From an uncultured Chlorobiota bacterium (GTDB lineage: Bacteria; Bacteroidota; Ignavibacteria; UBA10030; UBA6906), in assembly GCA_900696645.1 (NCBI GenBank), contig CAADGV010000041.1, positions 1-38,060 of the forward strand: a DNA stretch of 38,060 nucleotides, in the 5' to 3' direction. The notes under the pieces were generated by a model that was given only the letters and a program-made list of their open reading frames with translations, was not told the DNA's origin and did not search any database. Within the stretch, counting starts at the first letter, position 1. Every line of letters begins with the position of its first letter. Below, piece by piece: positions 1-38,060 of the stretch. The position numbers were made by a program, and so were the translations under genes.

Positions 1-48
1 CAAACGAGCCAAGGTGAAGCCCAACAGCAAACAAGGACAATCTCGGGG

Positions 49-76
49 TTGACGATGACAGTGTATTCCTTACATG
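49..76 (+). promoter_or_regulatory. Weak candidate promoter upstream of the pirin gene
   Basis: TTGACG at 49-54 is followed after 16 bases by TACATG at 71-76, a poor sigma70-like pair about 130 bases before the pirin start. A second, even weaker pair is TTGAAC at 149-154 with TTATAT at 174-179 (19-base spacer). Neither can be preferred from sequence alone, and bases 1-213 hold no gene that I recognise. Confidence 0.25.
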
Positions 77-213
77 GTATTACCTGTTCGCCCAACCTAC
101 CGGAAGGATTTCCTAATCGTAAATAACGAGAGATGGCACTTTTGGGTGTTGAACTCTTTGCACTTGATTCGCGTTATATCCGGTAGTTCTTTGACAACTT
201 TGAGGAGTAAGAA

Positions 214-1119
214 ATGTCTATTCGACCAGTAAAGAGAATAACGCAAGCACAACCGACCCTTGAAGGGGCTGGTGTTCATCTGCGCCGCGCATTCGGCTTC
301 GGGAACACAAGCGACTTCGATCCGTTTCTGTTGTTTGATGATTTTCGGAATGAGGATCCCGAAGCATATCTCGCGGGCTTTCCGTGGCATCCGCACAGGG
401 GAATTGAAACGATAACATACGTTCTTGCCGGAGAAGTCGCACACGGCGACAGTCTGGGCAACCGCGGCAACTTGGGCGCGGGCGATGTTCAATGGATGAC
501 AGCAGGCAGCGGCATTCTGCACCAGGAAATGCCGCAGGGCGACAAGAACGGCCGCATGCATGGCTTTCAACTCTGGGCCAATCTTCCCTCGACCATGAAG
601 ATGACAACGCCGCGCTATCAGGATGTAAAGTCAGGAGAAATTCCCGAAGTTGTAGATGATGATGGGACGACTGTCCGTGTGGTGTGCGGAGATTTTTGGG
701 GAAAGTCCGGTCCGGTGGAAGGAGTTGCAGCAAATCCCCGTTACCTTGACGTGTGGGTTCCTCCGGGTAAACGCAAAGTGTTGCCAGTCGAGAACAACCG
801 TCACGGATTTGCTTATGTGTTCGAAGGCTCGGGCTCGTTCCGCGATGCCTCGCAACCTCTGCCGGTAAAAACCGATCGTGTCGGGTCGGGCGGCGAAGAG
901 GTGTACGAGTTCACCGGCAACCGCTCGCTTGTTCTCTTCGATTCGGGCGATGAAGTAACCGTGCAAGCCGGTGATGCAGGAATTAGGTTCTTGCTGGTTT
1001 CCGGTCAGCCGTTGAAAGAGCCGGTTGCGTGGCGCGGACCCATCGTGATGAACACGCATGAAGAACTGGCGCAGGCGTGGGAAGAGTTGAGGGACGGGAC
1101 GTTTATCAAAACGAAATAG
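214..1119 (+). CDS. Pirin family protein (bicupin)
   Basis: This 301-residue protein is a pirin, a two-domain cupin of the cytoplasm. The N-terminal cupin holds the diagnostic HPHRGIETITY motif. The four metal ligands of the family are visible as H59, H61, H103 and E105 (the last two in ILHQEMPQ). The C-terminal pirin domain follows from about residue 180. Family members bind Fe(II); some have quercetin 2,3-dioxygenase activity in vitro and others act as redox or transcription cofactors, so the substrate cannot be named here. The ATG at 214 is chosen because GAGGAG lies 7 bases upstream and the conserved N-terminus starts there. The gene appears monocistronic, with a strong hairpin 17 bases after its stop. 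Family assignment is firm; biological role is open. Confidence 0.93.
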   Translation: MSIRPVKRITQAQPTLEGAGVHLRRAFGFGNTSDFDPFLLFDDFRNEDPEAYLAGFPWHPHRGIETITYVLAGEVAHGDSLGNRGNLGAGDVQWMTAGSGILHQEMPQGDKNGRMHGFQLWANLPSTMKMTTPRYQDVKSGEIPEVVDDDGTTVRVVCGDFWGKSGPVEGVAANPRYLDVWVPPGKRKVLPVENNRHGFAYVFEGSGSFRDASQPLPVKTDRVGSGGEEVYEFTGNRSLVLFDSGDEVTVQAGDAGIRFLLVSGQPLKEPVAWRGPIVMNTHEELAQAWEELRDGTFIKTK

Positions 1120-1136
1120 GTGCAATAGTCACAGAA

Positions 1137-1166
1137 GCGGCGGGATTAGTTGGGAAATTCCGCCGC
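1137..1166. promoter_or_regulatory. 11-bp inverted repeat between pirin and the toxin-antitoxin module
   Basis: GCGGCGGGATT (1137-1147) pairs with AATTCCGCCGC (1156-1166) through eleven pairs, one of them G.T, around an 8-base loop. No T-run follows, so it is a poor intrinsic terminator. It overlaps the -35 and spacer of the candidate promoter at 1150-1178. This fits an operator for autoregulation of the downstream module, or a hairpin ending the pirin transcript. Confidence 0.55.
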
Positions 1167-1178
1167 AACTCGTATCTT
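1150..1178 (+). promoter_or_regulatory. Candidate promoter of the toxin-antitoxin operon
   Basis: TTGGGA at 1150-1155 and TATCTT at 1173-1178 are separated by 17 bases, with the predicted transcript start about 25 bases before the antitoxin ATG. The -35 lies inside the loop of the inverted repeat at 1137-1166. Confidence 0.4.
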
Positions 1179-1209
1179 GCGACAAACGAAAACCTGATGA
1201 GGTGACTCC

Positions 1210-1437
1210 ATGAGCCAAGATTTGAAGCAGTTGTTTCGTGCGGCGTTCGACCTGCCGGAAGGTGATCGAGCGACACTCGCAGGACTGCTTATCGAAAGCC
1301 TTGAACCAGCCCCAGATCCGGACATTGCGGAGGCGTGGGAACGCGAAGCCGGGCGTCGCTGGGCCGAAATCGAGAGCGGTCAATTGCGAACCATTCCATG
1401 GGAAGAAGTTCGCAAGAAACTCTTTGATCGCGCATGA
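1210..1437 (+). CDS. Addiction-module antitoxin (TIGR02574-like)
   Basis: This 75-residue acidic protein resembles the short 'putative addiction module component' family that is found next to RelE/ParE toxins. Its N-terminal half (residues 1-35) is a hydrophobic/acidic helix-rich stretch with the LPEGDRATLAGLLIESL pattern typical of the family. The C-terminal half has WEREAGRRWAEIESG and ends in IPWEEVRKKL, a pattern common to these antitoxins, which wrap the partner toxin. GAGG at 1199-1202 lies 7 bases before the ATG. Its stop overlaps the toxin start (ATGA at 1434-1437), which implies coupled translation. I see no classic DNA-binding domain, so how the module is autoregulated is unclear; the inverted repeat upstream is the obvious candidate site. 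It should neutralise the toxin by direct binding. Confidence 0.85.
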   Translation: MSQDLKQLFRAAFDLPEGDRATLAGLLIESLEPAPDPDIAEAWEREAGRRWAEIESGQLRTIPWEEVRKKLFDRA

Positions 1438-1727
1438 AACATATAGAGTTCCATCTTGAGGCGGTTCAGGAACTCATAAAGGCAAAAGAATGGTATCGGC
1501 TGCGAAGCGAAATGGCGTCGCAAGCATTCGCGCTTGAAGTAGATAATGCTATCCGGAGTATTGCAGATGCCCCGGAGCGCTGGCCCGAAAGCGAAGGCGG
1601 CATCCGTCGCAAAGTCCTCCAGCGGTTTCCGTACACAGTTCTTTACAGAACGCGCTCTGAGACAATATATGTAATTGCGGTTGCACACCAGCGCCGTCGT
1701 CCGGGATATTGGCATACGCGCAAGTAA
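1434..1727 (+). CDS. RelE/ParE family toxin
   Basis: This 97-residue basic protein matches the ParE/RelE plasmid-stabilisation toxin fold. It has an N-terminal strand (IEFHLEAVQEL), a helix with the common 'A..WY' pattern (residues 17-22), a long second helix, and C-terminal strands with YTVLYRTRSETIYVIAVAHQRRRPGYW. The motif 'I.VIAVAHQRR.P.YW' is typical of the ParE subgroup, whose members poison gyrase, while RelE members cleave mRNA on the ribosome. The subgroup call is therefore inference. The start overlaps the antitoxin stop by four bases. The stop codon lies inside a 14-bp perfect palindrome. Length is normal and no disruption is seen, so the module looks intact. Confidence 0.9.
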   Translation: MKHIEFHLEAVQELIKAKEWYRLRSEMASQAFALEVDNAIRSIADAPERWPESEGGIRRKVLQRFPYTVLYRTRSETIYVIAVAHQRRRPGYWHTRK

Positions 1728-1739
1728 ACAAGCTTGTTT
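1726..1739. repeat. 14-bp perfect palindrome at the toxin stop codon
   Basis: AAACAAGCTTGTTT reads the same on both strands and covers the last two bases of the toxin stop codon. It has no loop, so it is more like a dimeric protein-binding site than a terminator. A TTG at 1734 that could start the next gene lies inside it. Confidence 0.5.
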
Positions 1740-1763
1740 TACAATCTACAACATGACGTTGGC

Positions 1764-2921
1764 GTGACCAGTTATCGCAGCTTTTTCGTTTTATTCTCCC
1801 TGTTGATATTTCCTCTCCAGATTTACTCCCAAACCTTTCCAACTCACGAACTCCGCGCCGTCTATCTTACAACAACCAACAGTCTTGACTGGCCGAAGAG
1901 TCTGAACAGGGAGGAGCAGCGATCTTCTCTCAAGCAGATTGTCCGCGACCTCAAGCATGCACACTTTAATGCCATCTTCTTTCAAGTCCGGGCTCGCGGC
2001 GATGCGTATTACAAATCCGCCTTCGAGCCGTGGGCCGAAAATCTGGCAGGCACGCTCGGCAAAGATCCCGGGTGGGACCCGCTGCAGTTTCTTTTGGATG
2101 AAGCGCATGCTGGCGGGATGGAAGTACATGCGTGGTTCAATGTGTACAAGATTCGCGGGCCTGTGCCGCCGCAACCCAGCTCGCCGCAACATCCCGTGAG
2201 AGCGTTGTCCAATTCGGTTGTCTTCTTTGACAACGAATACTGGTTCGATCCGGGACGTCCTGAAGTGAATGACTATCTCATTCGTGTTCTGAGTGATCTG
2301 ACCGGGAAATACGACATTGACGGTGTGTGCTTCGATTTCATACGTTACCCGCTTGGCGATTTTCCCGACCGGGCAACGTACAACAAGTACGGCAACGGAA
2401 TCCCGCTCGAAAGCTGGAGGCGTGAGAACATCAACAAGTTCGTTCGCGATGCACATGACGCCGTTTCGCGGCAGAAGCCGGAGATAAAACTCGGCGCCGC
2501 GCCGCTCGGCAACTTCGGCGGCTCATTGAGCGCGCAACCGGATTCACGAAGCGCCCGGGGCGGGGTTGGAGATTTCTATCAGGATTCACGTACATGGCTG
2601 AAGAATGGCTGGCTCGATTATCTTGCACCGCAAATCTATTGGCCGCTTGAATTCGAAACTCAAGGGCCCGACTTTGCCCACATTACCCGGACTTGGTTGA
2701 AAGAGGCCGAGGGGCGACATATCTATGTCAGCATCGGCGCATACAAGCCGGAAATTCTCAATCAACTTTCCGATCAAATTACGGCAAGCCGCATGTTGGG
2801 CGCTCACGGGCAAGTCTTCTTCAGGTACGAGAATGTAAAGGAGATGAACCGGTTCGAAAGTTCCTACACCGGACGCGTGCAGGTTCCGCAGATGCCGTGG
2901 AAGAAAAACCGTTCGCAGTAG
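1764..2921 (+). CDS. Secreted GHL10-type glycoside-hydrolase-like protein (DUF187 family)
   Basis: The protein begins with a hydrophobic signal peptide (SFFVLFSLLIFPLQIYSQ), so it is exported. The rest is a TIM-barrel protein of the GHL10 / YngK family. Landmarks are the opening LRAVYLTTTNSLDWPKS, the strand FNAIFFQVRARGDAYY, GGMEVHAWFNVYK, the segment DGVCFDFIRYP near the middle and the late strand WLDYLAPQIYWP. These match the usual order of the family, whose members probably act on cell-wall or surface glycans; no substrate is proven. A GTG at 1764 is preferred because it gives a compact signal peptide. An in-frame TTG at 1734 would add ten residues but lies inside the palindrome. No clear ribosome site is seen for either. 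Its stop is only 8 bases from the convergent dctM stop. Confidence 0.85.
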   Translation: MTSYRSFFVLFSLLIFPLQIYSQTFPTHELRAVYLTTTNSLDWPKSLNREEQRSSLKQIVRDLKHAHFNAIFFQVRARGDAYYKSAFEPWAENLAGTLGKDPGWDPLQFLLDEAHAGGMEVHAWFNVYKIRGPVPPQPSSPQHPVRALSNSVVFFDNEYWFDPGRPEVNDYLIRVLSDLTGKYDIDGVCFDFIRYPLGDFPDRATYNKYGNGIPLESWRRENINKFVRDAHDAVSRQKPEIKLGAAPLGNFGGSLSAQPDSRSARGGVGDFYQDSRTWLKNGWLDYLAPQIYWPLEFETQGPDFAHITRTWLKEAEGRHIYVSIGAYKPEILNQLSDQITASRMLGAHGQVFFRYENVKEMNRFESSYTGRVQVPQMPWKKNRSQ

Positions 2922-2929
2922 CAGGGGCC

Positions 2930-4210
2930 TTACTTCACACCCAACAACTCCACCAGCCACAAACTCAACCACGGAACGTAGGTAATAATGAGAAGTGCAA
3001 TGAGCAACATGCCGATATAGGGCAGCGTTGCGCGCACGATTGTGAAGACGGGCTTCTGAAACCGGATGCTTGAGATGAACAGATTCAAGCCCACGGGCGG
3101 TGTGAGATAACCGATTTCAAGGTTGGTAAGAAAGATAATTCCAAGATGAACCGGATGAACGCCATAGGCAACAGCAATCGGCAGAATAAGCGGAACAACA
3201 ACGATAATCGCGGAAAAAATATCCATCATCATTCCGACCAGAATCAGAAAGATATTCAACACAATCAGAAACATGATCGGATTAGTGATGAACGACTGCG
3301 TAAACTCGAACAGCTTCATCGGCACTTCGTTATCAACAAGATAGTTCGTCAGCCCCATTGCCGTTCCGATAATCATGAGAATGGCGCCAACCAGAACCAT
3401 ACTCTGCCGCATGACGCGGGGAATGTCGCGGAAGAAATGCAGATCCTTGTAGATGAACACTTCGACGATCAACACATAAAACGCCGTTACTGCCGCCGCC
3501 TCTGTTGCCGTGAACGTGCCGCTGTAAATTCCGCCAATCACGATGAAGGGCAACGGTATTTCCCACGCCGCTTCACGCACGGCACTCTTGACATTTGACC
3601 ACGTGAAGGGCACCGTCGGGACTTTTGCCTTTTTCCCCTGCCGGACACCATACACGGAGAGAATTGCCACAAGGAGAATTCCCGGAATCAGGCCCGCAGC
3701 AAACAACTGATCGATGCTCAGTTTTGCCGTGACAGAATAGAGAATCAGCGGAAGACTGGGAGGGAACAGCAATCCGAGACTTCCCGAAGTAGTGATCAGT
3801 CCGAGCGAAAATTTTTCCGGGTATTGTTCCTTGAGAAGGATGGGGAGAAGGAGCCCGCCGAGCGCAACAATCGTAACGCCCGACGCACCGGTGAAGGCAG
3901 TAAACAGCGCACAGGTAACGAGAGCAACAACGGAAAGACCTCCGCTGAGCGATCCGAAGAATGCACGGGCGAGATTGACGAGACGAACAGGAGTCTTGCT
4001 TTCGGCAAGAACGTAGCCGGCAAACGTAAACAACGGAATTGCCACGAGAGTCGGATTACTGCAAATGCGATACAGTTCCACAATGACAGCAGACGACTCG
4101 ATTCCCTCCGCGGCGAAACTCAGCATCGCAACGGCGCCGATAATGGCAAACAGCGGCGCCCCCAGCAACGCAAGCAGAAGAAGCAACAGGCCAATGACGA
4201 ACGTACTCAT
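2930..4210 (-). CDS. dctM: TRAP transporter large permease subunit DctM
   Basis: This 426-residue, highly hydrophobic protein is the 12-helix large membrane subunit of a tripartite ATP-independent periplasmic (TRAP) transporter, which carries the Na+-coupled translocation pathway. Family landmarks include the N-terminal LLLLLALLGAPLFAIIGAVAML, the segment IPLFTFAGYVLAES, GASGVTIVALGGLLLPIL (the conserved G-x-SG region), GSLGLLFPPSLPLILY and the C-terminal LGIIFLTNLEIGYLTPPVGLNLF. Length is normal. Its start overlaps the dctQ stop by four bases (ATGA at 4207-4210), which indicates translational coupling. It is the last gene of the tatT-dctP-dctQ-dctM operon. The substrate cannot be read from the sequence; DctP homologues mostly bind organic acids, but TatT-linked systems may carry hydrophobic ligands. 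Confidence 0.95.
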   Translation of the reverse strand: MSTFVIGLLLLLLALLGAPLFAIIGAVAMLSFAAEGIESSAVIVELYRICSNPTLVAIPLFTFAGYVLAESKTPVRLVNLARAFFGSLSGGLSVVALVTCALFTAFTGASGVTIVALGGLLLPILLKEQYPEKFSLGLITTSGSLGLLFPPSLPLILYSVTAKLSIDQLFAAGLIPGILLVAILSVYGVRQGKKAKVPTVPFTWSNVKSAVREAAWEIPLPFIVIGGIYSGTFTATEAAAVTAFYVLIVEVFIYKDLHFFRDIPRVMRQSMVLVGAILMIIGTAMGLTNYLVDNEVPMKLFEFTQSFITNPIMFLIVLNIFLILVGMMMDIFSAIIVVVPLILPIAVAYGVHPVHLGIIFLTNLEIGYLTPPVGLNLFISSIRFQKPVFTIVRATLPYIGMLLIALLIITYVPWLSLWLVELLGVK

Positions 4211-4710
4211 TGGACGGCAGGCCCCCCTTTCCCCGTCAGTTTCATTGCGTGTTCCGCAATCTTCACAGCGAAATGAAACGCCATCAACGCGTAGCCTGCG
4301 GGAATAACAATCAAGGCAATCCAGGTTGGCACGTTGAGCATGAAGTCACTGCCCGACGCTTTCTCATCAACCAAAAATGTCCACGAAGCGTCGGCAAGAT
4401 AGTAGCAGACGATGATGGCGAACAACGACGTAACGATACGCACACCATCCTGCCAGCGCGCAGACAAGAAGCGGGAGAATGCATCGATGCCGATGTGCCG
4501 TTCCTCATGGGCGGCAATCGCCGCGCCGATGAATCCCACCCAAATAACGAGATGGCGTACCAGCGGATCTGCCCAGAGAAATCCAATGCCAAAGACATTT
4601 CTCAACACAACCTGGGTGAACGCAAGAAGAATCATGGAAGAGAGAAAGAGAACGAGCAAGCCCGTTTCTATCTTTACCAGCAAGCGGTCCAGGGAACGGA
4701 GAAGGGTCAT
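4207..4710 (-). CDS. dctQ: TRAP transporter small permease subunit DctQ
   Basis: This 167-residue protein has four predicted membrane helices, as expected for the small TRAP subunit that pairs with DctM. The helices fall around LLVLFLSSMILLAFTQVVLR, HLVIWVGFIGAAIAAHEERH, IVTSLFAIIVCYYLADASW and WIALIVIPAGYALMAFHF. The motif FLWADPLVRHLVIWVGFIGAA and the following HEERHIGIDAFSRFL are classic DctQ features. The ATG at 4710 is chosen because the conserved N-terminus (MTLLRSLDRLLVKIE) begins there and the start overlaps the dctP stop (ATGA at 4707-4710). The reading frame stays open upstream but that part lies inside dctP in another frame and is not coding. Confidence 0.93.
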   Translation of the reverse strand: MTLLRSLDRLLVKIETGLLVLFLSSMILLAFTQVVLRNVFGIGFLWADPLVRHLVIWVGFIGAAIAAHEERHIGIDAFSRFLSARWQDGVRIVTSLFAIIVCYYLADASWTFLVDEKASGSDFMLNVPTWIALIVIPAGYALMAFHFAVKIAEHAMKLTGKGGPAVQ

Positions 4711-5720
4711 TTCGTCCCGGCGTTCTTGCCGCGGAATACGGCGAGGGATTTTTCGATTCTGTTCAGGAAATCCTGATCGTAGAATGTGCCGACGAGAGTC
4801 TGACGCGCTTTCTTGCCGGCCGCGACATATTCGTCGATCATTTTTTGGGAGGGCACATCGACAAGCTGAATGCCGCTTTTCTTCATTACTGCGATTGCGG
4901 CATCGTTTTCCTGGCGTGATTTCAGGGTAAGCTCGCGCATGAATTTCTTGCCGTTGCGCAGAAGAATCTCCTGCAAATCCGAAGGCAACTCGTCGAATTT
5001 CTTCTTCGTCATCACCACGGCACCGGATGCATCGGCGAGCGGCAGGTTCATCATGTATTTCACACGCGTATGCCACTGCAGTACCAGTGCCGCAAGCGGT
5101 GACGTGTAAGCTCCGTTGATGAGTCCCGTTTGCAGAGATGTCAGCACGTCAATAACCGAAAGCGGAATCGGACTGATGCCGAGCGCCCTGAACGTCGCCT
5201 CGGCAACCTTGTCCCCTTCCCACATCCACATCTTAACGCCGTTCATATCGGCAAGCGTCCGGACCGGTGTATTGGTCAGCACGTACACCCAACCGACCTC
5301 GGCCCAGCCGAGCAGCACGTAGCCGTTGTCGCGGAACGCCTTGTCGAATTCGTCGTCAAACATTGTGTAGATGTGATCGACTTCATCGTAGTTGTTGAAC
5401 AGAAACGGCGAGTCGAGAATGCGGACTTTCGGCGCAATATCACCGAGCCCGAAGCCCGTCAATCCGGCGCTGTGCAATTGGCCGAGCCGCATCTTGCGGA
5501 TGACATCCTTGTCCTCGCCCTGCACGCCTCCCGCGTAAATCCTGAAGCCCAACTTGCCGCCGCTTTCTTTCCGGATCGCCGCGTCGTATTCGCGCAGAAC
5601 ATTCGTCCACGTACTGCCGTCGGGCGCAAGCGAGGCGAACTTGATAATGTGTTGTTGGCTCTGTGCTGCTGATGCCAATACGAATAGGGAAAAGCCAACG
5701 GCAAGAATTCTCTTTTTCAT
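4707..5720 (-). CDS. dctP: TRAP transporter substrate-binding protein DctP
   Basis: The 337-residue protein has a typical signal peptide (MKKRILAVGFSLFVLASAAQSQ) and is the periplasmic solute receptor of the TRAP system. Family marks are IIKFASLAPDGSTW at the mature N-terminus, the GGVQGEDKDVIRKMRLGQLHSAG segment, LGWAEVGWVYVLTN, the ligand-gripping helix region GVKMWMWEGDKVAEATFRALGISPIPLSVIDVLTSLQTGLINGAYTSP (residues about 157-205), and the late KKKFDELPSDLQEILL. The usual family arginine that clamps a carboxylate is not obvious at its normal place, where KMWMWEGD stands instead. This supports a non-standard ligand, as proposed for TatT-linked systems. It lies 28 bases downstream of tatT and overlaps dctQ. 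Confidence 0.93.
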   Translation of the reverse strand: MKKRILAVGFSLFVLASAAQSQQHIIKFASLAPDGSTWTNVLREYDAAIRKESGGKLGFRIYAGGVQGEDKDVIRKMRLGQLHSAGLTGFGLGDIAPKVRILDSPFLFNNYDEVDHIYTMFDDEFDKAFRDNGYVLLGWAEVGWVYVLTNTPVRTLADMNGVKMWMWEGDKVAEATFRALGISPIPLSVIDVLTSLQTGLINGAYTSPLAALVLQWHTRVKYMMNLPLADASGAVVMTKKKFDELPSDLQEILLRNGKKFMRELTLKSRQENDAAIAVMKKSGIQLVDVPSQKMIDEYVAAGKKARQTLVGTFYDQDFLNRIEKSLAVFRGKNAGTK

Positions 5721-5748
5721 CAGATACCTTTTTGTCTATGTTAGACGA

Positions 5749-6609
5749 CTAAAACAACTCTTCCTTCATTTGCATCAACATCTTCGCCTTCTTTTTCGCT
5801 ATCGCGTTGCCGAGACGGAAGTTCGGCAGAATGTCGAGCGATGCGCTTTCAACATGTTTCAGCAATTCGTCGAACAGTTCCTCGTTCTGGGTCTGAAACG
5901 CATACGATTTTGCATAGTACACATGCGACATCAGGAACTTGCCTTGATTCAAACGCAGGGCTGTTTCGAAATGTTCCTTCGATTTGTCGGGATTGCCGCC
6001 GAGGAAGCGTGAGCGGCTTCCGTAGAGCGTACCGAGAAAAAGATGCGCGCCGCCGTAATAAAATGCGGAATCTTTTTCGGCAACGAAATTCATCATCACT
6101 TCAAGCTTCGGGATTGCGGCAATTGCTTCAGGATCCGTGAGCGTGATGTTGAGATATCCGCCCCACGGAAAAGCAGTCCAGAACACCGCCGGAACAAAGT
6201 CCTTTGATTTTTTGGCGAGTGCCGCCTTCAGATCATCAGCCGACCGTTCGAGCGCCTTCTTCACGTTTTTGTCCTGTTCCAAAATCCGCAATCCGTAATC
6301 ACGCCCCCGCAGGTAGAACACGCGTGCGCGTTCAACATCAACGTCCTCCACAAATCCCAATGCGTAACTTGCGTAGCCCTCGGCGCAGAGTCTCAGCAGG
6401 CGTTCGTTGTCGGGATCGTTCTTCAGCATCACTTCAAGTAGCTTGATGTTGGCGGGAAGCGCCTGCTCGGCAAACTGCAGATCGGATTCTTCGGTGAGCG
6501 CGTCGTACCCCTCTTCCACGATGCCACCGACGGAGCGGACGGCAATGGTTTGAATGCATCCGGTGAAGAGTAGAAGCGGGATAAACAGGAGTAGCTGGAG
6601 TGGTTTCAT
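5749..6609 (-). CDS. tatT: TatT-like TRAP-associated lipoprotein (T component of a TPAT transporter)
   Basis: The 286-residue protein has a lipoprotein signal ending in LLFTGC, so C18 should be lipidated. The body is an all-helical repeat protein of the TAtT family first characterised as Treponema pallidum Tp0956. Visible landmarks are the early helix QFAEQALPANIKLLEVMLKNDPDNERLLRLCAEGYASYALGFVED (family marks: NDP, AEGYASYA, F..D), a central GGAHLFLGTLYGSRSRFLGGNPDKSKEHFETAL and a C-terminal AKKKAKMLMQMKEELF. In Treponema the trimeric TatT binds the substrate receptor TatP and is thought to hand over a hydrophobic ligand. Here it is the first gene of the operon, 28 bases before dctP, which supports the same partnership. 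A TTGGAA/TATATT promoter lies just upstream. Family call is strong; ligand is unknown. Confidence 0.9.
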   Translation of the reverse strand: MKPLQLLLFIPLLLFTGCIQTIAVRSVGGIVEEGYDALTEESDLQFAEQALPANIKLLEVMLKNDPDNERLLRLCAEGYASYALGFVEDVDVERARVFYLRGRDYGLRILEQDKNVKKALERSADDLKAALAKKSKDFVPAVFWTAFPWGGYLNITLTDPEAIAAIPKLEVMMNFVAEKDSAFYYGGAHLFLGTLYGSRSRFLGGNPDKSKEHFETALRLNQGKFLMSHVYYAKSYAFQTQNEELFDELLKHVESASLDILPNFRLGNAIAKKKAKMLMQMKEELF

Positions 6610-6633
6610 CAGTCTTTCAGAATGTGCTCACAA

Positions 6634-6663
6634 AATATAGAGAGAAACGGGGAAAGATTCCAA
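6634..6663 (-). promoter_or_regulatory. Candidate promoter of the tatT-dctPQM operon
   Basis: Read on the minus strand, TTGGAA (6663-6658) and TATATT (6639-6634) are 18 bases apart, placing the transcript start about 18 bases before the tatT ATG. Confidence 0.5.
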
Positions 6664-6671
6664 GGCAGGCC

Positions 6672-6703
6672 TTTGCAACTCTTCAAAAATTGATTTACTT
6701 TTC
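6672..6703 (+). promoter_or_regulatory. Candidate promoter of the two-component operon
   Basis: TTGCAA at 6673-6678 and TACTTT at 6696-6701 have a 17-base spacer. The same stretch also fits the Bacteroidota pattern: TTTG at 6672-6675, then TACTTTTC (close to TAnnTTTG) 20 bases later. The start of transcription would be near 6708. Confidence 0.45.
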
Positions 6704-6770
6704 GCATGAACTCAAGAGCGGAGGCAACGTGCCGGAAGACAATCAACCCACACTCAACGTACACACGTCC

Positions 6771-7442
6771 ATGCGCATACTGGTTGTGGAAGATGAAAAA
6801 AAAGTGGCCAAGTTCATCCAGCAGGGACTGGAGGAGGAACATTACGCCGTTGACGTGGCCCACGACGGTGAAAAGGGTTTGCAGATGGCGTTGAACGAGA
6901 ACTACGATGTCATGATTCTCGATGTGATGTTGCCGAAGATGAGCGGATTGGAACTCATCAAGGCGGTACGCGCAAAGCAGAAGACAACGCCCACCCTCAT
7001 GCTCACAGCAAAGGCAACAACCGAGGACAAGGTTGCTGGTCTTGACAGCGGTGCGGATGATTATCTGACGAAGCCGTTTGCGTTTGAAGAACTGGTTGCC
7101 CGCGTCCGTTCACTGCTGCGCCGCGGTGCGCAGGAAAAATCCACGATCCTAAAAGTTGCCGACCTCGAGCTCGACACCGTGACGCACAAAGCCAAGCGGG
7201 CAGGCAAAACAATCGAGTTGACGGCAAAGGAATACTCGCTGCTGGAGTACTTCATGCGCAACCGTGATCGCGTACTCAGCCGCACGATCATTTCCGAGCA
7301 TATCTGGGATTACAACTTCGATACAGGCACGAACATCATTGACGTGTACGTCAATCATCTCCGCAACAAAATTGATGAAGGATTCGACCCGAAGCTGATA
7401 CATACTGTACGCGGTGTCGGGTATGTGATGAAGGAAGGATAA
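6771..7442 (+). CDS. OmpR/PhoB-family response regulator
   Basis: The 223-residue protein has a receiver domain (residues 1-115) with the acidic pair in MRILVVEDE, the phosphoacceptor D51 in MILDVMLP, the conserved T in LMLTAKATTEDKVAGLDSGADDYLTKPFAFEEL and the lysine of the TKPF motif. A winged-helix DNA-binding domain follows (about 125-223) with ELTAKEYSLLEYFMRNRDRVLSR and the recognition region TNIIDVYVNHLRNKID. It is a transcription factor activated by the kinase encoded 3 bases downstream. The ATG at 6771 matches the canonical N-terminus but has no clear ribosome site. A GTG at 6729, four bases after GGAGG, would add fourteen residues and cannot be excluded. The three 11-bp repeats at 8949-8981 are the best candidate binding site. 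Confidence 0.95.
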   Translation: MRILVVEDEKKVAKFIQQGLEEEHYAVDVAHDGEKGLQMALNENYDVMILDVMLPKMSGLELIKAVRAKQKTTPTLMLTAKATTEDKVAGLDSGADDYLTKPFAFEELVARVRSLLRRGAQEKSTILKVADLELDTVTHKAKRAGKTIELTAKEYSLLEYFMRNRDRVLSRTIISEHIWDYNFDTGTNIIDVYVNHLRNKIDEGFDPKLIHTVRGVGYVMKEG

Positions 7443-7445
7443 ACC

Positions 7446-8927
7446 GTGGCGTTTTGGTATCAATCCATCCGCACAAGACTTACCGTCTGGTACACATTGC
7501 TTGTGCTCGTTACGCTTGTTGCGTTCGGGCTTGCCGCCTATTACTACACACGCAACCAGCTCTCCAACAATCTCGACATCTCCCTCAAAAGCGAAGTCCG
7601 TTGGGTGAAGGATTTCATCTCCCCCCAGGCAAGCAAGGTAAAGCCGAGCAAGCAATCCATTGATGCGTTGCTGCGCAAAAAGTCAACGACATTTCCGCAG
7701 CGCTTCATCGGGCCCATGTTGCCCGAATCTCCCGAAACGGAAGAGGCCGATGAAATCTGGAATCATATCTTCAAGCACTCACTCGTCAGCCAGAAGAAGA
7801 CGTTCATACAGGTGGAGGACAAGAAAGGTGATGTCATCTACCGCAACTACAGTCTCGGCTCGGACAGTCTCGCCGCCCCCGACGACCTTCCGCTCGACAC
7901 GACGATCGTCGTAACGACGCTGTTGGGTGGCGAGCAGTTGCGTGCCGCAATGTATAAGGATCAGAACTTCACGATACTTGTCGCATACTCGTTGAGCGAG
8001 TTGGGAGACGTGCTGGAGAATCTTTTTGCAATCTTTCTGTATCTCATTCCGATTGCCGTTGCGCTTTCGGTTCTCGGCGGATTGTATCTCGCTAACAAGG
8101 CCCTTGCTCCGGTGGATGACGTGACGCGTCGTGCAAGAAAGATTACCGCGGAAAGTCTCGACCAATCCATCCCTCCCCGCGACGTTGATGATGAAATCGG
8201 GCGGCTTATCAGCACAATGAACGAGATGATCCGCCGCTTGCACGGCTCGTTTGCGCAAACCCGGCAGTTCTCGTCCGATGCATCACATGAACTGCGTACG
8301 CCACTCACCATTATGCGGGGGGAGATTGAACTTGCATTGCGTAATGAAAAAACGCCGACGGAATATCGCGAAATCCTTTCCAGCACACTCGAGGAAATCC
8401 TACGCCTTAAGTCAATTATCGACAACCTTCTCACACTCGGCAAGGCCGATCATGGTGTGCTTGACCTGAAGCTTGAAGAAGTACATCTTGATTCTCTTAT
8501 CAAAGATCTGTTTGACGACAGCGAAATGCTCGCCGAATCCAAGCGGATTCACGTCGAGTTGAAGAACGCTGAACCCGTGACGATTGTGGGAGACAAAGGA
8601 CGGCTGCACCAACTGTTCCTCAATATCGTTGACAACGCAATCAAATACACTCCGCAGGGCGGACACGTGGCGATTTCCGTTCAGCGGCAGAACGGCTCGG
8701 CGTTGGTTGAAGTGGAGGATGACGGTATCGGCATTCCTGAACAGGATATTGACAAGATCTTCGATCGCTTCTATCGTGTTGACAAAGCACGCTCGCGGGA
8801 GATGGGCGGTACGGGACTCGGCCTTTCCATCGCCAAATGGATTGCGGAAATTCACAGGGGAACCATTACCGTGGAAAGCGAGGTTGACAAGGGAAGCAAA
8901 TTCTCGGTAACCATTCCGATCAACTGA
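7446..8927 (+). CDS. Membrane sensor histidine kinase
   Basis: The 493-residue protein has a first membrane helix at about residues 12-33, a periplasmic sensor region of about 155 residues, a second helix at about 192-215 and a HAMP linker. A HisKA domain follows with the phosphorylation site H281 in SHELRTPLTIMRGE, then an ATPase domain with the N box DNAIKYTP (about 396-403), G1 DDGIGIP, F box FDRFYRVD and G2 GGTGLGLSIAKWI. All catalytic motifs are intact. The start is a GTG 3 bases after the regulator stop, with AAGGA just upstream, so the two are cotranscribed and coupled. The periplasmic domain has no motif that I recognise, so the signal is unknown. Metal, phosphate and envelope-stress sensing are all possible. 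Confidence 0.94.
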   Translation: MAFWYQSIRTRLTVWYTLLVLVTLVAFGLAAYYYTRNQLSNNLDISLKSEVRWVKDFISPQASKVKPSKQSIDALLRKKSTTFPQRFIGPMLPESPETEEADEIWNHIFKHSLVSQKKTFIQVEDKKGDVIYRNYSLGSDSLAAPDDLPLDTTIVVTTLLGGEQLRAAMYKDQNFTILVAYSLSELGDVLENLFAIFLYLIPIAVALSVLGGLYLANKALAPVDDVTRRARKITAESLDQSIPPRDVDDEIGRLISTMNEMIRRLHGSFAQTRQFSSDASHELRTPLTIMRGEIELALRNEKTPTEYREILSSTLEEILRLKSIIDNLLTLGKADHGVLDLKLEEVHLDSLIKDLFDDSEMLAESKRIHVELKNAEPVTIVGDKGRLHQLFLNIVDNAIKYTPQGGHVAISVQRQNGSALVEVEDDGIGIPEQDIDKIFDRFYRVDKARSREMGGTGLGLSIAKWIAEIHRGTITVESEVDKGSKFSVTIPIN

Positions 8928-8948
8928 CGCGGCTCCGATTAAGCATCT

Positions 8949-8991
8949 TTAACGGGAGCGTAACAAGAGCTTAACGTTCAGCCGGTATATT
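8949..8991 (+). promoter_or_regulatory. Three 11-bp direct repeats plus -10: activator-type promoter
   Basis: Three copies of a (T/G)TAAC core start at 8949, 8960 and 8971, exactly 11 bases apart, giving TTAACG, GTAACA and TTAACG separated by five bases. TATATT at 8986-8991 follows 10 bases after the last core, and no -35 hexamer is present. This is the architecture of a class II promoter bound by an OmpR/PhoB/PhoP-type regulator as tandem dimers. It resembles the Bacillus PhoP TT(A/T/C)ACA repeats. The regulator encoded at 6771-7442 is the natural candidate. Confidence 0.6.
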
Positions 8992-9055
8992 AGCATGACG
9001 AGTGAGCAAGCCTCATTCTTCATTTTTGTTCAACCAATATCCAAGAGGATGTATT

Positions 9056-9586
9056 ATGAAGAGTCTGGTTGTTGCAGTTGCAGTGCTGTTTGCAGCGAGC
9101 GCAGTAGCACAAGATGCCCCCAAGCCTGCCGATGCGGCAAAAACGCAGGTGCAGGAGAAGGCGGCGGAAGTGAAAACGCAGGGAGAGAAGAAAGCCGCTG
9201 AAGCAAAGATCGGGGCTGAGAAAAAGGGGCCGGAAGCCGTCAAGACTGTGACCGGCAAGAAAGAGCCGGTGAAGCAGGCAACTGAGGAGATGATCAAGAA
9301 AGAAGAAGGAACCACGGATGTTGACCCTCCGGTGAAGGATGCACCCGCAACGCCGGCAGTCGAGAAGAAAGCAGCGGGAGCCGTAAAGACTGTAACCGGA
9401 AAGGCGGGAGAAGCCAAGCATGCAACCGACGAAATGATTCAGAAGAAACAGAGCAAGCCCGACGCTGACCAGGCCGTCAAGGAATCAGCGGCAAAGCCTG
9501 CTGTTGAGAAGAAGGCTGTTGAACAAAAGAAAATGCTCAAGAAGGCAACGGATAAAAAGGACGAAGCAAAGAAGGAAGTGAAATAG
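9056..9586 (+). CDS. Exported Lys/Ala/Glu-rich repeat protein
   Basis: No family is recognised. The 176-residue product has a clear signal peptide (MKSLVVAVAVLFAASAVAQ), with likely cleavage near residue 19. The mature part is low in complexity, made mostly of K, A, E, V, T and P, and should be extended or helical and strongly charged. It holds a tandem duplication with a 48-residue period: AVKTVTGK at 61-68 and 109-116, ATEEMI / ATDEMI at 75-80 and 123-128, and AVEKKA at 101-106 and 149-154. The ATG at 9056 is chosen because AGAGGA lies 6 bases upstream and the signal peptide begins there. It follows the kinase gene by 128 bases and has its own promoter with 11-bp repeats, then a terminator. 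I infer a periplasmic or surface target of the adjacent two-component system. Confidence 0.8.
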   Translation: MKSLVVAVAVLFAASAVAQDAPKPADAAKTQVQEKAAEVKTQGEKKAAEAKIGAEKKGPEAVKTVTGKKEPVKQATEEMIKKEEGTTDVDPPVKDAPATPAVEKKAAGAVKTVTGKAGEAKHATDEMIQKKQSKPDADQAVKESAAKPAVEKKAVEQKKMLKKATDKKDEAKKEVK

Positions 9587-9615
9587 CTGACCCGGTTTGT
9601 CCCGGTGCAGTTTCA

Positions 9616-9641
9616 GGGTCATCATGCGATGTCCCTTTTTT
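9616..9641 (+). terminator. Intrinsic terminator after the repeat protein
   Basis: GGGTCATC and GATGTCCC pair around a four-base loop (one T.T mismatch) and are followed by six T. It lies 30 bases after the stop at 9586. Confidence 0.75.
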
Positions 9642-9654
9642 GTTTAGCCCGCCG

Positions 9655-9691
9655 GAAAACAAAAAAGGCCCCATCGTTCGGTGGGGCTTTT
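9655..9691 (-). terminator. Bidirectional intrinsic terminator between convergent genes
   Basis: GCCCCA (9668-9673) pairs with TGGGGC (9682-9687) around an 8-base loop. On the minus strand the stem is followed by a long T-rich run (complement of 9655-9666); on the plus strand by TTTT. It mainly serves the minus-strand gene ending at 9715. Confidence 0.8.
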
Positions 9692-9714
9692 AAGTCTCTC
9701 TTCCATCCTCAAAA

Positions 9715-12700
9715 TCAAAAATCTGCACCGAGTGAGAGGTAATACTTCGGCTCGCTGAACCCGCTCCAGTACCATGCCCACGCCACATCGAGCTTCACGA
9801 GGAAGCCGAGGAAGTAGATGCGCGTGCCTGTTCCCATGCCCATAAGCAGATCGCGGGTGACGGTATATCCGCGTGCATCTTTCGTGAATGCCTTGAACTC
9901 GTTCTCCCGGTTCCACGCGGCGCCCATATCGAAGAAGATAGCGCCATTGATGCTCTGCAGCCCGATAGGAAGCGGGCCCGCCTGCAAGAATGCAAACAGC
10001 GGATAACGGAACTCGAAGTTGAACAAGCCGTACTTCGAACCAATGCCGGCATTGAAGTTATACCCGCGAAGCGGAAGTCCGGTTTGCAAGAAGATGTAAT
10101 CCTCGGCATTCTCCAGAGGAATGTAGCCTCCTTCAAACGTCCGGTTGATCCAATTATCAACGCCGCCAATAATGAACTTCTGCGGATTGCGACCGAAGCT
10201 TCCGCCACCTGCAAGTCGCAGAGCTATGTTGTACTGCCGGCCGAGACGCAAGTACGTTCTGTAGTCGCCTGTCACGTTCACAAAACTGAGTCCGGCCGAG
10301 CCGAGTTTCGGAGTGCCGAACACATTGAACGAATAGCGTGTACCGTTAATCGGGCCCGTAAATCCCCACAACGAATTGTCATGCGTATAGCCGATGGAGG
10401 GAACGAGAGTTGTCCGCTTCTGCGTTGGATCAGCAATCTGATCGAGATTCTCGCGTGAAATGTTGAACCAACTCAATCCCGCATCAAACCGTCTGAACCT
10501 GTCGATCGGATATTGGGCGTTAAGCGAAACGCCGTATGTACGGAACCGGTACAGGCTCCCGCCAAACACATCATTGATGATGACGAAACGGGCGCTGTGA
10601 AATGCGGTGAATCCGTAATCGATTCGTTCAGGAAGATAGAGATACTGCAGCGCATAGTCGCTGTTCTTGAGATCGAGCAGCAGGTTCGTGACAAACACGA
10701 TCTGGTGGTTTCCCAGCAAATCGCTGAACGCCATTACTGTCGAGCCGGTAACACCGTAGAACGTATTGTACCCTGCGTTGCCGTAGATGATATCAGGCGA
10801 GAAATTGAGCTTGTACTTGTTGACTTTGTATCGTCCCTCACTGTCGATATTGCCGGCAATTCTCGGTAGGCGCGATACAATAGTTGAATCCGAAGGGACA
10901 TTGTCGGGCAGAATATCGCCTGCAAAACCGCTGAAATCTATTTCAATATCCTTGCCGTACAGACCGACGGAATCGGCAGGCGCGGCGGTAACGGCAACCG
11001 TGTCCTTCATCTCCGGTGCAGCAGGCGCGGCGAGTTTCGCCTTGAAGAACTCCGTCAGCTCCAACTCACCCACCTTCAACTCGCGCTCGAACGGATTACG
11101 CATCAGGAACAGGTCGAACCCGGCATGATGCAGTGAAGCAAACGCAAGCTTTGAACCGTCACGCGAAAGCGACAACTGGTACACGCCGGTCAGCGAGTTG
11201 GTAATGGGGCGTGTTGCCCTCGTTTCGAGAACCATCTCGTAGATGTTGCTGATGCCGTTCTTGTCGGATACGAACAGGATCTTCTTTCCGTCCGCAGACA
11301 CCACAACGGAAGATTCGTTACTGTTCGGCCAATCCGTCAGTTGCTCGATTTCCAGCGTCTCCGTATTGACGCGATAGAGATTGCGATGCGAGTAATCAAA
11401 GGTCGCCATATCCACCGATTCTCCACGTACGTAGTCCTGACGGTCGGACGAGAAATACACAAACTTTCCGTCGTGAGACCAGGTTGGATCGGAATCGGAG
11501 AAAACATCCCTGGTCAGCGCAGTCAATTTCTTCGAATCAATATCATAAGAGTAAATATCCGAGCGTTCGAACTTGTTTCCCACAAACGCCAGCTTGTTTC
11601 CCTGCGGGGACCAATCGACCGAGTAGATGGCGTTCAGATCGAATGTCAGTTTCTCGCTGCTGCCGCTTTCAACATCGATCATCAAGATAGCATCTTGCGC
11701 GCCGGCTTTTGCCGCCAGCGCAATCAACTTCCCATCCGGAGACCAGGTGAGCCTCGGCGTAAGAAGCTTCAGTTCTTCAAAATCGTTCGTCGTCTGCCCG
11801 CTCACTACTTTGTCGATATCCTTCCCGTCGATCGTGTTCATCACAAACACGTCGAAGTAATCCTTTCGGTCGGAAATGAATGCGAGCCTGTCACCCTGCG
11901 GTGAGAGGGCGGGGCTTGTGTTGTAGAAGTTACCGTCCTTTTTATGGTCGGTCAGCCTGCGGGCGTAGTCGGTGGGTTCCTCGCGCTTGGCAATGTCGGG
12001 CCAGTAAAGAACTTTCATTTCTTTCTGCCAGCGTTCGTTCAATTCTTCAAGACTCAATCCCAACGCCCCGCGGAAGCCTGCCTCGACATTGCGCGTGCTT
12101 TTTATTCGATTGAGGATGTCGCCGATTTTCTGCTCGCCGTATTTGTTTGAAATGTACCACCAAAGTGCTTGCCCGCCGCGATAGGCGAAATATCCGCTCA
12201 GCCTGTTAATCGGGGGGAGATAGTTGTGGACTGTTGCATCACGCAGAAACATGTCGGAGTCCGTCTCCCATCGTTGCGCCTCATATTCTGAGATCCCTTC
12301 ATTGAGCCAGAGCGGAAGTTGAAGCGTGATGTTGTTGGCGATAATGGATTGGATGGAGCCGCCGTAGAACATATCGTTGATGACGGCGTGAACAAGCTCG
12401 TGGTGGATAACGTGACGGAACTGCTTGTAATTCCCTTCGAACGGAACAAGCACGCGGTTCTTGAACAATTCCGTTACGCCGCCGACACCCTCTTCAAGGT
12501 ACACACTGACAACGTTGTTTTGTTGAAAGTCGTTGTGTGAATTCGCGACAATAATGGGAACGCGGTTCGTGAGCTGGTAACGGAATGTTTTTCTGATGGA
12601 TGCGTAGGCAGATTCGGCAGCCGAAGCGGCGAATTCGGCTATCTTCTCGCCGCCGTCGGAGAAGTAGATATCGAAGTGATCAGTTTGGATGAAGTACCAG

Positions 12701-12822
12701 TTGAACTTCGTGTACTGTACTTTGTTCTTGCCGAACAAACCATCCTGCGCGTAGCCCGTTGCGGACATCATCAGCATTGCCAGCAGCAGCAGCCCCCTCA
12801 TCACACTCCCACGCACTTTCAT
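9715..12822 (-). CDS. Outer-membrane protein with HExxH peptidase-like domain, WD40-like propeller and beta-barrel
   Basis: The 1035-residue protein has a signal peptide (MRGLLLLAMLMMSATGYAQ). An N-terminal peptidase-MA-like domain follows, with the zinc motif HELVH (H141, E142, H145) and a downstream NEGISEYE (third ligand probably E175). Residues about 300-650 hold repeated TolB/PD40-type propeller blades (LTWSPDGKLIAL, VDWSPQGNKLAFVGN, PTWSHDGKFVYFSSDRQD and others). The C-terminal third (from about 730) looks like an outer-membrane barrel related to the Omp85/surface-antigen fold, with FIIGGVDNWINR, LPLRGYNF and FEFRYPLFAF, and ends in F. The ATG at 12822 has GAGGA just upstream; a second ATG at 12801 is possible. 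Such fusions occur in FCB genomes without known function. Proteolysis at the cell surface is inferred from the intact motif. Confidence 0.85.
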   Translation of the reverse strand: MKVRGSVMRGLLLLAMLMMSATGYAQDGLFGKNKVQYTKFNWYFIQTDHFDIYFSDGGEKIAEFAASAAESAYASIRKTFRYQLTNRVPIIVANSHNDFQQNNVVSVYLEEGVGGVTELFKNRVLVPFEGNYKQFRHVIHHELVHAVINDMFYGGSIQSIIANNITLQLPLWLNEGISEYEAQRWETDSDMFLRDATVHNYLPPINRLSGYFAYRGGQALWWYISNKYGEQKIGDILNRIKSTRNVEAGFRGALGLSLEELNERWQKEMKVLYWPDIAKREEPTDYARRLTDHKKDGNFYNTSPALSPQGDRLAFISDRKDYFDVFVMNTIDGKDIDKVVSGQTTNDFEELKLLTPRLTWSPDGKLIALAAKAGAQDAILMIDVESGSSEKLTFDLNAIYSVDWSPQGNKLAFVGNKFERSDIYSYDIDSKKLTALTRDVFSDSDPTWSHDGKFVYFSSDRQDYVRGESVDMATFDYSHRNLYRVNTETLEIEQLTDWPNSNESSVVVSADGKKILFVSDKNGISNIYEMVLETRATRPITNSLTGVYQLSLSRDGSKLAFASLHHAGFDLFLMRNPFERELKVGELELTEFFKAKLAAPAAPEMKDTVAVTAAPADSVGLYGKDIEIDFSGFAGDILPDNVPSDSTIVSRLPRIAGNIDSEGRYKVNKYKLNFSPDIIYGNAGYNTFYGVTGSTVMAFSDLLGNHQIVFVTNLLLDLKNSDYALQYLYLPERIDYGFTAFHSARFVIINDVFGGSLYRFRTYGVSLNAQYPIDRFRRFDAGLSWFNISRENLDQIADPTQKRTTLVPSIGYTHDNSLWGFTGPINGTRYSFNVFGTPKLGSAGLSFVNVTGDYRTYLRLGRQYNIALRLAGGGSFGRNPQKFIIGGVDNWINRTFEGGYIPLENAEDYIFLQTGLPLRGYNFNAGIGSKYGLFNFEFRYPLFAFLQAGPLPIGLQSINGAIFFDMGAAWNRENEFKAFTKDARGYTVTRDLLMGMGTGTRIYFLGFLVKLDVAWAWYWSGFSEPKYYLSLGADF

Positions 12823-12859
12823 ATAATCCTCACAAACTGATTGAAAGAACATCAATAAA

Positions 12860-12888
12860 ATACTAACAAAGTCAGGCGGAAAATGCAA
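12860..12888 (-). promoter_or_regulatory. Promoter with CGTTGCATTT -35 (peptidase/propeller gene)
   Basis: On the minus strand TTGCAT (12888-12883) and TAGTAT (12865-12860) are 17 bases apart, and transcription would start about 30 bases before the ATG at 12822. The -35 lies in the 10-mer CGTTGCATTT (12890-12881), identical to those before rfaE1 and ppiD. Confidence 0.6.
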
Positions 12889-12902
12889 CGAAAGAATGGC
12901 GA

Positions 12903-12921
12903 CCGGAGGCGTTTCCTCCGG
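12903..12921. terminator. Perfect 7-bp hairpin after rnr
   Basis: CCGGAGG and CCTCCGG flank a 5-base loop, 31 bases beyond the rnr stop and just upstream of the next promoter. There is no proper T-run on either strand, so termination is plausible but not certain; it could instead protect an mRNA end. Confidence 0.45.
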
Positions 12922-12951
12922 GCCGTATGACACGTGATGCCTGCCGCTGGT

Positions 12952-15093
12952 TTATCGTACAACAGCAAAATCTATCTCGCGAGTTTCCGGGTTGACAGAG
13001 ACTACTCGAACGCGCACAGTGTCGCCAAGTCTGTACACTTTGCCGCGCGAACGTCCCTTCAGTTGGTACCGTTTTTCGTCAAACAGGTAGTAATCGTCCT
13101 CCAAATCACGAACGCGAATCAATCCCTGCACCAACAGATCATTAATCTCCACAAACATGCCAAACGTCGTGACGCCCGAAATAACCCCCTCGAACTCGTC
13201 GCCGAGGTGGCGTTTCATATATTCCGCCTGCATGACTTTGACCGATTCGCGCTCGGCTTCGGCCGCGACCCGTTCACGGTCTGAGGATTGCTTGCAGATT
13301 GCGGAAAGTTGCTTTGCCATTCCGGCGCGGCGCCCGGCGCCCATTCCTTGCTCGTATTCATACAACAAGCGATGGACGACGAGATCGGGATACCGCCGGA
13401 TGGGGGAAGTGAAGTGTGTATAGTATTTGAACGCCAAACCGAAATGCCCGATGTTTTTTTCAGAGTAAACGGCCTTGGCCATTGAGCGCAACGCGACTTC
13501 GTTGATGACGGTTTCGACCTCCGAACCTTTCACCTTGTCGAGCAGCTTCTGCAACTGCAAAGCGCTTACGCCGTGCTTTGTGTCGAGTGAATAGCCGAAC
13601 TGCTTCACGAAGTTTCCGAGATCTTCAAGCCGTGACGGGTCGGGAACATCATGCACCCGATAGATGAACGGCTTTTCGTGTTCCTCCTTCCTGACTTTGC
13701 CGATATGCTCGGCAACGATTTTGTTGGCAAGCAACATGCATTCTTCAACAAGGCGGTGAGCGTCAAGCCGTGTCTTTTTGATGATATCGGAAGGAAACCC
13801 TTGTGCGTCGAACTTGAATTTGGCTTCGCCCGTATCGAAGTCGATGCTTCCCTTCTTACGGCGTTGAGCGGTAAGTAGTTGTGTGAATGCGTGCAGCGGC
13901 AGCAACATGTCGGAAAGCTCGCCCTTCCCGCGTTCGATAATAGCTTGAACCTCCTCGTACGTGAAACGCTGAGCGCTATGAATGACCGTCTTCGCAATCT
14001 GATACTGCTCGATCTTCCCGCTCTTCGTTACTTCCATCAACACGCTGTAGGTAAGGCGATCGACGTTCGGACGAAGGCTGCAAATGTTATTGGAGAGACG
14101 TTCCGGCAGCATCGGAATCACTTCGTTGACCATATACACGCTTGTTCCGCGCAGCAACGCCTCGGCATCGAGCACCGAGCCTTCCTTCACATAGTGGCTC
14201 ACATCGGCGATGTGAACACCGAGCCGGTAGTTTCCGTTCTTCAGCGGCTCGAACGAAACGGCATCGTCGAAATCCTTGGCGTCTTCCGGATCGATTGTCA
14301 CGCACACAACCGGGCGGAGATCGAGCCGCGTCGCAATGTCGCTTGCAGAAACAACATCACTCAAAGCATTTGACTCGTGTTCAACAGCAGGCGGAAAACT
14401 CATCGGCAAACCGAAACTGCGCGCCACGCTCAACACTTCCACCCGCGCATCGCCCGAACGCCCGAGCGTTTCAATGATTGTTCCTTCCGGGTTCTGTGCC
14501 GGATCATCCCAGGGAAACAACTTCACAACAACCTTGTCGCCGTGCTGCGACTGCTTCGCATCTTCCGCCGAAACATACACATCACGCGAGATGCGCTCAT
14601 CATCGGGCTTGACGAAGAAGAAATTCCGGCTTCGTTGCAAGGTGCCGACAATTGTGCTTGTACGCCGCTCGACAATTTCAACAATTTCTCCTTCGGCCTT
14701 ATCTTGATCATTCCGCCCCCGTCTTCTCATCGGCTGTGCAAGAAGGGCGATCACCACTTTATCGCCATGCAATGCGGTGCCCATGAATTTTTCGGAAATG
14801 AAAACTTCAGTATCTGTTCCTTCAAGTTTGACAAAGCCGAACCCGCGACGTGTGACACTGAGCGTACCGACCAGTCGGTTGGTCGGGCTTTTCGGTTTAC
14901 CGGATTTCGTTTTCTTCTGCTTGACGTAACCTATCCGTCCCTGTTCATCGGATTGGATGATGCCCTTGCGGTCAAGTTCATCCACGATCGAGCGCAAATG
15001 GCTGTATTCATCCTTTGTTTTGATCTTGAGATGCGTGACAAGCTCTTTGAGGGTGAATGCCTGCGAGGGATTCTCGGAAAGAAAACCGAGCAA
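12952..15093 (-). CDS. rnr: Ribonuclease R
   Basis: The 713-residue protein is a 3'-5' exoribonuclease of the RNase II/R family, which degrades structured RNA in the cytoplasm. Domains in order are an N-terminal winged-helix-like region (1-60), cold-shock domains (about 70-220), the RNB catalytic domain (about 240-570) with the metal-binding DPEDAKDFDDAV around residues 267-278 and HFTSPIRRYPDLVVHR later, and an S1 domain (about 620-705, EFEGVISGVTTFGMFVEI). The C-terminus lacks the long basic tail seen in some RNase R proteins. The start is uncertain: TTG at 15093 begins the conserved LGFLSENPSQAF segment but has no good ribosome site, and no ATG or GTG lies upstream in frame before the tamB stop. 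It follows tamB by 62 bases and is probably the last gene of the rfaE1-rfaE2-tamB-rnr unit. Confidence 0.94.
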   Translation of the reverse strand: MLGFLSENPSQAFTLKELVTHLKIKTKDEYSHLRSIVDELDRKGIIQSDEQGRIGYVKQKKTKSGKPKSPTNRLVGTLSVTRRGFGFVKLEGTDTEVFISEKFMGTALHGDKVVIALLAQPMRRRGRNDQDKAEGEIVEIVERRTSTIVGTLQRSRNFFFVKPDDERISRDVYVSAEDAKQSQHGDKVVVKLFPWDDPAQNPEGTIIETLGRSGDARVEVLSVARSFGLPMSFPPAVEHESNALSDVVSASDIATRLDLRPVVCVTIDPEDAKDFDDAVSFEPLKNGNYRLGVHIADVSHYVKEGSVLDAEALLRGTSVYMVNEVIPMLPERLSNNICSLRPNVDRLTYSVLMEVTKSGKIEQYQIAKTVIHSAQRFTYEEVQAIIERGKGELSDMLLPLHAFTQLLTAQRRKKGSIDFDTGEAKFKFDAQGFPSDIIKKTRLDAHRLVEECMLLANKIVAEHIGKVRKEEHEKPFIYRVHDVPDPSRLEDLGNFVKQFGYSLDTKHGVSALQLQKLLDKVKGSEVETVINEVALRSMAKAVYSEKNIGHFGLAFKYYTHFTSPIRRYPDLVVHRLLYEYEQGMGAGRRAGMAKQLSAICKQSSDRERVAAEAERESVKVMQAEYMKRHLGDEFEGVISGVTTFGMFVEINDLLVQGLIRVRDLEDDYYLFDEKRYQLKGRSRGKVYRLGDTVRVRVVSVNPETREIDFAVVR

Positions 15094-15155
15094 CTTCTTT
15101 TTAATGTGTTTGATAATTACTCCGTAGAGAACATCTAATCGACGTTCGGATTGTT

Positions 15156-18100
15156 TTAGAATGAAATGCGGTAGAAGAACCGCGCTGAGGTCATTTCCTT
15201 TCTTGCCTCTACTGATCCGAACAACGTCATGGTATCCACCTTTCGTTCCAGTTCCACCATGAAATTGCGTAAGGATGGCCTGTCGAAAATATCGCCGAAC
15301 GAGTAGAGAATGCTGAAATTCGCGTTGCTGAACGGATCTTCAAGAATTTTGCCGCCGTACCGCCAGTAGCCCTTGAATGCCGTGCCGCCAAGCCGTACAT
15401 CTGCGCTCTGGCCGAATGAGCCGCTTCTGTCGTAGCGAAACTCAAAGGAATGGATGAAGCCCGTTCTGTTGCGGAGAAATTCGGCAAGCGTGCTCGTCAG
15501 CAACGATGTCGCTCCGCCGAGAAGTCCGGCACCGACTGTCGGCCCGACTTGTTCGGCAATGTTATTCCGCTCGCCCCGTGTCAGCGGAAAATTGTTCGTG
15601 ATAACGAACGTAAGGGCATCTGATTGTACGTCGTTCGAAGTCGGACTTTCCTTGTACGCGTAGTAGTCAACGCCGTCGATTGTCATTGAAATTTCGGGTC
15701 GCGGCGCAAACCGCGTACCGAGAATCTTGTATGTCACAATGACGTTTTCTTCGTTTGATGATTCGGAGTATTTGCGTGAGCCCTGGTATGTTGCCGTTAT
15801 ATTCAGTTCGGGGTTCAGGAAGTCGCCTGTGTACGTCATCGTTCCTTCAGCATCGAAGCGTTTGCCGTAGAAGTTGTACGATGCACGCCGGACATCCATG
15901 ACACCGTTCCACGACTTTCCATCTTCGGTTATTGCCGCGTTGCCCGTGATGTTCGCGACCAGTTCTTCGTTCGTTGTCGGGTTGAAGATCATGCGCACTT
16001 CATTGTTGCTTCCGGCGAATTCCACACTCAAATCGTAGCGAAGTCCGTCGATGAACGAGCGTGAACGGGCTTCTCCGTTCTGCTCGCCCGATCCGCTGCG
16101 CTGTCCTGTTGTGAAGTACCGGGCGGCCCTGGCGGCAACTTCGGACTCGACAACTTTCGTTGTATCATCCACAACCCTGAGGGGAATGTAGAATGTATCT
16201 TCGCGCGCAGACGAAGCGGTGGGAGGAAATGCAAGTGTCGAGTTGCGTACAAGAACCTGTCCCCTGAGCAGTGAGTTCTGCACATCTCCCGAAAAGTGCA
16301 GGCCCCGCTGTGCAATCTCCACCGGTAACTCACCGTAGACAGCCAGCGAGGAGGTTCGTGTATTCCTGTTGACAACAAGCAGTTGCCCGCTGATATCGAA
16401 ATTAAAATCGGATGGCACAAGCTCGCTCAACGCAAAATCGCCCGTAACGGTAAGGACTCCTTCACGGCCGGGCCGGTTGTCGCTCTCGACGTTGCGGATT
16501 GTTGCGGAGAGAATTTTGATGCGTTCGCCCTCCGGCTTGAATGTTCCGCTCAGCCTGTAGAACATATTGTTCGGCATAAACAGGAATGAACACTCCTCGA
16601 TACTCATCGAGCCGGTGAAGTTCGGTCGTTGGGGCGTACCACCGACCTTGAAATTCGCCTTGAGAGTTCCCTTCAGTTCATTGAATGTCGGAAGAAGAGG
16701 ATCGAGCAAACTCATCTGCAGGCCGTCGGAATACACCGTGAACTCCATTGGCCTGGCAGGCAAACGTTCGTCAACATCTGTCAACGCGAGATTGATCGGC
16801 AGAACCCCGGTGACCGACAAATCGGGCTGGCCGCTTGTTTTATCCGGCCTGTTGTCTATCAGCAATGTTGTGGCAAGCTGCTGATCTTTGTAGTCGAGTA
16901 TGCCTTGGATTTCACCGAACGGAAACCCTCTGTAATAGACATTGCGGGCATTCAGTTTTGCCTCATAGACGGGTGACGACAGCGTGCCTTTCAGGTTCGC
17001 GTCGAGATCTGCGAGCCCTTCGAATTGCCGCTTGTTGTTCCCCTGCTCTTTTTCCGGAAGAACATACCTGAGCTGTTCAAGATTCAAATTGTTGCAGCGA
17101 AGAACAGCGTTCAACCTTCCCTCCGATTCAATCGCGCCGTTGAGGGAAATATTCTGCGAGTCGCGCCGGAAGGTCACGTTTTGAATGCGCATGCCTCCGC
17201 TGCTCACCGCAACCGAAGCCCCGTCATCAGCTTTCCACATGAAATCCCTGTATCCGGCGAACAGGTTGCTCAGAACGAACCTGACGTCCTCATCGGTCAC
17301 GCCGATTTGTCCGCTGGTTCTCAGACGGGTATCCCTGTCGTAATCGGCTTGCACTACAAAACCGGCATACTCCTTATCATAAAAAATACCGAACTTCAAC
17401 GTATCGAGCTTCGTGCGGTTGATGTGCATCTTTCCCGCATCAACGCGAACACGCAGCGTGAGTTCGGACAGAGGATTGACGGGCTTCAGATCATTGACTC
17501 GCAACGATGCGATGCCGTTTTGCACGAGCATACCGGAGTCAGCGTTGCCGTAAAAGAATTCCTCCACCGCAATTTCGGCCTCGCCCTGAAGGTCGTCGAA
17601 ATTGCCTTGCAACGACCCGCTGATTGTTCCGGTTGCATCGAACATCCTGTTGCCTGTAAGAATGGAAACAGGCTCAAGGGTTTTCACTGTAAGCGTATAA
17701 GCGGCATCCAGTTCCTTCTGTTCTGAGCGGAGCCTGTCGCCCATTGCCGTCAATGCCGCCTCGTCGAACGAAGTGACAAGCGTCGAGTCGAGTGCGCTGA
17801 ACCGTCTGCCAATTGCCAGCCGCAGGTTGTCGATTTCGTAGCGGGTCAATCCGACCATATAGTCGAGATCAAACTTCCCGTAGATGGAAAAGTCCGCGAC
17901 ATCGGAAGTCATTTTGATAGAACTGTTCATCGGATCGCGTTGATCAACCGCAAGCGACACATAGCTCGAATCGATCCGGTATTCCCTGTACCGTGAAGAG
18001 GAAAGGGCGATTCTCGAATTGCCGCTGATGCTCTCCCAACGTAACCCCGTACCCTGAGCCTCAAGCGTCATTGTCAAGTCGCTGTCTTGCGAATCGTCGT

Positions 18101-19700
18101 TCAACAACTCGGCAAGATTGAGGGATGATACTTTTCCCTCAACACGGAATTCCGGCACGTTTACATCAGATCTGTCAAGCTCTCCCCGCAACTGCGTGCG
18201 CATCGAGCCGAATGCGAGATTGACATTCCCCTCAAGCTTTCTGTTTGCTGATGTGAAGAAAATTTCCGACGGGCCGATAACTTTCCCTGCGAACCTCGAT
18301 GAATCAGTCACGAGTTGAATTGTTCCTGTTAGATCGTCGAGAGATGTTCCGTGTCCTTCGATGCGCAACACGCTGTTCAATTCTCCATTGACCTTCTCAT
18401 CCTGCAGGAGATGAGAGATCTGCAAACCGCGTGTCACTATTTCCGCCTGATACGCGAGTGTTTCCGGGCCCCCGATCCTGAGTTTGGCTCCTTTTGTTGA
18501 TAGAGCCCCGGCTTGCGATTCGAATGTGAGATTGGTAATGAAATCAAGCGGCTCTCCGTTGAAATCAAACTCCACAGATGCCGGGCCGATGGAAGTATAG
18601 TCGGGAAGCTCGAGCGACGGCATCAGGGCAAGAACATCGTTATAGTCAATAACGCTTTCGCGACATTTCACGTCGAGCAGCAGACCATCAGGGTCGTGCA
18701 GATTTGAGACATAGCCCGCAAAATAGAGGTTCGTGTTCCGCATGTTCAGGTGAATTTGCTTGACTTCCAACCGGCCGAACCGTCCCGTTGCAACGATTTC
18801 GCTTGTTAGCTCCCCATCGAGAAAATCGAGTTGATGGATGAAGCGGCGAAGCTCGGCGAGGTCGAGTTTGTTGGTTCGCAACGAAAGCTCGACGGGCTTT
18901 GCTTTGAGATCTGACAACTCAATTCCGCCGAGCAGGTCAATATCCTTCATTGACACATCCAGCGTGAGTTGTGAGCGGGAAGTTTGGATTTTCATGTTCT
19001 TCACAACCGCTTCACGATTCGTCACACGGAACTCACCCGAAAACTGCTTTACCGTAACATCGGGGGTTGTTGATGTGAACGACATTGATTTGATGTTTGC
19101 CCGCTTGACATCGGTTGCCACAAGTACGGAGTTCAGTACCATGTTGAGGTTGTCGGCCGCGAAATCATGATATTCCACAAAGTAGGGCCCGGTGGTTTCA
19201 TGATCGAATTCCGCAAGACTTGCTGAATCAACAAGCCTGACAGAACCGTTCTTGATTTCGAACCTGTTCACGGCTATCGGCCAATCAAACGGGCCGGATG
19301 CGGTATCATCCGGCGCGGGACGTATCATGCGCGAAAAATTCCAGATACTATCGGTACCACAGAGCAATTGAATGCGCGGATGAATGAGGGTGAGCGTGCT
19401 GACGTTTATTTTGCGGGAAGGAATCTCAAGTAAATCGTACCGGATGTCAAGCCGCTCCATCGAAATGACACTTTCTCCCTGAACAGCGATCGAAACAGAA
19501 TCGATGGAAAATCCGGAGATGAGATTGCCCTGGATGTTGCCGAGATGAATGTCGGCATCCAGAAGAGAGTCGAGCCGGGCTTGAGCAAAAGAGCGGAGAG
19601 TATTTCGAAAGAACTGGGTCTGCGTAATCCCGGCCAGGATGCTGATCACAATGATGAACGCTGCTGCACAGTACGCAAGCCATTTAAGGAACTTCTTCAC
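15156..19700 (-). CDS. tamB: TamB-like translocation and assembly module protein
   Basis: This 1514-residue protein begins with a single membrane anchor (WLAYCAAAFIIVISILAGI, residues 9-27) and continues as a very long beta-rich, AsmA/TamB-like repeat region that spans the periplasm. The C-terminal 350 residues match the TamB (DUF490) domain, with GNAAITEDGKSWNGVMDVRRASYNFYG, FDAEGTMTYTGDFLNPELNITATYQ and a final barrel-like sequence ending in FFYRISF. TamB-like proteins form a hydrophobic groove that moves phospholipids to the outer membrane and help autotransporter or barrel assembly. The length fits the family. ATG at 19700 begins the anchor. It lies 50 bases after rfaE2 with no promoter visible, so cotranscription with the heptose genes is likely. 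No TamA partner is seen in the window. Confidence 0.9.
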   Translation of the reverse strand: MKKFLKWLAYCAAAFIIVISILAGITQTQFFRNTLRSFAQARLDSLLDADIHLGNIQGNLISGFSIDSVSIAVQGESVISMERLDIRYDLLEIPSRKINVSTLTLIHPRIQLLCGTDSIWNFSRMIRPAPDDTASGPFDWPIAVNRFEIKNGSVRLVDSASLAEFDHETTGPYFVEYHDFAADNLNMVLNSVLVATDVKRANIKSMSFTSTTPDVTVKQFSGEFRVTNREAVVKNMKIQTSRSQLTLDVSMKDIDLLGGIELSDLKAKPVELSLRTNKLDLAELRRFIHQLDFLDGELTSEIVATGRFGRLEVKQIHLNMRNTNLYFAGYVSNLHDPDGLLLDVKCRESVIDYNDVLALMPSLELPDYTSIGPASVEFDFNGEPLDFITNLTFESQAGALSTKGAKLRIGGPETLAYQAEIVTRGLQISHLLQDEKVNGELNSVLRIEGHGTSLDDLTGTIQLVTDSSRFAGKVIGPSEIFFTSANRKLEGNVNLAFGSMRTQLRGELDRSDVNVPEFRVEGKVSSLNLAELLNDDSQDSDLTMTLEAQGTGLRWESISGNSRIALSSSRYREYRIDSSYVSLAVDQRDPMNSSIKMTSDVADFSIYGKFDLDYMVGLTRYEIDNLRLAIGRRFSALDSTLVTSFDEAALTAMGDRLRSEQKELDAAYTLTVKTLEPVSILTGNRMFDATGTISGSLQGNFDDLQGEAEIAVEEFFYGNADSGMLVQNGIASLRVNDLKPVNPLSELTLRVRVDAGKMHINRTKLDTLKFGIFYDKEYAGFVVQADYDRDTRLRTSGQIGVTDEDVRFVLSNLFAGYRDFMWKADDGASVAVSSGGMRIQNVTFRRDSQNISLNGAIESEGRLNAVLRCNNLNLEQLRYVLPEKEQGNNKRQFEGLADLDANLKGTLSSPVYEAKLNARNVYYRGFPFGEIQGILDYKDQQLATTLLIDNRPDKTSGQPDLSVTGVLPINLALTDVDERLPARPMEFTVYSDGLQMSLLDPLLPTFNELKGTLKANFKVGGTPQRPNFTGSMSIEECSFLFMPNNMFYRLSGTFKPEGERIKILSATIRNVESDNRPGREGVLTVTGDFALSELVPSDFNFDISGQLLVVNRNTRTSSLAVYGELPVEIAQRGLHFSGDVQNSLLRGQVLVRNSTLAFPPTASSAREDTFYIPLRVVDDTTKVVESEVAARAARYFTTGQRSGSGEQNGEARSRSFIDGLRYDLSVEFAGSNNEVRMIFNPTTNEELVANITGNAAITEDGKSWNGVMDVRRASYNFYGKRFDAEGTMTYTGDFLNPELNITATYQGSRKYSESSNEENVIVTYKILGTRFAPRPEISMTIDGVDYYAYKESPTSNDVQSDALTFVITNNFPLTRGERNNIAEQVGPTVGAGLLGGATSLLTSTLAEFLRNRTGFIHSFEFRYDRSGSFGQSADVRLGGTAFKGYWRYGGKILEDPFSNANFSILYSFGDIFDRPSLRNFMVELERKVDTMTLFGSVEARKEMTSARFFYRISF

Positions 19701-19750
19701 AACTCACTTCCACACGAACGTCGTTGGTGAATTCGCGGCAACATGCCGCC

Positions 19751-20239
19751 TCACTGCTGTTTTCCCCCGTAAGCATCCAATACTTTCTGAATGACGTTTG
19801 TTGTCGAGCGCCCCGGAGTAAGACGGATGGTTTTTACCACACCGCCGTGTTGCTCAACAACATCCCTCCCCACAATAGTGTCGATACTCCAATCGGCACC
19901 TTTGACGAGAACATCGGGGACGAGTTTCGAGATCAGTCGATGTGGTGTATCCTCGCCGAAGAAGCAAATGTAATCAACCGAAGCGAGAGCGCTCAGAACA
20001 GCAGCCCTGTCTGCATTGGAATTGATGGGACGCTTCGGCCCTTTGATTCGCCTGATCGATGCATCAGAATTGAGGCCGACAATCAGCACATCACCCAGCT
20101 TCTTTGCTTTTGAAAGATACTCCACGTGCCCGCGGTGCAGAATATCGAATGTGCCGTTGGTGAACACCACTCTCTTTTTGTTTCTGCGAAGACTCTTGCG
20201 CAAGGCAACGAGCGACTTCAGCGCAAGAACTTTGCTCAT
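19751..20239 (-). CDS. rfaE2: D-glycero-beta-D-manno-heptose 1-phosphate adenylyltransferase
   Basis: The 162-residue protein is the nucleotidyltransferase half of HldE/RfaE. It activates heptose 1-phosphate with ATP to give ADP-heptose for LPS core or surface glycans. Motifs are FTNGTFDILHRGHVEYL with the HxGH ATP site at H35-H38, the segment GLNSDASIRRIKGPKRP and the C-terminal VKTIRLTPGRSTTNVIQKV, in which PGRSTT is the RfaE2 counterpart of the ISSTxI motif. The ATG at 20239 overlaps the rfaE1 stop by one base (TGATG), which indicates coupled translation. An in-frame TTG one codon earlier is less likely. In enterobacteria both halves are one protein; here they are separate adjacent genes. 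Confidence 0.94.
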   Translation of the reverse strand: MSKVLALKSLVALRKSLRRNKKRVVFTNGTFDILHRGHVEYLSKAKKLGDVLIVGLNSDASIRRIKGPKRPINSNADRAAVLSALASVDYICFFGEDTPHRLISKLVPDVLVKGADWSIDTIVGRDVVEQHGGVVKTIRLTPGRSTTNVIQKVLDAYGGKQQ

Positions 20240-21246
20240 CAATCTTGCCCGTTTCGTGAAAAACGCATCGCCGCTTCGAGCAATTGGCTGGGCAATATCG
20301 GCACGATGCCCACCGACGCAACAACAACACCTGCAGCGCAGTTTGCCAGAACCGATGCTTCACGGATTCCGGCTCCGCTCGCGAGCGCCATCGTCAGGGT
20401 CGAGACAACCGTATCCCCCGCCCCCGACACATCCTGCACGTTCGTTGCCTGTGTCGGCACGTGTTCTATCCCGCCGCCCGACTCGAACAGCGACATACCC
20501 TCTTCGCCGCGGGTGATGAGGATGTTCTCGGCTTCAAGCGAAGCCAGCAAGTGCTTGCCGGCATTCTCGACATCATTCTGCGTTTTCAGCCTGCCGCCTA
20601 TAGCCTCTTCCACTTCGCGCCTGTTGGGTTTGAATACTGTAACACCTTTGTATTCAAAAAAGTTGTTCAACTTCGGATCAACCGTGATAATCTTGTTGTA
20701 CTTTTTCGCGACGGCAACAAGTTCGTGAATGACTTCCTTCGTAACCACGCCCTTGTTGTAGTCTTCAATAATGATGGCATCAAGTTCGTGAATGTTGTAC
20801 TTCACGGCATCCACAATCAAATGACGGATATGTTCGGGACATTCCGCTTTTGATTCGTTATCGATGCGAACAACATGCTGTGCGTGAGCAATGACCCGCG
20901 TCTTGATTGTTGTCGGCCGGCCGGCATCAACAACCACCCCTTTCGAGGAGAGATTCCTCTCGTTCAAAATCTGAATGAACATATCGCCCGGATGGTCTTT
21001 GCCGATCAATCCGACAAGTATCGGCTCGCCGCCGAGAGTCTGAATGTTGTTCGCCACATTGGCAGCGCCCCCCAGCCGGACCTGTTCGTCAATAACTTCA
21101 ACAACCGGTACAGGCGCCTCGGGCGATATCCGTCCCACCGTGCCCCAGTAATATCTGTCAACCATCAGGTCGCCGACAACAGCAACGCGTTTCCCCTTGA
21201 AATTGTGCAACAGTTCGTGAAGCCTCGCTTCAGAGAACGATACCAC
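20239..21246 (-). CDS. rfaE1: D-glycero-beta-D-manno-heptose-7-phosphate kinase
   Basis: The 335-residue protein is a PfkB-family sugar kinase and the kinase half of HldE. It phosphorylates heptose 7-phosphate at C1. Landmarks are VAVVGDLMVDRYYWGTVGRISPEAPVPVVEV at the N-terminus, the PfkB signature 1 region LGGAANVANNIQTLGG, TKTRVIAHAQHVVRID and the catalytic signature DVSGAGDTVVSTLTMAL near residue 280, where the aspartate of GAGD is the base. The start is GTG at 21246, preceded by GGGGGAG. A promoter with TTGCAT/TATATA lies about 37 bases upstream. It is the first gene of the rfaE1-rfaE2-tamB-rnr unit, so heptose supply and outer-membrane assembly appear to be expressed together. Confidence 0.95.
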   Translation of the reverse strand: MVSFSEARLHELLHNFKGKRVAVVGDLMVDRYYWGTVGRISPEAPVPVVEVIDEQVRLGGAANVANNIQTLGGEPILVGLIGKDHPGDMFIQILNERNLSSKGVVVDAGRPTTIKTRVIAHAQHVVRIDNESKAECPEHIRHLIVDAVKYNIHELDAIIIEDYNKGVVTKEVIHELVAVAKKYNKIITVDPKLNNFFEYKGVTVFKPNRREVEEAIGGRLKTQNDVENAGKHLLASLEAENILITRGEEGMSLFESGGGIEHVPTQATNVQDVSGAGDTVVSTLTMALASGAGIREASVLANCAAGVVVASVGIVPILPSQLLEAAMRFSRNGQD

Positions 21247-21282
21247 GGTACTCCCCCTGAAAAGTGTAAGATTTCATGGCTA

Positions 21283-21311
21283 TATATAGGAATTAACTCA
21301 TTGAAATGCAA
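21283..21311 (-). promoter_or_regulatory. Promoter with CGTTGCATTT -35 (rfaE1)
   Basis: On the minus strand TTGCAT (21311-21306) and TATATA (21288-21283) are 17 bases apart, 37 bases before the GTG of rfaE1. The surrounding 10-mer CGTTGCATTT (21313-21304) is shared with the promoters before ppiD and the peptidase/propeller gene. Confidence 0.7.
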
Positions 21312-21335
21312 CGGCTTGTGGGGACGCGCACGAAC

Positions 21336-21893
21336 CTACCTGCCGTGGCGCGTGAGTCTTTTTACGATCTCGTCAACCGTCAGGCCGACCTTTTTTTGGT
21401 CGGTATGAATTGTGAGATCGGCCTGCGCATAGATCGGCTCGCGCTCGCGATAGAGGTTCATCACACGTTCGCGAAGCGCCCCGTACTCAAGGCGATCCCC
21501 TTCACTGTCGGCAAGAACCGGCCTGTCGGATTTGTGTTGCAGCCGTTTGAGAAGATGCTCCGGAGAGGATTCCAGATAAATGAGAAGGCCTGAAGTTTTT
21601 ACCCGAAGAAAATTTGCAGGTTCAACAAGCGATCCTCCACCCAACGAAACAACGATGTGATCGCGTTTGCTGATCTCTTCGATGACATCACGTTCCGTTG
21701 TGCGAAAGAACTCCGCTCCCTCGCTCCGGAAGATCTCCTTCACACTTTTGCCGAGCCGCTGCTCAATCGCTTTGTCAATATCGATAAACTCGTAGCCGAG
21801 CGTATTGGCAAGAATCGGCCCGATGGTACTTTTGCCGCTTCCCATGAAGCCGGTCAGATAGATGAGTGTTTTCCGTTGCAGGGATTCGGACAT
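21336..21893 (-). CDS. aroK: Shikimate kinase
   Basis: The 185-residue P-loop kinase phosphorylates shikimate at the 3-OH, the fifth step of chorismate synthesis, in the cytoplasm. The Walker A motif is GFMGSGKST at residues 15-23 with K21. The shikimate-binding residues are seen in FIDIDKAIEQRLGKSVKEIF (the DxD motif), EFFRTTERDVIEEI with its arginine, and the glycine triad VSLGGGSL. The lid holds DRPVL and the C-terminus REREPIYAQADLTI carries the adenine-loop arginine region. All key residues are present and length is normal. It lies 2 bases after the methyltransferase gene and is the last gene of the ppiD-led cluster. Confidence 0.96.
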   Translation of the reverse strand: MSESLQRKTLIYLTGFMGSGKSTIGPILANTLGYEFIDIDKAIEQRLGKSVKEIFRSEGAEFFRTTERDVIEEISKRDHIVVSLGGGSLVEPANFLRVKTSGLLIYLESSPEHLLKRLQHKSDRPVLADSEGDRLEYGALRERVMNLYREREPIYAQADLTIHTDQKKVGLTVDEIVKRLTRHGR

Positions 21894-21895
21894 TG

Positions 21896-22663
21896 CTACA
21901 CCGGTTGTCTTCTCTGAATCATTGCACGGACGACAGGGGTTATTTTTTCGTCACTCTCGACTGAGGTTATCTCGGTCGAGACACTGAAATCACTATCCTT
22001 CAAAGAAGCAAAGAACATCTGCCCGACAGAGCGGCCGGGTTCCGTCATCACGGCAATACCACTTGGCGCAACAAGCGTTGACAACACGTGTTTAATCGGC
22101 GTGAACATTCTCTGCTCGTACACAACGTCGGCTGCGATCACTACATCAAATGGTTCAAGAAGGGGAGGGCGGCGCCAATCGAATTGGATCACGTCGATGC
22201 CTGATTCTACAACGTGAGCAGGGAGATTGCGCCGCACATTGTACCGTACGAAATCCAACGCGTCCGCCTCATAATCGGAAAATGTAACGGTTGCACCCGA
22301 TTGCGCAGCGGCGATTCCTGCAAGCCCCAATCCGCAACCTAACTCAAGAACACGCTTCCCCCGAATCTCAGCGTCCTGCATGCACCACCGGGCCAACTCA
22401 AGCGACGAAGTCCATACATCTGCCCAGTAGGGAAGCCGCTCATCGTCGGAGAACGTCTCAGGATCAATTGCGTCGACAAGAACATTGGTGTCGCGGACTT
22501 TCAGAAGCGTGACAGATCTTCCCGCAATGAAGAACTCCTTCTCAACGACATCGTATTTAGCAGACAGTTTGTGCCGAAGAACTTCTGACGAGGGCAACGA
22601 AGATGCGGGGTGAGATTCCTCATGCAACGAGGGATGACGTGGAGATGACGGATTCACAAACAC
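21896..22663 (-). CDS. METTL21-like SAM-dependent methyltransferase
   Basis: The 255-residue protein is a class I methyltransferase. Motif I is RVLELGCGLGLAGIAAAQSGA (around residues 102-120), the acidic loop is TFSDYEADALDFVRYNVRRN, and the post-motif-II segment is DVVIAADVVYEQ with the DxxY signature at about residues 177-182. That signature and the upstream LPYWADVWTSSLELARW place it in the METTL21/NNT1/methyltransferase-16 group, whose characterised members methylate lysines on proteins; the target here is unknown. The start is GTG at 22663, directly abutting the stop of the upstream barrel gene at 22664. The first 30 residues are serine/proline-rich and poorly conserved in type, so the true start could be a little further in. 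It sits between an outer-membrane protein gene and aroK. Confidence 0.85.
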   Translation of the reverse strand: MFVNPSSPRHPSLHEESHPASSLPSSEVLRHKLSAKYDVVEKEFFIAGRSVTLLKVRDTNVLVDAIDPETFSDDERLPYWADVWTSSLELARWCMQDAEIRGKRVLELGCGLGLAGIAAAQSGATVTFSDYEADALDFVRYNVRRNLPAHVVESGIDVIQFDWRRPPLLEPFDVVIAADVVYEQRMFTPIKHVLSTLVAPSGIAVMTEPGRSVGQMFFASLKDSDFSVSTEITSVESDEKITPVVRAMIQRRQPV

Positions 22664-23413
22664 CTACAACTCGAGCACAATACCAACCTGAAAGATCATT
22701 CCGTCGGTGTGAACACGTGATTCGAACGGCTGCGTGCTGACTTGAACAAACGTCGAGCCGTACTCGGCCTGCGGTGAAGAGAATTGATTGACAGAGTTGA
22801 ACTGGAGATCCCGGAACTTCATCTCGGCGCTCAATTGCACAAATGCATTCAAGCGGTACGTGACGCCGCTGAGTACGTGAATGCCGTATCCGACCCCCTG
22901 ATCAATTGATGGAGCTTCCGTGTTCCCGATTCTGTATATCCTCCGGCCGAAATAGGCTCCGCCTCCGCCTCCGATGTACACGCCGATGACTTCACCTGAA
23001 AACGGAATAATAAAATATCCCGTCATTTCAACGGGTATCACCCGATAGCCGTCATCAACGGGAATTTGCCGGTTGGAAAGCCGGATAAACGAGGTTTGTG
23101 TTGTACGGAGATAATCCGCGGAAAGGGCAACAGCAATGTCGGATTCGGGGAAACGATAGCGTACTTCCACCCCGTAGCCCCACGTTTTGTCGATGGAGAA
23201 AAACTGTGCACGGCGGAACTCGTCCGATGAGTTTGGATCGAGAAAGATCTGGGAACCTGTTGTCAGGCTCCCCTTAAGCGTAATCGAAAAGAGCTTGAAG
23301 TCTGATGCCCGGGCTTGCGAGAGAAACGCGCACACAATAACTGCTACAACCAAGAGGCCTGCCCGCGAAGTCGCATATGCGACACGGTGAGCAGGCGGGC
23401 GAACAATGTTCAT
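22664..23413 (-). CDS. Small outer-membrane beta-barrel protein
   Basis: The 249-residue product has a signal peptide (hydrophobic core AGLLVVAVIVCAFLSQARAS, residues 18-37). The mature part consists of alternating amphipathic strands such as FSITLKGSLTTGSQIFL, WGYGVEVRYRF, IAVALSADYLRTTQTSF and VIGVYIGGGGGAYFG, ending in FQVGIVLEL. This is an OmpA/OmpX-like or porin-like beta-barrel of about eight strands. No enzymatic motif or peptidoglycan-binding domain is seen, and I cannot name a function. The ATG at 23413 has GAGAGG upstream. It lies 18 bases after the ppiD-like gene, so the folding factor and the barrel are cotranscribed. Confidence 0.75.
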   Translation of the reverse strand: MNIVRPPAHRVAYATSRAGLLVVAVIVCAFLSQARASDFKLFSITLKGSLTTGSQIFLDPNSSDEFRRAQFFSIDKTWGYGVEVRYRFPESDIAVALSADYLRTTQTSFIRLSNRQIPVDDGYRVIPVEMTGYFIIPFSGEVIGVYIGGGGGAYFGRRIYRIGNTEAPSIDQGVGYGIHVLSGVTYRLNAFVQLSAEMKFRDLQFNSVNQFSSPQAEYGSTFVQVSTQPFESRVHTDGMIFQVGIVLEL

Positions 23414-23431
23414 AACCCACCTCTCTGGAAA

Positions 23432-25567
23432 TCACCTGTAGAACTGATCCCTGTTATCTTCTATGTTAGCAGTTTCCTTCAATTTTGCAAGCCATTCAGC
23501 AACATAGCGGCTTCGCTTGTCCTGAAGCAATTGGTTGCGAATGGTTTCCCGCTGGGCTTCGTAAGCAGTTTCATCAAACGGAGTTTTTGAGATAAGCTGG
23601 ACAATGTACACGCCTCGCGCCCCGGCGAACGGAGACGACATCTGGCCAACCGGCAACGCTTCAACAACTCCGATAAATGTAATATCGCGGCCTACACCGG
23701 GAACCCCGCTGATCGGCAAAAACGGCGATGTCTGTTGAACCTGGACGCGTGAATCGAGCGATGAAAGTTTCGTCAAGCTGTCGGATGGCGAAAGTTTCGT
23801 CTTCAGGCCGGCGGCAATCTCCTTCACCTTCTCCATCTTTTTCTTCCTCAGAACTTGCGGCTTCAGCGATTCTTTGACATCAGCAAAAGGCTGGACTCCG
23901 GCATCCTTTGCCTCTGCAATAACAAACACGCCCCAACCGTTCGGCACCGTAAACGGATCGCTGACCGTGCCGACCTTGTTGGCAAACGCCCACTTCGTTG
24001 CAGCCTCATTCACGCCGAGGCCGGGAATGATTCCGCTTTTCTCCTGAATTTCGGCTTCCTTCGGCTCGAGGCCGAGTGCCGTTGCTTCCTTTACAAACTC
24101 GGATTCGCGGGCAAGGACGGCAAAATCGCGGGCGCGGTCCGTTACGTCGTTCTTGGTTTGCATGCTTGCCGTGATCTTTGAAACGATGCTCGCGGTTTTC
24201 ACTTCGCGCGCATCACGGCCTGTCACCTTGATAATATGCAGCCCGAACGCCGTCCGAATCGGGCCGACGATTTCGCCAACCCGGGCCTTGAACGATGCAT
24301 CCTCAAACTCTTTCACCATGCGTCCCTTGCCAAACCAGCCGAGGTCGCCCCCTTTCTGGGCATTGCTCGGGTCGCCGGAATGTTTCGCCGCCAACGCCGC
24401 GAAGTCGGCTCCGGCTCGTGCCTCACGGGCAACTTCCCGGGCTCTTGCTTTCAGCGCGTTTGAATCGGCATCCGTAAGTTGGAAGAGAATATGGCTTGCG
24501 CGGACAAACTCGCCCGACCCTTTTCGTTCTTCCAATATCTTGACGAGATGGTAGGTGTCAAGCTCGAGTATTGGCCCGACGAGTTCGCCGACCTTTGCAG
24601 AGAAAATTGCATTCTCAAGATTCGGACTCAACTCGCCGTGCTTGAACCAGGTTCCGCTGTCAGGTCGGTCGGAATAGGTATTGACAAGCTGGAGGAAATC
24701 TACGCCGCTGGCTGCTTTTTGCCGGGCATCCTCAAGGTCGGCCACTCTTGCGGCAGTATCGGCGGCGGTCGGATGGTCAAGAAATGTTACATACTTCAGC
24801 TTGCGCTTTGCCGGGAATTTGTATGTCTCAATCGTCTCGTCGTAATATGCCTTCAAATCCGAATCGGTGACGGTGATTTCATCATCCGTGGCAAATACAT
24901 TCGGATCGAAGAATGCAAAGGACGCATCGTACCGGATACTCTGTTCGTCGAATCGTTTCCGGACTTCACTTTCGCTCACACGCACGGCGGCTGTGATGAG
25001 GCTCTGGAGTTTCTCCTGCTGGCGGCGTACGCGGAGATTCTTCTCGTAGTCGGCAAGCCACCTGGTTCCATATGCTTTGTTGACGCCCTGCGGGTCTTGA
25101 ATGAATTGGTTGGGATCGCGGAGAAACTGATCGTACACATCGCGCCGGAACTGACCGAGTGAATCCACAAAGTTCCGCCTGAGATCCTCGGGCGGATTGT
25201 CGCCCCGCACCCAGTCAACAATCTCCTGATCGCTTACTGTAATGCCGAGCTTTTTGATTTGACTTTCGATGAGATGCTGGTTGACAAGCTGCTGCCACAC
25301 CTGGTCGCGGGCTTGCTTCATCTGGTTTTCGTCGGGGTCGATGTTGGTTTGCTGCCGCTGATTCTCGGTGACGTTTCGCACAAGTTCGGAGAATTCATCC
25401 AGGGAGATGTCCTTCCCGTCGATTGAACCAACTACTGCAGGGCGCCCTCCCGAACTCAGTCCGAGATAGTCCATCCCCCACTCAAACACAATAGTGATCA
25501 CAAACGCAATAAGAAGGCCGAACAGAATAACTGGCATGCTTTCCCGCATGCGGGTCATGATAGGCAT
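23432..25567 (-). CDS. ppiD: PpiD-like membrane-anchored peptidyl-prolyl isomerase / chaperone
   Basis: The 711-residue protein has an N-terminal membrane anchor (VILFGLLIAFVITIVFEWGMDYLGL, residues 11-35) and a large periplasmic part. Residues about 40-200 form a SurA_N-like chaperone region (WQQLVNQHLIESQIKKLGITVSDQEIVDWV). A degenerate parvulin-like segment lies at about 245-345, and a canonical parvulin domain at about 355-450 starts with RASHILFQL and includes GGDLGWFGKGRMVKEFEDASF and FGLHIIKVTGR. A third partial unit follows. PpiD proteins sit near the Sec exit and fold outer-membrane and periplasmic proteins, which fits divergence from secD. ATG at 25567 is chosen from the conserved start of the anchor; the frame stays open to 25651 but that part overlaps the promoter. 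No good ribosome site is seen; ATG at 25558 is an alternative. Confidence 0.9.
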   Translation of the reverse strand: MPIMTRMRESMPVILFGLLIAFVITIVFEWGMDYLGLSSGGRPAVVGSIDGKDISLDEFSELVRNVTENQRQQTNIDPDENQMKQARDQVWQQLVNQHLIESQIKKLGITVSDQEIVDWVRGDNPPEDLRRNFVDSLGQFRRDVYDQFLRDPNQFIQDPQGVNKAYGTRWLADYEKNLRVRRQQEKLQSLITAAVRVSESEVRKRFDEQSIRYDASFAFFDPNVFATDDEITVTDSDLKAYYDETIETYKFPAKRKLKYVTFLDHPTAADTAARVADLEDARQKAASGVDFLQLVNTYSDRPDSGTWFKHGELSPNLENAIFSAKVGELVGPILELDTYHLVKILEERKGSGEFVRASHILFQLTDADSNALKARAREVAREARAGADFAALAAKHSGDPSNAQKGGDLGWFGKGRMVKEFEDASFKARVGEIVGPIRTAFGLHIIKVTGRDAREVKTASIVSKITASMQTKNDVTDRARDFAVLARESEFVKEATALGLEPKEAEIQEKSGIIPGLGVNEAATKWAFANKVGTVSDPFTVPNGWGVFVIAEAKDAGVQPFADVKESLKPQVLRKKKMEKVKEIAAGLKTKLSPSDSLTKLSSLDSRVQVQQTSPFLPISGVPGVGRDITFIGVVEALPVGQMSSPFAGARGVYIVQLISKTPFDETAYEAQRETIRNQLLQDKRSRYVAEWLAKLKETANIEDNRDQFYR

Positions 25568-25620
25568 AACAGTAAGAAACCCTTGATCTAAATGTGGACG
25601 GATACAAACAGAAAGTGCAA

Positions 25621-25651
25621 CAAATATAACCGAAAGGGCCTGTAAATGCAA
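25621..25651 (-). promoter_or_regulatory. Promoter with CGTTGCATTT -35 (ppiD)
   Basis: On the minus strand TTGCAT (25651-25646) and TATATT (25628-25623) are 17 bases apart. The -10 continues as TATATTTG (25628-25621), a perfect Bacteroidota TAnnTTTG. The -35 lies within CGTTGCATTT (25653-25644). Confidence 0.7.
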
Positions 25652-25660
25652 CGCAAATTA

Positions 25661-25691
25661 TTGACTTTCTCCGCCGATTGGTTTACATTTG
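25661..25691 (+). promoter_or_regulatory. Promoter of secD-secF-STAS
   Basis: TTGACT at 25661-25666 and TACATT at 25684-25689 are 17 bases apart, and the -10 extends to TACATTTG, again a perfect TAnnTTTG. It lies back to back with the ppiD promoter, with only nine bases between the two -35 hexamers, and about 70 bases before the secD start. Confidence 0.7.
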
Positions 25692-25762
25692 AAGGCTTTA
25701 TTTTGGAGATATGCGTTTCCTTCCACACTTCAGTTCCTGTTTTTGAATCCCGGAGGTTTGTA

Positions 25763-27613
25763 GTGCGAAAGTATCGTTTCAGAATTATTGTCATACTTGC
25801 CGTGGCCGCCCTTGGCATCTACCATCTGTGGCCGACCTATACGGATTATTCGTTCCACAAGAAGCTCAGCAGTTTGAGCGGCGCTGACAGTCTTGAATTT
25901 GCCGAGAAGAACGAAGAGGCGATTCGCAATGCCCGGTCTAAACGCATCAAGCTTGGTCTCGATCTGCAAGGCGGCATGCGCGTTGTACTCGAAGTGAACG
26001 TTCTCAAGCTGATTGAAGATCTCGCGAAGAATAAAGACGACGTCTTCACGCAAATCATCAAGGATGTAGCCGATGAAGTCCGGCGCTCCGACGAATCGCC
26101 CGTTTCCATTCTCCGCAGGAAAATGGAAGAGCGGCAAATTCGCATGAGCCGGTACTACAGGAGCTTGCGCGACAGTAATGATGATATTGCTGATTTCCTT
26201 GAAGATGAAACGAAGAAGGCGATTGACCGTGCAATGGAAATTGTGCGCAACCGTGTCGATCAATACGGCGTTTCCGAACCCTCAATCCAGAAATTGGGCG
26301 CTTCGCGGATTATCGTCGAACTTCCCGGCGTAACCAAGGAAAGCGAAGTCCGCCAACTGCTTCAAGGAACAGCCCTGCTGGAATTCAAGCTGCTGAAAGA
26401 ACCGGAGCAGGTTGTATCCGTTATGCAGGCAATTGACAAAGCGCTGGCGGCCGATACCTTGTTGGCCCCCGTCGATACGACGCAGGAAAACGAACTCCTG
26501 AAGTCCGACGCAGAAAAGCTGACACCTGAAAACGAACTGACACCCGAGCAATTCAGGCGACAACATCCGTGGTTCTCAGTCGCCCTCGTTGACAACCGGG
26601 CGCCCGGTGAAGCAATTGTGCAGGAGGAAAACAAAGACAAAGTGCGTCGCATGCTCGAACGTGACGACGTGAAACGCTTGATCCCAGCCGACATGCAATT
26701 CCTTTTCAGCGCGAAGCCGCGCTTTGTGAGTGAAGGAAAGAAGTACTTCACCCTCTATGCAGTGAAGGCAACGCCCGAACTGACCGGAGGCGTTATCACT
26801 AACGCCCGCGCCAATCTCGATCCGAACAACAACGCCCCCATTGTGACGATGGAGATGAATAGCGAGGGGTCCCGGGATTGGGCACGTATTACAGGGGCCA
26901 ACATTAACAAGCGGATTGCCATTGTGCTGGATAACGGCGTGTTCTCCGCACCGAACGTCCGCAACAAGATCATTGGCGGCAACTCACAAATTGAAGGGAT
27001 GGAAAACCTCGAAGAAGCACGGCTTCTTGAAATTGTCTTGAAGGCCGGCGCCCTTCCTGCGCCCGTCGAGATTGTCGAGCAGCGCTCCGTCGGGCCATCG
27101 CTCGGCGAAGATTCGATCCGTCGCGGCCTTTTGTCTTCCGGACTTGCCACATTGCTTACCATAATCTTCATGGTTCTGTACTATCGGACCGGTGGGGCCG
27201 TTGCAGACTTCGCCGTTCTGTTTTGCTTGATTTTGCTTCTTGGTGTGCTGGCTGCGTTTCAGGGTACACTCACGTTGCCCGGCATTGCGGGCATTATTCT
27301 GACGCTCGCCGTTGCCGTTGATGCCAACGTGCTTATCTATGAACGCATTCGCGAAGAACAGGCAACAGGCAAAACGCTTCGCGCAGCGATTGATGCAGGG
27401 TACCAGAAGGCATTTACGGCCATCTTCGACTCGAACCTGACAACGTTCATCACCGGTGTTATTCTGTTTCAATTTGGAACAGGGCCGGTGCAGGGCTTTG
27501 CCCTCACACTCATGATCGGAATTGTGGCGAGTATGTTCAGCGCCATCTTTGTCACTCGCGTCATCTTTAACATTCTTACGGAAAAGTCGAGCACGGCGGT
27601 CAGCTTCGGCTAA
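25763..27613 (+). CDS. secD: Protein translocase subunit SecD
   Basis: The 616-residue protein is the larger of the paired SecD/SecF membrane proteins that use the proton or sodium gradient to pull exported proteins out of SecYEG. It has an N-terminal membrane helix (IIVILAVAALGIYHLW), then the conserved KLGLDLQGGMRVVLEV, a large periplasmic P1 region (about residues 80-430) with the motif AMEIVRNRVDQYGVSEPSIQ and ELPGVT, and five C-terminal helices containing the export-essential GIILTLAVAVDANVLIYERIREE. The GTG at 25763 is chosen because GGAGG lies 6 bases upstream and the conserved protein begins there; an upstream in-frame extension overlaps the promoter. It is followed by secF after 24 bases. 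Confidence 0.96.
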   Translation: MRKYRFRIIVILAVAALGIYHLWPTYTDYSFHKKLSSLSGADSLEFAEKNEEAIRNARSKRIKLGLDLQGGMRVVLEVNVLKLIEDLAKNKDDVFTQIIKDVADEVRRSDESPVSILRRKMEERQIRMSRYYRSLRDSNDDIADFLEDETKKAIDRAMEIVRNRVDQYGVSEPSIQKLGASRIIVELPGVTKESEVRQLLQGTALLEFKLLKEPEQVVSVMQAIDKALAADTLLAPVDTTQENELLKSDAEKLTPENELTPEQFRRQHPWFSVALVDNRAPGEAIVQEENKDKVRRMLERDDVKRLIPADMQFLFSAKPRFVSEGKKYFTLYAVKATPELTGGVITNARANLDPNNNAPIVTMEMNSEGSRDWARITGANINKRIAIVLDNGVFSAPNVRNKIIGGNSQIEGMENLEEARLLEIVLKAGALPAPVEIVEQRSVGPSLGEDSIRRGLLSSGLATLLTIIFMVLYYRTGGAVADFAVLFCLILLLGVLAAFQGTLTLPGIAGIILTLAVAVDANVLIYERIREEQATGKTLRAAIDAGYQKAFTAIFDSNLTTFITGVILFQFGTGPVQGFALTLMIGIVASMFSAIFVTRVIFNILTEKSSTAVSFG

Positions 27614-27637
27614 GCATTCTTCAGGAGACTTCGTAAC

Positions 27638-28564
27638 ATGCGGATTTTTGGAAAAACAAATATTGATTTCATGGCAAAGCGCAACCTCTGGTTTGTAGTT
27701 TCAGGAGTTGTGATTCTCACCGGAATGGTTTCCTTGTTCATGAAAGGGTTGGATTACGGCATCGACTTCCTCGGCGGAACGGAACTGGTAGTCCGGTTCG
27801 ACAAACCGGTGGATGTTGGTGATGTTCGAACGGCAATGCTGCAAGCCGGACTTGAAAAGCCGGAGATCAAAACATTCGGCAGCGATCGCGACATTCTCGT
27901 CCGGACGACGGAACAGGGATTCGGCACGACAATCGGCGACAAGATCAGAAACGGGCTTCTCACGGCGTTTCCCGACAATGCCCAGGAAGTGACGAAGGAA
28001 GACAAGATCGGGCCGAAAATCGGTGCCGAGCTTCGTCGTGACGCATTGTATGCCGTTATCGCCTCGTTGATTGCGATTACCATTTACGTGGCATTTCGTT
28101 TCAAGTGGATTTTCGGTGTCGGCGCGGTTGTGGCGTTGTTCCACGACGTACTTGTTACGCTCGGCGTCATCTCCATCTTCGACGGCATCACGCCGGGATT
28201 CTATCTGGAAATCGATCAAAATATGATTGCCGCATTCCTGACACTTGTCGGTCTTTCCGTCAACGACTCCGTTGTTATCTTTGACCGTATCAGGGAGAAC
28301 TCGAAGATCTTCAAATCAATGGGAACCTATGAGTTGATCAACAAAAGCCTGAACGAAACCCTCAGTCGCACGATCATTACCTCGGGTACTATTTTCGTCG
28401 TACTGCTTGTGCTGCTGATTTTCGGTGGAGAAGTGAATCGCGGATTTGCATTTGCCCTCACTATCGGCATTATTACAGGTACGTATTCCTCCATCTATAT
28501 TGCCAGCGCTACGGTATTGGAGTGGTCGAAACGGACAAAGAAGCAAGCACGACTTATCGGGTAG
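27638..28564 (+). CDS. secF: Protein translocase subunit SecF
   Basis: The 308-residue membrane protein is the partner of SecD. It has a first helix (LWFVVSGVVILTGMVSLFM), the conserved GLDYGIDFLGGTELVVRF, a short periplasmic domain ending in KIGPKIGAELRRDALYAV, and five helices with LTLVGLSVNDSVVIFDRIREN and the C-terminal GFAFALTIGIITGTYSSIYIAS. Length and motifs are normal. AGGAG lies 10 bases before the ATG. The separate secD and secF genes differ from the fused form of core Bacteroidetes. Confidence 0.96.
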   Translation: MRIFGKTNIDFMAKRNLWFVVSGVVILTGMVSLFMKGLDYGIDFLGGTELVVRFDKPVDVGDVRTAMLQAGLEKPEIKTFGSDRDILVRTTEQGFGTTIGDKIRNGLLTAFPDNAQEVTKEDKIGPKIGAELRRDALYAVIASLIAITIYVAFRFKWIFGVGAVVALFHDVLVTLGVISIFDGITPGFYLEIDQNMIAAFLTLVGLSVNDSVVIFDRIRENSKIFKSMGTYELINKSLNETLSRTIITSGTIFVVLLVLLIFGGEVNRGFAFALTIGIITGTYSSIYIASATVLEWSKRTKKQARLIG

Positions 28565-28589
28565 CAGAAGCTCCCGGAAAGAGAACGTC

Positions 28590-28931
28590 ATGAAATTCAA
28601 AACATCACAGCAGGGGGGCACCACCGTAATTGCGATTGAGGGGAACCTCATGGGCGGCCCGGATGCTTCCACGTTGAACGACAAGCTGGTTGAACTGATT
28701 GATGCGAAAAAGAAGCACGTTGTGATCGACCTCGGCGGCGTCAACGTCATCAACAGCTCGGGACTCGGGATGCTGATCAAAGGCGCATCAACGATGAAGG
28801 GAGCCGGAGGCGGACTCGCCATTGCCAACGCGTCGGACAAGATTCTTGATCTCATCAGAATAACGAAACTCACCGGCGTTCTTCAGACATACAATACCGT
28901 TGCCGATGCCGCAGCAAGCTTCAAAAAATGA
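28590..28931 (+). CDS. STAS-domain anti-sigma-factor antagonist-like protein
   Basis: The 113-residue protein is a single STAS domain of the SpoIIAA/RsbV type, which in other bacteria binds an anti-sigma kinase when its serine is not phosphorylated. The core VVIDLGGVNVINSSGLGML carries the phosphorylatable serine region (S56/S57), and the N-terminal strand TTVIAIEGNLMGGPDASTL is typical. The ATG at 28590 begins the domain; the preceding bases contain GGAAAGAG. It lies 25 bases after secF and is followed by a strong terminator, so it is the third gene of the secD operon. No kinase of the RsbW/SpoIIAB type or PP2C phosphatase is seen in the window, so its partner must be elsewhere. Confidence 0.92.
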   Translation: MKFKTSQQGGTTVIAIEGNLMGGPDASTLNDKLVELIDAKKKHVVIDLGGVNVINSSGLGMLIKGASTMKGAGGGLAIANASDKILDLIRITKLTGVLQTYNTVADAAASFKK

Positions 28932-28951
28932 TTGATTCTGAAAGCGTAAAG

Positions 28952-28986
28952 TCCGACCTTTCTCACAGAGAGGTCGGATTTTTTTT
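28952..28986 (+). terminator. Intrinsic terminator of secD-secF-STAS
   Basis: TCCGACCT and AGGTCGGA form a perfect 8-bp stem with an 11-base loop, followed by eight T. Confidence 0.92.
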
Positions 28987-29007
28987 GCTGTGAAGAGACA
29001 TCCATTC

Positions 29008-29088
29008 TCGACACAAGAACACAAAGTTGTACGAAGTCATTTCCAAAGCCTTTGTGAGACTGTGTGTGTCTTTGTGCCTTCGTGTCGA
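29008..29088 (+). repeat. Imperfect 19-bp inverted repeat in the purA leader
   Basis: The arms at 29008-29026 and 29070-29088 match at 15 of 19 positions (one mismatch is G.T) around a 43-base loop. The outer seven (TCGACAC/GTGTCGA) and inner seven bases (CACAAAG/CTTTGTG) are perfect. The arms consist of ACACAAG/ACACAAAG-type words, like intergenic repeats seen in many genomes. The right arm holds the -35 of a weak candidate promoter (TTGTGC 29072-29077, 17 bases, CATATC 29095-29100) for purA. Confidence 0.55.
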
Positions 29089-29113
29089 AAATTTCATATC
29101 AGAGGACTGCGAA

Positions 29114-30385
29114 ATGCCGGTTCACATTATCGTCGGCGCCCAGTGGGGCGATGAAGGGAAAGGAAAAGTCGTTGATATGCTCTCCGAGCATGCCGACATT
29201 GTTGCCCGCTATCAGGGTGGCGCAAACGCCGGACATACGGTGTGCATCGGCGACAAGACTTACGTTCTCCACCTCATACCCTCCGGCATCTTTCATCAAC
29301 ACATCACCTGCGTCATCGGCAACGGTGTTGTTATCGACCCGGTCGCGTTGATGAGCGAGATTGATCAGTTGCAGAAGGCCGGTATCGACATCAAAGGGCG
29401 GCTGTTGATCAGCCACAACGCGCATCTCATCATGCCGTACCACAAGATGCTTGATACGATTCGGGAAAAATCCGCCAACAGCATCGGCACAACCGGACGC
29501 GGCATCGGGCCGGCGTACATCGACAAGTTCATGCGTGTCGGAATCAGAATTGTTGATTTGCTCGATCGCGACATTCTCGCCCAAAAACTGAAAGCCAACA
29601 TCGAAGAGAAGAACCAGATTCTTACCAAAGTCTACGGCGAAACAAAAATGGATGTCGATGCCATCATTGCCGAATATCAGGAATTCGACAAGTCGATCGA
29701 CGAGTACATCACCGATACATCCCTCTATCTCAATTCTGCTTTGAAAGAAGGAAAGAGAATCATCGCCGAAGGTGCGCAAGGCGCGCTGCTCGACGTTGAT
29801 CACGGAACATACCCGTTCGTTACATCCTCCAACCCGACATCGGGTGGCGCATGTACCGGACTCGGCATTCCGCCGACGTACGTTGATTCGATCACGGGAA
29901 TTGTCAAGGCATACTCGACGCGAGTCGGCAACGGGCCGTTCCCGACCGAGCTTCTCAATGACACCGGCGAAAAACTCCGCCGCATCGGACACGAATTCGG
30001 GGCAACGACGGGGCGCCCGCGCCGCTGCGGATGGTTCGATGCTGTCGCGTTGCGGTATTCGGCAACAGTCAACGGCATTCAGCAGATCGTCATTACAAAG
30101 CTTGATGTTCTTGATGAGTTTGACGAGATGAGAATTTGTGTGGGGTACGAGGTTGGCGGCAAGAAGCTGAAATCATTCCCCACCGATGTCAAGACACTCG
30201 AAAGCGTGACGCCGGTGTACGAAAGGTTTGAGGGTTGGAAGACTCCGATTTCAGGCGTGAGGGAGTTTGCCGACCTGCCGCTGGCAACACGCCGGTATCT
30301 CAATGCCATGGCTGAACTTACGGGAACACGCATTCACATTATCTCCGTCGGGCCGCGGCGCGATCAAACGCTTTACGCCCGATAA
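29114..30385 (+). CDS. purA: Adenylosuccinate synthetase
   Basis: The 423-residue enzyme joins IMP and aspartate with GTP to form adenylosuccinate, the first committed step to AMP. Key motifs are GAQWGDEGKGK at residues 8-18 (catalytic D13 and P-loop), GGANAGHTV with the catalytic histidine, the signature SIGTTGRGIGPAYIDK, the switch VDHGTYPFVTSSNPTSGGACTGLG, the aspartate/GTP region RVGNGPFPTEL, the segment GATTGRPRRCGWFD and the C-terminal ISVGPRRDQT. All are intact and length is normal. The ATG at 29114 is chosen because AGAGGA lies 7 bases upstream and the conserved MPVHIIVGAQ begins there. A histidine kinase follows after 15 bases, so the two are probably cotranscribed. Confidence 0.97.
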   Translation: MPVHIIVGAQWGDEGKGKVVDMLSEHADIVARYQGGANAGHTVCIGDKTYVLHLIPSGIFHQHITCVIGNGVVIDPVALMSEIDQLQKAGIDIKGRLLISHNAHLIMPYHKMLDTIREKSANSIGTTGRGIGPAYIDKFMRVGIRIVDLLDRDILAQKLKANIEEKNQILTKVYGETKMDVDAIIAEYQEFDKSIDEYITDTSLYLNSALKEGKRIIAEGAQGALLDVDHGTYPFVTSSNPTSGGACTGLGIPPTYVDSITGIVKAYSTRVGNGPFPTELLNDTGEKLRRIGHEFGATTGRPRRCGWFDAVALRYSATVNGIQQIVITKLDVLDEFDEMRICVGYEVGGKKLKSFPTDVKTLESVTPVYERFEGWKTPISGVREFADLPLATRRYLNAMAELTGTRIHIISVGPRRDQTLYAR

Positions 30386-30400
30386 CCAGCGGACAATGTC

Positions 30401-31591
30401 GTGAAAGGCACGCTCAACTTCAAAATATTCCTTCTCGTTACCGCCATCGCGATTGTTGTCGGCATGCTGTTTTACACACGAGGCATGTTGGACAGGCTGC
30501 TGGCGAAGGAACGTGAAATCGTCGATCTCTATGTAAAGTCCATCGAGTACGTTGCCAGCGACAAGTCCAACGTCGGCGACATCAGTTTTGTGTTTGATGA
30601 AATCATCCGCACGATTGACTTTCCGATGGGGCTGACCGACGCCGAGAACAATCCCATCCAACCTCTTCGTGCGAGTGTCCGCAACGTCGAAATCGACACT
30701 ATGCTCTCGCCGGAAAGCCAGGAGGAGTTTCTCAGGACGATCATCACGCAACTCGACCAGCAAAATACTCCCATCAAAGCAATGTTGGGGGATTCGACGG
30801 TGCTGAGCATTGTCCATTACGGCGAGTCGGATTTGATACGGCAGTTGCGCTGGCTGCCGTATGTACAGATTGGTTTGGCGGGATTGTTCATTCTTCTCGC
30901 ATACGTCGGCTTCAGCTATATCAAACGTAGCGAGCAAAGCAATATTTGGGTGGGGATGGCGAAAGAAACGGCGCATCAGCTCGGCACGCCGCTTTCCAGC
31001 ATGATGGGGTGGATTGAACTTGCGAAGGAACATGCAGGCGGAAATCCGGAGTTGCGCGAGACGGTGAGCGAGATGTCCAACGATGTCGAGCGGCTCAACA
31101 AAGTCGCCGCACGGTTTTCCAAAATCGGCTCAAGTCCCGATCTCAAGGAGGAGAATCTCGCCGAAGTGATTCAAGGCGTCATCAACTATATTTCCCGCCG
31201 CATCCCGAAGACGGGCAAGAGTATCAATCTGGCGATTGCCACGCCGGGAGAGTTTTACGCGAAGATCAACAGGGAATTGTTCGAGTGGGTGATTGAAAAC
31301 CTGATGAAGAATGCGCTTGATGCGATGGAAGGGCCGGCGGGGAGAATTTCCTTCCGCATCGAACAATCGGGGAGGACGACGACCATCGACGTGAGCGACA
31401 CCGGCAAAGGCATCGACCCGAAGCATCACAAGGATGTGTTCCGCCCCGGCTACAGCACGAAGAAACGCGGGTGGGGATTGGGACTTTCCCTCTCGAAGCG
31501 CATCATTGAAGATTACCACAAAGGGAAGCTGTTCGTGAAGCAAAGCGCGCCGGGCGCAGGGACGACGTTCAGGATTAAGCTGAGAGCGTGA
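30401..31591 (+). CDS. Orphan membrane histidine kinase
   Basis: The 396-residue kinase has a first membrane helix (FKIFLLVTAIAIVVGMLFY, residues 7-26), an extracytoplasmic sensor region of about 120 residues, and a second helix (YVQIGLAGLFILLAYVGFSYI, about 152-173). The kinase core lacks a HAMP linker. The phosphorylation site is H192 in KETAHQLGTPLSSMMGW, a variant H box frequent in Bacteroidota kinases. The ATPase domain has ENLMKNALDAM (N box), SDTGKGID (G1), FRPGYSTKKRGWGLGLSLSKRII (F and G2). Start is GTG at 30401. No response regulator lies nearby, so it is an orphan and its partner and signal are unknown. The link to purA is positional only. Confidence 0.92.
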   Translation: MKGTLNFKIFLLVTAIAIVVGMLFYTRGMLDRLLAKEREIVDLYVKSIEYVASDKSNVGDISFVFDEIIRTIDFPMGLTDAENNPIQPLRASVRNVEIDTMLSPESQEEFLRTIITQLDQQNTPIKAMLGDSTVLSIVHYGESDLIRQLRWLPYVQIGLAGLFILLAYVGFSYIKRSEQSNIWVGMAKETAHQLGTPLSSMMGWIELAKEHAGGNPELRETVSEMSNDVERLNKVAARFSKIGSSPDLKEENLAEVIQGVINYISRRIPKTGKSINLAIATPGEFYAKINRELFEWVIENLMKNALDAMEGPAGRISFRIEQSGRTTTIDVSDTGKGIDPKHHKDVFRPGYSTKKRGWGLGLSLSKRIIEDYHKGKLFVKQSAPGAGTTFRIKLRA

Positions 31592-31677
31592 GCAATTGTT
31601 GAACACCGCAACACGCGATACGACGTAGTGCCAAACACAAAATAGCAATTCTCTTTCGCCCATTCTTACGATTGTTC

Positions 31678-31706
31678 TTGACTCTTCTTTGAGACAGATG
31701 TATATT
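31678..31706 (+). promoter_or_regulatory. Sigma70-type promoter of the lipoprotein gene
   Basis: TTGACT at 31678-31683 and TATATT at 31701-31706 are exactly 17 bases apart. This gives a leader of about 210 bases that contains the octamer repeat. Confidence 0.65.
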
Positions 31707-31811
31707 GCTCGCAGTCAAAGACAACTTCAGAGTTGCCTTCAATATTCTTAACACTTCGTTCTTTGACGTGGGGTGATGTGGCTCCTGAGCCAAGGTGTTG
31801 AGCAAGTACCT

Positions 31812-31889
31812 GCCATTCGCCCATTCGCCCATTCGCCCATTCGCCCATTCGCCCATTCGCCCATTCGCCCATTCGCCCATTCGCCCATT
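31812..31889 (+). repeat. Tandem octamer repeat (CGCCCATT)n
   Basis: Nine perfect copies of CGCCCATT occupy 31818-31889, preceded by a partial copy at 31812-31817. The array lies in the leader, ending 34 bases before the lipoprotein ATG. Eight is not a multiple of three, and perfect copies are prone to slipped-strand change, so copy number probably varies. A separate single copy is at 31657-31664. Confidence 0.95.
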
Positions 31890-31923
31890 GGATCGAGGAT
31901 TTTCTTACTCAGTGGAGGTGAAG

Positions 31924-33192
31924 ATGAAGAATCTACGTGCATTCGTTCTCTGTTTCTTTCCCATAGTGTTAGGCTTACTTGCTGCCGAAGGGTGCAAGAA
32001 AGAGCCGCCTGTTAAGCCGGAAATATCCGAGCGCGTGAAGCTCACGCTCATTGACGTTGCCGTGAAAGAGGCGTACCTGCATATTACCGTGAGCAGCCCC
32101 GCAGCCAACGAGACTCTCTCATTGCAGAGAAATGGCACAACGGTAATGACGTTTGCCGCCGTTGCCGACACGAGCATTGCTGATACTGCGCTCGCCCAGA
32201 CAACAACCTACGTGTACACCGCAACAGTGCAGACAAACACACTCACTGGCAAAAGCAACACGATTACTGCCCAAACGCTCGCACCAACGAGCCATGGCTT
32301 TACGTGGGAAACTGTTCTTTTGGGCGACGGCAATGGCAGCGCTTTGTATGATGTGGCTCTGATAAACGATACGCTGGCGTATGCGGTGGGTGAGATTTAC
32401 TTGAGCGGTGATCCCACTCGCTATAATGCAGCAATCTGGAACGGAGATTCATGGACTATCCAAAGAATTCCCTATCATTATCAGGGCCAGCCGTTTTATA
32501 ATCCGATTCAGACTGTTTTTGCATTTTCGCATGACGATATCTGGTTTGCTGGGAATGGACTTGTTCATTGGAACGGACAACAGTATATACCTGTGGATGT
32601 TTCTTCAGTTTGGGGTCCTTACCCCATTAACCGAATTTGGGGCGATGCCGGAGAGATTTGGATTGTCGGCGAGGGGGGCAGTATCGCGCATCGAAATGTT
32701 TCCGGCACATGGCGTCGATTGGAGAGCGGGACGACGACGAGCATACTTGATGCGTGGGGAGTTACGAATGCGGTGACAAGCGCAACGGAAGTGTATTGTG
32801 CAGCAGGGAACAGGCTTTTGAAAGTTCGGAATGGAACTCGGATTGACTCAGTATGGTGGGTGGGAAGCAGAACTCTCGACGGCATTTGGACACACCAAGG
32901 ATTTCCCCTTTTCACTTCCGGTGATGGTGTGTTTGAGAACTCGAGCGGTGAATGCCGTGAGGTGAACATTGGGGCGAGCATTTACACGAATGCAATTCGA
33001 GGTTCATCCCTTAACAATATTATTGCCGTCGGTGATTTTGGACTTCTTGCACACTTCAATGGCGCGACATGGAATCCGTTTTTTCGGAACACAGGTGGTG
33101 ATTACTACAATGTTGCAGCCAGGGAGAATCTCTTCATAGCAGTGGGAGGGATGAACGCACGGGGGCTTATCATTATCGGCAGGAGGAACTGA
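31924..33192 (+). CDS. Predicted lipoprotein with fibronectin-like and propeller-like regions
   Basis: The 422-residue product has a signal sequence with a lipobox-like ending (LLAAEGC, C24; glutamate at -2 is unusual) followed by KKEPP, so it is probably a lipoprotein. Residues about 35-130 resemble a fibronectin type III-like domain (ITVSSPAANETLSLQRNGTT, ending TAQTLAP). The rest repeats short blades such as ALYDVALINDTLAYAVGE, FAFSHDDIWFAGNGLVHWNG, RIWGDAGEIWIVGEGGSIAHRN and AIRGSSLNNIIAVGDFGLLAHFNG, which suggest a beta-propeller. Similar proteins are common in Ignavibacteria-type genomes without known function. The ATG at 31924 has GGAGG 5 bases upstream; the frame stays open through the octamer tract upstream but that part is non-coding in appearance. 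Confidence 0.82.
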   Translation: MKNLRAFVLCFFPIVLGLLAAEGCKKEPPVKPEISERVKLTLIDVAVKEAYLHITVSSPAANETLSLQRNGTTVMTFAAVADTSIADTALAQTTTYVYTATVQTNTLTGKSNTITAQTLAPTSHGFTWETVLLGDGNGSALYDVALINDTLAYAVGEIYLSGDPTRYNAAIWNGDSWTIQRIPYHYQGQPFYNPIQTVFAFSHDDIWFAGNGLVHWNGQQYIPVDVSSVWGPYPINRIWGDAGEIWIVGEGGSIAHRNVSGTWRRLESGTTTSILDAWGVTNAVTSATEVYCAAGNRLLKVRNGTRIDSVWWVGSRTLDGIWTHQGFPLFTSGDGVFENSSGECREVNIGASIYTNAIRGSSLNNIIAVGDFGLLAHFNGATWNPFFRNTGGDYYNVAARENLFIAVGGMNARGLIIIGRRN

Positions 33193-33205
33193 CCAACAAC
33201 ATACA

Positions 33206-33336
33206 GCCCCGCCCAGGCGTACCACCTAAGCGGGGCAAAGATGCAAACACAAATCGCATTTCCTACCGTCCTTGACACCGAATATGCCGGACGGTGAGGA
33301 ATCCCGTGTTGTCCGCAGCCTTGGTCGGCTAACGGC
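33206..33336 (+). other. Cluster of hairpins between the lipoprotein and protease genes
   Basis: Two perfect hairpins share one geometry, a 7-bp stem and a 17-base loop: GCCCCGC/GCGGGGC (33206-33212 and 33230-33236) and ACCGTCC/GGACGGT (33265-33271 and 33289-33295). A third, imperfect one lies at 33313-33335 (CCG, AGCC / GGCT, CGG). None has a T-run. They may end the upstream transcript, protect mRNA or form a structured leader. The rest of 33193-33414 shows no gene and no clear promoter. Confidence 0.5.
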
Positions 33337-33414
33337 GGTGCTTCTTGCGTTTGCTGCCTAATGATACGGACTATTCACGTTCAATGCAATGAATTCTATT
33401 AGGAGGCCATCACC

Positions 33415-36400
33415 ATGAAAAGATATCACTTCATAATGTTAGCGGCACTGATTCTGCACTCTCATATTTGCATGGCTCAAGCACCGGGCTCGATACTCGA
33501 ACGAACAAACGCTTTCACGAAAGTTGATCCTCCCACTCTGTATCGGGATAGGGAGTTGCTGGGTACGATACAAACAACTCAATTCCAAATAACTCAGTAT
33601 GAGAACTTTCCACAAGGTGACGCCAGAACTGCTGTTGAAGAAGCGACAAAGATTTGGGGATACATTCTCAATTGCAGCCATCCTCAACCAATCAAGGTTT
33701 GGGTAAGAGGGGCGATCTTCTCTGACGACAGGGTGATTGCAAGGACCACGGCAGAACCGGCCCTCAATGTCATGGACTCTATATGGTACCCGAGAGCGCT
33801 GGCAAAGGCGATGGGGTGGGCGAACACGGCAGAGGTTGACTCTGACATAGTCCTCACGGTCAATTCGCATTACTTGTATGGCGACAGCTTTTACTACGGG
33901 ATTGATGGCAACACACCACAGTTCAAAGTCGACTTTCTGACTATCGTGCTTCATGAACTCGCCCATGGGCTGGGATTTGAGACATCTTTCAAAGTTGATA
34001 GTAATCAAATGGGCAGAAAGGGTCGCGCTTTTGGTTACTCGGATAAATATGATCGATACTGTATATACGGAAACCACTATGAGCTTCACAGGCCAGACAG
34101 TCTCTTGTGGAGATTGCCGGATTCGAACGCACTTTTAGGTCAAAGATTGAAATCGGACAACATATACTTTGGAGGATACAATAGTTATTTGATGGGGAAT
34201 CAGAGCAACGTCCCGAAACTATTTGCACCTTCCGTATTCAGAGAGGGAAGCAGCATTTCACATCTCGATAGCCTCACGTACCGCTTCGGAAATTCAAATT
34301 CACTTATGGTCCCGGGCCGAGCATGGGCCGAGGCCGTTCACTCACCCGGTGAGTTCGGCCTTTCGATTCTTCAGGACCTGGGATGGACGGTGAACAGGCT
34401 TATTACATTCACGTCTCCCGCTTCAAATCAATCCGTGGTGCGCGGCGATTCGATCCAACTCGTATGGACAGACAATCAAACCGGCACCGTATTTGCTGAT
34501 TTGATGAAGCGGGAGGTGAGCGGGACATACAGTCTGGCTGCATTCTTGGGAGCGGTAGCAAGCACCCGCGGTTCCAATCCGGCAAAGAAACTTCTCATTC
34601 CAGCAACAGTAGATAGTGGCATGTACAAGATACGCTTCATCACAGAGACGTCCGGTCAAGGCTATGGAGCCACGTTCGATTTTCTCGTGACAAGCAGCAG
34701 TCAGGTTGAACGAGTTGTTCTCTATCCACCAGGCAACACATACCATGGCCCAACAAACGTTTCGATGAGTTGTTCAACACAGGGAGCGACTATTCGATTT
34801 ACAACTGACGGCACAGTCCCGACAGAAAGCTCTCCGGTTTGTCCGACCGGTGGACTGGATGTTCTCTCTTCAGCGACGATCACGGCAAAGGCTTTCAAAC
34901 CCCCACTCACCCCGAGCGAGCCCCAGACGGAGGAGTACACAATAGACCCAACTGCTGGAGTCGTGATTGGTCCTCGAGAGACAAGCCAGATGAAGGATGT
35001 CGTACGTTATTACAGTAACGGTCAAGGACCGTATTACGCGAATAGCGGACCCCATCATCAACCGTATGTAGGGACGGGGACGTTTTTTATCGGCGGTGTA
35101 CAATCACAAATTGCACGCACTTTTCTTCAATGGTGGAATTTGCCCGTCGAAATAATACCGGACAGTATTACGAGTGCCTCAATCGAGATTCAGGCCTACA
35201 ATTGGTCTGTCGCGCCATCGGTGTCACTTTATCGGACAATCGGGAGCATGCAAGACGATTCCAATCTATGGAACTCTCCTAATCCGGGCGGCCTCGTGGA
35301 AAACAATATCTCGTTTGGCTCAACGGGCCGTTTCGCGAAAACGTACTATCGCGGCAGTGCGTTCGTCAATCAACTCAAGGCTGGGCTGAACCTCGACCGT
35401 TCATTGCAGATTGGGATTGTCTCACAAAGTGAATCGCAAAGCAACCGATGGATGCAGGTGTATTACGCGAACCTTACGATCAGATACACGAAGCCGATAG
35501 TAAGAATAGCCCAAACGGATAGCGCGGGAGTTTCTTTCGGCCAATGGGCGCGGTGGGAAACAGATCAATGGAAATACTACCCCGATACAACGCTTATCCG
35601 GCCGACAAGCGCCACGGCATTCACGTTGCGGGCTGATACAAACTACAAACCGGCGACAACCCAGAAATACAATTTGTGGCGGAAGAATGACGTCATTGAC
35701 TCTCTTCGAAACCACAGCGATCTTCCTGTTGATGCGAACACTTCTTCGTGGAAGGCAGTTTTCAAACCATCCAAGCCAGCGACCGTTCGGGCTTTTCTGA
35801 TTGATGCGGAAATGACTGGCGGCACGATCAACTTCAAAGACCCGTGGCTGGTTGACACAACCGACGAAAAGGGCCTCAAAAACCGTGGCAACGCTGCAAG
35901 GTGGTGGAATAGGTCGTCGCCGTTCTCAATCGACACAAACGCGACATACAAAGGCGTGTTCTTGAACGAAAGTGGTCCCCCATTTTGGAATCCTCCCTAC
36001 TACTCCGTGGGAGCCCCGAACCCGAACACGTTCACCATCGGCGGGAACAACTATCAGGCGTACTTCCGAAACTGGGAGGGTTCGAGCGTACAGTATCAAA
36101 ACGCCGATGCTGCCCAAACCGGTGTCGTCTTTACGAGTTCCGGCGCGACCGCAACAGCGAACTACAAACTCCACCATGCTTCCTCCTCGCCCGAAGCCAT
36201 GGCATTCAACACGCAGCGAAAAATCACGCGCGACAGTCTCGGCTACTGGCACAAGGTGTATCAATCGGCGGATCTCATCTGGTACACACGCTCGCGGAAC
36301 ACAAGTGATACATCGTGGGCACCGGAGGTTCTGTTAAGTTCAAGTCTTCTTCCGCCTGATTGGCTCCATCGTGATCCGTCGGTCATCTTTGTGCCCAGTG

Positions 36401-38060
36401 CAATATCCCCGGGGCAAGAACAGGGAAGCGAGGCAACCGAGGCGACCTTTCAACCGGCCCGTGTACGTGTTGTGTGGGAGACGTACACATCGGATGCAAG
36501 CAATCATGAGATCACCGTGTGCGAGATTAATCCGGTTACTGGTGGAATTCTCTACGGGCCGGCTACACTCCACAACTGGGAAGGGCAAGGTCAACGTGCG
36601 CGGCCTGTTCTCGGCGTTGCACGCGAAGGAGACCCGAAGTATCCTCCCACATCGTTTTTCACGCTTGTTACCTGGTTTCAGTCGGGCATGGACGAACTTC
36701 GGTGCAGCATGTGGCTGCCAGACAATTCGGCGTCTGGGATAACAGATCTCGGCAACGGCATCACGGAATTCTCTCTTTCACCGTATTCCAACACAGATAT
36801 CAAGTGGCATCTTGCTTATATCGAAAACAACAATGTGATGTATGTGCCGATTACGGCAGCCTACTGGCCACAACCGGGAACACCGCAAACAGTTTGTGAA
36901 GGTGATGAATCGGTATATCTGAATGCGCCGAGTATTTCGTCCGTGAATGCCAACGCCTTTGGCGATCCCATCGGCATCACGTGGCAGGCTTACTACTGGG
37001 AGTTTGTTACCGGCGTGATACAATACTCGGAGCGCAATACGCAAACGTGGAGCTATCCGGCGACGTGGGTCCCGTACTACACGACGGCAAGCTATGTAAA
37101 ACCGAGCGTTACGGGAAGCATCGGGACACCGAAGGCGACGATAGCATGGCAAACAACGGAAACACCGTTGATGTACACCGTGCGCGGCCGTCCCGGCGCC
37201 TGGGGTTCGGTTGCCGCGATGGGAGGCGGCGTGGACCCGACATTGAGTGCGGGCTATTTGGCGAACTCGTTTGAGTATCTCGTCTCACGCGGAACCTCCG
37301 CCCCGTATGCAATCCAGCGGCAGGGTATTTCGACAACAGATGAAAACGAGGAGGGGGACAGTATGCCGTTCACCTCGGAAGGGCGTGGCGGAAGGCTGAT
37401 GTTTCGCAACGGCTCACTCCATATTGCAGTGCAGGATGCTCAAACAAATGATATGCGGCTCGGCTTTGCGGAGATGAACGACACAACTCGCATCAATCTA
37501 TCACAGTTCGAGAATGTGTTTGTCACCGAGCCATTTGCCGGAACGGGGACGTTGAAACTCAGGACGCTGTTTACGGCAAAAGGTCAATTGCCGAACGGCA
37601 TCAACATCCGCATGACGTTGCGCGATGCCGCAACGGGGAATGTTGTACAGAATCTCCGGACGTTCCACGTGGGCGACGACACGCTTGTGACATTCCAGAC
37701 CCCGCTCAACCACGGCAACCGTCAGCTCAAGCTTGTGCTTCAGCCGGTCGGCGTGTCACAGTTAAGCCGCATCGATCTTGAGCGCTGGTATGTGTTGGAT
37801 GACGCAGCATCATTGGCAAAGCCGTTGGCAAATGCAACAGCATCAAGTGGATTGCCTGAGGTGTTTGCTTTGCATCCGAATTATCCTAATCCGTTCAATC
37901 CTACAACCACCATCAAGTACGATCTCCCCGAGCCATCGCACGTATCGTTGGTGGTTTACGATCTCTTGGGCCGGAAGGTCACCGAACTCGTTAGTGGCGG
38001 GAAGTCCGAAGGGTATCACTCTGCAATATGGGACGCTTCGAACGTTGCAAGCGGTGTTTA
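33415..38060 (+). CDS. Large secreted zinc-metalloprotease-like protein with T9SS sorting domain (3' end outside the window)
   Basis: The frame is open from ATG 33415 (AGGAGG 8 bases upstream) to the window edge, giving at least 1548 residues. A signal peptide (HFIMLAALILHSHICMAQ) leads into a protease-like domain with HELAHGLGF at residues 180-188 (ligands H180 and H184, base E181), then GYSDKYDRY and a late SHLDSLTYRFGNSNSLMVPG...QDLGW, an order typical of HELAHGLGF secreted proteases. The metzincin third ligand is absent (T190), so the third ligand lies elsewhere. About residues 440-510 resemble a chitobiase C-terminal-like domain (ATIRFTTDGTVPT). A long central part is not recognised. Residues from about 1485 match the Por/T9SS sorting domain (NYPNPFNPTTTIKYDLPEPS, YDLLGRKV). 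It should be exported by Sec, then by type IX secretion to the cell surface. The stop codon should lie just past the edge. Confidence 0.9.
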   Translation, partial: MKRYHFIMLAALILHSHICMAQAPGSILERTNAFTKVDPPTLYRDRELLGTIQTTQFQITQYENFPQGDARTAVEEATKIWGYILNCSHPQPIKVWVRGAIFSDDRVIARTTAEPALNVMDSIWYPRALAKAMGWANTAEVDSDIVLTVNSHYLYGDSFYYGIDGNTPQFKVDFLTIVLHELAHGLGFETSFKVDSNQMGRKGRAFGYSDKYDRYCIYGNHYELHRPDSLLWRLPDSNALLGQRLKSDNIYFGGYNSYLMGNQSNVPKLFAPSVFREGSSISHLDSLTYRFGNSNSLMVPGRAWAEAVHSPGEFGLSILQDLGWTVNRLITFTSPASNQSVVRGDSIQLVWTDNQTGTVFADLMKREVSGTYSLAAFLGAVASTRGSNPAKKLLIPATVDSGMYKIRFITETSGQGYGATFDFLVTSSSQVERVVLYPPGNTYHGPTNVSMSCSTQGATIRFTTDGTVPTESSPVCPTGGLDVLSSATITAKAFKPPLTPSEPQTEEYTIDPTAGVVIGPRETSQMKDVVRYYSNGQGPYYANSGPHHQPYVGTGTFFIGGVQSQIARTFLQWWNLPVEIIPDSITSASIEIQAYNWSVAPSVSLYRTIGSMQDDSNLWNSPNPGGLVENNISFGSTGRFAKTYYRGSAFVNQLKAGLNLDRSLQIGIVSQSESQSNRWMQVYYANLTIRYTKPIVRIAQTDSAGVSFGQWARWETDQWKYYPDTTLIRPTSATAFTLRADTNYKPATTQKYNLWRKNDVIDSLRNHSDLPVDANTSSWKAVFKPSKPATVRAFLIDAEMTGGTINFKDPWLVDTTDEKGLKNRGNAARWWNRSSPFSIDTNATYKGVFLNESGPPFWNPPYYSVGAPNPNTFTIGGNNYQAYFRNWEGSSVQYQNADAAQTGVVFTSSGATATANYKLHHASSSPEAMAFNTQRKITRDSLGYWHKVYQSADLIWYTRSRNTSDTSWAPEVLLSSSLLPPDWLHRDPSVIFVPSAISPGQEQGSEATEATFQPARVRVVWETYTSDASNHEITVCEINPVTGGILYGPATLHNWEGQGQRARPVLGVAREGDPKYPPTSFFTLVTWFQSGMDELRCSMWLPDNSASGITDLGNGITEFSLSPYSNTDIKWHLAYIENNNVMYVPITAAYWPQPGTPQTVCEGDESVYLNAPSISSVNANAFGDPIGITWQAYYWEFVTGVIQYSERNTQTWSYPATWVPYYTTASYVKPSVTGSIGTPKATIAWQTTETPLMYTVRGRPGAWGSVAAMGGGVDPTLSAGYLANSFEYLVSRGTSAPYAIQRQGISTTDENEEGDSMPFTSEGRGGRLMFRNGSLHIAVQDAQTNDMRLGFAEMNDTTRINLSQFENVFVTEPFAGTGTLKLRTLFTAKGQLPNGINIRMTLRDAATGNVVQNLRTFHVGDDTLVTFQTPLNHGNRQLKLVLQPVGVSQLSRIDLERWYVLDDAASLAKPLANATASSGLPEVFALHPNYPNPFNPTTTIKYDLPEPSHVSLVVYDLLGRKVTELVSGGKSEGYHSAIWDASNVASGV

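What the first reader, a model, noticed from the sequence alone, without database searches (positions are those of the whole stretch)
6771..9586. Two-component system linked to a repeat-protein gene through three 11-bp boxes
Directly seen: (T/G)TAAC cores at 8949, 8960 and 8971, exactly 11 bases apart, then TATATT 10 bases later and no -35 hexamer, in front of a gene for an exported K/A/E-rich protein directly after a complete regulator-kinase pair. OmpR/PhoB/PhoP-family regulators are known to bind tandem repeats of about 11 bp that replace the -35. I infer that the exported protein is a direct target, so the three genes form a small sensing and response unit whose effector belongs to no family I know.
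Basis: partly seen in the sequence, partly recalled or inferred. Interest (0 to 1): 0.66.

Follow-up and report, generated by a model that had tools for sequence, protein, structure and literature searches.

The report
Kinase-regulator pair controlling lysine-rich exported protein
A bacterial sensor-regulator gene pair sits beside a gene for a small exported lysine-rich protein, and the same three parts plus the same four-part DNA switch recur in distantly related Bacteroidota, so this looks like a real but undescribed envelope-response module whose trigger and effector function are unknown.

Summary
In detail: KTAAC cores at 8949, 8960 and 8971, then TATATT at 8986. A fourth half-site (TTAAG, 8939) was missed. 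The 3-box promoter is the only exact match in the 4.2-Mb genome. The first test threatened the interpretation: the same triple core is the order's Pho box, upstream of pst and porin genes. But the two box types differ. Pho boxes have four half-sites spaced 11-11-11; this promoter is spaced 10-11-11, lacks the Pho flanks, and is conserved in G000, G001, G009 and G028. Relatives chosen by kinase or regulator alone show box and lysine-rich gene occurring together: in family f1, 3/3 with the gene carry the box and 0/16 without it; in families f14/f24, 15/15 box-Krich-RR loci. A strict box search over 395 phylum genomes gave 13 hits and no control hits; 11 precede lysine-rich exported genes and the other two lie in such loci. 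The linked regulator is therefore the likely direct activator, autoregulatory in f14/f24. The effector is a Cys-, Trp- and Arg-free, net-positive, low-complexity protein in no Pfam or NCBIfam family; probably a disordered periplasmic protector (Asr-like). No binding, expression or function was measured.

The parts
6771..7442 (+). OmpR/PhoB-family response regulator, 223 aa (Response_reg + Trans_reg_C); TIGR01387 heavy-metal RR subfamily
   Evidence: 290.6 bits vs cut-off 279.2
7446..8927 (+). membrane sensor histidine kinase, 493 aa (HAMP, HisKA, HATPase_c); CusS-like, just below the TIGR01386 cut-off
   Evidence: 289.3 vs 292.55; match at E<=1e-60 in 51 of 60 relatives
   Evidence: same offset in G001, G009, G028
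8949..8953 (+). half-site 1, TTAAC
8960..8964 (+). half-site 2, GTAAC (11 bp after box 1)
8971..8975 (+). half-site 3, TTAAC (11 bp after box 2)
8986..8991 (+). TATATT, TAnnTT-type -7/-10 element, 10 bp after box 3
   Evidence: same spacing in relatives
9056..9586 (+). exported low-complexity K/A/E-rich protein, 176 aa, with two 45-aa repeats; no Cys, Trp, Arg or Tyr; net about +8
   Evidence: no Pfam or NCBIfam family
6672..6701 (+). candidate promoter of RR-HK (TTTG-n20-TACTTT) without TTAA boxes
   Evidence: read from sequence; consensus only, not tested
9668..9691 (+). terminator-like hairpin GCCCCATCGTTCGGTGGGGC + T run after the effector gene
   Evidence: read from sequence; not tested

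Best explanation
RR and HK form one two-component system. When the periplasmic sensor of HK is stimulated (signal unknown; the RR/HK subfamily suggests metal or another envelope stress), RR~P occupies four head-to-tail half-sites at 8939, 8949, 8960 and 8971, probably as two dimers. It then recruits RNA polymerase to a promoter that has TATATT but no upstream hexamer, switching on the exported lysine-rich protein. In f14/f24 the same box precedes Krich-RR, so there the circuit probably also drives its own regulator. The effector most likely works as a disordered, basic periplasmic shield or chaperone, like E. coli Asr. SHOWN: parts, spacing, conservation, co-occurrence, motif specificity. INFERRED: binding by the linked RR, activation, effector function (Asr-like mode about 0.4 on its own). 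The confidence below is for the regulatory part.
For: Four half-sites with 10-11-11-10 spacing identical in G000, G001, G009 and G028, 0 mismatches each, at kinase identities of 97, 63 and 49%. In the own order's roughly 96 genomes only six matches at <=2 mismatches, five of them directly downstream of the orthologous HK. HK-selected loci: boxes (0-3 mismatches) only in front of a small exported gene: G000, G001, G009, G028, G023 and three f20 genomes, each 0/100 shuffles; none at the loci without such a gene. RR-selected loci in f14/f24: 15 of 15 loci with a K-rich gene have the box in front of it; of 5 without, one has the box in front of RR (Fisher about 0.001, worked by hand). Strict box, 395 phylum genomes: 13 hits, 0 control hits, 11 in front of K-rich genes; RR within 1.5 kb at 8 of these loci. 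Box class differs from Pho boxes in first spacing and flanks. Recognition helices: YVNHLR/YINKLR with TTAA boxes; YIRRLR in f20 and HVKNLR in L218, where half-sites shift to TTCAT. K. pneumoniae PmrA, same RR family, binds CTTAAT/CCTAAG head-to-tail half-sites (PMC3973317).
Against: No binding, expression or mutant data. f5 genomes keep RR-HK-Krich with TTGAC-type promoters and no boxes; f12 has only a degenerate fourth site. The triple core is also the local Pho box, so PhoB could bind here as well. The RR-HK pair is much more widespread than the effector, so this is not its only job. Characterised members of the RR subfamily (CusR, CopR, CzcR) bind palindromes, not tandem repeats (PMC11195947). 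The helix-box covariation rests on three groups only.
Confidence: 0.8

Rival explanations
1. The boxes are a Pho box: PhoB, encoded on contig 14 next to pst genes, activates the lysine-rich gene under phosphate starvation, and the adjacency to RR-HK is incidental (compare E. coli asr, which I recall as PhoBR-controlled).
For: KTAAC triplets 10 bp before TAnnTT mark PstS, PstC, Porin_O_P-like and other Pho genes throughout the order. The only other exact two-box + TAnnTT match in this genome is the promoter at the Pho locus.
Against: Pho boxes carry the fourth half-site at 11 bp (22 of 26 perfect, 25 of 26 with at least 4 of 5 bases) with a TTAACAATTTC unit; the HK-linked boxes carry it at 10 bp (4 of 4) and score at or below the low end of the Pho flank distribution. 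The lysine-rich gene and its box lie next to this RR at 15 of 20 RR loci in f14/f24.
Confidence: 0.12
2. Both regulators bind: the linked RR is primary and PhoB or another OmpR-family RR cross-activates through the shared KTAAC half-sites.
For: Same half-site core and same distance to TAnnTT as in Pho boxes. Cross-regulation at a shared site by three RRs is documented for CusR/CopR/CzcR (PMC11195947).
Against: Different first spacing and flanks; no direct data.
Confidence: 0.25
3. Effector as metal sponge: the pair is a CusRS-like metal sensor and the exported protein sequesters metal, as SilE or PcoE does.
For: RR passes and HK nearly passes the heavy-metal TCS models. In f4 the box precedes an exported protein with a CxHH...CxxCG motif resembling HMBD (14.4 bits, below the 23.6 cut-off). 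f5 and some f24 effectors are Met- or His-containing. sil has silRS and silE as separate promoters (PMC5008109).
Against: The window effector has no Cys, about 1% His and 2% Met, and f14 genus g81 versions have essentially none. The conserved feature is Lys, not metal ligands.
Confidence: 0.2
4. Effector as feedback partner of HK: the exported basic protein binds the periplasmic sensor domain and damps the kinase, as CpxP does for CpxA.
For: Where the box-linked effector occurs it usually lies beside its RR-HK pair.
Against: The effector sequence diverges freely between families while HK stays conserved; RR-HK often occurs without the effector.
Confidence: 0.12

Closest known systems
silRS-silE / pcoRS-pcoE (CusRS-type metal systems with an exported disordered protein)
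   Same: CusR/CusS-like RR-HK pair next to a small exported, disordered protein gene with its own promoter (PMC5008109); narrow regulon
   Different: SilE/PcoE are rich in His/Met metal ligands (ten conserved His); here Lys/Ala/Glu. CusR-type boxes are palindromes (PMC11195947), here four tandem half-sites. No efflux genes in the part of the window examined (about 3000-14000).
Asr of E. coli (acid shock protein)
   Same: small exported low-complexity basic protein, disordered chaperone (PMC10746267); RR-controlled (from memory: RstA/PhoB)
   Different: no Pfam or NCBIfam link; no direct sequence comparison was made; asr is not, to my knowledge, encoded directly next to its two-component system; here His-poor and Glu-rich
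PmrA (BasR) and QseB boxes
   Same: TTAA half-sites repeated every 11 bp (CTTAAG-n5-nTTAAT for PmrA, PMC3973317; QseB from memory)
   Different: PmrA boxes have two half-sites; here four with a 10-bp first step and a TAnnTT element at 10 bp. RR scores 187.9 vs cut-off 330 for PmrA.
Pho box / PhoB of the same order
   Same: KTAAC half-sites at 11 bp ending 10 bp before TAnnTT
   Different: 11-11-11 rather than 10-11-11, with a conserved TTAACAATTTC unit; PhoB of this genome is 40% identical to RR and has a different recognition helix

Membership tests
OmpR/PhoB-family response regulator, TIGR01387 heavy-metal subfamily | receiver + winged-helix domains, score above curated cut-off | tested here: met
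   290.6 bits vs 279.2; PF00072 + PF00486
CusR/CopR/CzcR-type regulation | palindromic binding site | tested here: not met
   linked promoter has tandem half-sites; palindrome described in PMC11195947
TIGR01386 heavy-metal sensor kinase | score above curated cut-off | tested here: not met
   289.3 vs 292.55 bits, marginally below
Pho box / Pho regulon | half-sites at 11-11-11 with TTAACAATTTC first unit | tested here: not met
   fourth half-site at 10 bp in 4/4 versus 11 bp in Pho sites
Pho regulon | phosphate- and PhoB-dependent expression | not testable with these tools
   needs expression data
SilE/PcoE | His/Met-rich metal-binding motifs | tested here: not met
   composition of mature protein: His about 1%, Met 2%, no Cys
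Asr | match to a curated family model | tested here: not met
   no Pfam or NCBIfam match for the effector
Asr-like mode of action | disordered chaperone, acid-induced | not testable with these tools
   AlphaFold job for the effector did not return before reporting; needs biochemistry
HMBD proteins (f4 effector only) | PF19335 above gathering score | tested here: not met
   14.4 vs 23.6 bits for G028; no PF19335 hit for G023

The most novel reading that the evidence does not exclude
A class-wide envelope-stress system of Bacteroidota in which a CusRS-like two-component system is dedicated mainly to one target, a fast-evolving polylysine-type disordered periplasmic protein, through a distinct four-half-site 10-11-11-10 box. 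The conserved property of the effector is charge and disorder rather than sequence.
Probability: 0.5. Interest if true: 0.65.

Novelty: new variant of a known kind. Interest (0 to 1): 0.52.

Why it matters
It gives an almost ready-made regulon test in poorly studied Bacteroidota lineages: one regulator, one clear binding site, one main target. It also exposes a conserved exported lysine-rich protein class that homology searches miss, because only composition and promoter are kept. It separates two look-alike box types (10-11-11 and Pho 11-11-11) that would be merged by a simple TTAAC scan.

Tried and rejected
(1) Finding the effector by sequence: only G000 and G001 seen among 60 relatives; conservation became visible only by looking beside the kinase. 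(2) Reading the triple box as specific to this RR: rejected after the order-wide scan showed it is also the Pho box; resolved by the first spacing. (3) Boxes near RR-HK in relatives without the effector: none's loci. (4) Kinase structure prediction (pLDDT 68) and Foldseek: only generic HK cores (CusS and HprS among them), no ligand hint. (5) Rfam: nothing in the window. (6) Effector structure prediction: submitted, not returned. (8) Naming the organism: not possible; nearest named records are Bacteroidota, Ignavibacteria and Kapabacteria MAGs. (9) Literature searches for a lysine-rich protein with a two-component system in these lineages: none found in the held library. (10) The automated K-rich filter missed G009 because its gene carries a run of N, and put the f4 exported genes among those without K-rich, so the Fisher value printed there (p 0.01) is not the one used; counts were corrected by reading. 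(11) One script ended with an error after the quoted values were printed.

Full report
OBSERVATION. The window is contig 41 of a 4.2-Mb genome. RR 6771-7442, HK 7446-8927 and the K/A/E-rich exported ORF 9056-9586 are as described. KTAAC cores lie at 8949, 8960 and 8971 and TATATT at 8986. There is also TTAAG at 8939, 10 bp before box 1. In the whole genome the triple box has one exact match, this promoter; at up to 2 mismatches there are 92 matches against 160 control matches, so only the exact match is informative.

COMPLICATION. A two-box + TAnnTT scan gave exactly two exact matches in G000 and two orthologous ones in G001: this promoter and one at a locus with PhoB, PhoR, a TonB-dependent receptor, a porin, two PstS, PstC, PstA and PstB (names from reading the translations). 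An order-wide scan (60 genomes) of the triple box returned about 85 sites, with no control hits in the own family; most lie in front of PstS, PstC, phosphate-porin-like, PiT and TonB-receptor genes. So the triple KTAAC box is this order's Pho box, and one genome alone could not say that the neighbouring RR binds at 8949-8975.

RESOLUTION. Aligned Pho sites have a fourth half-site 11 bp upstream (22 of 26 perfect), usually inside a TTAACAATTTC unit. The sites after HK in G000, G001, G009 and G028 have it at 10 bp (4 of 4), and their flanks score at or below the low end of the Pho range. Searching 391 class genomes with the 10-11-11-10 pattern (up to 2 mismatches) gave, in the own order, six hits: G000, G001, G009, G028 (0 mismatches), G023 (2) and one in G003 (1); all but the last lie directly after the orthologous kinase. 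Outside the order, most of the 30 hits examined lie in front of small exported lysine-rich proteins, many followed by the RR orthologue.

TESTS THAT DO NOT SELECT ON THE BOX. Kinase-selected loci: f1 has the box in the three genomes with the lysine-rich gene and in none of 16 loci without it; f4 G028 and G023 and all three f20 loci have it; f3 and f6 have neither. Regulator-selected loci in f14 and f24: 15 of 20 have box-Krich-RR, one has the box in front of RR, four have neither box nor K-rich gene. The strict pattern over 395 phylum genomes: 13 hits, none with the reversed control, none outside the class; 11 precede K-rich genes, the other two precede a TPR and a HEAT-like gene in the same loci. 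f5 is an exception: RR-HK-Krich with TTGAC-type promoters. f12 keeps three clear half-sites.

REGULATOR. RR belongs to the CusR/CzcR subfamily by TIGR01387, HK falls just under TIGR01386. Families with TTAA boxes have recognition helices Y(V/I)N(H/K)LR or close variants; f20, whose box mixes TTAAT and TTCAT, has Y(I/V)RRLR; L218, with TTCAT three times at 11 bp after its kinase, has HVKNLR; PhoB of this genome has HISKIR. This covariation is suggestive, with three groups only. Tandem TTAA half-sites bound head-to-tail are known for PmrA (PMC3973317) and direct-repeat half-sites for the family in general (PMC3264566), whereas CusR-type regulators bind palindromes (PMC11195947).

EFFECTOR. Across 28 box-linked proteins: 73-176 aa, signal-peptide-like N-terminus, mature part 20-42% Lys, no Cys, almost no Arg or Trp, net +9 to +23 (+8 for the window protein with its own cleavage point); Glu, Ala, Thr, Met and His vary. 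No Pfam or NCBIfam family for the window protein; no Pfam family for an f14 member. In f4 the place is taken by an exported protein with a CxHH...CxxCG motif, weakly HMBD-like. The constant property is a soluble, charged, probably disordered polycation in the periplasm (disorder is inferred from composition). I favour an Asr-like protective chaperone or shield; a SilE-like metal role is possible in lineages with Met/His or the HMBD-like variant; a CpxP-like feedback role is possible.

VERDICT. New relative to it: the fourth half-site, the separation from Pho boxes, the class-wide recurrence, the autoregulatory gene order elsewhere, and lineages that lack the box or the effector.

Noticed in passing
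L088 about 4990-5032 and about 9920-9972 (G000 contig 14): Pho boxes of this lineage: KTAAC-type half-sites at 11-bp steps ending 10 bp before TAnnTT, in front of Pho transport genes across the order; two adjacent PstS paralogues follow.
   Followed up: partly
L190, L192, L329 (f24); L189/L328 (f24): A second exact or near-exact 10-11-11-10 box in front of a 98-aa TPR protein, or of a 152-aa exported HEAT-like protein, in the same loci as box-Krich-RR: possible further targets.
   Followed up: no
L122 / L164 (f4): Exported CxHH...CxxCG (HMBD-like) protein in the place of the lysine-rich protein, behind the same box.
   Followed up: partly
L218 5411-5463: TTCAT three times at 11-bp spacing directly after an RR-HK pair with a different recognition helix; no lysine-rich ORF recognised there.
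   Followed up: no
window 2930-6609, minus strand: TRAP transporter genes (DctM-, DctQ- and DctP-like) with a TAtT (TRAP T-component, PF16811) gene upstream of RR.
   Followed up: no
L023, L027, L028, L031, L302, L303 (f5): Lysine/methionine-rich exported genes after the same RR-HK pair but with TTGAC-type promoters and no boxes.
   Followed up: partly
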